From Methanosarcina horonobensis HB-1 = JCM 15518 (GTDB lineage: Archaea > Halobacteriota > Methanosarcinia > Methanosarcinales > Methanosarcinaceae), in contig NZ_CP009516.1 in assembly GCF_000970285.1 (NCBI RefSeq), forward strand, positions 1,033,036-1,097,035: a stretch of DNA of 64,000 bases, read 5' to 3'. A program made the position numbers and the translations under genes. The notes below the pieces were generated by a model. It ran no database searches. It saw nothing but the letters and a program-made list of their open reading frames with translations, and was not told the origin of the DNA. Below are positions 1 to 64,000 of the stretch, piece after piece (position 1 is the stretch's first letter; every line of letters starts with the position of its first letter).

Positions 1-1641
1 GCCTTCCGTCTCAAACGAATAAGCCGGCAAGGGAAGTTTCTTTGCCTGACAATATTCCTGCAGGGCAAAAATTGGGTCTTTTGACGTGTTAATTGTCATT
101 TCTCCCTTACTGGCCGGCAGGTCTGCTACCTTGGTCTTCAAGTCAGGAGTGGGTAAGCCCAGAATAGTTGCGAGCAGGTCTACGGATGCCCGCTGCATTG
201 CGCCTTTCTTTGTCAGGTCCTCATATGCAGCGGACTGGTACTCTCTGTCACCGACTCTAATGGCGCTCAGGGCGGTGAATACCGGTATGTTGCCTCGGGC
301 AGTTTCGGTCACTTCATATATGGGCATCTGCCAACCTGGTATATGTTGTGCGATATCGAAGATTGAGACTGCGTGATGAGGCGCAGTTGCTAACTCTTCC
401 AGCACTGCTCTTTTAAGCTCAGTCCATCTTTCGCCATCAGGGGCCTGCAGGAGTACCAGCCCTGTGCAGATGATCGGCAACTTGCCAAGGCGTTTCTGGA
501 AAACATCGCGGTAAGCCTCGGGGCAGTCTCCCCCTTTGCGGATCAGAAATTTGGTGATGCGCTCGAAATCTGTATCGCTTGCATTCTCAATCCTGTTCCT
601 CAGGATGGCAAACTCAGCTTCTTTATACGCCTTTTCTTTCATGTACTCGCTTTTAGCCTTGTCGTTTTCAAGGTGCTTCAGGTTAATGTGCGATGCAATT
701 GCCTGAATCTCTTCTTTAGAATGGGGCAAGGGCTCGTTCCGGATGTATGCCCTGATCTGCTGGTGGTTAACGAGATCAGCATACCTTCGGATGGGCGAGG
801 TGAAATGGGTATACGCTCCGAGGTTCAGTCCGAAATGGCCCAGGATGACGGGGCCATATTCCGCTCTATTGAGCATCATGTACGCGGTATGCCTGACTGT
901 AGCTATGTTTACCTCAGGGATGACAGCTATGCTTTCGAGCAGCTTCAGCAAGTCCTCCCGCTCAGGGGTGGCGCTCCGGGCTGTATGGTTACGGAAAAGG
1001 ATAGGAATGTCATTTTTGACCGCATACTCTGCTACGGCCATGTTAGCGAGAATCATCAGCTCTTGGATGATAACGTAGCCGATAGTATCTTCCCTGCGTT
1101 TCAGTTGCCGTAGCGATCCTTCTTCACTCGTCACCAGCCCCTTCCCCAAATCGTAGAATGCCAGCGCTCCGTGGTTACGGCGCTGCATCAAAAGACCGTT
1201 CGCTAACTGGCTTGCGAGCTTGATGAGAGCGTGCTGCGTGTGCTCCTTATCAGAGAGAATGCCGGGGACGTCAGAGAAAGCTATCTTTGCTTCGCTGGTC
1301 ATCGCAGTCCGCGAAATCTTTATTTCACGGATTGACAGATCCATGCCGAGGATGATATCCACAACGAGGACATACTTCGACTCTCCCGGCCATAGGGAAA
1401 ACTTCCCGTCTGCGAGCCGCCGGGGCAGCATCGGGCTGTTACCGTTTGCATAATACCTGGTCTCTACCCGGGATATCGCAAGTTGATCAAGCTCTGAATG
1501 CTTGTGAATTACTTTTGCGACGTCCGTGATCATGACCACGACGTGCCAGCCGCCGTTTTCCATGGTTTCCACCCAGATTGCATCATCCATGTCCCGGGTT
1601 GTCACGTCATCGATCGTAATGCCTCTGAGCATATCTGGCAT
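1..1641 (-). CDS. RNB-family (RNase II/R-like) exoribonuclease with a dsRNA-binding domain, 3' end outside the window
   Basis: Minus-strand frame open from the ATG at 1641 to the left edge (547 codons, no stop seen). The protein begins almost directly with the RNB catalytic domain: GITIDDVTTRDMDDAI carries the four metal-binding Asp residues (Asp11, 17, 19, 20), and FTSPIRRYADLVNHQ is the conserved late RNB motif. RNB enzymes degrade RNA 3' to 5'. No cold-shock domain precedes the catalytic core. The last ~25 visible residues (DPIFALQEYCQAKKLPLPAY) match helix 1 of a double-stranded RNA-binding domain, where RNase II/R would carry S1. An in-frame ATG at 1686 would add 15 residues; neither start has a clear ribosome site. 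The family call is firm; the dsRNA-binding call rests on a partial domain. Confidence 0.88.
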   Translation of the reverse strand, partial: MPDMLRGITIDDVTTRDMDDAIWVETMENGGWHVVVMITDVAKVIHKHSELDQLAISRVETRYYANGNSPMLPRRLADGKFSLWPGESKYVLVVDIILGMDLSIREIKISRTAMTSEAKIAFSDVPGILSDKEHTQHALIKLASQLANGLLMQRRNHGALAFYDLGKGLVTSEEGSLRQLKRREDTIGYVIIQELMILANMAVAEYAVKNDIPILFRNHTARSATPEREDLLKLLESIAVIPEVNIATVRHTAYMMLNRAEYGPVILGHFGLNLGAYTHFTSPIRRYADLVNHQQIRAYIRNEPLPHSKEEIQAIASHINLKHLENDKAKSEYMKEKAYKEAEFAILRNRIENASDTDFERITKFLIRKGGDCPEAYRDVFQKRLGKLPIICTGLVLLQAPDGERWTELKRAVLEELATAPHHAVSIFDIAQHIPGWQMPIYEVTETARGNIPVFTALSAIRVGDREYQSAAYEDLTKKGAMQRASVDLLATILGLPTPDLKTKVADLPASKGEMTINTSKDPIFALQEYCQAKKLPLPAYSFETEG

Positions 1642-2032
1642 AGTATCACTTAGGTGCAAAATTTGGTTTGCTTTCCTTATATGCATGTTGGTCAGTAGAA
1701 AAGTGGTAAGAGATGCTCATTTTTAGAAGCAGTTGTCTCTGCCGTGCTGTCTTGGTGGAAAAAAGAAACTTTGTGCCATCGCGGAAAAATCATTCCAGAT
1801 TCGCAGGCAAGATCCGTTAAAATAAGGATTGAAACTCTTATCCAGCGGCTAAAATCGAGCTGGATATGGACTGTCTGGACAGGTTCCATTTGTATTATAT
1901 TGTCCATTTGTTGTATTATATTGAGAAACGCGGTCAGGTTGTGCGCCTACCTGCCCGTTCTATTATTGCGGGAAGAAATATAAAAGTAAAAACCTCTTTT
2001 AAAACATCGTATACACCATTGCAGGTGAACAG
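1642..2032. other. Intergenic region with one CRISPR-repeat-like element
   Basis: Lies between the divergent RNase and nitroreductase genes. Short overlapping open frames on both strands (1692-1983) resemble no known family and I do not call them genes. A TATA-like AAATATAAAA at about 1976-1985 sits upstream of the nitroreductase start. Confidence 0.6.
1799..1835 (+). repeat. CRISPR-repeat-like 37-bp element, copy 1 (best preserved)
   Basis: Starts ATTCGCAGGCAAGATCC and ends AAGGATTGAAAC. The length and the ATTGAAAC end match the kind of repeat used by archaeal type I-B CRISPR arrays, including those of Methanosarcina as I recall them. It is solitary: no second unit at array spacing. Related, more diverged copies occur at 4800, 7685, 9767, 10844, 10914 and 11063. 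Confidence 0.6.
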
Positions 2033-3007
2033 ATGCCGGATATGACAGAACTTGTACAATATGCAATAATGGCTCCTTCGGGACATAATACACAGCCCTG
2101 GAAATTCAGGATACGGGAGAATATGATTAGTATTTTTCCTGATTTCTCAAGGAGACTTCCGGTCGTTGACCCTCTGGACAGGGAGTTGTATATAAGTCTC
2201 GGGTGTGCGTTAGAGAATTTGATAATAGCTGCCGAACATGAAGGGTACAGGGCATCGGTGGAACATTCTTTTGAAAATGGATCTATTTCTGTAAATATCG
2301 AGCCTGCAGATGGTATCGAGCCTGCAGACAACAAAGCCAGCAATGATCAGCTCTTCAATGCTATCTCAATAAGGCAGAGCACTCGAAGACAATATGGTGG
2401 AAGGCCCATTCCCGAAGCTGACATGGAAAAGCTTGCATCACTGCCATTAGAAGGAGGGGTATCCGTGCTTTTTGTGACAGATCCGGAAAAAATAGAAAGG
2501 ATCATAGGATTTGTTAAGGAAGGTAACAGCATACAGATGAATGACAGGAATTTTATGCAGGAGCTGGTTTCGTGGGTAAGGTTTAACGAGGCTGAAGCAA
2601 ACCTGTATCGCGACGGTCTTAGCTCAAAGGCTACAGGAAGCCCTTCGTCGCCTCGCGTGATAGGAAAACTGTTTATGAAATTCTTTTTGAACGCCAGGGA
2701 ACAATCGAAAAAGGATGAAAAGCATATAAGAAGCTCGTCCGCATTGATGGCCGTACTGTCGAAAAACAATGACATGGATTCCTGGATCAATACGGGGCGT
2801 AGTTTCGAAAGGCTGGCACTATGCGCCACAGCTCTTGGTATAAAGAACGCTCATATCAATCAGCCATGTGAAGTGCCGGAGCTCAAAAAGAAGTTACAGG
2901 AATTATTGTCTGCAGGCAACATGCATCCCCAGCTTTTACTGCGCCTGGGATATGCGGAACCTCTTCCCGGATCTCTGAGGAGGCCTGTGTCCGAGGTTAT
3001 CATCTGA
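2033..3007 (+). CDS. Acg-type nitroreductase-family FMN oxidoreductase
   Basis: 324 residues. The N-terminus MPDMTELVQYAIMAPSGHNT is the typical start of the Acg/nitroreductase fold, in which APSGHNTQPW contacts FMN. A second half with IRQSTRRQYGGRPIPEADME repeats the FMN-binding pattern, as in double-domain Acg-like proteins. Expected to be a cytoplasmic flavoprotein reducing nitro- or quinone-like compounds; the substrate cannot be read from sequence. The ATG is preceded by AGGTGA at a normal distance, and a TATA-like box lies ~50 bp upstream. It stands alone. Confidence 0.8.
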   Translation: MPDMTELVQYAIMAPSGHNTQPWKFRIRENMISIFPDFSRRLPVVDPLDRELYISLGCALENLIIAAEHEGYRASVEHSFENGSISVNIEPADGIEPADNKASNDQLFNAISIRQSTRRQYGGRPIPEADMEKLASLPLEGGVSVLFVTDPEKIERIIGFVKEGNSIQMNDRNFMQELVSWVRFNEAEANLYRDGLSSKATGSPSSPRVIGKLFMKFFLNAREQSKKDEKHIRSSSALMAVLSKNNDMDSWINTGRSFERLALCATALGIKNAHINQPCEVPELKKKLQELLSAGNMHPQLLLRLGYAEPLPGSLRRPVSEVII

Positions 3008-3576
3008 ACGTTGTCCGATTGTATGCTTCCGGTTATACGCTTATTATTAATGATCGGGCAATGATCGGACCACAGTTAAATCATTTTTGTTTTTAATAAA
3101 CAAAGGAAATTATCTGCTTAAAAGAATTGCTTTGCATTCCCACAATTTCTCATGTGTTTCATGAAATAGGCGACCTTACGAACTATTGTATGGGCGGAGA
3201 TCAATAAGAATAAATTCAAAAAATTACAGGCACGGGCTGGTACAACTGTGAACCTGATGTCGGTATGCTAATAACGAGTGCCGAAGATACGATAAAATTG
3301 ACCTGATGCTCTCCGGGTGCCTTCATAGGGGACAAATTACATTTTTTCTGATTGTGGGTACCATACGTGCTTCTGCTGCGGACAAAATACAGGACTGGAA
3401 CCATAAAAACCGATGAAGCTGCGGTTTTGATTTCCAGTGGTGCTGGCAGCATATTTTTACCAGTCCTTTTTTTGCCAGGCCGCAAATCAACAAGTTATCC
3501 TGGAAAAAGTGTAAAAACTGACAGGTTTCTAAATGGTGTTCAGGTGGATAATTTATGAAAGGTAAGGTGTATTATC
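3008..3576. other. Intergenic, possible unrecognised relic
   Basis: No supported gene. About 3215-3545 has short open pieces on both strands broken by stops, which could be an old decayed gene, but I recognise no family. Confidence 0.4.
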
Positions 3577-4116
3577 ATGTCAATTGGTTTAAAGAGAAAT
3601 ACTGTTATTCTGGAAAGCTTTTCCTCTGAATGGGGCAAGTATTTCGAGTTAGAAAAAGAGAGGATACTGGGTGCAGTAGGAGATAAAATACTTACAATAG
3701 AGCATGTAGGCAGTACCTCAATTAAAAGCTCCGTTGCAAAGCCGATCATCGATATCTGCATCGGGATAAGTAATTACTCCGCAGGCTTTGAATTTGTGAA
3801 AGGACTTGAAGACCTTGGATATAAGTACCTTGGGGAACGCGGAGTAGAGGGCAGACATTATTTTCTAACGGACTCTGACTGTGTAAAAGTTCATATTCAT
3901 ATGTTTGATTTGAAGTCTGACCAGTATCTAAATCACATTTTATTTAGAGATTATTTGAACTGTCACCCTGAAGATTTAAAAAAATACAATGAACTTAAAG
4001 AACAATTGATAATAGAAAAAGTATCTCGTGAAGAATATACCAGGCGAAAAGAACCTTTAATAAATGAAATACTTATTAAGGCAAAACGATGTAGAAAGGA
4101 GGCAGACCTTATCTAA
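3577..4116 (+). CDS. GrpB/UPF0157 family nucleotidyltransferase-like protein
   Basis: 179 residues. The family signature is clear: ESFSSEWGKYFELEKERI near the N-terminus, then IEHVGSTSIKSSVAKPIIDI, which is the nucleotidyltransferase-fold core (GSTS plus the Asp-containing strand). The C-terminal part has the HIHMFD stretch and the YTRRKEPLINEIL helix usual for the family. GrpB-like proteins are predicted nucleotidyltransferases whose substrate is generally unknown. An AAGGTG site precedes the ATG. Single gene. Confidence 0.85.
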   Translation: MSIGLKRNTVILESFSSEWGKYFELEKERILGAVGDKILTIEHVGSTSIKSSVAKPIIDICIGISNYSAGFEFVKGLEDLGYKYLGERGVEGRHYFLTDSDCVKVHIHMFDLKSDQYLNHILFRDYLNCHPEDLKKYNELKEQLIIEKVSREEYTRRKEPLINEILIKAKRCRKEADLI

Positions 4117-4296
4117 TACATTTCAAAAACAGGATAAAATCCCAGGGTACAAACTCAAAAATCCCCTTAATGCTCAAAAACGAATTCGGACTTTAATTTC
4201 AAGGAAAAAAGCCTAAAATAAAGGAGTAAAAACGCCTTATGAAATTAAAGCGCTTTTATTTTGGATTTTTCAATGCTTAATTCGTTTCTTATCATC

Positions 4297-4695
4297 TTAT
4301 TCCGTAGTCACTCCGTCGAATTCGGCTTCATGGGCTTCGGCTTCTTCTTTTGTGGCGCGCACGATTCCGTCCTTGTGGTGTGCCGGAGAATATATCGTAT
4401 AGAGTTTCAGCTCTTCGGTTTTTGAAGTGTTAATGACGTTATGCTGGGCGCCGGCGGGCACAACAACTGCGACCCCGTCACTGAGTTCGTATTCGTTGCC
4501 GTCAATTATGCACTTCCCCTGGCCTGCCTCAAAACGGAAAAACTGGTCGTTTTCCTCATGGACTTCCATTCCGATTTCTTCCTCGGGTTTGAGAGTCATA
4601 AGTACCAGCTGACTGTGCTTTGAGGTGTAGAGCACCTTGCGGAAATTCTCATTTTCCAGAGTCGCTTCTTCGATATTAATAGAAAATCCTTTCAT
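4297..4695 (-). CDS. Small cupin-domain protein
   Basis: 132 residues forming one cupin barrel. Motif 1 is seen as EIGMEVHEENDQFFRFEAG and motif 2 as PAGAQHNVIN. The metal-binding pattern is present but reduced: one His and Glu residues in motif 1, one His in motif 2. It could be a small isomerase, a storage protein or a sensor. A TATA-like TATATA lies about 26 bp upstream of the ATG, so the leader is very short. No operon partner. It differs from the second cupin at 34162. Confidence 0.8.
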   Translation of the reverse strand: MKGFSINIEEATLENENFRKVLYTSKHSQLVLMTLKPEEEIGMEVHEENDQFFRFEAGQGKCIIDGNEYELSDGVAVVVPAGAQHNVINTSKTEELKLYTIYSPAHHKDGIVRATKEEAEAHEAEFDGVTTE

Positions 4696-4799
4696 GCCTT
4701 TTAATTATTGGTTATTGTATATAGAATTTTTCGAGAACGAAGTCCATTTAAAAAAAAGTTAAAATATATTTCATCACTTTCGTTCCTGAGGCTGTGATA

Positions 4800-4836
4800 A
4801 TTCGCAGTTAAAATCTATTAAAATAGGGCCAAAATT
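4800..4836 (+). repeat. CRISPR-repeat-like element, copy 2
   Basis: Begins ATTCGCAG and contains TTAAAATAGGG in register with copy 1 at 1799; the 3' end is diverged. Confidence 0.45.
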
Positions 4837-4907
4837 TCGATTGCCTACAGAACAAATATATTTAAATTGTAATTATACTTTTTATATTAAATAAAGGTGT
4901 AATTACA

Positions 4908-5354
4908 ATGTTAAAAAAACTAATTCTGGCAACCTTAATAATCCTCCTGCTAGCAGAGAGTACATCAGCAGCAACCCTCTATGTAGGCAGCACACCCAGA
5001 TACAAAACCATTCAAAGCGCGGTAAATGCGGCAAATGAAAGCGACACAATCAGAGTAGCCAATGGAACATATAATGAGTATGTCTCCATATCGGGAAATT
5101 CGTTAGCATATACGGAACAGACTATCCAAAAGTTAACGGATTCTACAGGATTGACCTGCAGTGAAAACACTATAATGAATAATCAGATTACTAATGGAAC
5201 GGTTACTTTGTGTGATACATGGGATAACGTGCTCAAAGGAAACAAAATTACAAAAGCCAGGATTTGTCTCCATATCTATGAAGGAGCGACCTGCACAAGT
5301 ATTACAGGAAATTCATTCTCTTACTATAATATTGCAGATCGCATGCCTTGTTAG
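4908..5354 (+). CDS. Short secreted beta-helix (NosD-like) protein, probably truncated
   Basis: 148 residues. Residues 1-22 form a signal peptide (MLKKLILATLIILLLAESTSA). ATLYVGSTPRYKTIQSAVN follows, the usual opening of Methanosarcina surface proteins with right-handed parallel beta-helix repeats; SGNSLAYTEQ and TSITGNSFSYYN fit helix rungs. Relatives are much longer and carry many rungs, so this looks like a gene that lost its middle and end. A TATA-like TTTATATTAAATAAA sits just upstream. The protein would be exported if made. Confidence 0.6.
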   Translation: MLKKLILATLIILLLAESTSAATLYVGSTPRYKTIQSAVNAANESDTIRVANGTYNEYVSISGNSLAYTEQTIQKLTDSTGLTCSENTIMNNQITNGTVTLCDTWDNVLKGNKITKARICLHIYEGATCTSITGNSFSYYNIADRMPC

Positions 5355-5609
5355 AGTGCAATATACCTTAAAACAGGGATTAAAGCCCCATTTTGGATTT
5401 TCGGTTTTAGCGATATGGGCAGGAATCAATTCTTAAAGGATTGAAACTTATTATTATCTTTCTGTCTGTTGTGGTTTTAAGTGCTATAAGGATTATAAAA
5501 ACACAAAGTTCTATAACCCTAAGTAGAACAAAATCAAAAAGGAACCCTATACACGAAGCTGAAAAAGTAAATCGTGTAATAACTTAACAATTAGAATATG
5601 TGATCCAAC

Positions 5610-5897
5610 ATGCCCAGAAAATACACCAATAAAACAACCCACTTTATCCTACACGATGATGGTACATTCGACGTTTACATAAATAAGAAGTTCAAAGAAT
5701 GCGGACTCTATGAGGAAACCCCGGATGCTGTAAAATTAGACTATTATAAACACTCTTCAGTATTCCTGAAGGAAGAAGGGTGCTTAATTTCTGAGAATTT
5801 TAGAATCTGGATAGAAGATAAAGTAATGAACGTTCCCGGTGGCGTTCTTAATAATGGGGTCTTCATAGCTAATAGTGACAGCGGAAATACTACTTAA
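5610..5897 (+). CDS. Hypothetical small protein
   Basis: 95 residues, no domain I recognise. The pattern of short charged and hydrophobic strands (THFILHDDGTFDVYI, then SVFLKEEGCLISENFRIWI) suggests a small all-beta protein. There is no signal peptide or membrane segment. No good ribosome site is visible before the ATG, so expression is uncertain. It sits between beta-helix remains and an acyltransferase in a degraded area. Confidence 0.45.
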   Translation: MPRKYTNKTTHFILHDDGTFDVYINKKFKECGLYEETPDAVKLDYYKHSSVFLKEEGCLISENFRIWIEDKVMNVPGGVLNNGVFIANSDSGNTT

Positions 5898-6319
5898 AAG
5901 ATATTGAAGCAAAGAAGAATGAAGGCTGAAGTTAAAAGTCAGGTTTTAGAGGGATTGAAACTTATCCCCAAAATTTCTTTCTCCATCCTGAGTTTTTTTT
6001 GTCATCCTGGTTTCTTTTATTACCCTGGTCTTCTTTTTTAAACAGACTGAAACAAATAGAAAGACTTATTTCATCTGTGGCTCTCGTTATTCGAGACCAA
6101 GATCTATTGAATTAAATATTAAACATTCTACGCTTTCGAGTTCCTGTTATTGAGCCGGTTCCACACAAAGTACAGGCAGACTTGTTGAATGTATCCGGGT
6201 AATGTCATGAAGGGCAAGGTTGCGTGCGGTAATTGAGCTTTACCCTGTGGACTGCATAGGCCTTACTATAAAAGTTGCATAGAAGAAGTTTAATAAAATG
6301 CTCTTTTAATACTCATTAA
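5898..6319. other. Intergenic, fragment ending like a CRISPR repeat
   Basis: No gene seen. At 5951-5961 the sequence GGGATTGAAAC, followed by TTATC, matches the 3' end of the element at 1799. A similar AGGATTGAAACTTAT occurs at 5437-5450. Only the 3' third is shared. Confidence 0.35.
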
Positions 6320-7561
6320 GTGATAAACGTGACCGAGAAGATCAGCTATCTTGATGGGCTGCGCGGTATAGCTGCGGTTAATGTTATGATAATGCATTTC
6401 TTTGTCGCATTAGCCCCGGCGATGATCTATGGTAGTGAGCTGCCCTCGCATTTCGGAAATCTTGACCACCTCTTTTCGACCACACCACTGGGGTTAATTG
6501 GCGCGGGTAACTTTTCAGTGTGCATTTTCTTCGTCCTGAGCGGTTACGTATTAACCCAGAAATTTTTTAAAACAAGGGATAATAATGTAATTATAAACAG
6601 CGCAATGCGCCGATATATACGATTATTTGTCCCGGTATTTGCGGCAGTTATGTTATCGTACTTGTTAGCATCAACCGGATCATACCGTTATTATATTGAA
6701 ACCATGGCAGTTTCCGCAGGCAGTAACTACCGCGGGTACTGGACGTTTACTCCTGATATCCTCGATGCAATTAAGCAGGCTGTATGGAACTCGTTTTTCT
6801 TGGGCGGTACTATTCACTATAACCCGGTTTTATGGACAATGACAATCGAATTTTACGGGTCTATGCTTGTTTTCACAATGGCGCTGCTTTTCGGGTCTCT
6901 ACGCAGTCGATGGACATTCTATCTTGCTTCAGCCGTACTTTTCGTGAACTCTTACTATCTGGCTTTTGTAATAGGGATGGTTTTCGCAGATGTGTTCAAC
7001 AGTAAGATCCCAATATTTAAAACAGGTAATAAAATAATACTATCTATTGTGTTGATATCGGGGCTGTTTTTAGGATCGTACCCTATAAGCCCTCTGACAG
7101 ACGGTTCTTTATACGGATTTCTCGATAACGGCTTCTTCGAAACGCCAAAAGTAACCTATCATATCATAGGTGCAGGCATGGTATTGTATGTCTTATTGAA
7201 TAGCCGGGATTTGCAAAGCATTTTTTCTTCCCGAGTGCCGGTATTCCTCGGCAAGATATCTTATTCTATGTATCTGGTACATTTCCTGGTGATAAGCAGT
7301 TTCACCTGTGCATTGTTCCTTATCCTGTACCCTGTAGTATCTTATGGTTCAGCTGTTTTAATTTCATGTGCCATATCCTTATTACTAATTATACCATTAA
7401 GCTATCTATTTTATAAGCATATAGACATTGCAGGCATAGAATTATCACAACTTTTTTATAATCGACCTGCCCATTCCGGCACACATGACAGCACCGGATA
7501 TATAAAAAAAGGATATCTTTCAAGTGCTATTTTCACAATATATAATAAATTATTCAAATAA
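6320..7561 (+). CDS. Membrane acyltransferase (acyltransferase-3 / OafA family)
   Basis: 413 residues, GTG start. The N-terminus has the family signature YLDGLRGIAAVNVMIMHFF, with the His used for acyl transfer in this family. About ten hydrophobic segments follow, including FSVCIFFVLSGYVLT and ISYSMYLVHFLVISS, the usual C-terminal membrane motif. Members O-acylate sugars or lipids at the membrane, so a surface polysaccharide or glycolipid is the likely acceptor. No sugar-biosynthesis gene is adjacent. The terminal ~40 residues are polar and cytoplasmic. Confidence 0.88.
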   Translation: MINVTEKISYLDGLRGIAAVNVMIMHFFVALAPAMIYGSELPSHFGNLDHLFSTTPLGLIGAGNFSVCIFFVLSGYVLTQKFFKTRDNNVIINSAMRRYIRLFVPVFAAVMLSYLLASTGSYRYYIETMAVSAGSNYRGYWTFTPDILDAIKQAVWNSFFLGGTIHYNPVLWTMTIEFYGSMLVFTMALLFGSLRSRWTFYLASAVLFVNSYYLAFVIGMVFADVFNSKIPIFKTGNKIILSIVLISGLFLGSYPISPLTDGSLYGFLDNGFFETPKVTYHIIGAGMVLYVLLNSRDLQSIFSSRVPVFLGKISYSMYLVHFLVISSFTCALFLILYPVVSYGSAVLISCAISLLLIIPLSYLFYKHIDIAGIELSQLFYNRPAHSGTHDSTGYIKKGYLSSAIFTIYNKLFK

Positions 7562-8016
7562 TTCGAAAAATACGTTAAATTATATACGCTTTATTGTCAC
7601 CGATATAATTCTCTAACCTTATTGACCTTATAATTCTCTGATCTCTTGGTACCTTCCGAGTCATTGAAGCTATTATAAAGAAAAATTCACAAAACAAGAT
7701 CAACTAAAATAGGAACCAGATTTCAAGAATCCGCAAAATAAATGTCCCTTTAAAAGATTTAATTAACTTGAATTTCCATTCCATAACTTAATATATTTGT
7801 GAGTACTATTTTTATATATGGAATCTCATTTTAATGGCTTGGAATTTTATAGCCTGAGGTCTAAAAAGGTTTAGTTTGAAATTTATTATGATAACTGATA
7901 ATTTCGCTTTTCTATAAAGTCGAATTTCGACATCTATATCTTAAAGAATAACCTGAACACAAACTCAGAAAATGCATTTTTAGATTAGAGTCAATTAAAA
8001 AAGGAAGCGATGAGTT
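7562..8016. other. AT-rich intergenic region
   Basis: No gene. Contains the CRISPR-like element at 7685-7721 and long A/T runs. Upstream of the first of three paralogous small genes. Confidence 0.6.
7685..7721 (+). repeat. CRISPR-repeat-like element, copy 3
   Basis: Contains ACAAGATCAACTAAAATAGG in register with the other copies; the last ten bases differ from copy 1. Confidence 0.5.
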
Positions 8017-8370
8017 TTGACTGCACAAAAAATAAAAAATCTGGTCAGAAAATTCAATAATTCTATTGAAAGAAATAAGGACTATCAGGCTTATTCAGAC
8101 TTTAAAGAAGGAGTGAATAAAGGCCTGGATATAGCCAGATATACCTTCGAAGAAAATGTAGAAAAATTCTCTCTATTGGGTCTGGATGAAGATCAGGCTC
8201 AAAAAGTAAAGAGCTTGCAGGACAATTTTAATCGTCTTTTAGATGGGATTATCCTGCCAAAAAAGCCAAACTGCTCTGAAGAGCGTCTGGATGGTATATA
8301 TACCGGATTTGAGAAGTCGAAAAAAGTATTTGGAGATTTCATACAGGAGGCTTTTCCTCTGGAAAATTAA
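8017..8370 (+). CDS. Small helical protein of a three-member tandem family, paralog 1
   Basis: 117 residues, TTG start with GGAAGCGATGAG upstream. No known domain. It shares a layout with the proteins at 9304 and 10017: a basic N-terminal helix (QKIKNLVRKFNNSIER), then AYSDFKEGVNKGLDIA, TFEENVEKF, a spacer, SLQDNFNRL, KPNCSEERLDGIYTGFEKSK and an acidic end. All predicted helix, soluble, no membrane segment. The genes are 0.6-0.9 kb apart and not obviously co-transcribed. It is the most diverged of the three (VVKEKPNYS is replaced by LPKKPNCS). Function unknown. Confidence 0.75.
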   Translation: MTAQKIKNLVRKFNNSIERNKDYQAYSDFKEGVNKGLDIARYTFEENVEKFSLLGLDEDQAQKVKSLQDNFNRLLDGIILPKKPNCSEERLDGIYTGFEKSKKVFGDFIQEAFPLEN

Positions 8371-8612
8371 TGAAAAAGCCCCTGTAATCTTTATGTTTTG
8401 ATAGAGCTTGAAAGCACTATTCTTCAGCTCATCCTTATATCTCTGTTTTGTAGCTTTACCTTTTATCCTCTGATTTTCAACCGGTTCTCAGCCAGCTTAC
8501 TTTAGATTTCGACTTATGTATTTGCCTGTTAGAGGCAACTCTGTGTTTTCTATTCTTTCACTGTAACGCACTCTCTGACCTGTTCTAAAAGATCCAAATA
8601 AGAAGGAAAAAC

Positions 8613-8978
8613 GGGTTTTGAGTTCGGGTCAGATTCCGAGATAAACAGACAGGTTTCCTTTGAATGGATGGAAGGCGGCTTTTTCCTTGTTCAACACATT
8701 AATCTTGAATATAAAGGACAGAATATCAGGGGCATAGAGTTATCGGTTATGATGAGCCGACCAGGACTCTTAAATCTCACTACTTTGACAACACAGGCAA
8801 TGCCTTTGAACGTTAATGGGAACTGGAAAACAACTCCCTGATCATCAGGGGAGGAGATGTCAGATCTCCGGTAATTTTTACGGGTAAGATCAGTGATAAT
8901 GACAATCTTATTTCCGGAGCCTGGGAGTGGCCTGGAGGCGGGTATACCGTAACCATGACCAGAGCCGGAATTGGATAA
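8613..8978 (+). pseudogene. DUF1579-like protein, frameshifted relic
   Basis: Joining frames gives one protein-like reading: SEINRQVSFEWMEGGFFLVQ, then an internal break, IGYDEPTRTLKSHYFDNTGN, a stop, WELENNSLIIRGG and finally ISGAWEWPGGGYTVTMTRAG ending at the TAA at 8976. FEWMEGG and WEWPGGGY are typical of the DUF1579 / DUF1579-like beta-barrel family. At least two frame changes or stops interrupt it and the N-terminus is absent. It lies between paralogs 1 and 2 of the small helical family. Confidence 0.65.
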
Positions 8979-9303
8979 AAGCCTCCGACTCTTTGAAGCG
9001 ATACGAGCAATATCTACTAAGAAATAATATCTACTAAGAAATAAGTAATAACGGCAGCTCTTATTTTTCTCACGTTGATTATCAATTCTCTATCAGGTTC
9101 ATTTTTAAAGAATTAAATCTAAAATAATATAAATCTCAATAAATATATCCATTATTCGGGAGTGGATTAGTTAGAACCACGATATTATTTCTGTATCTGT
9201 AGAGATGTCAGATCTCATTTGAGGACGGATCCGACAAAGTAGAGATTGGGGTTCTTGTTATTGGAAAAGAATCTTTTTATCTTTTAATTAGAAGGGGTAA
9301 AAA

Positions 9304-9654
9304 TTGGATCAGCAAAAAATCAATAAGACAGTTAGAAGATTTGGTGATCTAATCGAGAGGAGCAAGGATGGACGAGCGTACTCGGATTTTAAAGAAGGGG
9401 TAAACAAAGGTTTACAAATTGCTAAAAGTACTTTTAATGAAAATGCGGAAAAATTTCTCTCACCTGATGTGGACGGAGGCCACGTTATAGAGATAGAGAG
9501 CCATCAGAATAGATTTAACCTGATTATAGATTCAATCGTTGTTAAAGAAAAACCAAATTATTCTCGGGATTATCTGGATGGAATATACGAGGGATTCGAA
9601 AGATCCAAAGAATTGTTTGGAGAATTCATAAAAGAATTCTATAACCCTGATTGA
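9304..9654 (+). CDS. Small helical protein of a three-member tandem family, paralog 2
   Basis: 116 residues, TTG start with GAAGGGG 6-7 bases upstream. Very similar to paralog 3: DQQKINKTVRRFGDLIER, AYSDFKEGVNKGLQIAKST, then IIDSIVVKEKPNYS, LDGIYEGFERSKELFGEF and a short acidic tail ending in NPD. Predicted helical and soluble, unknown function. The TTG start is supported because all three paralogs align from exactly this codon. The long spacers on both sides hint that each copy has its own promoter. Confidence 0.78.
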   Translation: MDQQKINKTVRRFGDLIERSKDGRAYSDFKEGVNKGLQIAKSTFNENAEKFLSPDVDGGHVIEIESHQNRFNLIIDSIVVKEKPNYSRDYLDGIYEGFERSKELFGEFIKEFYNPD

Positions 9655-10016
9655 AGCTCAAAGCTCCGTTTTAATAATACCCGGCTTCAGTCGGTGTTAT
9701 CTCTCGATATTGTTCCTTTATATTGTTTATATGAGTAAATTTCAAATTGTAACTATTTGGTAAAGAATTCGCAAAAAGATACATTAAAATCAGGGAGCAA
9801 AAAAATCATAAATGCGATGTTTTCAGAGACTCTTTAATCGGGTTCTCTGTTGTAATGATAACTTTACAAAACAACGACTGAAACCAGAATAAGCATAAAT
9901 AATAGTAAACAAATACCCAATTAAGACTCATTAATATAAGGATTTTATTAATACAGGGATTTGAGTTTTTCTTACTTATTTTTTAATTTTCTGTTTTTTG
10001 CAGGGAGGTGGCAAAT
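9655..10016. other. Intergenic with one CRISPR-like element
   Basis: No gene. Contains repeat copy 4 at 9767-9803 and an A/T-rich promoter-like stretch before paralog 3. Confidence 0.5.
9767..9803 (+). repeat. CRISPR-repeat-like element, copy 4
   Basis: Begins ATTCGCAAAAAGATACATTA and continues AAATCAGGG, in register with copy 1. Confidence 0.5.
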
Positions 10017-10373
10017 TTGAATCAGCAAAGAATTAAAAAGACAGTTAGAAAGTTTAGCGATTTAATTGAGAGAAATAAGGATAGACGAGCTTACTCTGAT
10101 TATAAAGAAGGGATAAATGAAGGTCTGGAGATGGCTAAAGATACTTTTGAAGAGAATGTAGAAAAGTTTCTTTCTTCAGTCCCGGACGAAGATCCTGTTG
10201 CAAAGGTACAGAGCCTTCAGGATAGATTTAATCTTATTATAGATACGATTGTTGTTAAAGAAAAACCAAATTATTCTCCAGACCATCTAGATGGAATATA
10301 TGAAGGATTTGAAAAGTCCAAAAAGATATTTGGAGAATGTTTAAGAGAATATTATTACCCTGACATAGAGTAA
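10017..10373 (+). CDS. Small helical protein of a three-member tandem family, paralog 3
   Basis: 118 residues from the TTG at 10017. An in-frame GTG at 10008 is less likely as the start because it lies inside the strong ribosome site GGGAGGTG (10003-10010), and because the TTG aligns with the TTG starts of both paralogs. The sequence repeats the family pattern: NQQRIKKTVRKFSDLIER, AYSDYKEGINEGLEMAKDT, SLQDRFNLIIDTIVVKEK, LDGIYEGFEKSKKIFGE, ending in PDIE. Soluble and helical, no recognised domain. This copy has the best translation signals of the three. Confidence 0.78.
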   Translation: MNQQRIKKTVRKFSDLIERNKDRRAYSDYKEGINEGLEMAKDTFEENVEKFLSSVPDEDPVAKVQSLQDRFNLIIDTIVVKEKPNYSPDHLDGIYEGFEKSKKIFGECLREYYYPDIE

Positions 10374-10711
10374 AAAATCCTCTTGTTTTTACAGTATTCA
10401 GTTTTATTCAGGACAAGTCCTCTCAAAGTTCCCAAAAGTAACGTCTAATCTAAATATTATTTGGGGAATTCCAGAACTAATGATCCTCAAAGGAGTAATG
10501 GAATTATGAGTCATCCCCTGAGTATAACATAACTAAAAAAGTATTATATAGTAGTACGTAAAAAATTATGTTTTCGAAAGTATTCAATACGAAGCTCAAT
10601 CTTTGGAGCCGACTCACGACGATCGCGTTCGATACAAGGCTTTCAAAAGAATATTCCTTCCACTTCCTCGCTGTTCAGGAAACGGGAACCGATTTTTTTA
10701 CCTTAACTTAT

Positions 10712-10733
10712 CTTGATCCGGTAACGGATCAAG
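10712..10733 (+). other. Perfect 9-bp hairpin with GTAA tetraloop
   Basis: CTTGATCCG, loop GTAA, CGGATCAAG. The loop is of the stable GNRA class. There is no T-run after it, so it is not a standard terminator. A further CTTA/TAAG pair flanks it. It may be part of a structured RNA upstream of the permease transcript or an element end. Confidence 0.5.
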
Positions 10734-10843
10734 AAGGGTAAGAGAACAGTGCAGGCAGAGGTACTCTGGAAGTCATCATTATGCCCGAGACCAAGGAGAC
10801 GAAAGTAAAAAAAATAATAAGTTATAGACGCAGAAAATAACTG

Positions 10844-10879
10844 ATTCGCAAGTATATCCATTAAAATGAGAATCGGAAC
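10844..10879 (+). repeat. CRISPR-repeat-like element, copy 5
   Basis: Begins ATTCGCAAGTATATCCATTA and ends GAATCGGAAC. Confidence 0.5.
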
Positions 10880-10913
10880 TTAAATTCGCCTCTGACGGAT
10901 AGTTATATGTACT

Positions 10914-10950
10914 ATTCGAAAACAAGATCATAAAAACACGAATCAAAGCC
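10914..10950 (+). repeat. CRISPR-repeat-like element, copy 6
   Basis: Begins ATTCGAAAACAAGATCA and contains CGAATCAAAG. It starts 70 bp after copy 5, close to the ~65-75 bp unit of a CRISPR array, so the two may be a decayed repeat-spacer-repeat. Confidence 0.5.
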
Positions 10951-11040
10951 TTTTGAACATCGAAGGATTCCTTCTTCCTATAAATAATTGTAATACATGA
11001 TCCGCCAAAACAGAGATTAAAACTGTACTGCAGGAGGACA

Positions 11041-11208
11041 ATGACGTTTTTCGGAGATTTTTATTCGAAAGCAGGATCCATTAAGCAGGAATTTGAACTC
11101 TCTTCACCTGCCTGGATGCACGATGCGGAAGTGCATGCTCAACATTGTAAACGCAACTGTAACATATATGTTTGTACAGGATTTGATTTCTCGGTTCGAG
11201 AGTCCTGA
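11041..11208 (+). CDS. Candidate 55-residue leader ORF upstream of the permease
   Basis: An ATG preceded by AGGAGG (11032-11037), one of the strongest ribosome sites in the window. It reads 55 codons to a TGA at 11206, 16 bases before the permease start. The product starts MTFFGDFYSKAGSI and has three Cys in HCKRNCNIYVC; I know no relative. CRISPR-like repeat copy 7 (11063-11098) lies inside it, so part of the coding sequence may be repeat-derived. Its position and strong ribosome site suggest translational coupling or a leader peptide; it could also be the 5' remnant of a lost gene. Confidence 0.45.
   Translation: MTFFGDFYSKAGSIKQEFELSSPAWMHDAEVHAQHCKRNCNIYVCTGFDFSVRES
11063..11098 (+). repeat. 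CRISPR-repeat-like element, copy 7, inside the small ORF
   Basis: Begins ATTCGAAAGCAGGATCCATT and ends AATTTGAAC. Confidence 0.45.
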
Positions 11209-11224
11209 AAAGACGGGGATATAA

Positions 11225-13462
11225 ATGGCGCCGATTGAAACAACGGAAAGGCTGGGGCGCAGCCTGGGTTTTTTCTCAACTTTTGCAATAGGCACCGGGA
11301 CAATGATAGGGGCAGGAATATTCCTTCTTCCCGGAATTGCCATGGCGAATGCAGGTTCAGGAGCAATAATTTCGTTTTTGCTTGGCGGGCTGATTTCCAT
11401 AGCCACAGCCATCAGTATGACAGAGCTGGCAACAGGCATGCCTTCAGCAGGCGGGAGCTATTACTATATCAGCAGAACTATGGGAGCCGCATTCGGTGCA
11501 GTAATCGGTCTCGGCTCCTGGCTGGCACTGGTGTTTAAAGGCACTTTTGCCCTAATAGGACTTGCAGAGTACTCTCAGGTCTTTTATCCCCTGCCGATCT
11601 ATCTGGTAGCGGCTGTTACAGGAGTGCTCCTTTTAATAATTAATTACCGCGGGGCAAAAAGCAGTGGTTCCCTGCAAAATATTATCGTCGTGATTTTGCT
11701 GGTAATACTGGTTATATTCATTGGCAAAGTATCTTTCATGGTTAAGCCGGATAATTTCTTCCCGGTAGCTTCACATGGGATAACCTCGATAATCACTACA
11801 ACAGGGATCATTTTCATCTCTTATCTTGGACTGGCAGAAGCTTCTGCTGTCGCTGAAGAGGTGAAAAATCCGTCAAAGAACTTGCCGAGGGCTTTCATCG
11901 CTTCAGCGGTTATAGTAACCCTGTTCTATGTAGGCATAATGGCTGTAGTCGTAGGTTTCTCAGGTTCTGAAGGGACTGCATCAACAGTCACTCCACTGGC
12001 AGATATTGCAGGCTTGATTGCAGGCGATTCCGGGAAACTATTTATTGCCTTTGCCGCCCTGCTTGCAACGCTTTCAACAGCTAATGGAGCCATACTGTCA
12101 TCTTCCAGGTTCCCTTTCGCAATGAGCAGAGACGCACTGATGCCAGAATGGTTTGTCATGATCCATAAAAAATATGAGACTCCTTACAATGCCATCCTGG
12201 TTACAGGGTCTGTAATGGTCGCGCTTCTGTTTTTGTTTGATATAGAGCAGCTGGCAAGACTGGGCGGAGCTTTTAACATTTTGATATTCATTCTGCTGAA
12301 TGCGGCAGTAATTATCCTGAGGAAACGTACTCTGCCCGGATATGAACCGACGTTTCGCGATCCCTTTTTCCCTTTCACACAGATCTTCGGGGTGGTGGGG
12401 AGCTTACTGCTGTTGCCTCTTCTTGGCGGTTTACCTTTATTGTTTTCCGTCTTGATGATATTTGCCGGAGCAGCCTGGTACATGTTCTATGGAAAAGAGA
12501 AGGCTATGCCAGCATACAACCTCTTTGACCTGCTGGAGAATAATGTCGAGAGAGTGAGCCCTGAACCAAAGCCTGTTGGCAGGGTACTTGTACCGGTTTC
12601 AAATCCTGGACATGAACGGGACCTTCTTAAACTGGCAGACCTCCTGGGCAATGAGATTATCTGCCTGCATGTAATCGAAGTTCCGGGTCAGACCAGCTTG
12701 CAGATAGCTCAGGAAGCCTACCATGAGAAACAGATAGAGATGGACTGCCGTTTTCAGGAAGACTTTGAGCAGTATCCTGCAAAGTTCGGAAATAAAAGGG
12801 AGTACATTGTTGCTTTCGACCACAGGATCTCAAACTCAATTATTGAACAGGCTGAAATAGAGAATGCTGATATAATTATAATGGGCTGGCCCGGATCAAA
12901 GAGGTTCCAGTACTCTTTCGGAGATGTAACAAACGATGTTCTCCTGTCCTCGAAAAGCCAGATTGCTCTCTTAAAAGGACACCTGCCTGACAATATTAAA
13001 AGGATCCTTGTAGCCTATAATGGAAGAGAAAATTCCGTATACGGGCTTTCTCTGGCAAAAAAGATTGCTACAAATACAGGCGCTTCAATGAAAATAATTA
13101 GTATTGTCAGCCCTGACGAAGACCAGGACAGGAAGGCAAAAATTGCTGAAGAACTTTCAGAGCTGGTCAAAAAGATTCCTTCGATACCTGTAAGTTTCAA
13201 ACTGCTCGAAAGGTATTCTGTCGAGGACGCCATACTTGAGGTTTCAAACGGTTATGACCTGACAATTATCGGGGACTCGAGCGAGAGATTCAAGATCTCT
13301 TTACTTGGGACTCTCTCGCAGAGGATTGCCAGGCACTCCAGAAAACCGGTAATGATAGTTAAAAAATCAAAACCGATCTCAAAAGAAAGCCTGAACTACC
13401 TGCTGAAAAAGTCTGCTAAAAAGGTCTATGAAAGGATCAGGAAAGAGAAAGACAGGGCCTAA
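11225..13462 (+). CDS. APC-family amino acid permease fused to two universal stress protein domains
   Basis: 745 residues. Residues ~15-430 are an amino acid-polyamine-organocation permease with about 12 membrane spans; GTGTMIGAGIFLLPG is the TM1 substrate-binding motif and YLGLAEASAVAEEVKNP the cytoplasmic loop motif. Residues ~451-585 and ~590-725 are two universal stress protein (USP) domains, starting GRVLVPVSN and KRILVAYNG. USP domains bind nucleotides and probably tune transport in the cytoplasm. In the second domain, GDSSERFKISLLGTLSQRI takes the place of the usual ATP-binding G-x2-G-x9-G(S/T) motif. ATG with GGGG nearby. This fusion type is known in archaea and bacteria. Confidence 0.9.
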   Translation: MAPIETTERLGRSLGFFSTFAIGTGTMIGAGIFLLPGIAMANAGSGAIISFLLGGLISIATAISMTELATGMPSAGGSYYYISRTMGAAFGAVIGLGSWLALVFKGTFALIGLAEYSQVFYPLPIYLVAAVTGVLLLIINYRGAKSSGSLQNIIVVILLVILVIFIGKVSFMVKPDNFFPVASHGITSIITTTGIIFISYLGLAEASAVAEEVKNPSKNLPRAFIASAVIVTLFYVGIMAVVVGFSGSEGTASTVTPLADIAGLIAGDSGKLFIAFAALLATLSTANGAILSSSRFPFAMSRDALMPEWFVMIHKKYETPYNAILVTGSVMVALLFLFDIEQLARLGGAFNILIFILLNAAVIILRKRTLPGYEPTFRDPFFPFTQIFGVVGSLLLLPLLGGLPLLFSVLMIFAGAAWYMFYGKEKAMPAYNLFDLLENNVERVSPEPKPVGRVLVPVSNPGHERDLLKLADLLGNEIICLHVIEVPGQTSLQIAQEAYHEKQIEMDCRFQEDFEQYPAKFGNKREYIVAFDHRISNSIIEQAEIENADIIIMGWPGSKRFQYSFGDVTNDVLLSSKSQIALLKGHLPDNIKRILVAYNGRENSVYGLSLAKKIATNTGASMKIISIVSPDEDQDRKAKIAEELSELVKKIPSIPVSFKLLERYSVEDAILEVSNGYDLTIIGDSSERFKISLLGTLSQRIARHSRKPVMIVKKSKPISKESLNYLLKKSAKKVYERIRKEKDRA

Positions 13463-13473
13463 TAACACAGGAT

Positions 13474-13747
13474 TGTAGTCGAGAACGGCATATGGGCAAT
13501 AGCTGATGCCAATCCGCTCAACCCACTCAATCCTCAGGCTGCCGGACGGCTTGCTGAGATCAATATTCCTGCGTTAATTATGGCTGGTTCTCTTGATAAT
13601 CCTGAAATCCTGCGTGCCTCTAACCTGCTTGCAAACGAAATTAAAGGAGCAAAAAAGATTATAATTTGCGATAGTGCCCATGTGCCAAATATGGAAAAAC
13701 CTGAAGAATTCTCCGGGATTGTTCTGAATTTTCTGAATCATTTATGA
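13474..13747 (+). pseudogene. Alpha/beta hydrolase, C-terminal fragment only
   Basis: The frame reads VENGIWAIADANPLNPLNPQ, then INIPALIMAGSLDNPEI (strand with the acid residue) and CDSAHVPNMEKPEEFSG (catalytic His), ending in a TGA at 13745. These are the last ~90 residues of an alpha/beta hydrolase. The nucleophile domain and any start codon are missing; the permease stop lies just upstream. It is a 5'-deleted gene. Confidence 0.7.
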
Positions 13748-14132
13748 GGCAGCAGAATCGCATATGGAATTCCTTTTTTAAGGGCAGAAATCATGCTTTA
13801 AAGCAAATATTTTTGCTCCCTAGCTTTATAGATTACTTGAGATTAAAGGAGTCTCTACTGTAAAATCTCTTTTTCAATCTGTACACCTGCTTAGTCTGTA
13901 CACTTACTGATCTGAGTTGCAGGACAGCGGTCCACAGTTCCTTTTAGACTGTTTTGCATTTTTTTTCTTTCACGGTCAATAGTTCCAGGTTTCGGAAAGA
14001 GAAAAGTCAGGTTATATGGATATTAAAAGATTATACTCGCAAACATATAAAACTATTTAAATCTGATTAGTTTTGATTTATTTTTTGAGCAAAGAGCTTG
14101 ACATAGTAAGTTATTTAATGGGGAGAATACTA
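13748..14132. other. Intergenic region
   Basis: Nothing recognised. A/T-rich promoter-like sequence TATAAAACTATTTAAAT at about 14046-14062 lies upstream of the next gene. Confidence 0.5.
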
Positions 14133-14387
14133 ATGTCTGTAAAAATAGAATGGAAAATTTTTACCGCTGAAACACAGAGTGACGGGACGTGGAAGTCAAA
14201 TAGTCCCAGTCTTGAAGAACTGCTCAATGCCATAGCCAGTCCTCTCAGGATTAAGGAGTACACTTCCGATATCGAATACTCAATGGCTCAGCTTGCAGTT
14301 AAAGGGCTTCCATACTTCAGGATAACCGAGGTAGCTTCAGGACATGCAGGCATACCAGGTAACGAAACAGAGCAGATCCAGGCCTGA
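14133..14387 (+). CDS. Hypothetical small protein
   Basis: 84 residues from the ATG at 14133, chosen because GGGGAGAA (14119-14126) lies right before it; a longer in-frame start at 14073 has no site. No known domain: MSVKIEWKIFTAETQSDGTW, a Leu-rich helix SPSLEELLNAIASPL and a strand-like middle. Soluble. Single gene between a hydrolase relic and a lipoprotein gene. Confidence 0.55.
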   Translation: MSVKIEWKIFTAETQSDGTWKSNSPSLEELLNAIASPLRIKEYTSDIEYSMAQLAVKGLPYFRITEVASGHAGIPGNETEQIQA

Positions 14388-14705
14388 AAAGAGAGCAATA
14401 CAATGTTTTGTACACAGGCATATTAGAAGCTATGTACTTGGGGGTGTCGATATATAGGGATTTTGTCCAAATTTTTTCATCCCAAATGTAAGTATCGTTC
14501 TTCATGCTCTCATTTCACTCCCAATGGTAAATATTGTGAGGGCATTGACTACCCTAAGTGCGGTATATTCTTAAAACGAAAAAGGGGAATGTAAATGCTG
14601 GTATGCAAATCATAAATTAGTGACAGAACTTGAAATAGACTATTTTGTCATATTTAGGGAAGTTTATTAACCTGCATAACCCATAGTACTTCTGGAGCTG
14701 ATTTT
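14388..14705. other. Intergenic region
   Basis: No gene recognised. A short stretch near 14537-14610 reads YPKCGIFLKRKRGM before a stop, too little to assign. Confidence 0.4.
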
Positions 14706-15539
14706 ATGGGCCGTCTGAAGGCCTTAATATTTATATTCCTCGTTTTTTTTCTCTTCCTGACAGCCGGCTGCATAGATATTGATAACCTTAAAGAGGATCT
14801 TGTTGCCGATGAAGTGAATAAATTGATACCTGAGGAGGCTGTTCCGGAGGAAGGTTTTGAAACCATAGATGTTAATGCTACCGGAAGCGAGGAAAGCTTA
14901 GAAAGTCCGGTCTCTCAGAAGATACCTGAAGTGCCCGTATACTCCGAAGAGAAATCTCGTGCTGTTTATTCAAAAGAATACAGGCTGTTGTCTCTTAACT
15001 TCCAGAGAGCTATAGGCTCAGGAGAGGAAAAGATAGGTGCAGAGGTCTTCAATATCACAGGAAAAACTTCAGGGTATAACATAGAAGACGCCTGTGATGT
15101 TTTCATTTACGTAAACAAAAACTGGCATTACAGGTACGATAAAAATGCTGAGTTTTTCTTCGGGGCTTCACAGACCATCGACAGCGGGTATATAGGAGAC
15201 TGCGATGACTATTGCATTGTTATGTCTGCTCTTTTGAAAAATATGGGCTTCAATACTAGAATAGTTACTGCGTATAATGAATCTTATGGTCACGCTTATC
15301 CTGAACTTTACATAGGGGATAACATGGATACTGCTTACGGTATACTGGATTATATCGCAGAACGATACCCCTATGCCGAAAATATCTGGTACTCAGAAAG
15401 GGTGCTTGAAGATGGGAATTTAACTCAGTACTGGCTTAACTTTGACTGGAGCGGGTCAAACGGATACATGCATCCAGGTGGCGTGTATTTTCAGGGAGCG
15501 TATATTATATACTACCCTAATGGTCTGATAGAGTTCTAA
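14706..15539 (+). CDS. Lipoprotein with transglutaminase-like domain
   Basis: 277 residues. A hydrophobic N-terminus ends in a lipobox, FLFLTAGC, so the protein is probably lipid-anchored outside the cell. An acidic linker follows (~25-80). The second half is a transglutaminase-like fold: GYIGDCDDYCIVMSALLKNM with the candidate catalytic Cys, then SYGHAYPELYIGDN with the His. Archaeal members may be proteases or peptidases acting at the cell surface rather than cross-linking enzymes. The His and Cys pair is intact. A cell-envelope role is likely. Confidence 0.82.
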   Translation: MGRLKALIFIFLVFFLFLTAGCIDIDNLKEDLVADEVNKLIPEEAVPEEGFETIDVNATGSEESLESPVSQKIPEVPVYSEEKSRAVYSKEYRLLSLNFQRAIGSGEEKIGAEVFNITGKTSGYNIEDACDVFIYVNKNWHYRYDKNAEFFFGASQTIDSGYIGDCDDYCIVMSALLKNMGFNTRIVTAYNESYGHAYPELYIGDNMDTAYGILDYIAERYPYAENIWYSERVLEDGNLTQYWLNFDWSGSNGYMHPGGVYFQGAYIIYYPNGLIEF

Positions 15540-15787
15540 AACAGAAGTGAGTAAAACCTTTGCCCGGTTTTAAACCTTCTTGCAGGCTGGCGTTAAAAGA
15601 GTAAACGTAAGCCGGATTTTTTTCTCTGAAAAACAAGTATCGAAATTAAATTTTTCTGATTAACTTTATATGATCATATCTCCACCCTCTTTTAGTAACA
15701 GGTATTCCCGGTCATAGTATCAGGGTAGACTGTAAATCCTGAAAATATACTTTATGTGTAGAGCTTTATGAAGAGGGGGAATTTCAT

Positions 15788-16249
15788 GTGATAACTGATT
15801 TTAGAGAATTCGTAAGGGGAGACAGGGTAAGGGCCAACACTTCTCCTGAGATTAACGAGGCAATTGATCGTGAAATCGCAGCGACAGTCAGGTTCTACGC
15901 AGGTAAAACTGACTATGAGATTTCAAAAAGGATAGAAGAACTCGATAATGAGTGGGATATAGGGCGCCATGTTGAAACCCGTGCGGCTGTAATTTCTATG
16001 ATTGGATTGGTACTCGGTTTAAGCAGGAGCAGAAAATGGTTTATCCTGTCTTTGATAGCTACAACTTTCCTGTTCCAGTACGCTGTACAGGGCTGGGCTC
16101 CTCCGATACCCTTTCTCAGAAGATTCGGTATTCGCACGAAACAGGAAATTGATGTGGAAAAATATGCCTTGAGAGCTCTGCGTGGAGATTTCGACGACAT
16201 TTTTTCTCAGGAGAGAAGAACAGAGAATGTATTAAAGGCTTTCAATTAA
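15788..16249 (+). CDS. Small membrane protein, parent copy of a tandem duplicate
   Basis: 153 residues, GTG start after GAGGGGGA. The N-terminal half is charged and helical (GDRVRANTSPEINEAIDREI, then YEISKRIEELDNEWDIGRHV). Two hydrophobic stretches follow (VISMIGLVLGLS and WFILSLIATTFLFQYAVQGW). A C-terminal motif, PPIPFLRRFGIRTKQEIDVE, ends in ALRGDF. The middle resembles small two-TM DUF2892-type domains. A decayed second copy lies directly downstream at 16388. Function unknown; probably at the cytoplasmic membrane. Confidence 0.7.
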   Translation: MITDFREFVRGDRVRANTSPEINEAIDREIAATVRFYAGKTDYEISKRIEELDNEWDIGRHVETRAAVISMIGLVLGLSRSRKWFILSLIATTFLFQYAVQGWAPPIPFLRRFGIRTKQEIDVEKYALRALRGDFDDIFSQERRTENVLKAFN

Positions 16250-16387
16250 ATTAAAAATGTTTAAGGTCTGGATAAGCCTTAATCATTTCTTCAATTTTTA
16301 ACTTTAATTTTTAACTCTAGTTTTCAACTTTAATATATATTTCATTCCGGATTTATCCAGGTCTATTGCAAAGGGGGAATTTAACTG

Positions 16388-16710
16388 ATGACCGAATATG
16401 AGGCTCTTGTTAGGGGAGACAGGGTAAGGGCCAACACCCCCGAGAAATTAATGAGGTTATCGACTCTGAAATCGTAGCAACGGTCCGGTTTTATGCAGGT
16501 GAAACTAATTACGAGATTTCGAAAAGGATTAAAGAGTTTGATCACGAATGGGATATAGAAAGTTATCTTGAAGCCAATGCAGCTATATTTTCTCTCACTG
16601 GAGCCATACTTGGCTTAAAAGAGACTAGAAAGTGGTTTATTCTGCCTATTATGGTTTCAATCTTTCTGTTTCAACATGCTGTGCAGGGCTGGTGCCTTCC
16701 TGTATTTTGA
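16388..16710 (+). pseudogene. Decayed tandem copy of the 15788 membrane protein gene
   Basis: Starts with ATG after GGGGGA and repeats GDRVRANT at the DNA level almost exactly. It then loses frame at about 16436-16442. In the restored frame it continues INEVIDSEIVATVRFYAGET, YEISKRIKEFDHEWDIES, RKWFILPIMV and AVQGW before a TGA. The C-terminal motif is gone. One indel plus 3' loss shows a dead gene copy. Confidence 0.8.
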
Positions 16711-16918
16711 TAGGGTTTCTTTTCAGGAAAGTGAAATAACCCGTGCAAAGAAAGCTGTCAGTGGTACTAAGTCTATTTAAGATCGCGCCAACAGATTCGG
16801 CAGGTTTTAATCCTTTATTCTTTTTTGAATTTTATTCTCAGATATTATTATATAAATACAATCCATAAATTAATTCTGTCGAATGATATTGATTTTTACT
16901 GCATAAGGGGGAGATGGA

Positions 16919-17362
16919 ACGAGTACAGGTGTAACAAGTCTTGATAACAGTATTGAACTGACAAATGTCTGGCTGAAGGATATTCTTGAACAGTTACAAT
17001 GGCAGAGTAAGAACAGTGCATATGAAGCTCTCAGGGGCACATTGCATGCACTCAGAGACAGACTTCCGATGGAAGAAGCAGTTCAGCTCGCAGCACAGCT
17101 GCCTCTTGTAATTAAAGGAATGTATTATGACGGCTGGACACCCAGGGATAAACCTGAGAAATTCAAAAAAGAGGAGTTTGCAAGAAGGGTGCACGAGCAG
17201 TTCGGGCTTGATTCAGGTGTAAATCCGGCTGAGGTTATCCGTGGGGTTTTGCGTGTCATGTACAGGCACATGGGTGAAGGTGAGCTCAGACATGTAAGGA
17301 ACAATATGCCTGCAGATATCCAGGAATGGTTCCCTGAGGAGGTCAGGCCGCCGGAACAGTAA
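16919..17362 (+). CDS. DUF2267-family protein with apparent ACG start
   Basis: About 147 residues. DUF2267 proteins are small helical proteins common near stress genes; function unknown. Family sequence begins well upstream of the first ATG (17042): TSLDNSIELTNVWLKDILEQ and SAYEALRGTLHALRDRLPME are contiguous in frame. Between the in-frame stop at 16904 and this sequence there is no ATG, GTG or TTG. ACG at 16919 lies 5-6 bases after GGGGGAG (16907-16913), exactly where a start should be, so an ATG-to-ACG change is likely. Either a rare start is used or translation is lost or shortened to 17042. Confidence 0.72.
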   Translation, partial: TSTGVTSLDNSIELTNVWLKDILEQLQWQSKNSAYEALRGTLHALRDRLPMEEAVQLAAQLPLVIKGMYYDGWTPRDKPEKFKKEEFARRVHEQFGLDSGVNPAEVIRGVLRVMYRHMGEGELRHVRNNMPADIQEWFPEEVRPPEQ

Positions 17363-17515
17363 AAAATGTCTAAACCTGGTCTATAAAGCAAATTTAAATG
17401 GCCTTTGTTTTTAAAGAAAATTGTTTTTAAAGAGAATTTATCTTTTTTTTAGCTTTCCTTATTTCTATTTCTTTTCTTAATCCATAGGAATTTAAAGACA
17501 ACCCTCCTGCCATAT

Positions 17516-18507
17516 ATGATGCTCGATATCTGGAAACCGGGGATATTCCACGGCAAGGGAAAAAAGAAGGACTTTTTCGAGGGCTGGTACTTTAAGATGG
17601 TAGACCGTAGTGAAAAGAACTCTTATGCTGTCATCCCTGGCGTTTCCACAGTGAAAGACCAGTTGAAGTCCCACGCTTTTGTCATGCTTCTGGATGCCAG
17701 ATCACAGAAAATGCGCTATTTCAGATATTCGCTCGATGACCTTAAGGCGAGTGATAGAAAGTTCGAGCTCACCATTGGAGGATCTTTTTTTAGCACTGAT
17801 GGAATGATTCTCAACCTCGAACAGGGTGGAAACCCGATCACTGCCCGCATCAGTTTCAGGGACACATACCCCTGGCCTGTGACGCTGCTGTCCCCTGGAG
17901 TGATGGGCTGGTATGCATTCGTGCCGGGCATGGAGTGCTATCATGGCATATTGAGCATGGACCACGCCATCGAGGGGTTCATCGAGGCTGATGGCGTAAG
18001 GACAGATCTCACAGGTGGCAGGGGCTATATCGAAAATGATGGGGCATTTCAATGCCTTCCTCCTGGATATGGATGCAGACCAACCACTTCGACCGGGAAG
18101 GAATATCGCTTTCTGGCTCAATAGCGAAAATACCCTGGTTCGACAGTTATTTCACGGGTTACATCTTCGGCTTTTTGTACGATAAAAAGTTATACAAATT
18201 TACAACTTATTCCGGGGCAAAGGTCACCGTACTCAATGTGACAAAAGATAATATTCGGATGAGACTGGAAAGTAATGTCTATCAGCTCGACATCGATGCG
18301 GATAGATCAGAAGGTGTCGAGCTTCCGGCTCCAAAACTGGGAGAAATGACGGCGAAGGTTAATGAGTCGCTAAACTCCCGTATCAATGTGGCTCTTTTAA
18401 GGAAAAATGGTTCCGGCACGGAGCTTATCTATTCGGGGACAGGGAGGAATGCGGGTCTGGAATTCGTGGGGAATATTGCAGAGCTGGTAAAAGGGTTGAA
18501 AAAATAA
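17516..18507 (+). pseudogene. Tocopherol-cyclase-like protein gene with one frameshift
   Basis: The first frame (17516-18124) carries KPGIFHGKGKKKDFFEGWYF, the hallmark N-terminus of the tocopherol cyclase/AttH-like family, and continues to GGRGYIENDG. At about 18040 the frame shifts. In the second frame MPSSWIWMQTNHFDREGISL continues without loss, up to LVKGLKK and a stop at 18507. Adding one T in GATGGGG restores DWGISMPSSW, the family motif. So it is a full-length gene (~330 residues) inactivated, or mis-sequenced, at one base. Confidence 0.85.
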
Positions 18508-18885
18508 TCAGGAAAATTGATTTTTATATTTTGAGTTTTCACAACTTCTCTAGAGGAAGAGATGTTGAAAGCCATTATTGCTTACTTTTAATTCATTTAC
18601 CTCAGGTCTTAAAGCAATTTTTTAATATTGAATTGAAGTCTGTAATTTTATTTCATAGCAAAAATCGATATGTAACAAAGGTTGAAAAATATTTTATTCG
18701 TAAAATTATATAATTATTTAGTTTCTTTACTAATTTATCACATAATTTTGGGTAAATACTCTAGATTTGGATTAATTTGACTTTGGTAATAGATGATTCA
18801 GATATTATTACAGAACCTGAAAAATATCCGAATCATATAAACTGTACATTAACTTTGAAAAATAAAGCTACCTGGGGGAAAATAA
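18508..18885. other. AT-rich intergenic region
   Basis: No gene recognised; very A/T-rich promoter region of the next gene. Confidence 0.5.
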
Positions 18886-19893
18886 ATGAAAAATAAGAGA
18901 AAGCTATATTCGGTAACTTTAGCTTCAGCATTCCTGGTTTTTGTTTTTTTGATTTTAATCTCAGCCGCAGCTTCAGCGGCTCAAATTACGAAAATTGGCA
19001 CAGGATACGATCCTGCTATTTATGGTAACGAGGTAGTATGGACAAATGGGGTTGTTATTCATCTATACAACCTGACCGACGGAACAGACATTAAGGTTAG
19101 CTCTTCTGGAGCATCCAGTCCAGATATTTACGACAACAAATTAGTGTGGCATGATGAAAGCAGCGGAACACCAAGGCTTGCTGTGTACGATATTCCTACA
19201 GCCACAAAAACTTACATTACACAGGACGTGGACCAATATAGCAAACCTGCTATTTACGGCGACAGAATAGTCTGGAGTGCAAATGATAGTGTGTATCTGA
19301 TGAACATGTCTACATCCACACAAACTAAAATCGGAAACGGAAGTAATCCCGACATATATGACACAAAAGTGGTGTATTACTCATACTCAGAGGATCCAGA
19401 AGCAGATATAACTATCAGAATGTATGACATCAATACGAAGGAAAAAGTAACTGTCACTTCATATGGAGATCCAAATATACCTCATATTTGGGGTACTAAA
19501 GTAATCTGGGCTGACGTGTATAATCATCAGGGATATATTGCGATGTACGATACGTCAACAAATGAAACTATAGACGTTACGCATCAACTTGACACCGATC
19601 CAGATGGAAATGAATACGGAGCCAGTACAGGGACACATATTGCCATACAAAATGATAAAATTGTATACAATAAAGTTGTTGATGATTATGAAGGCAAACC
19701 TGGAGTATATGTATATAACATAACTACAGGACAAAACACATTGGTATACGGCTATCTTGAAGACGTTTATACGACCCCAGAAGTATACAATAACACTATT
19801 GTATGGGGAATGGACAAGAACTACGTTGATGGTGCGGAAAGCAATGATATCTATTTATATAATTTCTCAGAACAACATGAAATATCACAGTAA
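18886..19893 (+). CDS. Secreted beta-propeller (TolB-like repeat) surface protein
   Basis: 335 residues. Signal peptide in residues 1-30 (ending SAAASAA). Then seven or so blades marked by repeated pairs such as DPAIYGNEVVWTN, SPDIYDNKLVWHD, KPAIYGDRIVWS, NPDIYDTKVVYY, IPHIWGTKVIWAD and TPEVYNNTIVWG, each followed by an IRMYDINT-type strand. This is the periodic pattern of Methanosarcina envelope propellers related to TolB/YVTN proteins. Exported; probably a surface or adhesion protein. A GGGGG site precedes the ATG. No sorting signal is visible at the C-terminus. Confidence 0.85.
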   Translation: MKNKRKLYSVTLASAFLVFVFLILISAAASAAQITKIGTGYDPAIYGNEVVWTNGVVIHLYNLTDGTDIKVSSSGASSPDIYDNKLVWHDESSGTPRLAVYDIPTATKTYITQDVDQYSKPAIYGDRIVWSANDSVYLMNMSTSTQTKIGNGSNPDIYDTKVVYYSYSEDPEADITIRMYDINTKEKVTVTSYGDPNIPHIWGTKVIWADVYNHQGYIAMYDTSTNETIDVTHQLDTDPDGNEYGASTGTHIAIQNDKIVYNKVVDDYEGKPGVYVYNITTGQNTLVYGYLEDVYTTPEVYNNTIVWGMDKNYVDGAESNDIYLYNFSEQHEISQ

Positions 19894-20044
19894 TATAAGT
19901 GGTGGATTCCACCACAACATTTTATTGAAAAACATCTGAATTTTTGGATCTGACGAGGATAAAAAGAAAATTAGAATATTCTTTAATCTTCAGACAAAAG
20001 AATATCAGAACATTCTTTTATCTTCAGGCATATTCGGAATTTTT

Positions 20045-20690
<646 letters not shown>

Positions 20691-20808
20691 CTAAAACGAA
20701 AAGCTGGTAAAAGCAGTAAAAGAAGAGGAAACAACATATATACGTTTTAACTTTGATTAAAAGAGGAGTAAAGAGTTCACAAGGTTTGGTCTGCAACAAT
20801 GAAGTTTA

Positions 20809-21005
20809 TTACGGATCAGATTTTACTCTGTCCTGAATTTGCTTCATCTCGCAGTTTACGCCATAAGCGAAGGATATTACGGGATCGGTTTTCAAGCCGT
20901 CCTGAATTTGCTTCACCTTATAGCTACGCGTCAATGAAGTATTATTACGGGATCAGCTTTCAGACTGTCCTGAATTTACTTCATTTTACAGCTAAGTTCC
21001 TTGTG
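20809..21005 (+). repeat. Three imperfect 68-bp tandem repeats
   Basis: Units begin with TTACGG(G)ATC at 20809, 20877 and 20945 and share CTGTCCTGAATTTGCTTCA (with small changes). The unit is not a multiple of three and carries stops, so it is non-coding. It lies between the HsdM and HsdR relics. Confidence 0.7.
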
Positions 21006-21084
21006 AACAATATATAATATGTAACTTCTTGTATAAAACGATGACGGTGATATTACTCAAGGTAATATGGACGGTTCATTTTTT

Positions 21085-21450
21085 GCTAAGTCTACCTGTA
21101 AATCATCAGTCAGATACTCTCTCGATCAGTGTGTACCATAGTATCTTTGTTTCCCTCGGCTCTCAGAAGGGTGTCAGTGTTCATAGTACCGATTATCTGC
21201 TCATGGACTCTGCGGACATTTTCTATGTATTCGTTTAGTTCTCCGGAATAAGTTGACCTGGCAATATCAGTCAGGTTCTCCTGTGCCTTTTTCTTTGCAT
21301 CGGCGTCCTGAATTTCCGGCTGGTGAAGTTTAATTTCAGAAGCTTTGAGATCGATGATATCGGGATTATACGCATTGAACAGGTCTTTTATTTCAGTCGA
21401 ATACCCCGCTAGCTTGCTGTAGGGATGGAAAACTTCCCCGATAACCGTTA
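21085..21450 (-). pseudogene. hsdR: Type I restriction enzyme HsdR, C-terminal relic
   Basis: The minus strand reads YSKLAGYSTEIKDLFNAYN, IDLKASEIKLHQPEIQDADA, AQENLTDIARSTYSGELNEY and NVRRVHEQIIGTMNTDTLL, then stops. This resembles the C-terminal helical region of type I restriction R subunits of Methanosarcina. No helicase or nuclease part and no start are present. Position upstream (minus strand) of the HsdM relic supports one former hsdR-hsdM locus; no specificity subunit is seen. Confidence 0.5.
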
Positions 21451-21555
21451 ATGAAAATATGATGTATCAATTCCATTTTCAGGCTGTTAATTTCTGCTCA
21501 AACTAAATTGTTTAGGGTTATTGTCTACTATAACGAAATTTTGACGGCATCGCGA

Positions 21556-21592
21556 ACATACCCCGTTGCTTGCAGCGGGTGCGCTAGCGCAA
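21556..21592 (-). repeat. Dispersed double-hairpin repeat, copy A
   Basis: CCCGTT...AGCGGG hairpin directly next to the palindrome TGCGCTAGCGCA (21580-21591). The reverse complement aligns with 61365-61401 (TTGCG...GCGCACCC...AAGC...GGTAT). Confidence 0.5.
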
Positions 21593-21902
21593 CTTTGATT
21601 TTTAATGATAGACTAGCTTAAGACAATTAGAGAGTACTTTCGATCTCCTCTCGTGTAGCCTCTCATATAGCAGTCCTTTTTGTATGCCCACTGTCTAAAC
21701 TATCTTAAAAATTCCTTCATCTTTCTACTGTAAAACAGTACCGGCTTACTTCTTCAAGTAATTATGACATATTAACTGTAGAAACGAAGATGTTATATCG
21801 GATAAATCCTAACTATGTTAAACTCTATGATGTTACAAATTAGAATAATTGTGTTAAACAAATTCTGATAATATTGATCTTAGCTCAGAAGAGGTTTTAA
21901 AA
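21593..21902. other. Promoter region of the cfb cluster
   Basis: No gene. A/T-rich with several TTAAAC/TATTG stretches; the cfbA ribosome site AGAGG is at its end. Confidence 0.4.
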
Positions 21903-22295
21903 ATGACTGAGAAACTCGGAATCCTGGCCATCGGCCACGGGAGCAAGCTTCCTTACAACAAGGAAGTAGTTAGCCAGATCGCAGATTTCATCGCACAGAA
22001 GCACTCTGATGTTATTGTCAGAGCAGGATTTATGGAAAACAGCGAACCAACCCTCGAAGAAGCAATTGCAGGCTTTTCGGGTACAGGAGTAACAAAGATT
22101 GCAGCAGTACCTGTTTTCCTGGCATCCGGCGTTCATATCACAAAGGACATTCCGAATATCCTTGGTCTGGATAAAAATGGCTGCGGAACCATTGAAATCG
22201 ATGGAAAAGAAGTCCCCCTCAGCTATGCAAAGCCACTCGGTGCTGACGAACTGATCGCTGACCTCGTCTTTAAGAGGGTCCAGGAGTCCCTGTAG
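21903..22295 (+). CDS. cfbA: Sirohydrochlorin nickelochelatase CfbA
   Basis: 130 residues, the short homodimeric CbiX(S)-type chelatase. It inserts Ni2+ into sirohydrochlorin, the first committed step to coenzyme F430. [20 protein letters not shown] carries the active-site His of strand 1; [20 protein letters not shown] carries the second His cluster. Both metal-handling His motifs are intact. AGAGG precedes the ATG. First gene of the five-gene cfb cluster; cfbE starts 27 bases later. The stop is TAG, followed in frame by TGA two codons on. Confidence 0.95.
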
Positions 22296-22322
22296 ATTTG
22301 AAGACTTGGGTCCGGTTTTATT

Positions 22323-23753
22323 ATGGGCCTGCTGCGGAAGAAGCTCGCCGTGCTCGACCTTACTCACGGCGGCATTCCAATCGCAAAAAAGCTTGCAGCC
22401 CTCGGAAATGATGTTTCCGGGGTGGACGTTTACGGGACCGTAGATCAGGCGCTTCTAGGGGAGCTTGAGGAGAAGTACGGCATCCGCTGTTCAAAAGTTC
22501 CCCTCCCCATCTCCGAATTTGATTTTCTGGTAGTGCCCGTACATCTCAATCCCGCCTATTCCATGTTAGCGGAAGCCAGAGCGGAAGGAAAAGCTGTTCT
22601 TTCACATCACGAAGCCGTAGGGAAAATCCTGCAGGATAGCCTTGAGCTCTCAGGAACAAGGATAATTGAAGTAACAGGCGTAAAAGCAAAAACGAGTACT
22701 GCATCCCTGCTGGCTGACATGCTCTCCCGCAGGTTTAAAGTCGTGCTCCATACCTCACGCGGGCTTGAAGCCTGGGAAAAAGGCTCTCCTTCTCTAGTTC
22801 ACAGGGGCTTGAGTATTACTCCGGGAAGTATCCTGACAGCCATTGAAAAAAGCCTTGAGGCAGGAGTCAGGCCGAATTTTTTCATCTTTGAAATCTCTAT
22901 CGGAGGTACGGGTACTGCAGATTTCGGGATCCTGACTACTATCTCCCCTGATTACGGGATTGCAAATAATACTGCCCTTGCAAGTGATGCAAAACTTCAG
23001 CTTATCCTTAATGCAAAATCAGGAAGCACCCTTCTTCTCAATGCAGGGGCCAAAAAAGTCCTTGAAGCTGCAAAAGGAAGCCAGGCAAAGATTCTCACCT
23101 TTAAAGACCCCTTTTATTCAGAGGCGCATCCAGAGATTTCTGAGACTCCTGACTTTGTTCTGGAAACTGAAGAAACGTTAAACACTAACGAAGTTCCAGG
23201 CTCGACCCTGCACTTTCTCAGGACAGGCGAAGAAATCTTTTCAGCTTCCCTGCGCCCGGGATATAACAATTCGGCATACAGGACAGCTTTTGTTGCAGCC
23301 TCTGTTTCAGCTCTCGAACTTGGGATTGAGATAAAAGATATTGTTTGCGTGCTCGAGCAATTCAGAGGGCTTTCAGGCAGGATGCAGGAAAAAGAGCTTA
23401 ACGGAACTGCTCTGATCGACAACTCAAACTCCGGAATGGATATCCTTTCTGCGGAAAAGGCTCTTGAGTATGCTCTTCTGAAGAAAAAGGACGAAAAAAA
23501 GAAAAGTATAATCCTTGTCCTCGGAGAAGAAGCCTCACAGGTCTGTGAAGGGTTACCTCCTGCCTCAGTACAGGGGTTTGTAGAAAAATTCGGTACAAAG
23601 TGCAGACATATCATACTCGTCGGGCAGAGAATGGGGGAGGTAACTGCTGATAATGCTTCTTATGCAGGCAGCCTTCCTGAAGGGTTATCGAAAGCTTCGG
23701 AACTTGCAGGAACAGAAGATATAATCCTTTCTTCAGTGAAATGTTTCCGCTGA
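22323..23753 (+). CDS. cfbE: Coenzyme F430 synthetase CfbE (Mur-ligase-like)
   Basis: 476 residues. Performs the last step of F430 synthesis: ATP-dependent closure of the carbocyclic ring from the seco-F430 acid. The P-loop is [19 protein letters not shown] (from ~116), a Mur-ligase variant of [28 protein letters not shown] is the central-domain motif, and [19 protein letters not shown] with [20 protein letters not shown] leads into the C-terminal ligase domain with [10 protein letters not shown]. Full family length. Close spacing to cfbA suggests co-transcription. Confidence 0.94.
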
Positions 23754-24095
23754 GTGCTGTCTCCAGGGTGATCTACAATGCAGATTGTTTTGCGCAGGTT
23801 GTTCCTTCTAAGCTCCCGCTCCCGGATCTGGAAAACAGGCAGGATTTGCGGTTCAGGCTGCGGGCTTTTCACCGGATTTTTTATGATACAATTTTATACA
23901 GGGTCTTCCAATCTGTATTCGTTTCCATAGCTTGTTTAACTCTTATCACTATTTAACTGACATCTATTTAATTTCAAATGATCCTGTTTCCGGATACTTT
24001 TTCCCGTTCAGGTGGGGTTCACAGTCTAGCGGGCTTCCGGATTCTCCCGGGTGAAACTCATATCAACATTCGTAGAATCAAAAAGAGGATTTATT
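23754..24095. other. Spacer between cfbE and cfbD, possible second promoter
   Basis: 342 bases. Open short frames look non-coding. TATTTAA-rich sequence at 23948-23975 could start a separate cfbDCB transcript. Confidence 0.4.
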
Positions 24096-25208
24096 ATGAC
24101 TCAAAAAGAGATTTCAATCATTCACCCCCGCCCAAGTTCAATCGTTGCGGCTCTTTATACCCTCAGGGACTTAAATGTCGATGTTGCAATCCTGCATGGT
24201 CCTCCAGGCTGTTCCTTCAAACATGCGAGACTGCTTGAAGAGGACGGCATCCATGTAGTTACTACAGGACTTGATGAAAACGGCTTTGTTTTCGGAGGCC
24301 ATGACCGGCTTGTACAGGTTATTAACAAGTCTATCGAACTCTTTAACCCGAAAATCCTGGGAGTTGTCGGCACCTGTGCAAGCATGATAATAGGAGAGGA
24401 AATGCACGAAGCCGTACTCGAAGCAAACCCGGATATCCCTGTTATTGAAGTCGAAGTGCACGCAGGTTATCACAATAATACAAAAGGTGTGCTTTTTGCC
24501 CTTGAATCCGCTCTTGATGCCGGGATAATTGACCATAAAGAGTTCGAGCGCCAGGAATACCTCCTTATAAAGGCCACGGAGGTTGAAAAGAAGTTCGGGG
24601 CTGCAAGCAAAGAGTACCTTGCTCCTTCCAGAGGAGACCTTAAATATAAGGTTGCAAAGCGGCTGATCGAGCTCCTCAAGGAAGGAAAAAAAGGGCTCGT
24701 AATAATGAATGCAAAAAAGGAAACAGGCTATATGTTTGCAGATATCACCCTTGCGGTTAATGAGGTTGCAGAGACCCTCGGGAAAAAGGAAAACCTGGTC
24801 AATATGGCAAATATCGATCCCGAACTCGGGCTTCCGAGGGTCAGGCAGCATGCCGAATATATTATGCGAGACTTCATAGCTCACGGGGTTGAAATCCATG
24901 AAATCATCGGCGGCATGGATGAGTACCCGGTTGCCGGGGAAAAGGTCAATGAGCTCATAAAGGAAAAATACAGCGATTACGATTTTGCGGTTATCACAGG
25001 TGTTCCGCACGCAATCCCTATGGATAACCTGCGGCAGATGGAATTGATCTCTATTACGAACGGTCCGAGGCAGGTCCTTCCCCTAAAAGAGATTGGGCAT
25101 GAGCATGTTATGGTTGAGATCGACCTCCACCCAAAGACCCTCGGAGTCAGCGAGATAGTGGAATCCGAGTTCGGAGCCACATTAAGAGAAGTTGCAAAGG
25201 AAGCCTGA
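24096..25208 (+). CDS. cfbD: Ni-sirohydrochlorin a,c-diamide reductive cyclase subunit CfbD (NifD-like)
   Basis: 370 residues. Catalytic component of the nitrogenase-like enzyme that, with CfbC, reduces Ni-sirohydrochlorin a,c-diamide by six electrons and forms the gamma-lactam ring. [12 protein letters not shown] (Cys39) and [13 protein letters not shown] (Cys94) supply candidate Fe-S cluster Cys ligands. It is shorter than NifD and forms a homodimer in the family. The start at 24096 is chosen because AGAGGA precedes it; an in-frame ATG at 24051 lacks a site. It lies before cfbC with a 112-base spacer. Confidence 0.95.
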
Positions 25209-25320
25209 AAAGAAAGAGTCAGGTAAAAACCGGATACTAAGGATAAATCCAGAATTTCAGAATATAGGCCAGAGTTTCAGGATAAATCCAGACTAAATTA
25301 GATAACGGGAGGGAGATTCT

Positions 25321-26118
25321 TTGAAAAAACAAAAGATCATTGCAATTTACGGAAAGGGCGGCATAGGTAAATCAAGCACTGCTTCAAACGTTGCAGCTGC
25401 CTGTGCGGAAGCTGGTAAGAAAGTCATGATCATAGGCTGCGACCCTAAAAGCGACTCCTCAATAACCCTTCTCGGAGGGCGGAGAATTCCGACCATTCTC
25501 GACCTCCTCCGTGAAGGTGTGGATGTAAAGGAAAAAGATATTGTCTTTGAAGGGTATGCAGGCGTCAAATGCGTGGAAGCCGGAGGTCCTGAACCCGGTA
25601 TAGGCTGTGCAGGGCGCGGGATTATAGTTGCAATCCAGAAACTGAAAAGCGTCTCAGGAGACCTTTTGAAAGAACAGGATCTCATCATTTACGATGTGCC
25701 TGGAGATATCGTATGTGGGGGATTTGTTGCCCCTGTCAGGAAGGGTTTTGTAAATGAGGCATACGTCCTGACCTCAGGAGAATACATGCCCCTTTATGCA
25801 GCAAATAACATTTGCAAAGGGCTTTCCAAAATAGGGATGCCTCTTAGCGGGGTAATCTGCAATTCCAGAAACGCGAGCAGAGAAGAGGAGATTGTCAGGA
25901 AGTTTTCCGAGGAAATCGGCAGCCAGTTAATGGCTTTCATTCCAAAGCGGCAGGCAGTGCAGGACTGGGAAAGGGAAGGTTACTCTGTCATGGAAAAAGC
26001 TCCTGACTCCGATATTGCTGAGGTCTACCGCCAGCTTGGGAAGGCAATCCTGGAAAACGAAAAGAAGGTCATGGCGGACCACCTGAGCGATGAGCGATTA
26101 AGGGAAATGACAAAGTAA
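25321..26118 (+). CDS. cfbC: Ni-sirohydrochlorin a,c-diamide reductive cyclase reductase CfbC (NifH-like)
   Basis: 265 residues, TTG start after GGGAGGGAG. An ATP-dependent electron donor to CfbD, related to nitrogenase iron protein. The P-loop is [10 protein letters not shown] (residues 11-20). Cys96 (GIGCAGRG) and Cys132 (DIVCGGF) are the two ligands that hold the 4Fe-4S cluster between the dimer subunits, at nearly the same positions as in NifH. DPKSDSS is the switch region. All key residues are present. It should work with CfbD in the cytoplasm under strictly anoxic conditions. Confidence 0.95.
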
Positions 26119-26235
26119 ACTGGAAAGGACCGGAAAGAACTGGAAAGAACTGAATAATTAGAAATAAATTATAAAAACCAGTATAAACCACAAAACTACC
26201 TGTACCGCAATAAAAAGAGAACCCAATAAGGGGTA

Positions 26236-27741
26236 TTGAAAAGCATGTCCCACAGCAACCAGCCAGGCAGAAAAGAGGTAGGGAGCATTCCCAGAGTCCT
26301 TATTTCCGCAGACCGTTCTTCCTCAGGCAAGACCACAATTTCCATGGGGCTTATGGCTGCCCTTGTCTCAAAAGGGTATAAAGTCCAGCCATTCAAGGTC
26401 GCCCTTGACTATATCGATCCCAGTTACCACACCGAGATCACGGGCAGGTTCTGCAGAAACCTTGACGGATACCTGATGGATGAGCATGGGATTCTTGATG
26501 TCTATACCCACGCCTGTGAAACCGGAGGTGGTGCTGATATTGCAATTATCGAAGGTGTCCGCGGGCTTTTCGAGGGTTTTGAGAGTTTAAGCGACCTCGG
26601 GAGCACTGCTCAGATTGCGAAGATCCTTAAATGCCCTGTAGTTTTCGTAATCAATGCCCGTAGCATCACCCGTTCCGCTGCTGCCCTTATAAGCGGTTAT
26701 AAGAATTTCGACCCTGATGTGGAAATTGCAGGGGTAATCCTCAACAATATCGGAGGTCGACGCCACGCACAGAAGGCAAAAGAGGCAATAGAATACTATA
26801 CCGGCGTGCCGGTAATAGGAATAATTCCAAGGGACCCCTCAATGCAGATTTCCATGCGCCACCTCGGGCTTATGCCAGCTCTTGAAGGCAGGCGGAGGCT
26901 TGGAGACGGAGGGTTTGAGAACAGGCTTCACGGCATTGAAGAGATTATCAATAAAGGAATTGATGTGGATCGCTTTTTGGAAATCGCAGGAAGTGCAAGC
27001 CCCCTGACAGTCCAGGAAAACAGTATTTTTTCTCCCGATGCAAGTGCAGACTATCCCAGGCCGAAAATAGGGGTTGCCCTTGATGAAGCTTTTAATTTTT
27101 ACTACCGCGACAATATTGACCTGCTGGAACTTGCAGGTGCGGAGATTGTTTACTTCAGTCCTGTAAATGACCCCTCACTTCCTGATGTTGACGGCCTCTA
27201 CATAGGAGGGGGCTACCCCGAACTTTTTGCAGCCGGACTTGAAGCCAATGAGTCCATGAGGACAGCCATCAGAGAAGCTTCTGCTGCAGGTATGCCCATA
27301 TATGCCGAATGCGGCGGGCTCATGTACCTTACGGAAAAAATCAGTACCGGAGTTCCCGGAAAAGGCACTTATCACGATGCCTCCATGCCCGAGTCAACCT
27401 ATTCAATGGTTGGAGCGCTTCCGGGCCACACAATTATGGGGCAGACAAGGGTTGTCAGTTACAATATAGGGACTCTTGAGAAGGACTGCCTTATAGGGAA
27501 AAAAGGCAACAGCTTCAAAGGGCATGAGTTTCATCATTCAGAAATCCGGGAAATTCCTGATAACGCGGAATTTGCAATAACCCTCTCACGCGGCACCGGG
27601 ATAAAAGGTGACAGGGACGGGCTTATTGTCAACAACACCCTTGGCTCTTACGCTCACCTGCATGGGGTTGCATACAGAGAACTTGCAGGCTCGCTTGTCG
27701 AAGCTGCCCGTAAATTCAAGGAATCCGGGGCTTCTCTTTAA
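26236..27741 (+). CDS. cfbB: Ni-sirohydrochlorin a,c-diamide synthase CfbB
   Basis: 501 residues, CobB/CbiA-like. It amidates the a and c acetate side chains using glutamine and ATP. The N-terminal dethiobiotin-synthetase-like domain has the P-loop ADRSSSGKTTISMGL. The C-terminal class I glutamine amidotransferase domain has GLYIGGGYPELFA and the nucleophile Cys in PIYAECGGLMYL; the catalytic His is in HEFHHSEI. Start ambiguous: TTG at 26236 (3 bases after AAGGGGT) or ATG at 26245 (better start codon). Last gene of the F430 cluster. Confidence 0.95.
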   Translation: MKSMSHSNQPGRKEVGSIPRVLISADRSSSGKTTISMGLMAALVSKGYKVQPFKVALDYIDPSYHTEITGRFCRNLDGYLMDEHGILDVYTHACETGGGADIAIIEGVRGLFEGFESLSDLGSTAQIAKILKCPVVFVINARSITRSAAALISGYKNFDPDVEIAGVILNNIGGRRHAQKAKEAIEYYTGVPVIGIIPRDPSMQISMRHLGLMPALEGRRRLGDGGFENRLHGIEEIINKGIDVDRFLEIAGSASPLTVQENSIFSPDASADYPRPKIGVALDEAFNFYYRDNIDLLELAGAEIVYFSPVNDPSLPDVDGLYIGGGYPELFAAGLEANESMRTAIREASAAGMPIYAECGGLMYLTEKISTGVPGKGTYHDASMPESTYSMVGALPGHTIMGQTRVVSYNIGTLEKDCLIGKKGNSFKGHEFHHSEIREIPDNAEFAITLSRGTGIKGDRDGLIVNNTLGSYAHLHGVAYRELAGSLVEAARKFKESGASL

Positions 27742-27787
27742 ATATCTATTCAGATAAGCAAATATAGCCTGATTTTCTACCGAAAGA

Positions 27788-27830
27788 CATGAGGCGATAT
27801 ATTGTTCGCTTGTAATATCTGCATCTCATG
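27788..27830 (+). other. Two-part hairpin downstream of cfbB
   Basis: CATGAG pairs with CTCATG and, inside it, GATAT with ATATC, around a ~14-base loop. No T-run follows. It could be a 3' mRNA stabiliser, a processing signal or a small RNA in the 320-base gap between cfbB and endA. The rest of the gap shows nothing. Confidence 0.4.
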
Positions 27831-28061
27831 GTACTGAGTTTGTCAGCAAGCATCGGAGGCTGTGGGTAATCGGCTTTTGAAGGTAGAAAAAACAATATTA
27901 TATTAAGCCAGATTATTATACACCGTTTATTAATGGCTGGATTTTTAAAAGTCAGAATGACAATCCAGTCCGGCGTAAATTAGATTGTTAAAAGCCAAAA
28001 TCTTACAAAATAAATTCTTATAAAACTTATTTTCATCTTATTTTCTTTTCAGGTGAATCTA

Positions 28062-29114
28062 TTGAAAACACAACTTAAAGGGGACCGGGTCCTCGCAGGA
28101 AAGGAAGCGTTGGCCGAACTTTACAAAACAGGTTATTTCGGGCGTCCCAGAGATGACGGACTTGAACTCTCACTTGTGGAGGCTGCATACCTTCAGTCCA
28201 GAGGAAAACTCGATATCGAGCTTGAAGGAAAACTGCTTGATTTCAGGGTCTTTTTCGAACAGGCTTCTCTGAGGCAGCAGAATTTCGAACTTAAGTATAT
28301 CGTTTATAAGGACCTCAAAGAGCGAGGATTTTACGTCCAGCCTTCAGCTGCAGACTTCAGGGTATACCCGAGAGGCAGCCATCCCGGAAAAAGTGCGGCA
28401 AAAATATTTGTTCATGTCCTTTCCGAAAGGCAGCTTCTCCCTGTGAAGCTTTTGCAGGAATCGGTTGCTTCGGCAGAAAACGTACACAAGCAGTTTATCC
28501 TTGCTGTCGTGGACGAAGAAAGTGACCTTACCTTTTACGAGATTAAGTCCGCTTCTCCGAAAGGAGAGATGCCTGAGCCGTTCCCAGAAGTCAAAACCGA
28601 TGCAACCTTCCTTGAAGACAGGGTAATTGCCTGGGATGCCGAGGTTTCCGCAGCTCTTTATGCCAGAGGCTTCTACGGAAAAATGCTCGACTCTGAAAGG
28701 CTGCAGCTTTCCCTTGTTGAGTCCCTCTACCTCTTTTCCAGAGGGGTCATAGTTGTCAGGGACAGGAAAGGAAAGGTCTTTTCATTCGATGAGTTTGTTG
28801 AAAAAGTCTCGGAAATTGAAGGCTCTTTCCTGAGAAAATACGGTGCTTATAAAGCCCTCCGTGACTCAGGACATGTGGTAAAGACAGGCTTTAAGTTCGG
28901 AACCCATTTCAGGGTCTACAGAAAAGTCGAATCAATAGAAAAAATCCCTCATTCCGAGTACCTTGTAAATGTTATTCCTGAAGATTACGAGTTCAGGCTG
29001 CCGGTTATGTCCGGGGCTGTCCGGCTTGCAAACAGTGTACGCAAAAGAATGCTTTTTGCAGTCGAGAAAGGCGAAGAAGTCGAGTATCTGGATATAAGCA
29101 GGGTCAAAATGTGA
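28062..29114 (+). CDS. endA: tRNA-splicing endonuclease EndA, fused two-repeat form
   Basis: About 350 residues, the euryarchaeal alpha2 type in which two repeats are fused. It cuts bulge-helix-bulge motifs in pre-tRNA and pre-rRNA. The C-terminal repeat has the catalytic triad Tyr286 (THFRVY), His297 (PHSEYLV) and Lys328 (ANSVRKRM), with spacing 11 and 31 as in characterised enzymes. The N-terminal repeat keeps ADFRVY and SAENVHK but lacks the His, so it is structural. TTG at 28062 is preferred: the in-frame GTG at 28053 lies inside the AGGTGA ribosome site. Confidence 0.93.
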   Translation: MKTQLKGDRVLAGKEALAELYKTGYFGRPRDDGLELSLVEAAYLQSRGKLDIELEGKLLDFRVFFEQASLRQQNFELKYIVYKDLKERGFYVQPSAADFRVYPRGSHPGKSAAKIFVHVLSERQLLPVKLLQESVASAENVHKQFILAVVDEESDLTFYEIKSASPKGEMPEPFPEVKTDATFLEDRVIAWDAEVSAALYARGFYGKMLDSERLQLSLVESLYLFSRGVIVVRDRKGKVFSFDEFVEKVSEIEGSFLRKYGAYKALRDSGHVVKTGFKFGTHFRVYRKVESIEKIPHSEYLVNVIPEDYEFRLPVMSGAVRLANSVRKRMLFAVEKGEEVEYLDISRVKM

Positions 29115-29343
29115 TTTTGTAATTGTTCTGTATTTCTGTATTGACCTATATTGCCTCTCTTTGTATTGTTTCTTCAAGCAAAACCGAGTGAACATTATAG
29201 GCCTTACCGTTGTGCCTATTACTGGCTACTAACAGCTGTTATCGGCTGTTACTGGCTTTATTATTTATCTGAATAAACATACTCACCGTTCTCAAAAGAG
29301 TTCGTGATCGGGTTTTCATCCCGTAAAGAGGGTGAAGTATAAA

Positions 29344-29739
29344 ATGTGGGACATTATCGCAGTGGACATTTCGGGCAGGCACAGGATAGAAGGCGGCTAT
29401 TATATGGTATGTGCAGCAGCAGCTCTCACTGTTTCTGCTGACCATATCGAAAAGGTAAAACAGGTGAAAATTCTACCCGTCTGGCTCAAAAGAGCTCCGG
29501 GTCTTCTTGATGTCGTTCAGTTAATTGAGGATACGGCTAACCAGCTTTCCTTTGAGGGTACGATTGTGGCAGAAAAAGGGGACATGTATAACCAGCCCCT
29601 CTGGGTTCCCGAAAGCATGTTTTCCCGGCCGTTTAAGTACCAGGAGTCCATGGCTGAGAGAAGAGCTATCGAACTTGCTCACCACATCTCTCTGAGTGCT
29701 CGAAATTTACTCATTAAAGAACTTAATATTGAGGCGTAA
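29344..29739 (+). CDS. DUF2209-type archaeal conserved protein
   Basis: 131 residues from the ATG at 29344. MWDIIAVDISGRHRIEGGYY and SMAERRAIELAHHISLSARN are the conserved blocks. AVDISGRH suggests an RNase H-like or actin-like first strand, but the activity is unknown. An in-frame GTG at 29332 is rejected because it overlaps GAGGGTGA, the ribosome site. The stop TAA is directly next to the hflX start region, so the two genes are coupled; placement between endA and hflX hints at an RNA- or ribosome-linked task. Confidence 0.8.
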   Translation: MWDIIAVDISGRHRIEGGYYMVCAAAALTVSADHIEKVKQVKILPVWLKRAPGLLDVVQLIEDTANQLSFEGTIVAEKGDMYNQPLWVPESMFSRPFKYQESMAERRAIELAHHISLSARNLLIKELNIEA

Positions 29740-29741
29740 AA

Positions 29742-31022
29742 ATTCCAGCAGAAAAGAAAACCGAAACCGAAAGCCGGGTAGTTCTGGTAAAAAGGACAAA
29801 CCCGCGGGCAGACCCTGAACGCAGTGAATATCTCTTTGAGGAATTAAGAGAGCTTGCAAGAGCCGCAGGCTATGTCCCGGTCGGGCAGCTTACTCAGACA
29901 AGGTTTCCTGATTCCAGGTACCAGCTCGGGAAAGGAAAGATAGAAGAACTTGCCGAACTTGTGAAACAGAGGAGAGCCGGAAAGGTAATTTTCTATAACA
30001 GGCTTTCCACAATTCAGCTTTTTAATATCTCGGAAATCTGCGGGTGCCAGGTAATAGACAAGTTCCAGCTTATCCTTGAGATCTTTGCAAAAAGAGCTAC
30101 CACGCGCCGCTCCAAGTTACAGGTTGAACTTGCCAGACTCAGGTATGAGATCCCGAGAGCAAGAGCCATTGTTTCCCTTGTTAAAAAAGAAGAAAGGGCA
30201 GGTTTCATGGGGCTTGGGGATTATGAGGACGCCTACGAACAGGATTTAAAGAAAAGAATAACAAGGATTGAAGAGGAACTTGAGTCTGCCGGAAAAGATG
30301 ATGAGTCCCTGCGGGCTTTCCGGCACAGGAAAGGTTTTTCTCTTGTAGCCCTTGCAGGTTACACCAATGCCGGAAAAAGCACCCTTTTCAATGCTATTGT
30401 TGATGAAAGTGTTGAAGCCCAGAATATGCTTTTTACAACCCTTGTGCCCACTACCCGAGCCCTTGATCTTGGCGGAAGAAAAGCTCTTTTGACGGATACC
30501 GTTGGATTCATAGAGGAGCTTCCGCACTGGCTGGTCGATGCTTTCAAATCCACCCTTGATGAGATTTTTCTCTCTGACCTCATCCTGCTGGTAGTTGATG
30601 TAAGTGAAAGACCTGATATAATTCTGCAGAAACTTTCCACGTCCCACGACACACTATGGGACCGCATTCAGGGAGTTCCCGTAATCACGGTGCTTAACAA
30701 AATAGACCTGCTTGAAGAGTCCGAACTTGAAGCTGTTATGGAAGAAATTGGCTACATGGCTCCCAATCCCGTATTTGTTTCTGCAAAAAAGAAAATCGGC
30801 ATGCAGGAGTTAAAAGCTGAAATAACCAAACATCTCCCTGCATGGTCTTTCTACTCTTTTTCTCTACCTAATTCTGAAAAAGGGATGTCGATTCTCTCCT
30901 GGCTGTACGATGAAGGCATTGTACACAGGGTTGAGTATGGAGAACAAATTTCAGTGGATTATGAAGCCAGAGAAGATATAATTAACAGGATAAAATCTCT
31001 GGAGCTAGGTCCTGATGAGTAG
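29742..31022 (+). CDS. hflX: HflX ribosome-binding GTPase, probable ATT start
   Basis: About 426 residues. HflX binds the large ribosomal subunit and is linked to rescue of stalled ribosomes. The N-terminal HflX domain is seen from ~29775: VVLVKRTNPRADPERSEYLF, then GQLTQTRFPDSRYQLGKGKI. The G domain has G1 GYTNAGKST, G3 DTVGFIEELPHWLVDAFKST and G4 NKID. Between the in-frame TGA at 29730 and this region no ATG, GTG or TTG exists. ATT at 29742, 7 bases after GAGG (29731-29734), is the best start. The first GTG (29961) would cut off the conserved N-terminal domain. The stop is TAG with a TAA two codons later. Confidence 0.88.
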   Translation: MPAEKKTETESRVVLVKRTNPRADPERSEYLFEELRELARAAGYVPVGQLTQTRFPDSRYQLGKGKIEELAELVKQRRAGKVIFYNRLSTIQLFNISEICGCQVIDKFQLILEIFAKRATTRRSKLQVELARLRYEIPRARAIVSLVKKEERAGFMGLGDYEDAYEQDLKKRITRIEEELESAGKDDESLRAFRHRKGFSLVALAGYTNAGKSTLFNAIVDESVEAQNMLFTTLVPTTRALDLGGRKALLTDTVGFIEELPHWLVDAFKSTLDEIFLSDLILLVVDVSERPDIILQKLSTSHDTLWDRIQGVPVITVLNKIDLLEESELEAVMEEIGYMAPNPVFVSAKKKIGMQELKAEITKHLPAWSFYSFSLPNSEKGMSILSWLYDEGIVHRVEYGEQISVDYEAREDIINRIKSLELGPDE

Positions 31023-31165
31023 GTTAAATAAGATTTTTAGTGCTTTTTCAGAGGGTTATGAACTAATAATAAACTTTTCCAATTTTATAAAAATCATTAA
31101 TATATTACCCTCATGTTTGCCAATATTTTTCTTTTCAGAAATTTTTTTGTATAATTTGAATATTG

Positions 31166-31181
31166 TTCGTATGCTTACGAA
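31166..31181 (+). repeat. Inverted repeat TTCGTA-tgct-TACGAA
   Basis: Perfect 6-bp arms, preceded by TG and followed by AAGACCTTTATA. A related copy is at 31465. Confidence 0.5.
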
Positions 31182-31464
31182 AGACCTTTATACTCTAAAG
31201 TCGTTTGTTTATTTGCGAACGGGTGTCTACTGGAAATATCAGACCCTCCTAATATCCTAAACTACCCCTACACCAGATTTTTTAAATAAGCGTGCCCGTT
31301 CGTTATTCCTCCTTTTCCGAATTCAATTTATAGAGTCTTGGCTTTTTTCTGTTAATTTTTGTTAACATATGGTTCTAGAAAAGATTTTAAAGATATCTTG
31401 AAAAGTTGTTTTTAAGAAGACCCTCTTATAGGTTTTAACTTGATTTTGTTTAAATCTCAATTTG

Positions 31465-31480
31465 TTCGTACTTAAACGAA
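31465..31480 (+). repeat. Inverted repeat TTCGT-acttaa-ACGAA
   Basis: Perfect 5-bp arms with the same flanks as 31166 (TTGTTCGTA before, AAAGGCTTTTAT after). Confidence 0.5.
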
Positions 31481-31617
31481 AGGCTTTTATTTTATCCTGC
31501 CGTAACTACAAACGCGGACGGGTTTTTCTTTCTGGAGGCAGCACCTCTTTTCTTTAAAGTGTGAACCTAACATCCTGAAATCCCACAACCGTTCGTTGAT
31601 TATTTTTTTCATGTTAT

Positions 31618-31656
31618 TTTTTCACACCACTTTTTCACACTACTTTTTCACACTAT
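31618..31656 (+). repeat. Three copies of a 13-bp tandem repeat (CTTTTTCACACTA)
   Basis: Near-perfect direct repeats about 100 bp upstream of the PHP gene promoter; spacing is slightly more than one helical turn. Confidence 0.6.
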
Positions 31657-31755
31657 TTTCTCATATTCCTTTTTAATTATTTTTCGCTATCTTCTTGTGA
31701 CTCAGGGAATCTTAGAGTATGCTTTCTTTCTCTTTTTCTCACTTCCGTTTCAAAA

Positions 31756-31765
31756 TTTATATAAA
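31756..31765 (+). promoter_or_regulatory. TATA box of the PHP phosphoesterase gene
   Basis: TTTATATAAA centred about 31 bp before the ATG at 31791. Archaeal transcription starts ~25 bp after the box, so the mRNA would be leaderless or nearly so; this agrees with the lack of a ribosome site. Confidence 0.55.
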
Positions 31766-31790
31766 TTCAACTGGCATTTTTTATATTATC

Positions 31791-32465
31791 ATGAAATTCG
31801 ATCTTCACGTACATTCCGAGCATTCGAGAGATAGTAATTCAAGCCACAGGGATATCATTGAGATTGCCCGCAAAAGAGGACTTGACGGGTTTGCTATCTG
31901 TGATCACGATACCGTGGAAGGCGGGCTTGCCTGTGCGGAAAAAACTCTGGAACTCGGGCTTGAAATTACAGTAATTCCGGGAGTGGAAGTGAGTTCCTCA
32001 AAAGGACATATCCTGGTTCTCGGGATCAGGGAAAACATTGAGCCTCTGTTAAGCCCGGAAGAAACGATCCGACAGGCAAGGAAACTTGGAGGCACGGTTA
32101 TTATTCCTCACCCGTTCAAGCGCAGTTCCCACGGGATAGGAAGTTTTGAAGGGCTTGATATCGATGCAGTTGAGGTCTTTAATTCTCGCTGTCTTTTCAA
32201 TTCAGCCAACCGAAAAGCCCTGGCTGAGGCAAAAAGGCTTGGAATACCGGGAGTTGCAGGAAGTGATTCCCACATTCCCGAAATGGTAGGGCAGGCATAT
32301 ACTGAAATCGACGCTTCTGAGAACACTGTGGAAGCCATACTGAAGGCAATCAGGGAAGGAAAAGTTGCCCCTGCAGGCAAAAACACGCCCACTCCAATTA
32401 TCCTTGAACAGATGTCAGGAAGCGCAAGGCGAAAAATAAAGAGAAAATTATTCGGGAGATCTTAA
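31791..32465 (+). CDS. PHP-domain metal-dependent phosphoesterase
   Basis: 224 residues. PHP motifs: KFDLHVHSEHSRDS (motif 1), DGFAICDHDTVEGG (motif 2), GVEVSSSKGHILVLG (motif 3), IPHPF and GVAGSDSHIP. All metal-binding His and Asp residues are present. Family members hydrolyse phosphoesters, nucleotides or oligonucleotides; some are histidinol-phosphatase-like. The ATG at 31791 is chosen over an earlier in-frame start at 31719 because homology begins there and a TATA box at 31756 leaves almost no leader. Single gene. Confidence 0.88.
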   Translation: MKFDLHVHSEHSRDSNSSHRDIIEIARKRGLDGFAICDHDTVEGGLACAEKTLELGLEITVIPGVEVSSSKGHILVLGIRENIEPLLSPEETIRQARKLGGTVIIPHPFKRSSHGIGSFEGLDIDAVEVFNSRCLFNSANRKALAEAKRLGIPGVAGSDSHIPEMVGQAYTEIDASENTVEAILKAIREGKVAPAGKNTPTPIILEQMSGSARRKIKRKLFGRS

Positions 32466-32637
32466 AGGACTGGGAGATCTTAAAAGACTATTAGATAAAT
32501 GATTTTGAGTAAATTGTTTTGAGTTAGTTGTTTAGAATTACTTGTTTGGTTCTTCATCTCATTTTATCTTTTCCGACTCTCGTCTCTTTTGACTCTTATC
32601 TCTCCTGACTCCAGGTTAGACTAAAATAAGCAGAATT

Positions 32638-33150
32638 ATGAAGTTTGCCTTCGATAGACTAGGAAAAAGCAGGAAAAATGAGACAGGAGTTGCAACTATC
32701 AGGTTCAAAAAAGAAATAAGCACGGAAATTGAAATCTTCGCTTCTGCAGACCGCATCTGGCAGATTCTTATGGATTTTGCAGCCTATCCCCAGTGGAACC
32801 CTTATATAAAGGAAATCAGTGGAGAGGCGAAAGTTGGAAGCAAAATTAAAGTTCATATGAAGCCTGAGTGGGAAAAAGGTGTGACTCTTCATCCAAGGAT
32901 CATCTGCCTGGAGCCAAGAAAAGAGTTTACCTGGAAAGGAAATTTCTTTTTCCCCGGGCTGCTGGATGGGGAGCACAGCTTCATCCTTGAAGAGATCTCA
33001 GGTCACAGGGTACGTTTCATACAGAAAGAGAAATTTAGTGGAATTGCAATTCCTTTTATCAGCGTTTCGTGGTCTATAGAGAAAGGTACGGTACGCAGTT
33101 TCGGAGATATGAACAGTGCTCTTAAAAAGAGAGCGGAAAAGGTCAAGTGA
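32638..33150 (+). CDS. SRPBCC (START/Bet v1-like) domain protein
   Basis: 170 residues. The second half of the N-terminal region opens the fold: IEIFASADRIWQILMDFAAY, then PQWNPYIKEISGEAKVGSKI, both typical of the polyketide-cyclase-like SRPBCC family. LEPRKEFTWKGNFFFPGLLD and FILEEISGHRVRFIQKEKFS are the sheet strands. Such proteins bind hydrophobic ligands. Residues 1-25 are basic and lie outside the domain. No signal peptide. Single gene. Confidence 0.8.
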   Translation: MKFAFDRLGKSRKNETGVATIRFKKEISTEIEIFASADRIWQILMDFAAYPQWNPYIKEISGEAKVGSKIKVHMKPEWEKGVTLHPRIICLEPRKEFTWKGNFFFPGLLDGEHSFILEEISGHRVRFIQKEKFSGIAIPFISVSWSIEKGTVRSFGDMNSALKKRAEKVK

Positions 33151-33463
33151 AGTTTAAAGATCCCTTATTTGTGATAAAAGGGCTATGAACTGATTTTGAT
33201 TTCGCTTCATCTATACATTTTTTCGAATTTACGTTTTACTGGATTTGCATTGAATTTGTTCCCCTTATTTATTCTCTGGATTTATTTTCCGAACTTGTTT
33301 TCTTGAATTCTGAGTTCTTCGATACATTTTCATGGCTATGCATTTATATAATGCTATTTATATATTACTCTAGGATAGTATTTTGCAATCTTTTATTCGA
33401 CAAATGGATTTTGTAAACTCGGGGAAGCCTGGCTGAAAATGAGCCAGGGTATCAGGGGGTTTA
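33151..33463. other. Intergenic region
   Basis: No gene; A/T-rich, with TATTTATATATTAC near 33355-33368 as a possible TATA box. Confidence 0.4.
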
Positions 33464-34120
33464 GTGTTGGAAAGCATTGCTGTTGGAAAATGTATACATC
33501 TGTTGTCCCGAATAGAGGATAAGGCTCTTGACAGATTCTGGCAGGATACTTCTGCAGGTAAGTATCCGATAATTGACCTTGAAGGTAATATGGGTTATTC
33601 ACTTTCTGACCAGGATGGCCTGCTGTTTGTTAGAAACGATTTTACGGCTTCGACTTATGAAGACTGCGAATTCGTCTTTGGAAACCTCTTCCTGCCGGAC
33701 ACGGTCCAGGAACTTCTTTCCAGAGACAAGGTACTGATCCTGATGGTATACAGGAAAACAACCAGGAACCTTTTATTATCCGAGCTTGAAGCAGATGCCA
33801 GATATATGCTTGATCTACCTCACGGCCTCTACTCATTTTTTGTACTTGTTCTGGATGCAGGAGCCAAAGACCTTTTAGATTCCAGAATCTACGCAGTGGG
33901 TCTTCCCTGCAAAGAAAACCTGAACCGTCCGGAACTCGAGAAGTTTTATCTGGAACATCCCGCTGACATCCGGGAATTCGTAGATTCGGCTCCTATAGAT
34001 ATTAAGCGCGGTGGACCTTTCTATCTCAATCTGATTATGATAGATGCCGAGAAAATCCCTGACTGCCCTATGCTCTTTTCTGAGTTTTTACAGGAAGATG
34101 AACCTTCACCTCCTCTTTGA
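33464..34120 (+). CDS. Hypothetical protein, no recognised domain
   Basis: 218 residues, GTG start after AGGGGG (TTG one codon later is also possible). Mixed alpha/beta, acidic C-terminus (LQEDEPSPPL), no signal peptide or membrane segment. Segments such as SRIEDKALDRFWQDTSAGKY and YSFFVLVLDAGAKDLLDSRI recall no family. Codon use looks normal for the window, so it is probably a native gene of Methanosarcina. Confidence 0.6.
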   Translation: MLESIAVGKCIHLLSRIEDKALDRFWQDTSAGKYPIIDLEGNMGYSLSDQDGLLFVRNDFTASTYEDCEFVFGNLFLPDTVQELLSRDKVLILMVYRKTTRNLLLSELEADARYMLDLPHGLYSFFVLVLDAGAKDLLDSRIYAVGLPCKENLNRPELEKFYLEHPADIREFVDSAPIDIKRGGPFYLNLIMIDAEKIPDCPMLFSEFLQEDEPSPPL

Positions 34121-34161
34121 AATAAAAATTATTATATAGTTGCCAGTTCCAGTAGTTTTGA

Positions 34162-34527
34162 ATGAAACTAAAAACCGAATATGAAAAAGTAGAACCCTAC
34201 ATTACAAAAGACGGTTCAATAATCCGTGAGCTCATGCACCCTGCAGTTCACGGCAACTCAAAACAGAGCCTTGCCGAAGCCACTGTGCCTGCCGGAGGAA
34301 AAACATCGCTTCACAAACACCGGCTAACCGAAGAAATCTATCATATCACGGAAGGCAGCGGGGTAATGACCCTGGGCGGCCAGGAGTTTGAAGTCCGTGC
34401 AGGAGATACAATCTGTATCCGGCCGGGAACTCCGCACAGAATCAGGAACGCCGATAAAAAGGAGCTGAAAATTCTCTGCTGCTGTGCGCCGGCGTATTCG
34501 CATGAGGATACGGAATTGATGGAGTAA
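34162..34527 (+). CDS. Cupin-domain protein (sugar-phosphate-isomerase-like)
   Basis: 121 residues, one cupin domain. Motif 1: GKTSLHKHRLTEEIYHITEG (His, His, Glu, His in the expected spacing). Motif 2: RPGTPHRIRNADKKELKIL. All four metal ligands are present, unlike the cupin at 4297. Similar to mannose-6-phosphate-isomerase-type stand-alone cupins. CCCAPAY near the end holds adjacent Cys residues. ATG; no clear ribosome site. Single gene. Confidence 0.82.
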   Translation: MKLKTEYEKVEPYITKDGSIIRELMHPAVHGNSKQSLAEATVPAGGKTSLHKHRLTEEIYHITEGSGVMTLGGQEFEVRAGDTICIRPGTPHRIRNADKKELKILCCCAPAYSHEDTELME

Positions 34528-34663
34528 TTAGTACTTACTGAGAGATTTGATACACTGAAGGAGTTCCTTGAGAAGCAAAAACAGATAGCATAATTGCACT
34601 GAAATGAAGAAAATATAATTAGTATTTGCGGATTGGATATATCAGAATTTCTACAAAGTCTAA

Positions 34664-35446
34664 TTAAGAGGTCAATATCCTCAGAATTTCCCAAAAGTCT
34701 CCCCTGTTAGAACAACTGTCATTCAGATTTAAATCAGTAGACATATCATATTCAGAAGCAACGGCAACTACATGAAAGATTTTTCGATTTTTGAAGGATT
34801 CGACTGGAATATATGCTCGAAGAATATTGCCTTCCTTTTCCATATCTTTTTCATCTATAGTGAGAGTCCAGAGACTCTGTTCCTGAGTAGCTATATAATA
34901 AGTATATTCTGCAGTACTATTCTCATCAATCTCTCCCGCAAGTTCCATCTCCAGAAGCACAGAGTCTTCGACAACACGCGATTTCAGCCGTAATATGTCA
35001 ATGTTGTCATGCCCGGCAAGTTTAGGTTCTGTATAACCAGAGTAACTGACATCATCTGAAGGGTCGTCTATACAAAATTCCAGATCAGCTTTTTCAGATG
35101 AATAGTATAAATAAATTGATAAAATTAGCCCCACTATTACCAATGTGTAAGCAACAGTTCTATTGTCAACTCTAAAATTAGGAATTATGGGTTTATAATG
35201 TCTTGAAAGCGCTATTACCAGAATAATGCCTCCAAATACTCCTGCAATGATCCCGCGTATCCAGAGAGCAGAATCCAGCAGGTATGCAGTAAGGACAAAA
35301 GAAATAATTCCGGTTAATCCGCCCAAAAGACCTATTCCCAATCGTCTATAAACCACATAGCATATCACAAAGGCAGTCCAAAATGGAATAAATGTCAGAA
35401 CAAAAACAAACAATAAAATTCCGTCAAGGGTGGGGACATTTGTCAT
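34664..35446 (-). CDS. Membrane protein with C-terminal outer domain, unknown
   Basis: 260 residues. Four hydrophobic segments in residues ~8-115 (LLFVFVLTFIPFWTAFVICY, then GIISFVLTAYLLDSALW, IAGVFGGIILVIAL, and VAYTLVIVGLILSIYLYY). A mainly beta domain (~120-260) follows, with IDILRLKSRVVEDSVLLEME. That layout (membrane anchor plus exposed beta domain) resembles the gene at 38935, though sequence similarity is not clear. It could be a surface sensor or sugar-binding protein. Single gene. Confidence 0.65.
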   Translation of the reverse strand: MTNVPTLDGILLFVFVLTFIPFWTAFVICYVVYRRLGIGLLGGLTGIISFVLTAYLLDSALWIRGIIAGVFGGIILVIALSRHYKPIIPNFRVDNRTVAYTLVIVGLILSIYLYYSSEKADLEFCIDDPSDDVSYSGYTEPKLAGHDNIDILRLKSRVVEDSVLLEMELAGEIDENSTAEYTYYIATQEQSLWTLTIDEKDMEKEGNILRAYIPVESFKNRKIFHVVAVASEYDMSTDLNLNDSCSNRGDFWEILRILTS

Positions 35447-35651
35447 ATATTGCCTCTTCCTATCTGAACAACTTTCGTGAAATATTTATTTTTAGAGTAT
35501 CACTATATAATAGTCTTGCTTTACTATACACTAATTTTTACATTTATTAATAGTTTGTTTTTCGAATGGAAAATATTTTGATTTTTCTTCAAACTATTGT
35601 CTTTTTTCCCTCTCCATTCATGAATCTAACATTAAAGGCAGGAGTCTCACC

Positions 35652-35750
35652 GGGTTTGTTGATGGTGAAATTGCTTTTTTTTCGTGGGAGAGACCGCTCG
35701 CCTGCGAGCGGGACAAGAACGGTTTGGTATAGCGAATAACATTTTACAGG
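35652..35750 (+). repeat. Dispersed ~100-bp element, copy A
   Basis: Contains GGGTTTGTTGATGGTGAAAT, a perfect hairpin CCGCTCG...CGAGCGG (35694-35711) and GGGACAAGAACGGTTTGGTA. The whole span aligns with 40442-40555, and its 3' part with 35862-35900. Confidence 0.6.
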
Positions 35751-35843
35751 TCTAGATTTTAATTAGTCCTCTTGAGCGAAGCGAAAAGGACCTCGTGCTG
35801 TTATTACACCTCAACTCCCAGAATATCTTCGATTTTCCGCGAT

Positions 35844-35900
35844 CCCGAAGCGAAGTTCGGGCGGGACAAGAATGGTTTAGTATAGTGAATAAAGTTGTAT
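35844..35900 (+). repeat. Dispersed element, copy B (3' half)
   Basis: Hairpin CCCGAA-gcgaag-TTCGGG, then GGGACAAGAATGGTTTAGTA, matching copy A. The hairpin stem differs in sequence but keeps its position. Confidence 0.55.
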
Positions 35901-35959
35901 GGATCAGAAATTTCTCTTATCCCGAAAAGGGTTTCTAAATTCGCATAATATAGGAAACC

Positions 35960-35978
35960 CCGCCAGCTTGTCTGGCGG
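35960..35978 (+). other. Perfect 7-bp hairpin
   Basis: CCGCCAG, loop CTTGT, CTGGCGG. No T-run follows; probably part of the same repeat cluster. Confidence 0.45.
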
Positions 35979-36265
35979 CTCTACCCAAAAAGAAGAGAAG
36001 AAAGATAAATTTGAAAATTAATAACACAATAAAACGAATGTGTAAAAGAGTTCTTCAGGTACCGTTCAATTCTGCTTCGTTTGAGTCCTTTTCAGGCTTT
36101 TGCCGTTTTTAATCCTGTTATTTAGATAAGCAATTTTAAGTTTTAGGATAAGTTCAATCAAAAGAACAAACTTTTTGTCTTGGTATTTCTTACTTTTAAG
36201 AGATATCTTACTCTATTTGTAGCTGAAGATTTTTAGTGGTCAGTAATCGCGTTAATGGTGTTAAT

Positions 36266-36971
36266 ATGAGAATTATAACCTGGAATTGTAACATGGCTTT
36301 CAGAAAGAAATACGAGCAAATTCTTCCTTATGAGCCTGACTTATTAATAGTTCCAGAATGTGAGCATCCGGACAAGTTCAAAAACAAGTTCTATAACGAT
36401 GTTTTATGGATAGGCGATAACAAAAATAAGGGCCTGGCTGTTTTTAGTTTCAATGACTTTGAATTTGCAATTCATGAGTCATATTGTGAAAGCTACAGGT
36501 ATGTCCTTCCGGTCAAAGTGCATAAAGATAGAGAAATAAATCTTATTGCTGTCTGGTCACAGAACAATAAAGAGGATCCGAGAAGAAGGTATATTGGAGA
36601 AGTCTGGCAGTCGTTGAACTTTTATAAAACCATGTTCAAGTCTCCAACAATTGTTGCAGGCGATTTCAACTGGAATGTCATCTGGGATAGTGAGCACCCT
36701 AAATATCCTCTTCATGGGACACTTACCGATGTAATTAATCTGCTAAATCAGTTTGAAATTTCCAGTATGTATCACGCATTAACAAAAGTAAAGTTTGGGA
36801 CTGAGAGATCCTACACTATATTTCAGGAAAAATAAAAAAACTCCTTATCATATCGATTATATATTTACGTCTGTCGATTTTATTAATAGCAGGAAATCTT
36901 TTTCTATCGGTAAATATGAAGATTGGATAACTCTAAGCGATCACATGCCTTTAATCGCGGAAATTCAGTAG
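36266..36971 (+). pseudogene. Endonuclease/exonuclease/phosphatase-family protein, frameshifted near the end
   Basis: The first frame has MRIITWNCNMAFRKKYEQIL (metal-binding Asn), LLIVPECEHP (Glu) and TIVAGDFNWN (Asp, Asn), then runs into a TAA at 36833 inside GAAAAATAAAAAAAC. In another frame the missing C-terminus follows at once: TPYHIDYIFTSVDF, then LSDHMPLIAEIQ with the catalytic His, to a TAG at 36969. A change in the A-run restores one ~235-residue enzyme. The start at 36266 is preferred to a GTG at 36236. Confidence 0.8.
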
Positions 36972-37080
36972 AATACTTAAATTCCCAGGATTTCTTAAAT
37001 ACCCGGGATTTTATTGGATAAACTGCCTGAATTCCTTTTTGGTTGTATGGGTCAGAATATTTGTAATATTTAAAGAAAAA

Positions 37081-38220
37081 TTATCCGATTTTTTCGGCCA
37101 TTAATTCCTTTAGAATTATGTCCTTTTTATCGGTTTGTAAATGAGAAAGGTCGTTGATTCCAGTGCTATCAAGTAGTTTCCGTATTTCATTCATGTGCAA
37201 TTTGTTTTCATCTTTTAATCTTATGAGCGCTTCCTCACGAGTAATTAGATCTTCTCTAACCATTTTAGCATAAAAATCGTCTTTTTCGGTCATATTAAGC
37301 GTTTTCATATACATTAGATCCTTTAAATGACTTACAGTGCAGTCAAATCTCCATGATGAACTGAATCTTTTAGGGCTTTCCCAGTTCAATTCCTGCTTAA
37401 TTCTTGACAAAACTTCCTCTTCTTGCCAGGGAATGTAGTGAAATATATCTATAAACTCAATATCCGGGGACAAAAATCTGGGTCCGAAGCTGTAAGGGTT
37501 TCCATACAAAAATCCTGTTATCATTGTGGGAATACACATTGGATGGCAGTAAAGAGGATTTTTTAACATTTCGTTAGCTACTCCTCCAAACCCTTTTATA
37601 CCAAAACTTTTTGTTAAGAGATTCATGTAATTTTCATCTGTTGAAACATTCAGTAACTCCCTTTTAAAAGATATATATTCATACGGATTACCCCCTGTAA
37701 CTACACATTTCACATCATACTTTTTTGCATATTTAATTATATTTGGAAGAATTAATTTACAGGCAATACACATCATAGGTATGGATGCAGGAGATGGTTT
37801 GCGAAGCCACGAAGTAAAATTATGTTTAAATGTTTTTTCATGAATATTATTCTTCAATTTGAAACTAACAACATCAACGTTCAACGCTTCTACAGCATTT
37901 TCAATATTGGTTTTAGCCTGAGGGTCAGTAAATGGATTTTCGTAATTAACTGCCAGAACTTTCAGGTTATAATCTTTTGCAAGTTTGAGGAGTGCGTAAC
38001 TGCTATCCCTTCCGCCGCTGACTCCTATAACGCAGTCATATTTGTTGCTCTCTTTGCGATGCGAGTACAATAATTCTTTAAGTTTTGATTCCCCTTCGTA
38101 CTGGACCTTTACGTGAGAATGGCAAAAATTACAAACACCATCTTTATCAAAAGTAATGTTTGGTGTCGTTTCGGGCAATATACACCTGCTACATCTTTTC
38201 AAGTATTCATTCTCTGTCAT
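37081..38220 (-). CDS. N-acetyl sugar amidotransferase (WbpG/PseA-like)
   Basis: 379 residues. N-terminal zinc-type Cys pairs RCSRCILPETTP and CNFCHSH. The PP-loop CVIGVSGGRDSSYALLKLA binds ATP and activates the substrate. CIACKLILPNIIKYAKKYDV and VVTGGNPYEY are further N-type ATP-pyrophosphatase motifs. WbpG-type enzymes place an amidine on surface-sugar residues, with ammonia from a partner glutaminase. No HisH/HisF-like partner or sugar cluster is adjacent here. The run of C before the start (38222-38228, plus strand) gives a GGGGGGG ribosome site. Confidence 0.85.
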   Translation of the reverse strand: MTENEYLKRCSRCILPETTPNITFDKDGVCNFCHSHVKVQYEGESKLKELLYSHRKESNKYDCVIGVSGGRDSSYALLKLAKDYNLKVLAVNYENPFTDPQAKTNIENAVEALNVDVVSFKLKNNIHEKTFKHNFTSWLRKPSPASIPMMCIACKLILPNIIKYAKKYDVKCVVTGGNPYEYISFKRELLNVSTDENYMNLLTKSFGIKGFGGVANEMLKNPLYCHPMCIPTMITGFLYGNPYSFGPRFLSPDIEFIDIFHYIPWQEEEVLSRIKQELNWESPKRFSSSWRFDCTVSHLKDLMYMKTLNMTEKDDFYAKMVREDLITREEALIRLKDENKLHMNEIRKLLDSTGINDLSHLQTDKKDIILKELMAEKIG

Positions 38221-38934
38221 AATCCCCCCCCAGATATATTGTTTTAATTTTGAATGATCTATATTTGGATACTGAAGATAGGCTAAAAAATAATTAATAT
38301 TACTATTTTAGTTTAGAATTTGTTCAATTTCATAATTTATTATTACCTATAATATAATTATACTTAAAATTAACTAATTTTTATAATAATTGATGAGAAA
38401 GCCCTTTTGGCTTTAACTCTTATCGCAGCTTTTCTGGTTGAATAGAGCCTTAGAAAAAGTTTTACAGATATTCGCTAAGCGTAGGAACTGTAAACGTAGG
38501 TAAATCTTGTACTGCGATAATATAACCTGAAAATCTTTCAAAATTATATGGTTTAGTTTTGTTATATGGGAAACCAATGTACACTGATTTGCCTCACTCT
38601 CTGCCTTTTTTACACAAAGACTTATTATTTTTATAAAAAATATTAATTGAAAAATAGTACTTTCCTTTTTATTTAAAAAAACTGTTTTTATTTAAAACGT
38701 TAGACGATATTTTTTATAGTGGGAATGTGTAAATCTTTTCAAGAACTGTGCAATTTTAATAAAATTGTTTCCGCAATAGTTCTCAATATCCAGACTTTCA
38801 ATGATAACAGGAGCAACAAGGATGAAACCCAATGTTTTCTCAGCGCTGGCATTAGTAGCTACCATTTGTTTTTACTGACTTTCAAAGACATGAAGAAAAT
38901 TTAAAAATTTCAATAGATATTGGTGGAATTCAAA
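38221..38934. other. AT-rich intergenic region
   Basis: No gene supported. Very A/T-rich with runs of TTTAAAA/TATAAT; likely the promoters of the two divergent genes. Confidence 0.5.
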
Positions 38935-40230
38935 ATGTTCTCTATCTCAGGTTATCTCAAAGAATGGTTCAATACGACTAAATATATTCTCACACAACCT
39001 CGAGACTTCTTCAAAGAGATGCCCACATCCGGAAGTTTCAAAGAGCCTCTGAATTTCATGATTTTTACCATATTCATTGCATCGCTGTTGTCCACACCCA
39101 TCATAATGCTAACATTCGCTGATTATCTGTCAGAAATGGACCTTTCCTGCATCATTTTAGTGACTGCAGGAGCGTTTGTGTTTTCTTTATTCGTTATGGC
39201 CATATCCGTTCCTCTGAATGCATTCACATATCATATTCTGCTCATGATATGCGGCGCAAATGGCAACTTTAAAACAACCCTGCGGGTATTTTGCTACTAC
39301 CTGTCAGCTTCGGTGTTCATCCTTCCCTCAATAGGCATTATGATGCTGATACTGCATATTGCAGAAAAAAATGGATTGGAGGGAGGGCTGTTTGACATAG
39401 TATCAATTGTTTTCCTGATGGCTGTAGTTATACTTTTCACCTACTACGCCTTCTATATACTTTTTGTAGGATTTTCCGAAGCACACAGGATGTCAATGAA
39501 ACGGGTGATATTTGCCCTAGTTGGTATTCCCCTGGTAATAAATATCATAATCGCAGCTATTCCAATGGCTATGGTATTCAGCAGTGGTTTTTCTACTGAG
39601 GCCTGCGGTCAGTCTACTGAAAACACATTACCTTTCGATCATGAGTACACTGACACATCCCATGTTGAATCAAATATAACTGCATCCTATGGTTCAATCC
39701 CTGTTGTAGACGGGTATTACACTCCTGAAGATAAATGGCAGGAGACACAAGAGGTGAATTTCACATCCGAAGACGTTGAATACACAATAGCAGCCAAACA
39801 TGATAGTGAAAACCTGTATATCCTCATAAAATGGGAAGGTGATCCGGTATGGCAAAATTCTATGGACATACATTTCGAACAGGACGGAAACTCTCATGAC
39901 CACAATCTGTCAACCGGACGTGATGATTACAAATACAACGGTGCTAAAGTGTACGGACCCGGTAACTTTGCAGATGCCCATTATAGCGGAGGTGCCAGAG
40001 AGGAAGAGAATGGTATGGTTGCCGGTAATTACTCTGATGGATTCTGGGTGCAGGAATGGGTGGTACCACTTCGAAGCGCTGACCCCGGAGATATCAACGT
40101 AGAGCAGCTTCCTGCCGAACTGGGATTTGCAGTTCTCGACTGGGGATCGGGTATCGCAACCGGACGCTGGCCGGCAAGGGCCTGGCCTTATGAGCCTGAA
40201 ACGTGGGGTAATCTGGAGATAGTTGAGTGA
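38935..40230 (+). CDS. Yip1-domain membrane protein with C-terminal ethylbenzene-dehydrogenase-like heme/ligand domain
   Basis: 431 residues. Residues ~10-220 form a Yip1-type membrane region with five spans (MIFTIFIASLLSTPIIMLTF, VTAGAFVFSLFVMAISV and others), led by WFNTTKYILTQPRDFFKEMP. The outer domain (~255-431) resembles the gamma-subunit fold of ethylbenzene/DMSO dehydrogenases: SIPVVDGYYTPEDKWQETQE, SENLYILIKWEGDP and VQEWVVPLRSADPGD. Such domains often bind heme b. ATG 38935 is preferred because GGTGG lies at 38922; in-frame TTG/GTG codons before it overlap this site. A surface redox or binding role is possible. Confidence 0.78.
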   Translation: MFSISGYLKEWFNTTKYILTQPRDFFKEMPTSGSFKEPLNFMIFTIFIASLLSTPIIMLTFADYLSEMDLSCIILVTAGAFVFSLFVMAISVPLNAFTYHILLMICGANGNFKTTLRVFCYYLSASVFILPSIGIMMLILHIAEKNGLEGGLFDIVSIVFLMAVVILFTYYAFYILFVGFSEAHRMSMKRVIFALVGIPLVINIIIAAIPMAMVFSSGFSTEACGQSTENTLPFDHEYTDTSHVESNITASYGSIPVVDGYYTPEDKWQETQEVNFTSEDVEYTIAAKHDSENLYILIKWEGDPVWQNSMDIHFEQDGNSHDHNLSTGRDDYKYNGAKVYGPGNFADAHYSGGAREEENGMVAGNYSDGFWVQEWVVPLRSADPGDINVEQLPAELGFAVLDWGSGIATGRWPARAWPYEPETWGNLEIVE

Positions 40231-40650
40231 CCGGTTTATTGTTTTTGGACAGGAGAAAAGTTAAGCTCTTTGAATGCCGATCATACTAACAAACAAATGA
40301 AGAGAATATATGGTATGGCTAAAAAAACAAGTGGTATGGCTAAAAAAACAAGTTCTCCGTTTTCCTTGAAGAAAAAAGGGATGCCTGGGAGAAAATTTTA
40401 AACGAGGAAGAGATATTCGAAGAATACCCCTCTGACCTCGCTGGGTTTGTCAATAATGAAATTGTTTCTTCTGTTTTTTTCACGAGAAAGGACACTCTCC
40501 TTTGTCGGAAGGGACAAAAAAACGGTTTGATATAACGAATACTGTTTTACTGGTTAATAGTGTTTTACTGGTTAGAGGTCCTTTAAGTTAGCTCCTATGA
40601 TCCAATATCACTATTTTCACCCTATATTTTACCTGCTTCTCATAGTTTTT
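40231..40650. other. Intergenic region with one dispersed repeat
   Basis: No gene. A fragment reads DAWEKILNEEEIFEEYPSD at 40386-40440 ahead of repeat copy C, so the repeat may be a gene 3' end copied around. Also contains a short direct repeat AGTGGTATGGCTAAAAAAAC-type (40310-40350). Confidence 0.5.
40442..40555 (+). repeat. Dispersed ~100-bp element, copy C
   Basis: Shares TGGGTTTGTCAATAATGAAA, GGGACAAAAAAACGGTTTGA and the TTTTACTGGT end with copy A at 35652. The hairpin is imperfect here. Confidence 0.6.
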
Positions 40651-41688
40651 TCAATCCTTTTCTTTATACCATTCATCTCTCGCTTCCACAAGTGCCCTTA
40701 TATTTGCAAGCGGAGTTCTCGGTGCGATCCCGCAGCCCGGGGCAAGAATATCCACACCTGCGGAAAGACAATCTTTTGCTTCTTCTTTCACGATTTCCGG
40801 GGTTCCAAAAAGCAGAGTTCTTGAGGGAGAGACATTTCCGATCAACCTTGCCCTACCGCTAATTGCCTCTTTTGCAGCTTTCAAACTGACTTTTTCTTCT
40901 ATGCTGACGGCTTCGAAACCGCATTCCGAAAGAGTTTTCAGGGAATCACCGACATCGCCGCAGATATGAAGAATTACAGGGCCGTTTACTTTTCTGCAAA
41001 GGTGTTTGTAGAAGGGTTTGACCGAATTTTCAAGGACTGAAGGGGGCATCATTCTTGAGCCGGCTATTCCACCGTCGGGCATACAGAGGGCATCTGCACT
41101 GCGTTCAAAAAGCGAGTTTGCATACTCAATACAGAGTTCAGTACAGGTTTCCATGAACATATCAAAATAGTCGGGCTTTTTTAGTGCCCAGATAAGGCAG
41201 TTTTTAACTTCGGCAAGATGAGTAAAAACTGTCAGAGGACCTTCCATGCCTGCAATGAGAGGAATTTCACTTCGTTTTCCATTCCCGTTACGGGCTGCGA
41301 GGATTTCTGTCGCTTTCAGGATGGTGGGAATTCTTCCTTTTTCGAGCAGGTTCTCAGGCACTCTGAGGTTTTCGGGCCCTTTTGAGAAAGGGTAGGACAG
41401 GACCGAGGGCTGGATATCTTTTGTGCCCATCCTCACACCGCAGCCCATAATTTCTGCAATCACTGTCAGGCAATAGGGATAGCGTACGGCTTCAAGGCCT
41501 GCAATCTCGTGACCTGCAAGGGCGAGTGCTGCCATCTTTTCAGGGTCGGAGTGTGCTTTCGGCCAGGCTGCTCCGGTCATATCCATCAATTCTACGGTTC
41601 CGGTCTGGGTAACAGAAAGGGCAGGAACCCTGTCAACCGGATTTCCATGGAGGGTGTCAAGAAAGTTTTTCCTGAGATTTCTTTCCAT
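40651..41688 (-). CDS. MtaA/MtbA-like methylcobamide:CoM methyltransferase (UroD superfamily)
   Basis: 345 residues from the ATG at 41688, which follows GGAGCC; an earlier in-frame TTG at 41727 lacks a site. UroD fold with the zinc motif of CoM methyltransferases: GPVILHICGDVGDSL (His-X-Cys) and DILAPGCGIAPRTPL (second Cys). In methylotrophic methanogenesis these enzymes move a methyl group from a corrinoid protein to coenzyme M. No corrinoid protein or substrate-specific methyltransferase is adjacent, so its partner is unknown. PALSVTQTGTVELMDMTGAA is the conserved N-terminal block. Confidence 0.83.
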   Translation of the reverse strand: MERNLRKNFLDTLHGNPVDRVPALSVTQTGTVELMDMTGAAWPKAHSDPEKMAALALAGHEIAGLEAVRYPYCLTVIAEIMGCGVRMGTKDIQPSVLSYPFSKGPENLRVPENLLEKGRIPTILKATEILAARNGNGKRSEIPLIAGMEGPLTVFTHLAEVKNCLIWALKKPDYFDMFMETCTELCIEYANSLFERSADALCMPDGGIAGSRMMPPSVLENSVKPFYKHLCRKVNGPVILHICGDVGDSLKTLSECGFEAVSIEEKVSLKAAKEAISGRARLIGNVSPSRTLLFGTPEIVKEEAKDCLSAGVDILAPGCGIAPRTPLANIRALVEARDEWYKEKD

Positions 41689-41791
41689 TTTTCTGGCTCC
41701 GATATTTTTAAAATGGCGTTTTTTCAAACCGATTTTTTAAATTTCTGTAAATTATTTGATCGTTTTATTCAAATCTGTTCCTTTTTTGGAG

Positions 41792-44700
41792 CTACTGCAA
41801 GTCCGGAAACAGCATGGTTTTTGACAACTCCTCTATTTCAATTTCTTCCAGGATTTCAAAAGCAAGGTTTGCTGCAAGTTCATTTTCCGAATCAAGTAAT
41901 GTCTGCATCCTCTCTTCGTCCGCTTTTGTACAGATTTTCATGAGAGCTCCGGCAGCTTCTGCTTTTACAAAGCGGTTCCAGTCGTAAAGCGTGCTGATCA
42001 GTGGCTCGATAGCTTTTTTCGGTTTTATCCTTCCAAGAGCCTTTGCAGCAGCCAGCCTTGTGAAATCGTCTTTATCATCAAGAGCAAGAATAAGAGGAAC
42101 GACTGCAGTTTCAGCTTTAATCATGCCCAATGCTTCGGCAGCTCCCCATTTGCCTTCATTGTTTTCATCAAGGAGTGCGTCAATAAGAGGTTCTATGGCT
42201 TTTCTGGAACCTATTTTTCCAAGAGACCGGGCAGCTTCCCCTTTTACAAATCCGGTTGAATCGAAAAGCATTGTATCTACCAGGGGCTCCAGGGTTTTTT
42301 CGGACTTTATCTGTCCAAGTGCTTCAGCTGCAAACCTCCTCACAATAGGGTCATGGGATTTGAGAGCGCTGACCAGGTGAGGAACGGCTTTTTCGGAATC
42401 AAGGCATTTCAGTACACCTGCCAGGACTCTCCTTACCTCATCGTCTTCGTCATCAAGCGCATTAATCAGGGATTCAAAGGCTCTTTCAGGCATATTTTTG
42501 GATATATTTTCCAGGGATCTGGCTGCTTCTCTACGTACAAGCTTATCTTCATCCTCAAAGGCACTATCCAGAGAATCGAAGATCTTACCCGGTATCTGGT
42601 TCGGGTTCCCGTTAGAGTTTATCTGTCCAAGGGCCCTTACCGCGCCTTGCCTGACAAACTGATTCTCGGATTCAACTGCCTGGATAAGTAACTCAAGAAC
42701 TCTTTCGGATTCAAGTTGCCCGAGTGCCTTTGCGGCTTCTTTCCGGACAAAGCGGTTTTCATCTCCCAGCACAAAAAGAAGTGGGAAAATAGCTTCCCTG
42801 AACCTTACCGTTCCCAGTGCCTTTGCCGCTTCCAGGCGAACGAAATGGCTTTCATCATTGAGCATTTTTATCAGGGCTTCAGCAGCTGTTTCTGAGCCTG
42901 CTATTTCATTTCCTCTCTCTCCGATGGCTTCAGCAGCCGCCTTTCTTACGAATTCATCCTCATCCGAAAGTGCGGAGACAAGGTGGTCAAGTGTTTTTTC
43001 CGAACCCACCACTCCGAGAGCTTTTGCGGCTTCCCTTCGGACGAAACGGCTTTTGTCACCAAGTATATCCGTGAAGCTATCTGAAATTTTGTCCGATTTT
43101 ATTTTTCCAAGAGCTTTTGTAGCCATCCATCGTACAAATTCGTCTTCATCCTTCAGGGCAGCCAGGAATGGTTCTACTGCTCTTTCCGATCCCATTTGCC
43201 CCAGAGCTTCGGCAGCTCCCAGCCTAACGAGTTTATCTTCTTCCTGAAACGCTTTTATGAGAGGATCCGCCGCTTCTCGCGGGTTTGCCCTGCCAAGAGC
43301 CCCTATAGCCCCAAGACGAACAAAGTCATCTTTTGCCCCAAGTGCGGAAACAAGAACTTCCAGTGCACTTTTTGACCCTATCTTCACAAGCGCGTCCGTA
43401 GCTTCCAGACGGACAGCTCGGTTCCTATCTCCAAGTACGTTTGTAAGCAGTTCGATGGCTCTTTCGGACCCTATCGCACTGAGAGCTTTTACAGCTTCTA
43501 TCCTCACGGAAAAATTCTCATCTCCAAGTGCAGCTGTAAGGTGGGCAAGCGCTATCTCGGATTTTGTTTTTCCAAGAGTTCTTACAGCTTCTCTTTTCAC
43601 CCCTACATCCTTGTTATCAAGTACTTTTGAACTGGCTTCGATCCCGCAGGCTCCCAGCCTTCCGAGGCTCTGAATTGCTCTCATTTTCTCCACTGTATAT
43701 CTACTGTCGAGTCTGCTGGCAAGTTCTGAGCATAATTTTTCTTTTGTTTCAGGGCTGGCTTTTCCTATACATTTCGAGGCAAGATCTAAATTCCTGCTTG
43801 AAACTAAGGAGTTTACCAGTTCATTTCCCGATTCTACAATCTTCGAAGTAAGAATGATCACATTTTCCCATGCTGGCTGCTTGAACGTTTCTGAAATATC
43901 CACTCCTTTTTCAAGGTATGTTTTCAACTTTAAAGCCGCAAAGTATTCCTGAAAAGCCCTATCTATTCCGAATCTTACTTCAGAATAGCTTCTGGTAAGG
44001 ATCTCGAGTTCAAAACATGTTTTAAGAAGTTCTTTTGCTTCTGTTTTTCTGGCCTGTTTTCCACCACATATATCGTGTTTCGCATATTTTTCTGCCAGTT
44101 CAAGGGCGTAGCTGTACTTACAGGAAATCTTTTTCCTGCACTGGAGCTTGAATGCCAGATCCATTAGAAAATTTTCAATCCTCTCCCTTACGATATCGAC
44201 TTCTCCTGAGTTTGTTATTTTCCGGGAGAGTGTGTTTTCAGAACTGAGGGTCTCCTTTTTTATTCTGTAACTCCTGAATAGCTCTGAAATGAAAGCCAGG
44301 TAAAGCTCTGCCCGATTGGAATGAATAAAATCAGAATCAAAGGGAGCAAGTTCCTGAGCCGGTCTGTTATTTCCGGCACTCTCCATTCGATCAATTGAAA
44401 TCCTTGTCCAGAGCATAAGTAAAAGTGGGTTTCGGATAAAGGGATATGAATTGATTCTATTAAGGATTCCAGTTTTCAAAAGTTTTGCACGTCTTTTATT
44501 AGGGATATAATTCTCTATAAATATCCTTATTTTCTCATCCGATAATTTTTCAAGCTCGCAGACTGCAAATGCACTCTTTATGCTTCCCGATGGTCCGTGT
44601 CTTGAAGCAATAACATATCGACAGTCTTCATAATCGGAAACAAAATTGGAAATCTCTTCAAGTGGAGAAAATTTATCTGAAAGTGCGAGCAGGTCCAGCC

Positions 44701-45169
44701 CGTCCAGAAGCAGCAGGGCTTTCCCTTCGAGTAATTTCCTGAAATCAGGTCCGAAAATTCCTTTTTGCTTTGCTTTCGTTTTCAAGTAATCATAAAAAGA
44801 TCCTTTACAATAGGAATCAAGAGTGACATACAGCGGGATATATTCCTGTTTTCCCTCAAAGCAGTCCCTAGCAAAAATGTAATTGAGCCATTTAAGGGTG
44901 CTTGTCTTTCCCAAGCCTGCCTCCCCGTAAATTATAAGGCGTTTTTCTTTTTCTACAAGTTGTGAAATTTTGAATTCATGAACCAGAGTAAGATTTTCTT
45001 CGAAGAGCCGGCGTGTAATTGGTAATATTTCCCTGGCGGAAAGTTCTACATAGTAATCGTATATTTCTTTTCTGTCCTCAGCTATTCTGTCTTCGAATAT
45101 CATGTTTTTCAGGTAATTTTCCAGTCCTTCGTTTGAGTTTCTCTCAATCTCTTGCACAAGATCCCCCAC
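41792..45169 (-). CDS. NACHT-type STAND ATPase with ~20 C-terminal HEAT repeats
   Basis: 1125 residues. A short helical N-terminus (1-75) shows no effector domain. NACHT ATPase: Walker A IIYGEAGLGKTSTLKWL (82-90), Walker B KALLLLDGLDLL (~155), YVIASRHGPSG as sensor. A winged-helix/helical stretch reaches ~500. From ~505 to the end, PBS-lyase-type HEAT repeats of ~31 residues occur (pattern DEDEFVRKAAAEAIGERG, DENRFVRKEAAKALGQLESE). STAND proteins oligomerise on ligand sensing; bacterial and archaeal NACHT proteins often act in phage defence, others in signalling. It is alone between a methyltransferase and a hydrolase gene. Ends in TAG. Confidence 0.88.
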   Translation of the reverse strand: MGDLVQEIERNSNEGLENYLKNMIFEDRIAEDRKEIYDYYVELSAREILPITRRLFEENLTLVHEFKISQLVEKEKRLIIYGEAGLGKTSTLKWLNYIFARDCFEGKQEYIPLYVTLDSYCKGSFYDYLKTKAKQKGIFGPDFRKLLEGKALLLLDGLDLLALSDKFSPLEEISNFVSDYEDCRYVIASRHGPSGSIKSAFAVCELEKLSDEKIRIFIENYIPNKRRAKLLKTGILNRINSYPFIRNPLLLMLWTRISIDRMESAGNNRPAQELAPFDSDFIHSNRAELYLAFISELFRSYRIKKETLSSENTLSRKITNSGEVDIVRERIENFLMDLAFKLQCRKKISCKYSYALELAEKYAKHDICGGKQARKTEAKELLKTCFELEILTRSYSEVRFGIDRAFQEYFAALKLKTYLEKGVDISETFKQPAWENVIILTSKIVESGNELVNSLVSSRNLDLASKCIGKASPETKEKLCSELASRLDSRYTVEKMRAIQSLGRLGACGIEASSKVLDNKDVGVKREAVRTLGKTKSEIALAHLTAALGDENFSVRIEAVKALSAIGSERAIELLTNVLGDRNRAVRLEATDALVKIGSKSALEVLVSALGAKDDFVRLGAIGALGRANPREAADPLIKAFQEEDKLVRLGAAEALGQMGSERAVEPFLAALKDEDEFVRWMATKALGKIKSDKISDSFTDILGDKSRFVRREAAKALGVVGSEKTLDHLVSALSDEDEFVRKAAAEAIGERGNEIAGSETAAEALIKMLNDESHFVRLEAAKALGTVRFREAIFPLLFVLGDENRFVRKEAAKALGQLESERVLELLIQAVESENQFVRQGAVRALGQINSNGNPNQIPGKIFDSLDSAFEDEDKLVRREAARSLENISKNMPERAFESLINALDDEDDEVRRVLAGVLKCLDSEKAVPHLVSALKSHDPIVRRFAAEALGQIKSEKTLEPLVDTMLFDSTGFVKGEAARSLGKIGSRKAIEPLIDALLDENNEGKWGAAEALGMIKAETAVVPLILALDDKDDFTRLAAAKALGRIKPKKAIEPLISTLYDWNRFVKAEAAGALMKICTKADEERMQTLLDSENELAANLAFEILEEIEIEELSKTMLFPDLQ

Positions 45170-45273
45170 ATTGTTTTTAAAAAAGATTTCCGCTTTTCAT
45201 TTCTGTCCTTTTGTCAGGGGGCTTTTTTTTATTTGCAAACTACAACCTGTCTTCGGCCATCCGGAATAGTCGA

Positions 45274-46092
45274 TCACTTTTCCTCCGGCATTGGTAAGTC
45301 CAGAAATTCTCCGATCATCGGAAGCAGCCACTCGGCACGTTCTATCAGTGTGATGTGGGTTGTGCCCGGGAGTACGGCAAGCCTGGAACGCGGAAGACCG
45401 GTAAGGTCACCAGCTACCCCTCCTCCGAGCAGCCGGAACATTTCAACTGCATGCTCCGGACGAACAATATCGGAATCCCCTATTATGATCAGGGTAGGGG
45501 CCTTAATTGCCTGAACCTCATCAGCTGTCCAGCCCTTAAAATCTCGCGTGAGTTGTTGCTCTTTAGCAATCAGAACGGGCCAGTGTTCCGGATTTGGTGC
45601 AATCCTCGCATAGGCTTTTTGCCATTCTGTCCCGTTGAGATCTTCGGGCTTCAGTTTCTCTTCTCCTTCGAGCACTTCGGGGTAGAGCCCGTCATTACTG
45701 TAAGCGGGAGCGATAACTGCAAGTTTGCGCATCAGATAAGGGTGCTGAATAGCAATCTGCAGGGCGATAGCTGCACCCATGCTATATCCGAAGAAGTCAG
45801 CTTTTTCTATCCTGAGCTGTCGGAGGAGTTCTATTGTATCCTCAGCCATTTGTTCATATGTCAACGGGCGGTCGACGTCGGCGGTATGCCCATGTCCCTG
45901 CTGCTCGATTGCAATCACCTGTCGAGTCTTTGCAAAGAATGGTATAAACTTCCCAAACGAGGTCTCAATTGTTGTCAAAGAGCCATGGAGAAGAACCAGT
46001 GGTCTGCCTGCGCCACAGATTTCATAATACATATCGAGCCCGTTCACGGAAGCATAGCCGCTTTTGATGCCGTTATTTCTTTTATCGGGCAT
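45274..46092 (-). CDS. Alpha/beta hydrolase, intact copy of a repeated module
   Basis: 272 residues. Oxyanion-hole segment PLVLLHGSLT; nucleophile Ser104 in FFGYSMGAA; acid Asp208 in IIIGDSDIVRPE; His246 in LPGTTHITLIE. The catalytic triad is complete. Substrate unknown. A diverged, damaged copy is at 58912 and a C-terminal relic at 57630. On the minus strand it lies downstream of a CPBP-protease relic; the same order (CPBP then hydrolase) recurs at 59872-58912, including the intergenic bases, so the pair was duplicated together. Confidence 0.87.
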   Translation of the reverse strand: MPDKRNNGIKSGYASVNGLDMYYEICGAGRPLVLLHGSLTTIETSFGKFIPFFAKTRQVIAIEQQGHGHTADVDRPLTYEQMAEDTIELLRQLRIEKADFFGYSMGAAIALQIAIQHPYLMRKLAVIAPAYSNDGLYPEVLEGEEKLKPEDLNGTEWQKAYARIAPNPEHWPVLIAKEQQLTRDFKGWTADEVQAIKAPTLIIIGDSDIVRPEHAVEMFRLLGGGVAGDLTGLPRSRLAVLPGTTHITLIERAEWLLPMIGEFLDLPMPEEK

Positions 46093-46239
46093 GCTTTTCG
46101 TCCTGATACACTCCCCTTTTGCAGTTCATCTGTAGAAATGTTCTAAGTTTGATTTTTACCCTATATTTTTTATAAACATTCTGTTATAAAACTGCTCCTT
46201 ATCTTTCCCCAAATATTAGCGTAGAGACTTCAAGCCGCT

Positions 46240-46700
46240 GAGCGGCCATACCTGTACTGAGCTAACGTTTTTGGACCTCACAGGAATGTCACGATCAAAG
46301 CCATAACTATAATGATCGAATAGTGTACACCCGGGTAGTCAACCAGTGGGTTGTGAGTCTGGTCGATTGGAAACAAAATCCTGCCGGTATGGCTATTGCA
46401 TGAAAGAGGATGGCTGTAAAAACGCTCTTTCCGGTGTTATTTAAGAACCAGACAATCAGGATTCGCATACCAATGGTATCCCCCATGCTATCCATGTCAG
46501 GTCACGGCCCTGTTGAATCATCGACGGGTAATGCCATGTCGACCACATCAGTCCTAAAATGATGCTGGTTGTTAGTGCATTCCATCGTTTTTGCATGGGA
46601 TCGATGGCATATCCAGTCCAGCCCAGTTCTTCACCAGCAGCGCCGATAAAAAACCCAGCAAAAAGTATCGGTATAGTCAGAAAAGGAATATGCGTTTCTA
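46240..46700 (-). pseudogene. CPBP intramembrane protease, relic cut at its 5' side by an IS element
   Basis: The minus strand reads FAGFFIGAAGEELGWTGYAI (glutamate motif EE), KRWNALTTSIILGLMWSTWH (second motif), ILIVWFLNNTGKSVFTAILF and HA, then loses similarity and meets stops. The N-terminal third is missing: a TnpB element starts at about 46710. Paralogs: intact at 53629, relic at 59872. CPBP proteins are Rce1-like membrane proteases. Confidence 0.75.
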
Positions 46701-46853
46701 TGGGGGGATAGCCCTATCAGAGAAATTTAACTTTAAGGCGGGAAGTCCCCTTCCTCGGAGCGAAGCGACAGGTGGGGGATGAAAGCCGTCAACTTCCCGA
46801 CAAAGCAAGTTTAACAAAATCTATTTATCTCTCTAAAACATATAATATTTATT

Positions 46854-47964
46854 ATGTTAAAAGCCTATAAATACCGAATCTACCCAGACAATGATCAGAA
46901 AGAACTAATCAAAGTTCATTTTGGCGCATGTAGATTTGTCTATAATTGGGCTTTAGAACAGAAGATAAAAACATATCAACAATCAAATAAATCAATATCA
47001 AGATTCGACTTACAAAAGATTTTAGTTCACGAAATAAAGCCTTCTAACGAATGGTTGAAAAAAGCTAATTCACAGGCTCTACTCGCCTCTTTGGTAAATG
47101 TAGAATCAGCATTTACAAAATTCTTTAGAGAAAAAACTGGATTCCCAAAGTTCAAATCTAAGAAAAATCCAGTGCAGTCCTATCAAATGCCACAACATTA
47201 CACGGTAAATTTTGATAGAAATATTATCAAACTTCCCAAAATTGGAGAAGTAAATGCAGTTCTTCACAGAAGATTTGAAGGTGAAATGAAAACTGCAACT
47301 ATCTCTAAATCAAGTACAGGAAAATATTTCATAAGTATTCTTGTTGACGATGGAAAAGAAACACCTGAAAAACAAGAAATATCAGAATCAAATACAATAG
47401 GCATAGATGTAGGTATAAAAGATTTTGCAATTCTTTCTAATGGAGAAAAAGTTGAGAATCCTAATACCTCAAAATTCTCTTAAAGATGAAATGTTTGCAA
47501 AGAGAGTTTCAAAGAAAGTTAAAGGTTCTAATAACCGAAACAAAGCTAGGCAACGTCTTTCTAAAATCCATGAGAAAATAAGCAATCAGAGAAACAATTT
47601 CCAGCACCAAATCTCTTCTAAACTTATCAGTGAGAACCAAGCTATTGCACTGGAAACTCTGAACGTAAAAGGTATGGTAAAAAATCATTGTCTGGCTCAA
47701 TCTATTTCCGATGCTTCGTGGAGTAGTTTTGTAACAAAATTAGAGTATAAAGCTGAATGGTTAGGAAAGACTATTCTAAGGATCGGAAAATTTGAGCCCT
47801 CTCCCCAGATATGTAATGTTTGCGGTTATCATAATTCAGAATTGACATTAAAGGATAGAGAATGGGTATGTCCCGATTGCAAAACAAAGCATGATAGAGA
47901 CATAAATGCTGCAATCAATATCAAAAAATTCTCTCTGCAAGATCAAAATCTTATAGTTATCTGA
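46854..47964 (+). pseudogene. tnpB: TnpB RNA-guided nuclease gene, frameshifted
   Basis: The first frame (46854-47483) has MLKAYKYRIYPDNDQKELIK and the RuvC-I motif TIGIDVGIKDFAILSNG. The second (47425-47964) has KRVSKKVKGSNNRNKARQRL, RuvC-II with IALETLNVKGM, the zinc ribbon CNVCGY..CPDC and RuvC-III HDRDINAAINI. All three acidic catalytic residues survive, but the frame changes at ~47460-47480. Restoring two A bases in A-runs there gives one ~370-residue TnpB. Inactive unless frameshifting occurs. Confidence 0.82.
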
Positions 47965-48007
47965 CACCGTAGGAACTACGGGGATGGGCTTGTGGACTTG
48001 TGAACAG

Positions 48008-48068
48008 TAGTTCAAGGGATGAAGCAAGAAGCCCCTTCCTCGCCATCAGGCAGGGAGGGGTAGTTCAC
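48008..48068 (+). ncRNA. Candidate 3' part of the TnpB guide (omega/reRNA) RNA
   Basis: Inferred from position: in TnpB elements the right end downstream of tnpB is transcribed as guide RNA. The strong hairpin at 48032-48060 and the GTTCAC end fit. The guide would be the flank after 48068, now amidase-relic DNA. Extent not determined. Confidence 0.35.
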
Positions 48069-48225
48069 TAATCGGATGTTTTTAAATGCTACCGAGTAGC
48101 TTGCCGAAACTTATTTGCTATTATCCAGAACTTTGCCCTCGCCCTATCTCGGCCCGACAATTTGTAAACCTAATGGCAATCTATTTTTCACTAAACTCGC
48201 AGGGTATGCTTATTGCAAGCAAGCT
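48069..48225 (-). pseudogene. Amidase-signature enzyme, C-terminal relic
   Basis: The minus strand reads IPCEFSEK, a frame change, RLPLGLQIVGPR, a TAG in place of Tyr/Phe, then GEGKVLD. LPxGLQIVGPR(F/Y)GE is the C-terminal signature of amidase (AS) family proteins. Only ~45 residues remain. Confidence 0.6.
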
Positions 48226-48284
48226 ATAATTATTACAAAAAATGTGTTGTCTGGAGAAGCCTCAAGGTGGCCTTTTTCTTTTTG

Positions 48285-48337
48285 GTACGTATAAGGGCCA
48301 TGCTCTCGGCAGTACTACTGGATTGTTTTTGTCTCAT
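48285..48337 (-). pseudogene. N-terminal scrap of a leucine-carboxyl-methyltransferase-like gene
   Basis: Reads MRQKQSSTTAESMALIR, nearly identical to the start of the gene at 52416, and is preceded by GAGGGAG like it. The rest is absent; similarity stops after about 18 codons. Confidence 0.6.
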
Positions 48338-48438
48338 ACGAAAGCTCCCTCTTTGCCGAAGTTCATTCTTCACGTATATGGACTTGGCAACTAGCTGATC
48401 AATCCTGTAAAATTTCGCTTTGAAATCATCCAGCTGGG

Positions 48439-49043
48439 CTAAAATCGGTAAAGAAGCACACGATTCATTCTCCGTAGAGTGGGAATAGTATCCATAACGC
48501 GAACAATCGCATGCATCGCTAACGGCAGCCTGGAGTATGCGACCAGTTCAGACGTCCTGAACTCCTTGATAAGGTTGAGCTTTGGCTCAAGTTTCTTAAT
48601 ATCCTGGGGATCACCGAGCCCCCATTTGTAGGACGCGCCGGTTCCACCGATGTTTGTGATATTTTTTGCAGCAAATGGGTTGAGAGCATCAAACACCATC
48701 TGTCCGGTAGGGAAATGACCGGTCAGTCCACACTGGCAGGCGGGTCGATGCGGAAGATACGACTGTCCATGCCGCAGCCCAGATGCAGCACCGTTGCATC
48801 AGGGTGATCCGCGACATACTGAGTCGTCAACAGATCGAAATTCTTCGCCCGAATTGCGGTAATCATCGCCCCGATCTTGCCCACTTTGAATTTGCTGAAA
48901 TCGTAATCAATGCAGCGAACTGCGTCCTCTGCCCATTGGTCCGGCAAGATGGGGTCCTCCCATTGGCTCTGCATAGCCCGGGCATACAGAGTCATGAGCA
49001 TTGTTTCTTTTTCTTGCGTGAAGTGAACTTTTCCAATGGTCAT
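48439..49043 (-). pseudogene. LCM-family SAM methyltransferase with internal deletion
   Basis: The 5' part (49043-48723) has MTIGKVHFTQEKETMLMTLY, then VRCIDYDFSKFKVGKI and the SAM motif VLHLGCGMDSRIFRIDPPAS. A stop follows at once. The other part (to 48439), in another frame, has GHFPTGQMVFDALNPFAAKN, KWGLGDPQDI and MDTIPTLRRMNRVLLYRF. About 60 central residues that hold the VxEGxxMYL block are deleted. Family: PPM1/leucine carboxyl methyltransferase-like, probably small-molecule O-methyltransferases. Confidence 0.75.
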
Positions 49044-49054
49044 TTTTATTCACC

Positions 49055-49210
49055 CTTGCCGACGTAATGTCAACACCTTTAGTAGTCGTGCGCCCCGCTT
49101 TCGGGCCGGTGAAATAGAGCCGTTTTAACTCATCGGCATCTGTATTGACGTCGCGGAAGCCTCACTGGGTCAGGAACGGCTCAATCTGACTTTCGCCAAT
49201 CCCGAAAATA
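49055..49210 (-). pseudogene. C-terminal scrap of an LCM-like methyltransferase
   Basis: Reads QIEPFLTQ, a TGA in place of Arg, GFRDV, DELKRLYFTGPKAGR and GVDITSARVNK. It matches the C-terminus of the gene at 51557-52416. Together with the scrap at 48285 it may be the two ends of one destroyed duplicate. Confidence 0.65.
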
Positions 49211-49314
49211 TGCTACTCGCCAGTCACTCGCATTAGCCATCATATCTTTTCACGAAAGTCTAGCACCTAAGTGGTCACCCTCGGATTGCCTTCTCGGGCC
49301 TTAGCAGTTACCGC

Positions 49315-50322
49315 TTACTTTACAATGGCAGTTGCAAAGCCGCCCCATGCGCGCTTCCTTTTCGTCTCTTGCCCCAGTGTGCGCTGCTCGCCAAGTGAGA
49401 GACTACAAGACCGAAGTAACTCGGCGAGGCGCTCTCTCGAAGGGGGCGTGCTATCGACCCCGAACTTCAATGGTTCGCCTGCAGCTTTGGTCGTTGCTCT
49501 CGCGTAGCGCCAATAGAGTGTTTGCGACTCGAGAGGCTCTGTCGTGAAGTAGTCAAAAGCGACAACGCTGCCCTTAGCGGTACCGGCAATCTTGCGAAGG
49601 GTGGCCTCGACGGCTTCCCGGTCCAGGTACATTATCACACCCTCCCAAAGGAAAAGGGTCGGTTTGCCAGTGTCGAAACCGGCATCCACGAGCCGGATGA
49701 GCCAGTCCTCCTTCTCAAAGTCGGCAGCTACAAACGTGACCCCAGCCGAATCAATGCCTGCTTTCCCCAGCATTGCGCATTTGATCGCCTGTGTTTTCGG
49801 GGCATCGACCTCGAATGATCGGACCGATGTATCCTTAGGCAGTCTGAACGCACGTGTATCGAAGCCTGCGCCAAGTATGACAAGCTGTGCGATGTCAGCG
49901 AGATAACGATCGACAACAATATCGAAGAATGTTTGTCGGGCAGAGGCCTCGTACTGCATGGGAATATCGCCCTCGAAGGGATATCTGAAGGCCTTCGGCA
50001 CATAGCCGCTCACACGATGAGCGAGCAGCAGTGGACCCGCCACGAGACGTAGGCCCAGAGGAGGGACACCTGGTAGCACCATCATCAACCGGTTAGCCGG
50101 TTCATCTCGCCTAGTGCCCAGATTGTGCTGGAGCCAGCGCGCAAAAAGCGGCCCTTGCGCTGTCCTCGAAACTCCCGATGTGTTCCCCATGAGAATGCCC
50201 TTGCTGATCCAGATTACGTAACCGGTCAGAGTGACAGGGAACAAAAGGGCGCTGAAAATGTAGAAGACGGTCGCCTCGACAGGACCTCCCGCTGAAGCCA
50301 GCTTTTGATCATTTTCGTTCAT
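49315..50322 (-). CDS. LCM-family SAM-dependent methyltransferase with hydrophobic N-terminus
   Basis: 335 residues. Residues ~15-45 are hydrophobic (TVFYIFSALLFPVTLTGYVI), probably a membrane anchor. The SAM-binding motif is QLVILGAGFDTRAFRLPKD, then RSFEVDAPKTQAIKCAML and TLFLWEGVIMYLDREAVEAT, the three hallmarks of the PPM1/leucine-carboxyl-methyltransferase-like family. G+C content is clearly higher than in neighbouring archaeal genes, pointing to transfer from a bacterium. It follows the carboxymuconolactone-decarboxylase gene (28 bases apart), likely one operon. Confidence 0.82.
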   Translation of the reverse strand: MNENDQKLASAGGPVEATVFYIFSALLFPVTLTGYVIWISKGILMGNTSGVSRTAQGPLFARWLQHNLGTRRDEPANRLMMVLPGVPPLGLRLVAGPLLLAHRVSGYVPKAFRYPFEGDIPMQYEASARQTFFDIVVDRYLADIAQLVILGAGFDTRAFRLPKDTSVRSFEVDAPKTQAIKCAMLGKAGIDSAGVTFVAADFEKEDWLIRLVDAGFDTGKPTLFLWEGVIMYLDREAVEATLRKIAGTAKGSVVAFDYFTTEPLESQTLYWRYARATTKAAGEPLKFGVDSTPPSRERLAELLRSCSLSLGEQRTLGQETKRKRAWGGFATAIVK

Positions 50323-50349
50323 AGCCGACCTCTAATGTTTCAGCAGGAC

Positions 50350-51270
50350 TCAAACGCGAGTTCCATCGAAGGGAAAGGTCCCGGTGCCTTGGATCGTGAC
50401 ATAGCCCGAGATCGAGTCGCCTTCCACAATCCCTTCGAACTCGATATCCATCCGCAGCGGCGTGGTCATTGGTGCCTTGAAAGAGAATCGGTTACCTTCG
50501 ACCTTACCATCGACGATCTGCACGCTCGTCCCCTGCGACGGGCTTGTCGCCGAGCCGGAAATCTCCCCGTTACTCGTGTCTATCACGAGCGTGAGATCAA
50601 GGTCGGCGGCCGGATGGTGAAAGACAACCTGCCATGTTCCGTCTACTGCTGTACGCCTCCCCTTGGTGGTAGTTGCCCCACCCGTAACATCTGTCTCGGA
50701 CCGCCTGGGCGCTGGCGTTCGCTGAGGGACCGGCAGCTGCCCGAGGCGCGGCTTGCCTGGCTCAGGCTGCACGCCGGCCGAGTTCAAGAAGCCAGCCATC
50801 ATCCTGTAGAACCCGACTACGAAGAGGATTTCAATGATCTCCATGTCGTCACGGGTAGCTTTCAACGCCGCCCAGGTGTCATCCGACACGCAGTCGTCCG
50901 AGCACAGCTCGTCGACTGCACGGAAAAGCGCAGCGTCGGCGTCCGACCACGATGCCGACTCATTGGACAGCGCCTCGATCTCGGCCTCAGTGGCACCGGT
51001 ACCGAGCGCGCCCAGGGTGTGGTTCGCCCATTCGTACTCGCACTCGGTGCGAAGTGCAACCCGCAGGATCGCCAACTCGCGATCCCTGGGGGACAGTCGA
51101 CCTCTGACAAGCAACATCTCACCAAGCGGGCCCCACGACGTGAACAGATCCTCGTGGCGAACAAGCGTCCGAATGACGTTTGACGCGCCGATCCCAGCGA
51201 GGGCGCGCTGACTCTCGGTCATCGACTCCATGTCGACGGGTGGAATGCGTGGTTCAGTGGGGCGCTTCAT
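50350..51270 (-). CDS. Carboxymuconolactone-decarboxylase-family (AhpD-like) protein with extra C-terminal domain
   Basis: 306 residues. The CMD domain covers residues ~30-160: LLVRGRLSPRDRELAILRVA and RTECEYEWANHTLGALG carry the Glu/His of the family; the redox CxxC of AhpD is absent. After a Pro-rich linker comes a beta-type domain (~210-306): VDGTWQVVFHHPAADLDLTL, TIQGTGTFPFDG. The G+C content is very high and residue use (Ala, Arg, Thr rich) resembles actinobacteria, so transfer is likely. Its biochemical role is unknown. Confidence 0.8.
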   Translation of the reverse strand: MKRPTEPRIPPVDMESMTESQRALAGIGASNVIRTLVRHEDLFTSWGPLGEMLLVRGRLSPRDRELAILRVALRTECEYEWANHTLGALGTGATEAEIEALSNESASWSDADAALFRAVDELCSDDCVSDDTWAALKATRDDMEIIEILFVVGFYRMMAGFLNSAGVQPEPGKPRLGQLPVPQRTPAPRRSETDVTGGATTTKGRRTAVDGTWQVVFHHPAADLDLTLVIDTSNGEISGSATSPSQGTSVQIVDGKVEGNRFSFKAPMTTPLRMDIEFEGIVEGDSISGYVTIQGTGTFPFDGTRV

Positions 51271-51379
51271 ACTATTCCCTCCTGGCGGACTAGACCCTTA
51301 TTAAAAATCGGCTCACTTGCAACAAGCGCACCGAATGCTTTGATGTTCAAACTTGCTATCATGAATCAACCTCCTTCAG

Positions 51380-51532
51380 TTACATCTTTAATACGCTGGA
51401 GATACTTACATAACCTAGGATATCCCGGATCGTCATCTGCTCATTGCCTCTGGAATACACCAGCCGTTGCACAGCGTCTAGGATGCCACTCCGCTTCTCG
51501 GCATATTCCTGTTCTTTGACTGTTCGTGCCAC
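51380..51532 (-). pseudogene. TetR-family regulator, N-terminal half of the HTH only
   Basis: The GTG start at 51532 reads VARTVKEQEYAEKRSGILDA, VQRLVYSRGNEQMTIRDILG, then diverges and stops after 50 residues. It matches the first HTH helices of the TetR at 52477, but the recognition helix and the whole ligand domain are gone. Palindromes CCTTT-tatt-AAAGG and GGAGA-ttag-TCTCC lie just upstream (51540-51565). Confidence 0.65.
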
Positions 51533-51556
51533 TATGATACCTTTTATTAAAGGAGA

Positions 51557-52416
51557 TTAGTCTCCGGTCTTGTTCACCCTTGCCGATACAATGTCAACAC
51601 CTTTGCTAATCGCTCGACCGGCGTTTGGGCCGATAAAATAGAGGCGTTTTAGTTCTTCGGCGTCCACATTGTGAACATCGCAGAAGCCGCGCTGGGTCAG
51701 GAACGGCTCAATCTGGCCTTGATCGATCCCGAAAATCAGCCTCTCTCCGATCTTCCGTGTTACCCACCGCGTCCGCGCCGTCTTCATGTTGTGTAGGGTT
51801 TCGTTGGTGAAATAGTCAAAGATCACAGAGCTGCCCGATCCGGAATGGTTGGCGATGAAAGCGAGAGTGCTGTCAATTCCTTCCGGAGTAAGGTACATGG
51901 TCACGCCCTGCCAGATAAACAGCGTTTTCCCATGCTCGTCATAGCCGCTTGCAGGCAGGCGCTCGTCAAGCTTCTGGGTATTGAAATCTATCGGAACGAA
52001 TGTGACGTGGTCAGGCAGAGGGTCGATGACCTTCTTCAACCGCTTCAGCTTGAGAGCCTGCGTGGCAGGGTGATCGACTTCGAACACCCTCGTCTTCTCA
52101 ATTCCCTCAATCCGGTACGCACGGGTATCGAACCCGGCTCCCAGGATGACAACCTGATCGAGGCCTTTGCTTAGGCACGCCTTGAGGAAATCCTCGACGT
52201 ATCTTTCTCGTGCGACGATGAACTCGATTGCTCCAGGGAAGAATCGTCCGTACAGGCCGAATCAATTATCAGTTTGCTGAGGAAAAACTTATATCCGGGT
52301 ACCATTGAACGGGCAATCGGATCATAGCAAATTCGTTTGCCTTCCGGCCTTGACGCCTCGATAGCACGCACCAGGGCCATGCCCTCGGCTGTGGTACTGG
52401 ATTGTTTTTGTCTCAT
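51557..52416 (-). pseudogene. LCM-family SAM methyltransferase, one frameshift
   Basis: Starts MRQKQSSTTAEGMALVRAIE, then KRICYDPIARSMVPGYKFFL. At ~52263 a base loss breaks the frame. The next frame gives LYGRFFPGAIEFIVARERYV, QVVILGAGFDTRAYRIEGIE (SAM motif), VFEVDHPATQALKL, TLFIWQGVTMYLTPEGID and a C-terminus ending RVNKTGD. Apart from that base the ~286-residue enzyme is complete. It lies 60 bases downstream of the TetR gene, in the same direction. Confidence 0.8.
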
Positions 52417-52476
52417 ACGTAAGCTCCTTCGTTCATTATTTTCTGTAATTTCATGACCAGGCAGGTCAGAGCTCTC

Positions 52477-53193
52477 TCACGCACAGTCGTTACCCCGCAG
52501 CGCCGCCACCCACACCTTCACCGCTTCGACGTCAGCGCGGTATAGGGAATTTGGGGGCGCACCCAGCACGCGCTCAATCGCATCCATATAGGCTGCATGG
52601 ACTGAGACGATGTCCTCAACGCAGCGCCGCTCGTCGCACTCCTGCTCCAACGATAGCAGTAACTTGGCATGGGTATTTCCCATGCCCTGTACAAGAGACA
52701 GGATAACTTCACCCGCCTGATCAGGATAGGCGGTTGTGAAGACATCTTCCTGGATGCCCTGAAGAACTATCGTGGTCAGCAGAGGCGCACGCTGTTTGAA
52801 AACCGCATCGTCCACTTTCTGGCGGACGATGGCGTTGTCGTCGGTATACCAGACGCGTAGCAATTTAACAACATCAGCTTTCTGAGCGATTCTCAAACGG
52901 TCGAGTGTGGCAAAGAAGCCCTGGAGTTTTTCGATGGCAGACAGGTGCGGATCATGAACGATGGGGAGGAGCGGCTTTTCCGTCTCTTCCTGTATCCGTT
53001 CGGTAAGCGCCTCCAGCAGCGCACCTCGCGAGTCGAAGTAGTGATGGAAAGCCCCACTGGAAATCTGGAGCTCGTCCAGAACATCCTTTATCGACATCTT
53101 CTCGTACCCCTTGGTTAACACCAGTCGTTGGGCTGTATCCAGGATCTCTCTGCGTTTCAAAGCCAATTTTTCTGGTTCGATGGTTCGGGCCAT
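52477..53193 (-). CDS. TetR-family transcriptional regulator
   Basis: 238 residues. The N-terminal HTH is clear: KRREILDTAQRLVLTKGYEK, then MSIKDVLDELQISSGAFHHY and FDSRGALLEALTERI. The remainder is the helical ligand-binding domain. The ATG follows GGGG. A perfect inverted repeat (53204-53230) lies 11 bases upstream, which strongly suggests it represses itself and perhaps the methyltransferase after it. TetR proteins are uncommon in Methanosarcina and the sequence looks bacterial in origin. A truncated relative is at 51380. Confidence 0.87.
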   Translation of the reverse strand: MARTIEPEKLALKRREILDTAQRLVLTKGYEKMSIKDVLDELQISSGAFHHYFDSRGALLEALTERIQEETEKPLLPIVHDPHLSAIEKLQGFFATLDRLRIAQKADVVKLLRVWYTDDNAIVRQKVDDAVFKQRAPLLTTIVLQGIQEDVFTTAYPDQAGEVILSLVQGMGNTHAKLLLSLEQECDERRCVEDIVSVHAAYMDAIERVLGAPPNSLYRADVEAVKVWVAALRGNDCA

Positions 53194-53203
53194 TGTTTCC
53201 CCT

Positions 53204-53230
53204 TAAATAAACAGACGATCGGTTTATTTA
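53204..53230. promoter_or_regulatory. Probable TetR operator
   Basis: TAAATAAAC, nine-base spacer AGACGATCG, GTTTATTTA: perfect 9-bp arms. It lies just before the TetR start at 53193, so bound protein would cover the promoter or leader. AAAC...GTTT is common in TetR operators. Confidence 0.7.
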
Positions 53231-53628
53231 TTATCTCGCTTTACTGCATAAATAGGTAGTGTTTTGTGGTGTTTTTCTCTTTTTCCTGCATTTCTTGCGC
53301 AGGCATTCGCCTCCGTTGACTGCCTGCAAGCCCGTGCCTTTGTTGTATAATACCAGTTTCGCCTTCAGGAAGCTCAAGAGAATAATCCAGTTGGTTGATG
53401 CAATGATTATTCTGGAGAAGTTATACTCAGGCAGACTTCCCGGTCGGGCCAAATTTCAGGTAATTCCCTCAATCGTCCATAGTAACTGTTTTACATTCCA
53501 TACCGTCTGCAAGTCTATTAGCGATTTGGAGTATCCAGCTGAGCCGGATTTCCAGGAGTATTTGCTGATAGAAAGCACTTTGTCTTTTCTTGATACTCCA
53601 CTGTGAGAATAGCCCCCTAAGTTGCTGA
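53231..53628. other. Region with unrecognised open pieces
   Basis: Minus-strand open stretches (53231-53452, 53456-53668) are interrupted by stops and resemble no family I know. Probably a decayed gene. Nothing else seen. Confidence 0.35.
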
Positions 53629-54426
53629 TCAGGCATACCTGTATCGAGCTAACGTCTTTGGGCCCCATAAGAACGTCACAATCACAGCCGCGATTGCGGT
53701 GATCACTCCGGTAATAACGGGGTCGTAATGTGAACCATAATTTGGGAACAGGAACTCGCTGACATTCATCATATCGTGAAAAAGGACCGCCGCAAGCACA
53801 CTTCCCCTGGTATTGTTATAAAGCCAGACAATAATAATTCGAAGTGCTACTGTAGAGAGAAATTGTCCTGCGGTCCATGTTAAAGTATGGTGGGCTTGAA
53901 AATACCAACCTACGACATGCCATAATCCCCACACCGACCCCATGATAATTCCAGCTCTTAATGCGCTCCAGCGATACTGCACGGGATCGACGGCATATCC
54001 CATCCAGCCCGCCTCTTCACATACAGCAGGTATTAAGAACAGGATAAAAAATAACGGTATTGCCGGAAATGGAATCTGCGGTTCTGGGAGTGGTCGCCCG
54101 ATCAAGCGCATCACCCCATAAGATAGCAACATAATGACCGGCATCAGCAAAAGGATAGGCAGATACCAGATTTTTGGTTTGATTCTCCTGTAGTCGAGGG
54201 TCTTTTTCAATAGCTGTTTTATTCCATCAAGTTTATTTTCTCTATACACAAGGATCAAAGCTGCTATGAGCGGACAAACGAACATGAGCGCACTTACAGG
54301 GAGATTTATCGGAAGCGGAAGTCCCTGTTTGGCCATGGAGCCAACCAACCAGAATGGAATAGAAAGAGCGAAAACTAGCAAGAAGAATCCTGGAGGTGAC
54401 CTTTTAGACGATTCACCGATATTCAC
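53629..54426 (-). CDS. CPBP-family intramembrane metalloprotease, intact copy
   Basis: 265 residues, about eight membrane spans. Motifs: ILFLIPAVCEEAGWMGYAVD (Glu137, Glu138), MGSVWGLWHVVGW (His), VLAAVLFHDMMNVSEF (His/Asp). These are the metal-binding and catalytic residues of the CAAX protease/bacteriocin-processing family related to Rce1. It ends FLWGPKTLARYRYA, very similar to the relic at 59872. Function in archaea is unknown; such proteins can process peptides or give self-immunity. No bacteriocin-like gene is seen beside it. Confidence 0.85.
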   Translation of the reverse strand: MNIGESSKRSPPGFFLLVFALSIPFWLVGSMAKQGLPLPINLPVSALMFVCPLIAALILVYRENKLDGIKQLLKKTLDYRRIKPKIWYLPILLLMPVIMLLSYGVMRLIGRPLPEPQIPFPAIPLFFILFLIPAVCEEAGWMGYAVDPVQYRWSALRAGIIMGSVWGLWHVVGWYFQAHHTLTWTAGQFLSTVALRIIIVWLYNNTRGSVLAAVLFHDMMNVSEFLFPNYGSHYDPVITGVITAIAAVIVTFLWGPKTLARYRYA

Positions 54427-54871
54427 GCTCGTAGTCTCCTGGATGGCTTAATTTACTTTGATTGAGTGAGAAGCTCATTTTGTGCGGTACTGATAAATGA
54501 GCATTTATATGCCGATTTTGCCTCCCATCGTAAGAGATAGAAAGGGATCAGGTAGAAAACCCTCCTTTAGGGAGAGATTTTCTGATGATTTCTATAATGA
54601 TACTTGCAGCCTGTCAATACCCCGTTTTAACCACCGGAACAGCTCCAATATCGAGATACTGGTCTTTCTCAGTGCTGTACTCTGGTAAGGTTAACATTAT
54701 TAGTCTCCCTGTGAGGGTTTTTAAGCTCCGGCAAACCTGACCCGGAGACTCATCCGTATATGTGCTGGTGTTCACGACCTGTAATCTTCTAAATAGCTTA
54801 TTTCATTTTTCTCCGACACTGCTCAGCGAATCAGATTGGGATGTTTGCACTCTTAATTGGCCGATTCATTT
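54427..54871. other. Intergenic region
   Basis: No gene supported. A minus-strand piece SILELFRWLKRGIDRLQVSL (about 54607-54670) may come from a transposase or other relic, unproven. Confidence 0.35.
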
Positions 54872-55429
54872 TCAGACGCGTCTGAACATCTTCTGAAAAT
54901 CAATCACCAGCCCTTCATCATCTACTACGATATCGGATACAAAATCTGGCAGTTCAACATCCTGGTAGCGGTAGGTCCGCTCATCTACCCGGCTGTAAAT
55001 TTGTTGTAGCCTCCGTAGTGAAAACTTGTTTTCATCAAAGTAAATAATATCTACTCTTTGCGGCCGCTTACTCTCAAACTGCAGCCTTTTGATTGGCAGA
55101 GTATTTGTAAACGGTGAGATCGAAATATCCACCATTTTTACGCCATCAAACTCGACTAGATGCTTACCCATGGCGTCATACCACTGGTCCCCCTTATGCA
55201 CGAGTTTAATAATACGCTCATCCAGTAATGATTTAATCGATACCTTTTTAATATCCCAGTTCGCCGTCAGTGCCACTTCATACTCTATCGCAAACGGAAT
55301 ACAGTTGTCTGTTTTGCCAACCGCCAGGCCATGGCCATTAATACCGGCGTTGACTTTATGAATATGAACAACTGTACTCGGCCAGGACAATGCCTGCCAA
55401 ACTATTGTTCTGGTTTTATCCGTTACCAC
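54872..55429 (-). CDS. Putative glycolipid-binding-family protein
   Basis: 185 residues. TIVWQALSWPSTVVHIHKVN, NGHGLAVGKTDNCIPFAIEY and EVALTANWDIKKVSI match the start of the putative glycolipid-binding domain (DUF1089) known mainly from bacteria. GDQWYDAMGKHLVEFDGVKM and VDISISPFTNTLPIKRL are later conserved strands. It is soluble with no signal peptide. Family function is not well established. Part of the island of bacterial-type genes between 45 and 60 kb. Confidence 0.72.
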   Translation of the reverse strand: MVTDKTRTIVWQALSWPSTVVHIHKVNAGINGHGLAVGKTDNCIPFAIEYEVALTANWDIKKVSIKSLLDERIIKLVHKGDQWYDAMGKHLVEFDGVKMVDISISPFTNTLPIKRLQFESKRPQRVDIIYFDENKFSLRRLQQIYSRVDERTYRYQDVELPDFVSDIVVDDEGLVIDFQKMFRRV

Positions 55430-55647
55430 TACTTTATGATTTGAGGATTAGGTAATGAGTTTTTTCTGCCATGTTTTTTCTTTTTAGTTTGCAATTAGTA
55501 TACTATAACCAGCACAGGTGCCTGGATTGACTGAATATCCTCAGGCGGTCAGCCCTCAAATTCCACCAATGTATAAATTCGTGTGCAAAGGTACTTTAGT
55601 GCATGGGACAGTTGGATGTATAGCGATATTTCTAAGGGGTGATGCAT

Positions 55648-56388
55648 ATGGACAAAGTGAGGTCTAAAGATGGAACGCTTATTGCTTACGAGCGAAGTTG
55701 GATAGGACCTGCTCTGGTTTTGGTGCATGGCACAAGTGCAGATCACACGCGCTGGGCGTCTGTCCTTCCAATGCTGGAGCAAAAATTTACCGTTTATGCC
55801 CTTGACCGGCGTGGCCGCGGTCAGAGTGGAGATTCGGCAGTCTACTCCATCGAGCGTGAATATGAAGACATAGCCGCGGTAGTGAGTTCTATCCGGGAGC
55901 CGGTGAATCTTCTGGGTCACTCGTACGGCGCATTGATTTGTCTGGAAGCAGCTCTCCGCGTCACTAATCTCAACAAACTGGTACTCTATGAGCCATCCTT
56001 TCGTTTAGATGGGCCTTTATATCCACCTGATGTTCGGAGACGAATCCAGTCGCTGCTTGATTCAGGGAATCAGGAGAAAGCCCTGGTATTATTCTTCCGC
56101 GAGCTTGTTGGTGTACCGGAGGATCAACTCGAATCATTGCGAAACGAGCCAGTTTGGGCAGGCAGGTTAGCGGCGGCTCATACCATCCTTCGTGAATTCG
56201 CTGATGAGGACTATATACTCGACCCCCAGCGTTTCGAGAACCTAACTGTTCCTACTATGCTCCTGCAAGGTAGCGAAAGTCCTGACTTTCTCAGGACAAC
56301 AACGGAGACATTGCATGCAGCATTACCCAATAGCAGAATTGTCGTCATGCCGGGGCAGCAGCACATCGCTATGAGAACAGCACCTTAA
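55648..56388 (+). CDS. Alpha/beta hydrolase, last ~15 residues lost to a nonsense codon
   Basis: About 246 residues from the ATG at 55648 (8 bases after AAGGGG). LVLVHGTSADHTRW is the oxyanion-hole motif; VNLLGHSYGALICLEAA has the nucleophile Ser; VVMPGQQHIAMRTAP has the catalytic His. The frame meets TAA at 56386, but the same frame continues LFVRLVTEFLIGSI to a TAA at 56431, the normal last helix of the family. So a GAA-to-TAA type change shortened the protein. The triad is kept, so it may still work. Distinct subfamily from the hydrolase at 45274. Confidence 0.78.
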   Translation: MDKVRSKDGTLIAYERSWIGPALVLVHGTSADHTRWASVLPMLEQKFTVYALDRRGRGQSGDSAVYSIEREYEDIAAVVSSIREPVNLLGHSYGALICLEAALRVTNLNKLVLYEPSFRLDGPLYPPDVRRRIQSLLDSGNQEKALVLFFRELVGVPEDQLESLRNEPVWAGRLAAAHTILREFADEDYILDPQRFENLTVPTMLLQGSESPDFLRTTTETLHAALPNSRIVVMPGQQHIAMRTAP

Positions 56389-56870
56389 TTGTTTGTGCGC
56401 CTGGTCACTGAATTCTTAATAGGATCAATCTAAATGTCCGGGAGGGGTTAGCAGCATGCCTATTTATTATTCACGGTGCTCCCATTGCGGACTCTTTCCG
56501 ATCATTGTTGACCGAGCCAATTCTGGATCACCAATACAGCACACTGTCTACCATCGCGGGGGCGAATCACTCAACCGTTTCTCTCCGTCCTCGATAGCGA
56601 TAGAAAAATTCTCTGATCCCGTTTTTGATCCCGTTTTGGGGAAACGCACCGGTTGCTTTTGGAGAGGTTGCCGCATGTCCGCGTTTTTGTCCTTCCAGGT
56701 GCAATGCACAGGCTGAGATGCAGAACCCACATGAAATAGCTAGAGCTCTCTTGGACTTCTTCGCGCATCACCCCATCCGGCCCCCTACCAGTTCTGGCCT
56801 TTGATCCCCAGAGAGCCTGCCTTTGAGCATGGACCTCGATCAGTTCCACGGGTTGCCTCGATGTCGTTCC
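56389..56870. other. Intergenic region
   Basis: Open frames on both strands (56456-56849) look like chance: no family resemblance. A short direct repeat GATCCCGTTTT occurs twice at 56615-56640. Confidence 0.4.
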
Positions 56871-57428
56871 TTACAACCTGGCAATAATGATGTAATGATA
56901 CGGCCCAGCCTCTTTTACCGATGTCACATGAAACCCGGCAGACTCGATTAGTTGCTGAGCTTTACCGATGGAGAACCTCTTTTCCAGTGGCGGGCCAAAT
57001 GACATCGGCTCGGGTTTCCAATCGAGGTCGACTAACAATCCTGATGGTCGGAGCATCCGCTTTGCATTCCCGATCACCTGTGCCGGGTCGGCAAAATCAT
57101 GGAGATCTATCCCAAAGAAGACAAAATCGGCACATCCCTCGCAGGCGATGGTCTCCTCCGCAGCCTGCACTTTGGCTGACAAATGTCCGAGTCCCTCTTC
57201 CGCTGCTTTCTGCTGGAGTCGCATTATGGAACCTTTGTCGATATCTACTGCGATCACTTTTCCTTCCTGCCCTACTATCCTCGCTGCAGGTATGGCAAAG
57301 TACCCGTCACCGCATCCCACGTCCACGAATGTCATACTCGGCTTCAGGCCGATGTCGATCAAAATCTTTTCCGGGTCCTGCCATTTCCGGCGCTCTGGAT
57401 CATTTATCGGAAATTGCCTATGTACCAT
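56871..57428 (-). CDS. Class I SAM-dependent methyltransferase
   Basis: 185 residues from the ATG at 57428, chosen because GAGG lies 8 bases before it. Motif I MTFVDVGCGDGYFAIPAARI, acidic loop KVIAVDID, motif II/III region DFVFFGIDLHDFADPAQVIG, and LRPSGLLVDLDWKPEPMSFG. A compact single-domain enzyme of the Methyltransf_11/25 type. The substrate is not evident; small molecules are likely. DPERRKWQDPEKILIDIGLK is typical of archaeal and clostridial homologs. Confidence 0.83.
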   Translation of the reverse strand: MVHRQFPINDPERRKWQDPEKILIDIGLKPSMTFVDVGCGDGYFAIPAARIVGQEGKVIAVDIDKGSIMRLQQKAAEEGLGHLSAKVQAAEETIACEGCADFVFFGIDLHDFADPAQVIGNAKRMLRPSGLLVDLDWKPEPMSFGPPLEKRFSIGKAQQLIESAGFHVTSVKEAGPYHYIIIARL

Positions 57429-57629
57429 ATAACAAACCTCATGCAATTACTGGTCAGGTAAAAATATTTCATATAAATTATTTTTTATGCATCTCTATTG
57501 GCTACTGCTGGCTATTGTTCAATCAAAACTGTCATTGAGCCAAAATTTGATATTCATTACCTGGTGGCCGTCACGGACTTTGCCACTGCCATGTATCCAG
57601 CTTAAAGTGATGACGAGATTAGTCGCAGT

Positions 57630-57790
57630 CACGTTTTTCCCGGGATAGGTGTGTCAAGAAACTCTTTGATCATCGAAAACAGCCAATCGCGGCACGTCCA
57701 ATGAAGCATAATGTGAATGGCGCCTGGGAGCACTGCAAACTGAAAACGTGAGAGACCAGTAAGATCTCTGAGCATATCGTCGCAGAGCCT
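57630..57790 (-). pseudogene. Alpha/beta hydrolase C-terminal scrap
   Basis: Reads LRDLTGLSRFQFAVLPGAIH, then IMLHWTCRDWLFSMIKEFLD and TPIPG, aligning with the C-termini of the hydrolases at 45274 and 58912. The rest (to ~57900) is not readable as the same protein. A third copy of this hydrolase, almost erased. Confidence 0.65.
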
Positions 57791-57908
57791 TTATCTAATG
57801 ACTTCTTCAGATGCAGAGCACCTTCAATAACCAGCCAGCTTGAGCAGTTGGCTATAACCTCTTGCTGGGTGGTGGCACAGATGATAAATGTAGCATTTCC
57901 CTGCCAAC

Positions 57909-58805
57909 TTACGAAAAGCCCATAATAATGCTCTGCGTGAATTGATTAGCAATCGAACCACTCGGATCGAGCGTGGGATTGAAGATGGTAATTGTTATAC
58001 CCACTGCCTGACCTGATGTCATTAAAGCTCTCAACAGAGCACTCAATTCATCCCATTGCAAACCGCCGTCCGGTAGGGGATAATCCACCGCCGGCATGAT
58101 CGCATTGTCCAGCACATCAGCATCAAGGTGAATCCAGAACCCGTTAAGTTGATCTTTTTGTAGCCTCTCAAGAGCTTTTTGAGCAGCTATATCGCTTCCC
58201 AGAGCGCGCACCTGCTCCAGGCTAAAAGCGTTTATCGAAGTCTCTCGAATATCCTGACTGGCGTGTTCCTTCTGTTCTTCAGTATCACGGTAACCGAATG
58301 CGATGATGTCTTCGTCTCGCACGAGTGGCTTAAGTCCGTCTATGTCGGTTAGAATGTTTGGGCCTCTGCCGGAAACGATGGCCAATTCCATAGAGGCAAC
58401 CTCACCATTTGGCTCAGCCTCAGGTTGATAAAAATCGGCGTGACCATCAATAAAAAAAAGTCCATATTTACCTGAACGCCGTAAAGCTAACATACAACCA
58501 ATTAGAATGCTGCAATCTCCTCCGAGCACAACGGGAAACCGCCCTTTTCTTCGCACGTCGGCAACCTTTTCGGCCAGGCGTAAAGAAAATTCTTTGATCG
58601 AATACGGATTCAGAAGAAGTGTGTCCCTATCTCTTTCTGGTTTGTAGGGAGGGGCATCAACTCGACCCGCATATCCTGCCCGTAAACCCTGGATTAATCC
58701 GGCATTCTTCAACGCTTCCGGTAAAGTTTCAACTCCTGTAGGTTTAAGCCCCAGGATGGAGGGAGCATCAATTACTGAGAACTGTAGCATAGTCTCTATC
58801 CCCAC
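57909..58805 (-). CDS. Arginase/agmatinase-family ureohydrolase
   Basis: 298 residues. Manganese-binding motifs: FPVVLGGDCSILIGCMLAL, LFFIDGHADFYQPEAEPN and GFWIHLDADVLDNAIMP; all His and Asp ligands are present. These enzymes hydrolyse arginine, agmatine, formiminoglutamate or related guanidino compounds. The N-terminal SVIDAPSILGLKPTGVETLP resembles the bacterial arginase-like branch. It sits among hydrolase relics without pathway partners, so the substrate is open. Confidence 0.85.
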   Translation of the reverse strand: MGIETMLQFSVIDAPSILGLKPTGVETLPEALKNAGLIQGLRAGYAGRVDAPPYKPERDRDTLLLNPYSIKEFSLRLAEKVADVRRKGRFPVVLGGDCSILIGCMLALRRSGKYGLFFIDGHADFYQPEAEPNGEVASMELAIVSGRGPNILTDIDGLKPLVRDEDIIAFGYRDTEEQKEHASQDIRETSINAFSLEQVRALGSDIAAQKALERLQKDQLNGFWIHLDADVLDNAIMPAVDYPLPDGGLQWDELSALLRALMTSGQAVGITITIFNPTLDPSGSIANQFTQSIIMGFS

Positions 58806-58911
58806 TTATTTAATAAAGATCTTCTAAATCTTCAAAATTCATCATGAAGATGCCAGTCTCGACCGCCCTGTTTTCTCTTTGTTTGCAGTTCATGCAGCTG
58901 AGAAGTCATGC

Positions 58912-59727
58912 TCACCTGGCCTCTGGCATGGGAGCATCAAGAAACTCCGTAACTATCGGGATAAGCCAATTTGAACGATCCACAAGTTCGATGTCGGTGG
59001 TGTTGGGAAACACAGCAAGTCGTGATTGTGGAAGGATGGAGATGTCTTCAGGAACGCCACCGAGCAATCGTAACATCTCTACAGAGCGCTCGGGGCGGAC
59101 AATATCCGAATCCCCTATTATGACCAGAGTGGGTGCCTTTATCGACCGAATCGCCCCGGCAGGCAAGTCCGGGATATGCAGATCCAGCTGTTTCAGCTTG
59201 TCGACCAGAGTGGGCCAGTCTTCCGGATTCGGAGTTATACGGATGTATTCATCCTGCCAGGATGTCCCAGTCAGGTCTTCGGGCTTCAATTTCTCCATTC
59301 CTGTCAGGAGCCCGGGACGAAATCCGCTGTTGTTGTAGGTAACCGAAGCGACCACGAGCTTACTTACCAGATCCGGGTAATGGATTGCAATACGCAGGGC
59401 TATGCCGGCTCCCATGCTATAGCTGAAGAAATCGGCATTCTTGATATTGAGCTATCTGAGAAGAGCGACTGTATCGTCTGCCATTTGCCTGACGGTCAGA
59501 GGGCGACTGATATCAGCCGTGTGTCCATGAGCCTGCTGTTCGATTGTAATGACCTGTCGTTTCCTGGCAAGGGACGGGAGAAGCTTTCCGAAAGATGTCC
59601 CGGTTGCTGACAATGCACCGTGAAGCAGGACAAGTGAACTGCCTGTGCCGTGGATCTCATAATACATTTTAAGGCCATTTACGGGAGCATAGCCACTCCT
59701 GTAACCGTTATTTCTTTCACCGGGTAT
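58912..59727 (-). pseudogene. Alpha/beta hydrolase copy with in-frame UAG, lost start and lost catalytic His
   Basis: Aligns end to end with the hydrolase at 45274. Three differences stand out. The start is ATA (59727) where the intact copy has ATG. A TAG at 59449-59451 replaces a Gln codon (LLRQL becomes LLR-stop-L) while the frame stays open on both sides. The catalytic His region TTHITL is TTDIEL. Ser in FFSYSMGAG and Asp in IIGDSDIVRPE are kept. The UAG could be read as pyrrolysine in Methanosarcina, but the other lesions favour a pseudogene. Confidence 0.75.
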
Positions 59728-59871
59728 ACTTTTCGTCCTTATGCACTCCCCTTCGGTAATCAGGTTCTGTAGAAAATCTTCTAAGTCTGATTTTTACCCT
59801 TTATTTTTTATAAACATTATGTTATAAATCAACTCCTTACTTATATCCCCACAAATATTTAGCCTACTGCT

Positions 59872-60330
59872 TCAAACCACTGAGCGGGAGTATCTGTACC
59901 GGACTAACGTTTCTGGACCCCATAAGAATATGACAATTGCAGTCGCGACTGTCATAACGATAAACGCAATGAAGGGGTCGTAATATGAACCGTAAATTGG
60001 AAACAAGACAAGTTCACTAACATTGCTCATGGCATGGAATGAGATTGCTGCGAATACGCTTTTCCCAGACTGTTGTAAATCCAGACAATAAGAACTCGTA
60101 GCACAACCGTAGCCGCATTTTTCCCTGCCACCCAGATTGGAGTGTAGTGGGTTTGAAGGAAGGGAGTAATGTGCCATACTGCCCATACTGTCCCCAAAAT
60201 GATACCGGTTTCCAATGCGTTCCACCGATCCTGCAATGGGTCAGTTGCATATCCCGTCCAGCCTATCTCCTCACCTATCCCCCCGATAAAAAAACCACGA
60301 AAGATACCGGTAACATCAAAACTGGAAATT
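59872..60330 (-). pseudogene. CPBP intramembrane protease relic, copy 3
   Basis: Minus-strand pieces: GGIGEEIGWTGYATDPLQDR, GIILGTVWAVWHITPFLQTH and RVLIVWIYNS, then a frame change at ~60070, then SGKSVFAAISFHAMSNVSEL and IFLWGPETLVRYRYSRSVV. The N-terminal third is missing. The order and 3' flank match the CPBP relic at 46240, including the spacer to the next hydrolase. Confidence 0.75.
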
Positions 60331-60483
60331 GGAAGTTAGGAATCCATATCCCCATTAACAATAATTAGTGGAATATTCGCAATTATGGGAAAAGAGGACA
60401 TAGAGAGTACGTGAGGAAGATATCCTCAGGTATTTTCATGCCAAAAAATATAGCTTTGTGTTCTGCAAGGCTATGTAGGGATA

Positions 60484-61254
60484 TCAATAGGGCACTTTCT
60501 TATAGCAGAGCCACCAATCGAAGCAAGTCATATTATTGCCTGTGACGCGTGTAGCCTTTGTCGTCTCATTTGTGGGTGGTGGTACTATGACGTTATCACC
60601 TATCAGTTCATTGTTCGGCCAGTTGGCAGGCATAGCGACCTTGTTCTGGTCTGAGACCTGCAGGGCTTTAACAGTCCTCAGGATCTCATCCATGTTTCTG
60701 CCCACTTCCTGGGGATAATACAGTATTGTCCTAACAGTTCCTGTGGGATCTACTATGAATACTGCTCTGACTGTGTTGGTTCCCTTAGCAGGGTGGATCA
60801 TGCCGAGCTGTGTGGCAACGCTCCCGGTGCCATCGGCTATTATCGGAAATGTTATGTTCGTCATCAGAGTATTGTTGATCCACTCAATCCACTTCATATG
60901 GGCCTGAACCTGATCTATGGAAAGCCCTATTAGCTCTGTATTGTTCTCCCTGAACTGCTCATGCCTCTTGGCGAAAGCCACAAACTCAGTGGTGCATACA
61001 GGCGTGAAATCCCCAGGATGGCTGAAAAGGACGAACCATTTGCCTGCATAAGCATCCGGCAAAGTCATCGTTCCTGTAGTCGTCTGTACTGTCATATTTG
61101 GAAACTTCTCGCCTAACAGTGGAATCTTTTGAGTAGCATTCTTTTGAGTAGCATTATCTGTTCCTTGAGTAGCATTATCTGTTGATAATGCCGGTGTTAC
61201 CAAGATGCTTAAAAAAACTAGCAACGTGGCCGATAAAATCAAAAATCTGCTCAT
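60484..61254 (-). CDS. Exported peroxiredoxin (AhpC/TSA, Prx6-like)
   Basis: 256 residues. A signal peptide ([20 protein letters not shown]) is followed by an NAT(Q)-rich linker with short repeats (TDNATQ twice). The peroxiredoxin domain starts at ~45: [20 protein letters not shown] has the peroxidatic Cys, and [18 protein letters not shown] the conserved Arg region. Near the C-terminus, [13 protein letters not shown] holds two more Cys. Prx6-type enzymes reduce peroxides; an exported form in a strict anaerobe suggests defence at the cell surface, with an unknown electron donor. Confidence 0.87.
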
Positions 61255-61567
61255 TAACTAACCCCCATACATGTTACAGATTATTTTCATTTTTGATATT
61301 TATAAAATTATCTGTATTATAATCATCAGTAGTGTTTTTATTGTATCTAGTTTCTTAGTTAAAATTGCGAGGGCGCACCCCGTTGTAAGCTGCAGGTATT
61401 CATAAAGAATAAAGGTGGATATCAAGTCTTGGGCAAAGCAGTTTATAAGTAAATAGATGAGAGAATGACTACCCAAAATGACACAAAAATTTGGCAGGAG
61501 GGATAAGACTCCGATATCTCGAGACTCCTGCATATCAGGTGAAGTATCTACCGACCGTGTCGGCATT
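61255..61567. other. Intergenic region with one dispersed hairpin repeat
   Basis: No gene supported. Contains repeat copy B at 61365-61401. Confidence 0.45.
61365..61401 (+). repeat. Dispersed double-hairpin repeat, copy B
   Basis: TTGCGAGGGCGCACCCCGTT, then AAGCTGCAGGTATTC; aligns with the reverse complement of 21556-21592. Confidence 0.5.
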
Positions 61568-61888
61568 TTAAGATGGCTGCTTTTGTAGAGAGCTGTTTTT
61601 ATAAACTCCTTCTACCGATATTGTATCATTCTCATCTAAGGACCCGTAGACCTCTCTGCCCTCCAGTATGGTATTCAATACCCTGACCTTGTTGATATCC
61701 TCCGGCGGCAGCTTGAAGAGATCTTTGTCGAGGACTATCAAATCGGCCATCTTACCGACCTCCAGGGAACCAGTCTCATTCTCCAGGAAAGCGGCATATG
61801 CTCCGTTGATTGTTGCACATTCGATAAGGGTCTTCAAATCGACCTTCTCCTCAGGCCACAGCGGTTTTGTGACGTTGGTATCCTGCAT
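61568..61888 (-). pseudogene. Amidohydrolase (YtcJ-like), C-terminal fragment
   Basis: About 106 residues: LKTLIECATINGAYAAFLEN, ETGSLEVGKMADLIVLDKDL and ILEGREVYGS are the C-terminal helix and small beta-sandwich of the amidohydrolase-3 family. The metal-binding barrel is absent; the next upstream sequence (plus strand from 61905) belongs to a different relic. Truncated gene. Confidence 0.7.
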
Positions 61889-61904
61889 CTGCTACCGCAC
61901 TAAC

Positions 61905-62539
61905 GAAAACAATATGCTTAACTGGACAAACTTCATACGCAGTATAATACGCGAATACGGTTCTTTGCTTGCAAAAATCCAAATTACTGAGGAACCAAAT
62001 AATCCTCACGCAGCAACAGGAGGTGACGGCAGCTTTTTGAACGTCCGAAAAGCACTTATCGAAGGCATTATAGCCGCCAGCGATGAAGCACAAAAAGCAG
62101 GCTACTACAGGTTGGCTTCAATGCAGTACCCTCTTTCAATCCCACCGATGACTTCTGGAAAGAAATAGCCTCTTTAAGCTCAAGCAACCCTGCCTTTCTA
62201 GATGCTTTAGACTATGTTGGCTTCGACTTTTACCCTGGCGTTTTTCGCCCTCTTCCTCCAAACCTGACCATAAAAGACGCTGTGGCAGGTGTGCTAACAA
62301 GCTTTAGAACTGTAAGTCTAGCAACCGGCGAAATATCCACATCGGTTCCCATACACATCACCGAAAACGGTTGTCCAACAAGCCCGATTCGAACCTACCA
62401 ACAACAAACCACTACTATTGAAGAAATAATACGAACCATTTACCAAAAAAGAAACGAACTCAATATAACACACTATGAATTCTTCGATTTCCTTGATGCT
62501 GATAGCACCAAAGGCTGTATATTGTGCCTGATTATTTAA
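61905..62539 (+). pseudogene. Glycoside-hydrolase-like TIM-barrel protein relic
   Basis: In one frame: WTNFIRSIIREYGSLLAKIQ, ITEEPNNPHAATGGDGSFLN and ALIEGIIAASDEAQKAGYYR. A frame change at ~62115 gives FNAVPSFNPTDDFWKEIASL, LDYVGFDFYPGVFRPLP, then VPIHITENGCPTSPIRTYQQ and HYEFFDFLDADS. ITEEPN and HITENGCPT look like the acid/base and nucleophile Glu strands of clan-A glycoside hydrolases. N- and C-termini are missing. Confidence 0.6.
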
Positions 62540-63609
62540 ATGAGAACTGCAGGAAGTTCCATGAATTTTCCATACCGTGCAACCTCTGATTCCAATGCCT
62601 CCTGCTCGTCTTCGTTCAATTTCCGAAACGGATTTAGCCTGATTTCAACCGTACTTTTCTTCAAAGCTCTATTCCAGGTGCCTGCCACTCTGCCATTCAA
62701 AATGATGACTGCGGTCAAAGCATTACCCATCGAAATCATTCTCTCAATATCTCGAGTCTCACTGATATCTTCCCTATCTTTGTAGGCAATTGTGTACTCA
62801 TCATAAATTGATAGTAAAAACGCGGATGGTGACTTCGGTGTTGTCACTTCTGTGTGAGTAGGAAACCAATATGTTTTGCCGTCAAGAGTTGCTTGCTCTA
62901 ACTTTGATTTGATTAGATCAAGGGCACATCTCGCATCTTTAACGGTAAGACCTGACCACCAGGAAAAGTCCTTCAGCTGGGCTGGCCCGTGGCTTGTAAA
63001 ATAATTGAGTGCAAGTTTAGCGAGAGCCCGTTCTCGATTCAGTTTTTTTGCTTTTTCCACGCGTTCTTCAAGAAGTGCGTAAGTAAATTGTTTCCCGCGC
63101 CGTGGTCCGCTGCAAATCAATCCGTCCAGCTCTGCCCACATAATGATGTGGGCCAGACGTTGAACATCAGTCTCGATGCCTATATTCGCTAATATCGTCT
63201 TAAGCTCTTGTCGAGTAAGGTATGTGTGGTCCTGCAACGCTCTGGTAATCGCGACATTGCTTCTGGCAAAAAACGCGTCATCGAGTTCGAGTTTTCGATT
63301 GTAATGCGCAAGGAGCGCTTTCACTCGCGGTGCAGTCAATTCAAGCATCCAGCGGATATCTTCCGGCATGACAAAATGCCATGTAGGGCGCATTACATGG
63401 GTTCGCAGGATCTTGCCTTCATTAAAAGCTTTTTCAATATCCTCATCAGTTGAATTTTTAATACGAAGCCCGAGCGCCCATTTCGCAGCAGCAAAATCCT
63501 GTGCTTGCACGGCACCTAAATGTGAAACTGCATCAGCTGCACTTTTAAACGGAGAATCCGTTAGCCCGCTATTGTGGAGCCGAAGCCTGAGAATTTCTGA
63601 AGCATTCAT
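62536..63609 (-). CDS. AlkZ/YcaQ-like winged-helix DNA glycosylase family protein
   Basis: 357 residues. The N-terminal part has AADAVSHLGAVQAQDFAAAK: Gln35-Ala-Gln37 matches the catalytic Q-X-Q motif of the AlkZ/AlkX (YcaQ) family, which opens interstrand cross-links and removes bulky lesions. ILRTHVMRPTWHFVMPEDI is the second family block; tandem winged helices follow (LTRQELKTILANIG, LKDFSWWSGLTVKDA). Bacterial members often protect producers of DNA-damaging antibiotics. It overlaps the 3' end of the adjacent glycosidase relic by four bases. A 21-22-bp tandem repeat lies upstream. Confidence 0.82.
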   Translation of the reverse strand: MNASEILRLRLHNSGLTDSPFKSAADAVSHLGAVQAQDFAAAKWALGLRIKNSTDEDIEKAFNEGKILRTHVMRPTWHFVMPEDIRWMLELTAPRVKALLAHYNRKLELDDAFFARSNVAITRALQDHTYLTRQELKTILANIGIETDVQRLAHIIMWAELDGLICSGPRRGKQFTYALLEERVEKAKKLNRERALAKLALNYFTSHGPAQLKDFSWWSGLTVKDARCALDLIKSKLEQATLDGKTYWFPTHTEVTTPKSPSAFLLSIYDEYTIAYKDREDISETRDIERMISMGNALTAVIILNGRVAGTWNRALKKSTVEIRLNPFRKLNEDEQEALESEVARYGKFMELPAVLI

Positions 63610-63627
63610 GGAAATAACGTTAATTTC

Positions 63628-63696
63628 TTCTGACTATTCCTATTATGTCTTTGACTATTCCCATCATATTTTCTGACTATTCCTATCGTATTCGCA
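63628..63696 (+). repeat. Three ~22-bp tandem repeats upstream of the AlkZ-like gene
   Basis: TGACTATTCC occurs at 63631, 63652 and 63674 (period 21-22 bp, two helical turns) with similar flanks (TCTGACTATTCCTATCGTAT). It begins about 20 bases from the start codon, so it may be a regulatory array. Confidence 0.6.
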
Positions 63697-63740
63697 TAAT
63701 CTTAACCCATATTTTCTATTCTGGACTATCGTTCCGCGGA

Positions 63741-64000
63741 TCACTGAGGAACAACAGCAATAGCATCCATTTCTACCAGAAAATCCGGGTTTGCCAGCTC
63801 CGATACGAACATGGCGGTAATGGCTGGAAGGTTGGGTCTTTGACTCCAGAATTGCTGAAATGCTTCAAAACCTGGTTGAAGTGGTTGCCCCTGGACTATA
63901 TACACATTCCACTTGACAATATGCTCCAGTTCAGCGCCACCAGCCTTTAATGCCGTCTGCAGGTTGGCTAAAACCTGTTCCGTCTGCTTCTTGATGTCAC
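63741..64000 (-). CDS. RidA/YjgF-family protein, 5' end outside the window
   Basis: The C-terminal ~86 residues: KKQTEQVLANLQTALKAGGA, HIVKWNVYIVQGQPL, then LPAITAMFVSELANPDFLVE and MDAIAVVPQ. RidA proteins hydrolyse reactive enamines/imines. The Arg that binds the substrate carboxylate in true RidA is expected just before the TAMFV strand; here PAIT is found, so this is one of the Rid subfamilies without it, with another or unknown activity. Confidence 0.82.
   Translation of the reverse strand, partial: DIKKQTEQVLANLQTALKAGGAELEHIVKWNVYIVQGQPLQPGFEAFQQFWSQRPNLPAITAMFVSELANPDFLVEMDAIAVVPQ

Follow-up and report, generated by a model that had tools for sequence, protein, structure and literature searches.

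The minus-strand gene at the left edge of the window probably encodes a 3'-5' RNB exoribonuclease in which dsRNA-binding domains (dsRBDs) replace the usual OB folds and would steer the enzyme to structured or duplex RNA, the gene having been acquired once by Methanosarcina. The window is the whole stretch of DNA that was analysed, 64,000 nucleotides of Methanosarcina horonobensis HB-1 (G000:C1:1033036-1097035 of a 5.02-Mb single-contig genome). Two points go beyond the first-pass annotation of this DNA: the protein has two dsRBDs, and its family is found mainly on bacterial plasmids and is not an archaeal peculiarity. The best reading is a distinct RNB clade that is carried by mobile elements, chiefly large plasmids of bacteria, and that forms a mobile, so far overlooked branch of a familiar enzyme family.

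In the window, the RNB protein is represented by a minus-strand ORF (1-1641) that is cut by the left edge, its reading frame being open up to 1686. Past the edge, the same genome holds 135 further bases, which add 44 residues and give the C-terminus ...SFETEGSTNKPTFTCTCTFGSSTSTGQAGKKQRAKRLAARAMIYTLVSGS*. The start codon was set at the ATG at 1641 because relatives begin there; with the alternative in-frame ATG at 1686, the protein would be 15 residues longer. The gene and its parts are the following, in window positions unless the contig is named.

G000:C1:1032901-1034676, minus strand: predicted RNB-dsRBD exoribonuclease gene, 591 aa at full length
1..1641, minus strand: part of the gene in the window, residues 1-547 of 591 (ORF list, extension)
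G000:C1:1032901-1033035, minus strand: last 44 codons and stop, left of the window
739..1620, minus strand: RNB catalytic domain, residues 8-301 (PF00773, E 3.7e-67; nearest solved structures RNase R 8cdv/5xgu)
1582..1611, minus strand: predicted metal-binding aspartates D11, D17, D19 and D20 (alignment to E. coli RNase R)
784..789, minus strand: R285-R286 of the SPIRR motif (alignment; R286 corresponds to R572 of E. coli RNase R)
385..738, minus strand: long helix (309-347) and four-helix spacer (356-419) (AlphaFold2; no Pfam match, no known family)
160..378, minus strand: dsRBD1, residues 422-494 (dsrm 22.4 bits on the fragment; predicted alpha-beta-beta-beta-alpha)
82..150, minus strand: flexible linker, residues 498-520 (504-513 with pLDDT < 50; dN/dS 0.49)
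1..81, minus strand: dsRBD2, visible residues 521-547 (Pfam dsrm 1.1e-16 for the full protein; remainder to 590 outside the window)

The full-length protein bears out most of what had been proposed from the cut ORF. The RNB assignment is confirmed by the PF00773 match, and the C-terminal dsRBD, first suspected from one helix and a loop, is recovered by Pfam in the extended protein as a dsrm match at residues 526-584, in two stretches (61.6 bits, where the cut-off is 23). The window fragment alone gives dsrm at 432-491, just below the threshold (E 1.8e-4). As the first-pass annotation had also suggested, the accessory domains usual in this family are missing: neither a cold-shock domain (CSD) nor an S1 domain is matched in the full protein by Pfam at E <= 1, and the models described below show helices and two dsRBDs after the RNB domain. 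There is no room for N-terminal domains either, as RNB begins at residue 8 and no long ORF lies upstream. The protein scores 214 bits with TIGR02063 (RNase R), below the family cut-off of 598, and 132 bits with TIGR02062, below the cut-off of 642, and so falls outside RNase R and RNase II proper. It is a member of the RNB (RNase II/R) superfamily without the CSDs and S1 of these enzymes.

Structure prediction places the domains in a consistent order. An AlphaFold2 model of an 87%-identical Methanosarcina homologue, built on a 17-row alignment (mean pLDDT 87.4), runs from RNB through the helix 309-347, four helices at 356-419, dsRBD1 and a disordered linker to dsRBD2. In this model, dsRBD1 consists of helix 422-433, strands 441-475 and helix 478-494, and dsRBD2, which takes the canonical fold, of helix 523-534, strands 540-569 and helix 572-590. 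A separate model of a member from a viral contig (L110), about 40% identical, has the identical layout (pLDDT 87.8), and the alpha-beta-beta-beta-alpha fold is thus predicted twice per protein in both a close homologue and a distant relative. No OB fold follows RNB in either model, and the mutual placement of the domains is uncertain (pTM 0.65). The "conserved spacer" noted earlier after RNB stands as a four-helix region, but the same stretch also holds dsRBD1, the more degenerate of the two dsRBDs. Foldseek searches against the PDB matched the catalytic part to RNase R (E 2.5e-23), RNase II, Dis3L2 and Rrp44, and the C-terminus to the tandem-dsRBD proteins TRBP, Loqs, DRB4 and NF90.

A tblastn search found relatives of this protein, about 28-34% identical over most of its length, on large plasmids from Actinomycetota, Pseudomonadota and Acaryochloris. 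The hosts are Streptomyces, Mycolicibacterium, Rhodococcus, Gordonia, Dietzia and Frondihabitans, as well as Pseudomonas, Variovorax, Methylorubrum extorquens AM1 and Acaryochloris, and a Mycolicibacterium query alone reached at least 80% coverage in 51 plasmid records. The plasmid members that were read out combine RNB with one to three dsRBDs, with dsrm E-values down to 4e-28 among relatives, and, where annotated at all, bear only names such as 'RNB domain-containing ribonuclease' or 'ribonuclease R'. Four plasmids of Acaryochloris marina MBIC10699 have a copy each, and in Acaryochloris strain 'Moss Beach' five plasmids each have their own. A TrwC relaxase was found on the Acaryochloris plasmid only, among 13 records tried. 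Two Rhodococcus plasmid copies appear interrupted, one with an IS3 transposase inside (NZ_CP096039.1, 190552-193731; the other is NZ_CP118328.1, 73629-76609). The Acaryochloris marina plasmid pREC3 encodes, in addition to its RNB-dsRBD gene, a stand-alone dsRBD protein of 157 aa (L194:231-704, dsrm 2e-5), and a second ORF similar to it lies at W04:C1:198402-198686.

The survey of bacterial chromosomes covered Pseudomonadota. None of the 398 Pseudomonadota genomes, with at most three candidates scored per genome, yielded a full-length member at E <= 1e-70, and the single match proved to be a plain RNB. A profile scan detected eleven members on viral contigs of 48-536 kb, with 26-41% identity to the Methanosarcina proteins, and Pfam matches to RNB and dsrm extend to such viral-contig members; scans of viral contigs with archaeal sequences alone, and two with single sequences, found no member. 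Three of the eleven contigs have a terminase-like ORF (Terminase_6N match), and the remaining ones may be pieces of plasmid or chromosome. In annotated phages, coverage of the protein did not exceed 55% in any record.

A maximum-likelihood tree of the RNB part, with 27 dsRBD members and 16 plain RNBs including the haloarchaeal type, separates the two groups on a branch with support of 100/99, all 27 dsRBD members lying on one side. The fusion of RNB with dsRBDs therefore arose once in this sample. Methanosarcina forms a single clade (100/100) amid viral-contig and plasmid members. The simplest reading of this tree is that Methanosarcina acquired the gene from a bacterial mobile element. The branch nesting Methanosarcina among bacterial members reaches only 90/93, below the strong level of the tree, which makes the direction of transfer an inference.

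Within the archaea surveyed, the combination is restricted to one genus. Of 31 Methanosarcina genomes, 11 have the gene (10 of the 24 good ones). RNB is present in 163 of 393 Halobacteriota genomes, and within the family and order in Methanosarcina only. A dsrm match was obtained in 75 of the 393, chiefly on ORFs of RNase III size, and dsRBDs are thus not as rare in archaea, at least nearby, as the first-pass annotation had assumed. ORFs long enough and suitably placed to carry both RNB and dsrm were confined to Methanosarcina across the 393 genomes; a 411-aa ORF considered as an exception reads as RNase III, judged by eye rather than by a family search. This RNase III-like protein with a dsRBD is encoded in one Methanosarcina genome (G010, L193:1090-2325, minus strand), which has the RNB-dsRBD gene too. 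In M. horonobensis itself, no dsrm match exists besides the gene described here.

In nine Methanosarcina genomes, no more than about 5 kb separates the gene from a common cupin gene at one chromosomal site, and the gene is therefore an old resident of that site. In eight Methanosarcina genomes that have the cupin and lack the gene, no gene remnants lie near the cupin. The patchy presence of the gene would reflect later losses within the genus; those eight genomes may have lost it or may never have acquired it. Across bacterial, viral-contig and archaeal loci, no neighbour genes are shared except between closely related Acaryochloris copies, apart from a small number of matches that are unrelated. 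Several other features of the neighbourhood were observed. Three closely spaced paralogues of about 117 aa without a Pfam family lie in the window (8017-8370, 9304-9654 and 10008-10373, plus strand), and other Methanosarcina loci have relatives of them close to the RNB gene. Universal-stress-protein domains are fused to an amino-acid permease at 11225-13462 (plus strand). A few kb downstream of the gene, one Methanosarcina locus has CRISPR-like repeat translations (L002:6900-9641) and another has cas-like genes (L006:6278-9618); neither such repeats nor cas-like genes were seen beside the gene in M. horonobensis.

The distribution raises the possibility of a dedicated role on mobile elements, in which sense-antisense or other duplex RNA would be cleared for the control of plasmid genes, copy number or incompatibility, or as a counter to RNA-based host defence. 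Large plasmids of three phyla carry the gene, two Acaryochloris strains keep a copy on each of four or five co-resident plasmids, and one Acaryochloris plasmid has the stand-alone dsRBD ORF as well. Yet in Methanosarcina the site is fixed on the chromosome with no sign of a plasmid, no conserved partner gene points to a pathway, and PADLOC models of known defence systems matched none of five members. We regard this role as possible but rather less than probable; it refines rather than excludes the explanation of a structure-directed exoribonuclease. A similarly tentative and broader version is that of a cross-domain family of mobile-element exoribonucleases that destroy dsRNA, with which plasmids and possibly large phages would remove antisense or defence duplexes, and which Methanosarcina would have domesticated for dsRNA decay.

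The dsRBDs themselves could have another purpose. If they served dimerisation or partner recruitment, the enzyme would degrade ordinary single-stranded RNA, as RNase II does. The state of dsRBD1 in Methanosarcina is compatible with this, as it reads KKGAM where the consensus is KKxAK and has lost some of the usual RNA-contact residues. Furthermore, the best matches of dsRBD2 to profiles of solved structures include TRBP, R2D2 and Loquacious, and some dsRBDs of these proteins bind proteins. Against it stands the conservation of dsRBD2: K572 and A575 are kept in all 26 members having the domain, very diverged ones included, K576 is kept in most, and several members have a GPxH-type loop. Methanosarcina proteins show KQRAK with a G(S/P)TN loop, and several relatives SKKEAK with GPDH. 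The basic motif of helix 2, on which the first-pass annotation had made its dsRBD depend, is present beyond the window edge as K572-Q-R-A-K576, with Q for the second K and an extra K571. Selection tells the same story. As the ratio of median dN to median dS among ten Methanosarcina genes, dN/dS is 0.16 overall, 0.16 in RNB, 0.12 in the helical spacer and 0.22 in dsRBD1, with its highest value in the linker and its lowest, 0.105, in dsRBD2. These ratios indicate purifying selection on the gene. No part of the Methanosarcina protein is under tighter constraint than dsRBD2, and this speaks for a functional importance of the domain. We consider a purely protein-binding role for the dsRBDs unlikely.

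The catalytic residues are preserved as well. D11, D17, D19 and D20 align to D272, D278, D280 and D281 of E. coli RNase R, and R286 to R572, whose numbering and catalytic roles we take to be established. The four aspartates are kept in 26 of 26 members covering that part, and the arginine is invariant in 27 of 27. All tested catalytic residues are therefore in place, and the protein is expected to be a catalytically competent nuclease. An RNA-binding protein without nuclease activity has precedents in the RNB pseudonucleases Zam and Ssd1 (PMC9145284, PMC12320835); with all five residues kept in every covering member, it is a very improbable description of this family. Chance resemblance or a gene-fusion artefact of one assembly can be dismissed, as the architecture recurs independently in 11 genomes of Methanosarcina and in numerous records from bacteria, with dsrm E-values as low as those given above.

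For the preferred explanation, a structure-directed exoribonuclease, we propose the following mechanism. Two C-terminal dsRBDs would take the place of the usual OB-fold domains (two CSDs and one S1). The dsRBDs, chiefly the terminal one, would dock on a duplex or hairpin and keep the substrate close to the RNB channel, and the enzyme would digest the strand with a free 3' end, moving into the structure. Without CSDs, and held on duplexes by its dsRBDs, such an RNB core would be expected to prefer structured or double-stranded RNA. To invade duplexes, RNase R requires a 3' overhang of single-stranded RNA as well as a tri-helix wedge, and the CSDs have been discussed as a first obstacle for duplex RNA. 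The RNase R of Haloferax, whose accessory domains are rudimentary, can break down structured RNA at the temperature at which the organism grows (PMC12320835). The M. horonobensis genome encodes two exosome subunits of the RNase PH type; the RNB-dsRBD enzyme is therefore an additional one and would have an accessory role in RNA decay alongside the exosome.

Among known systems, RNase R (TIGR02063; E. coli 5xgu, B. subtilis 8cdu/8cdv) is the nearest in solved structure, shares the RNB domain and catalytic residues, and itself degrades structured RNA. In contrast to it, the protein described here lacks the HTH, CSD1, CSD2, S1 and K/R tail, and has a helical spacer and two dsRBDs. The minimal RNase R of Haloferax volcanii and RNase II of D. 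radiodurans likewise combine RNB with few accessory domains, but are without a dsRBD, and haloarchaeal-type RNBs of the same phylum cluster with plain RNBs, apart from the Methanosarcina clade. RNase III and Dicer also join a ribonuclease domain to C-terminal dsRBDs; their catalytic fold and chemistry are unrelated, being those of an endonuclease, whereas a 3'-5' exonuclease is predicted here. Dis3L2 and Rrp44, RNB exonucleases that act on structured RNA and match in fold by Foldseek, use CSDs and S1 (and PIN in Rrp44) and no dsRBD. The cyanobacterial Zam is similar in being a divergent RNB clade with an accessory role, but it has CSDs and S1 while its active site is degenerate (PMC9145284), which is the reverse of the RNB-dsRBD family. 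A family review covers the deviant architectures of Dss1, Ssd1 and minimal enzymes and leaves dsRBDs unmentioned (PMC12320835), and we found no description of the RNB and dsRBD architecture in the open-access literature.

Current annotation hides this architecture. RNB enzymes have been described as built around OB-fold RNA-binding domains, and the dsRBD clade offers a test of the role of accessory domains in the invasion of structure. In both bacteria and archaea, its dsRBDs are joined to a predicted 3'-5' exonuclease instead of to RNase III. With its repeated presence on plasmids, the control of plasmids, or counter-defence against the host, by decay of dsRNA becomes directly testable.
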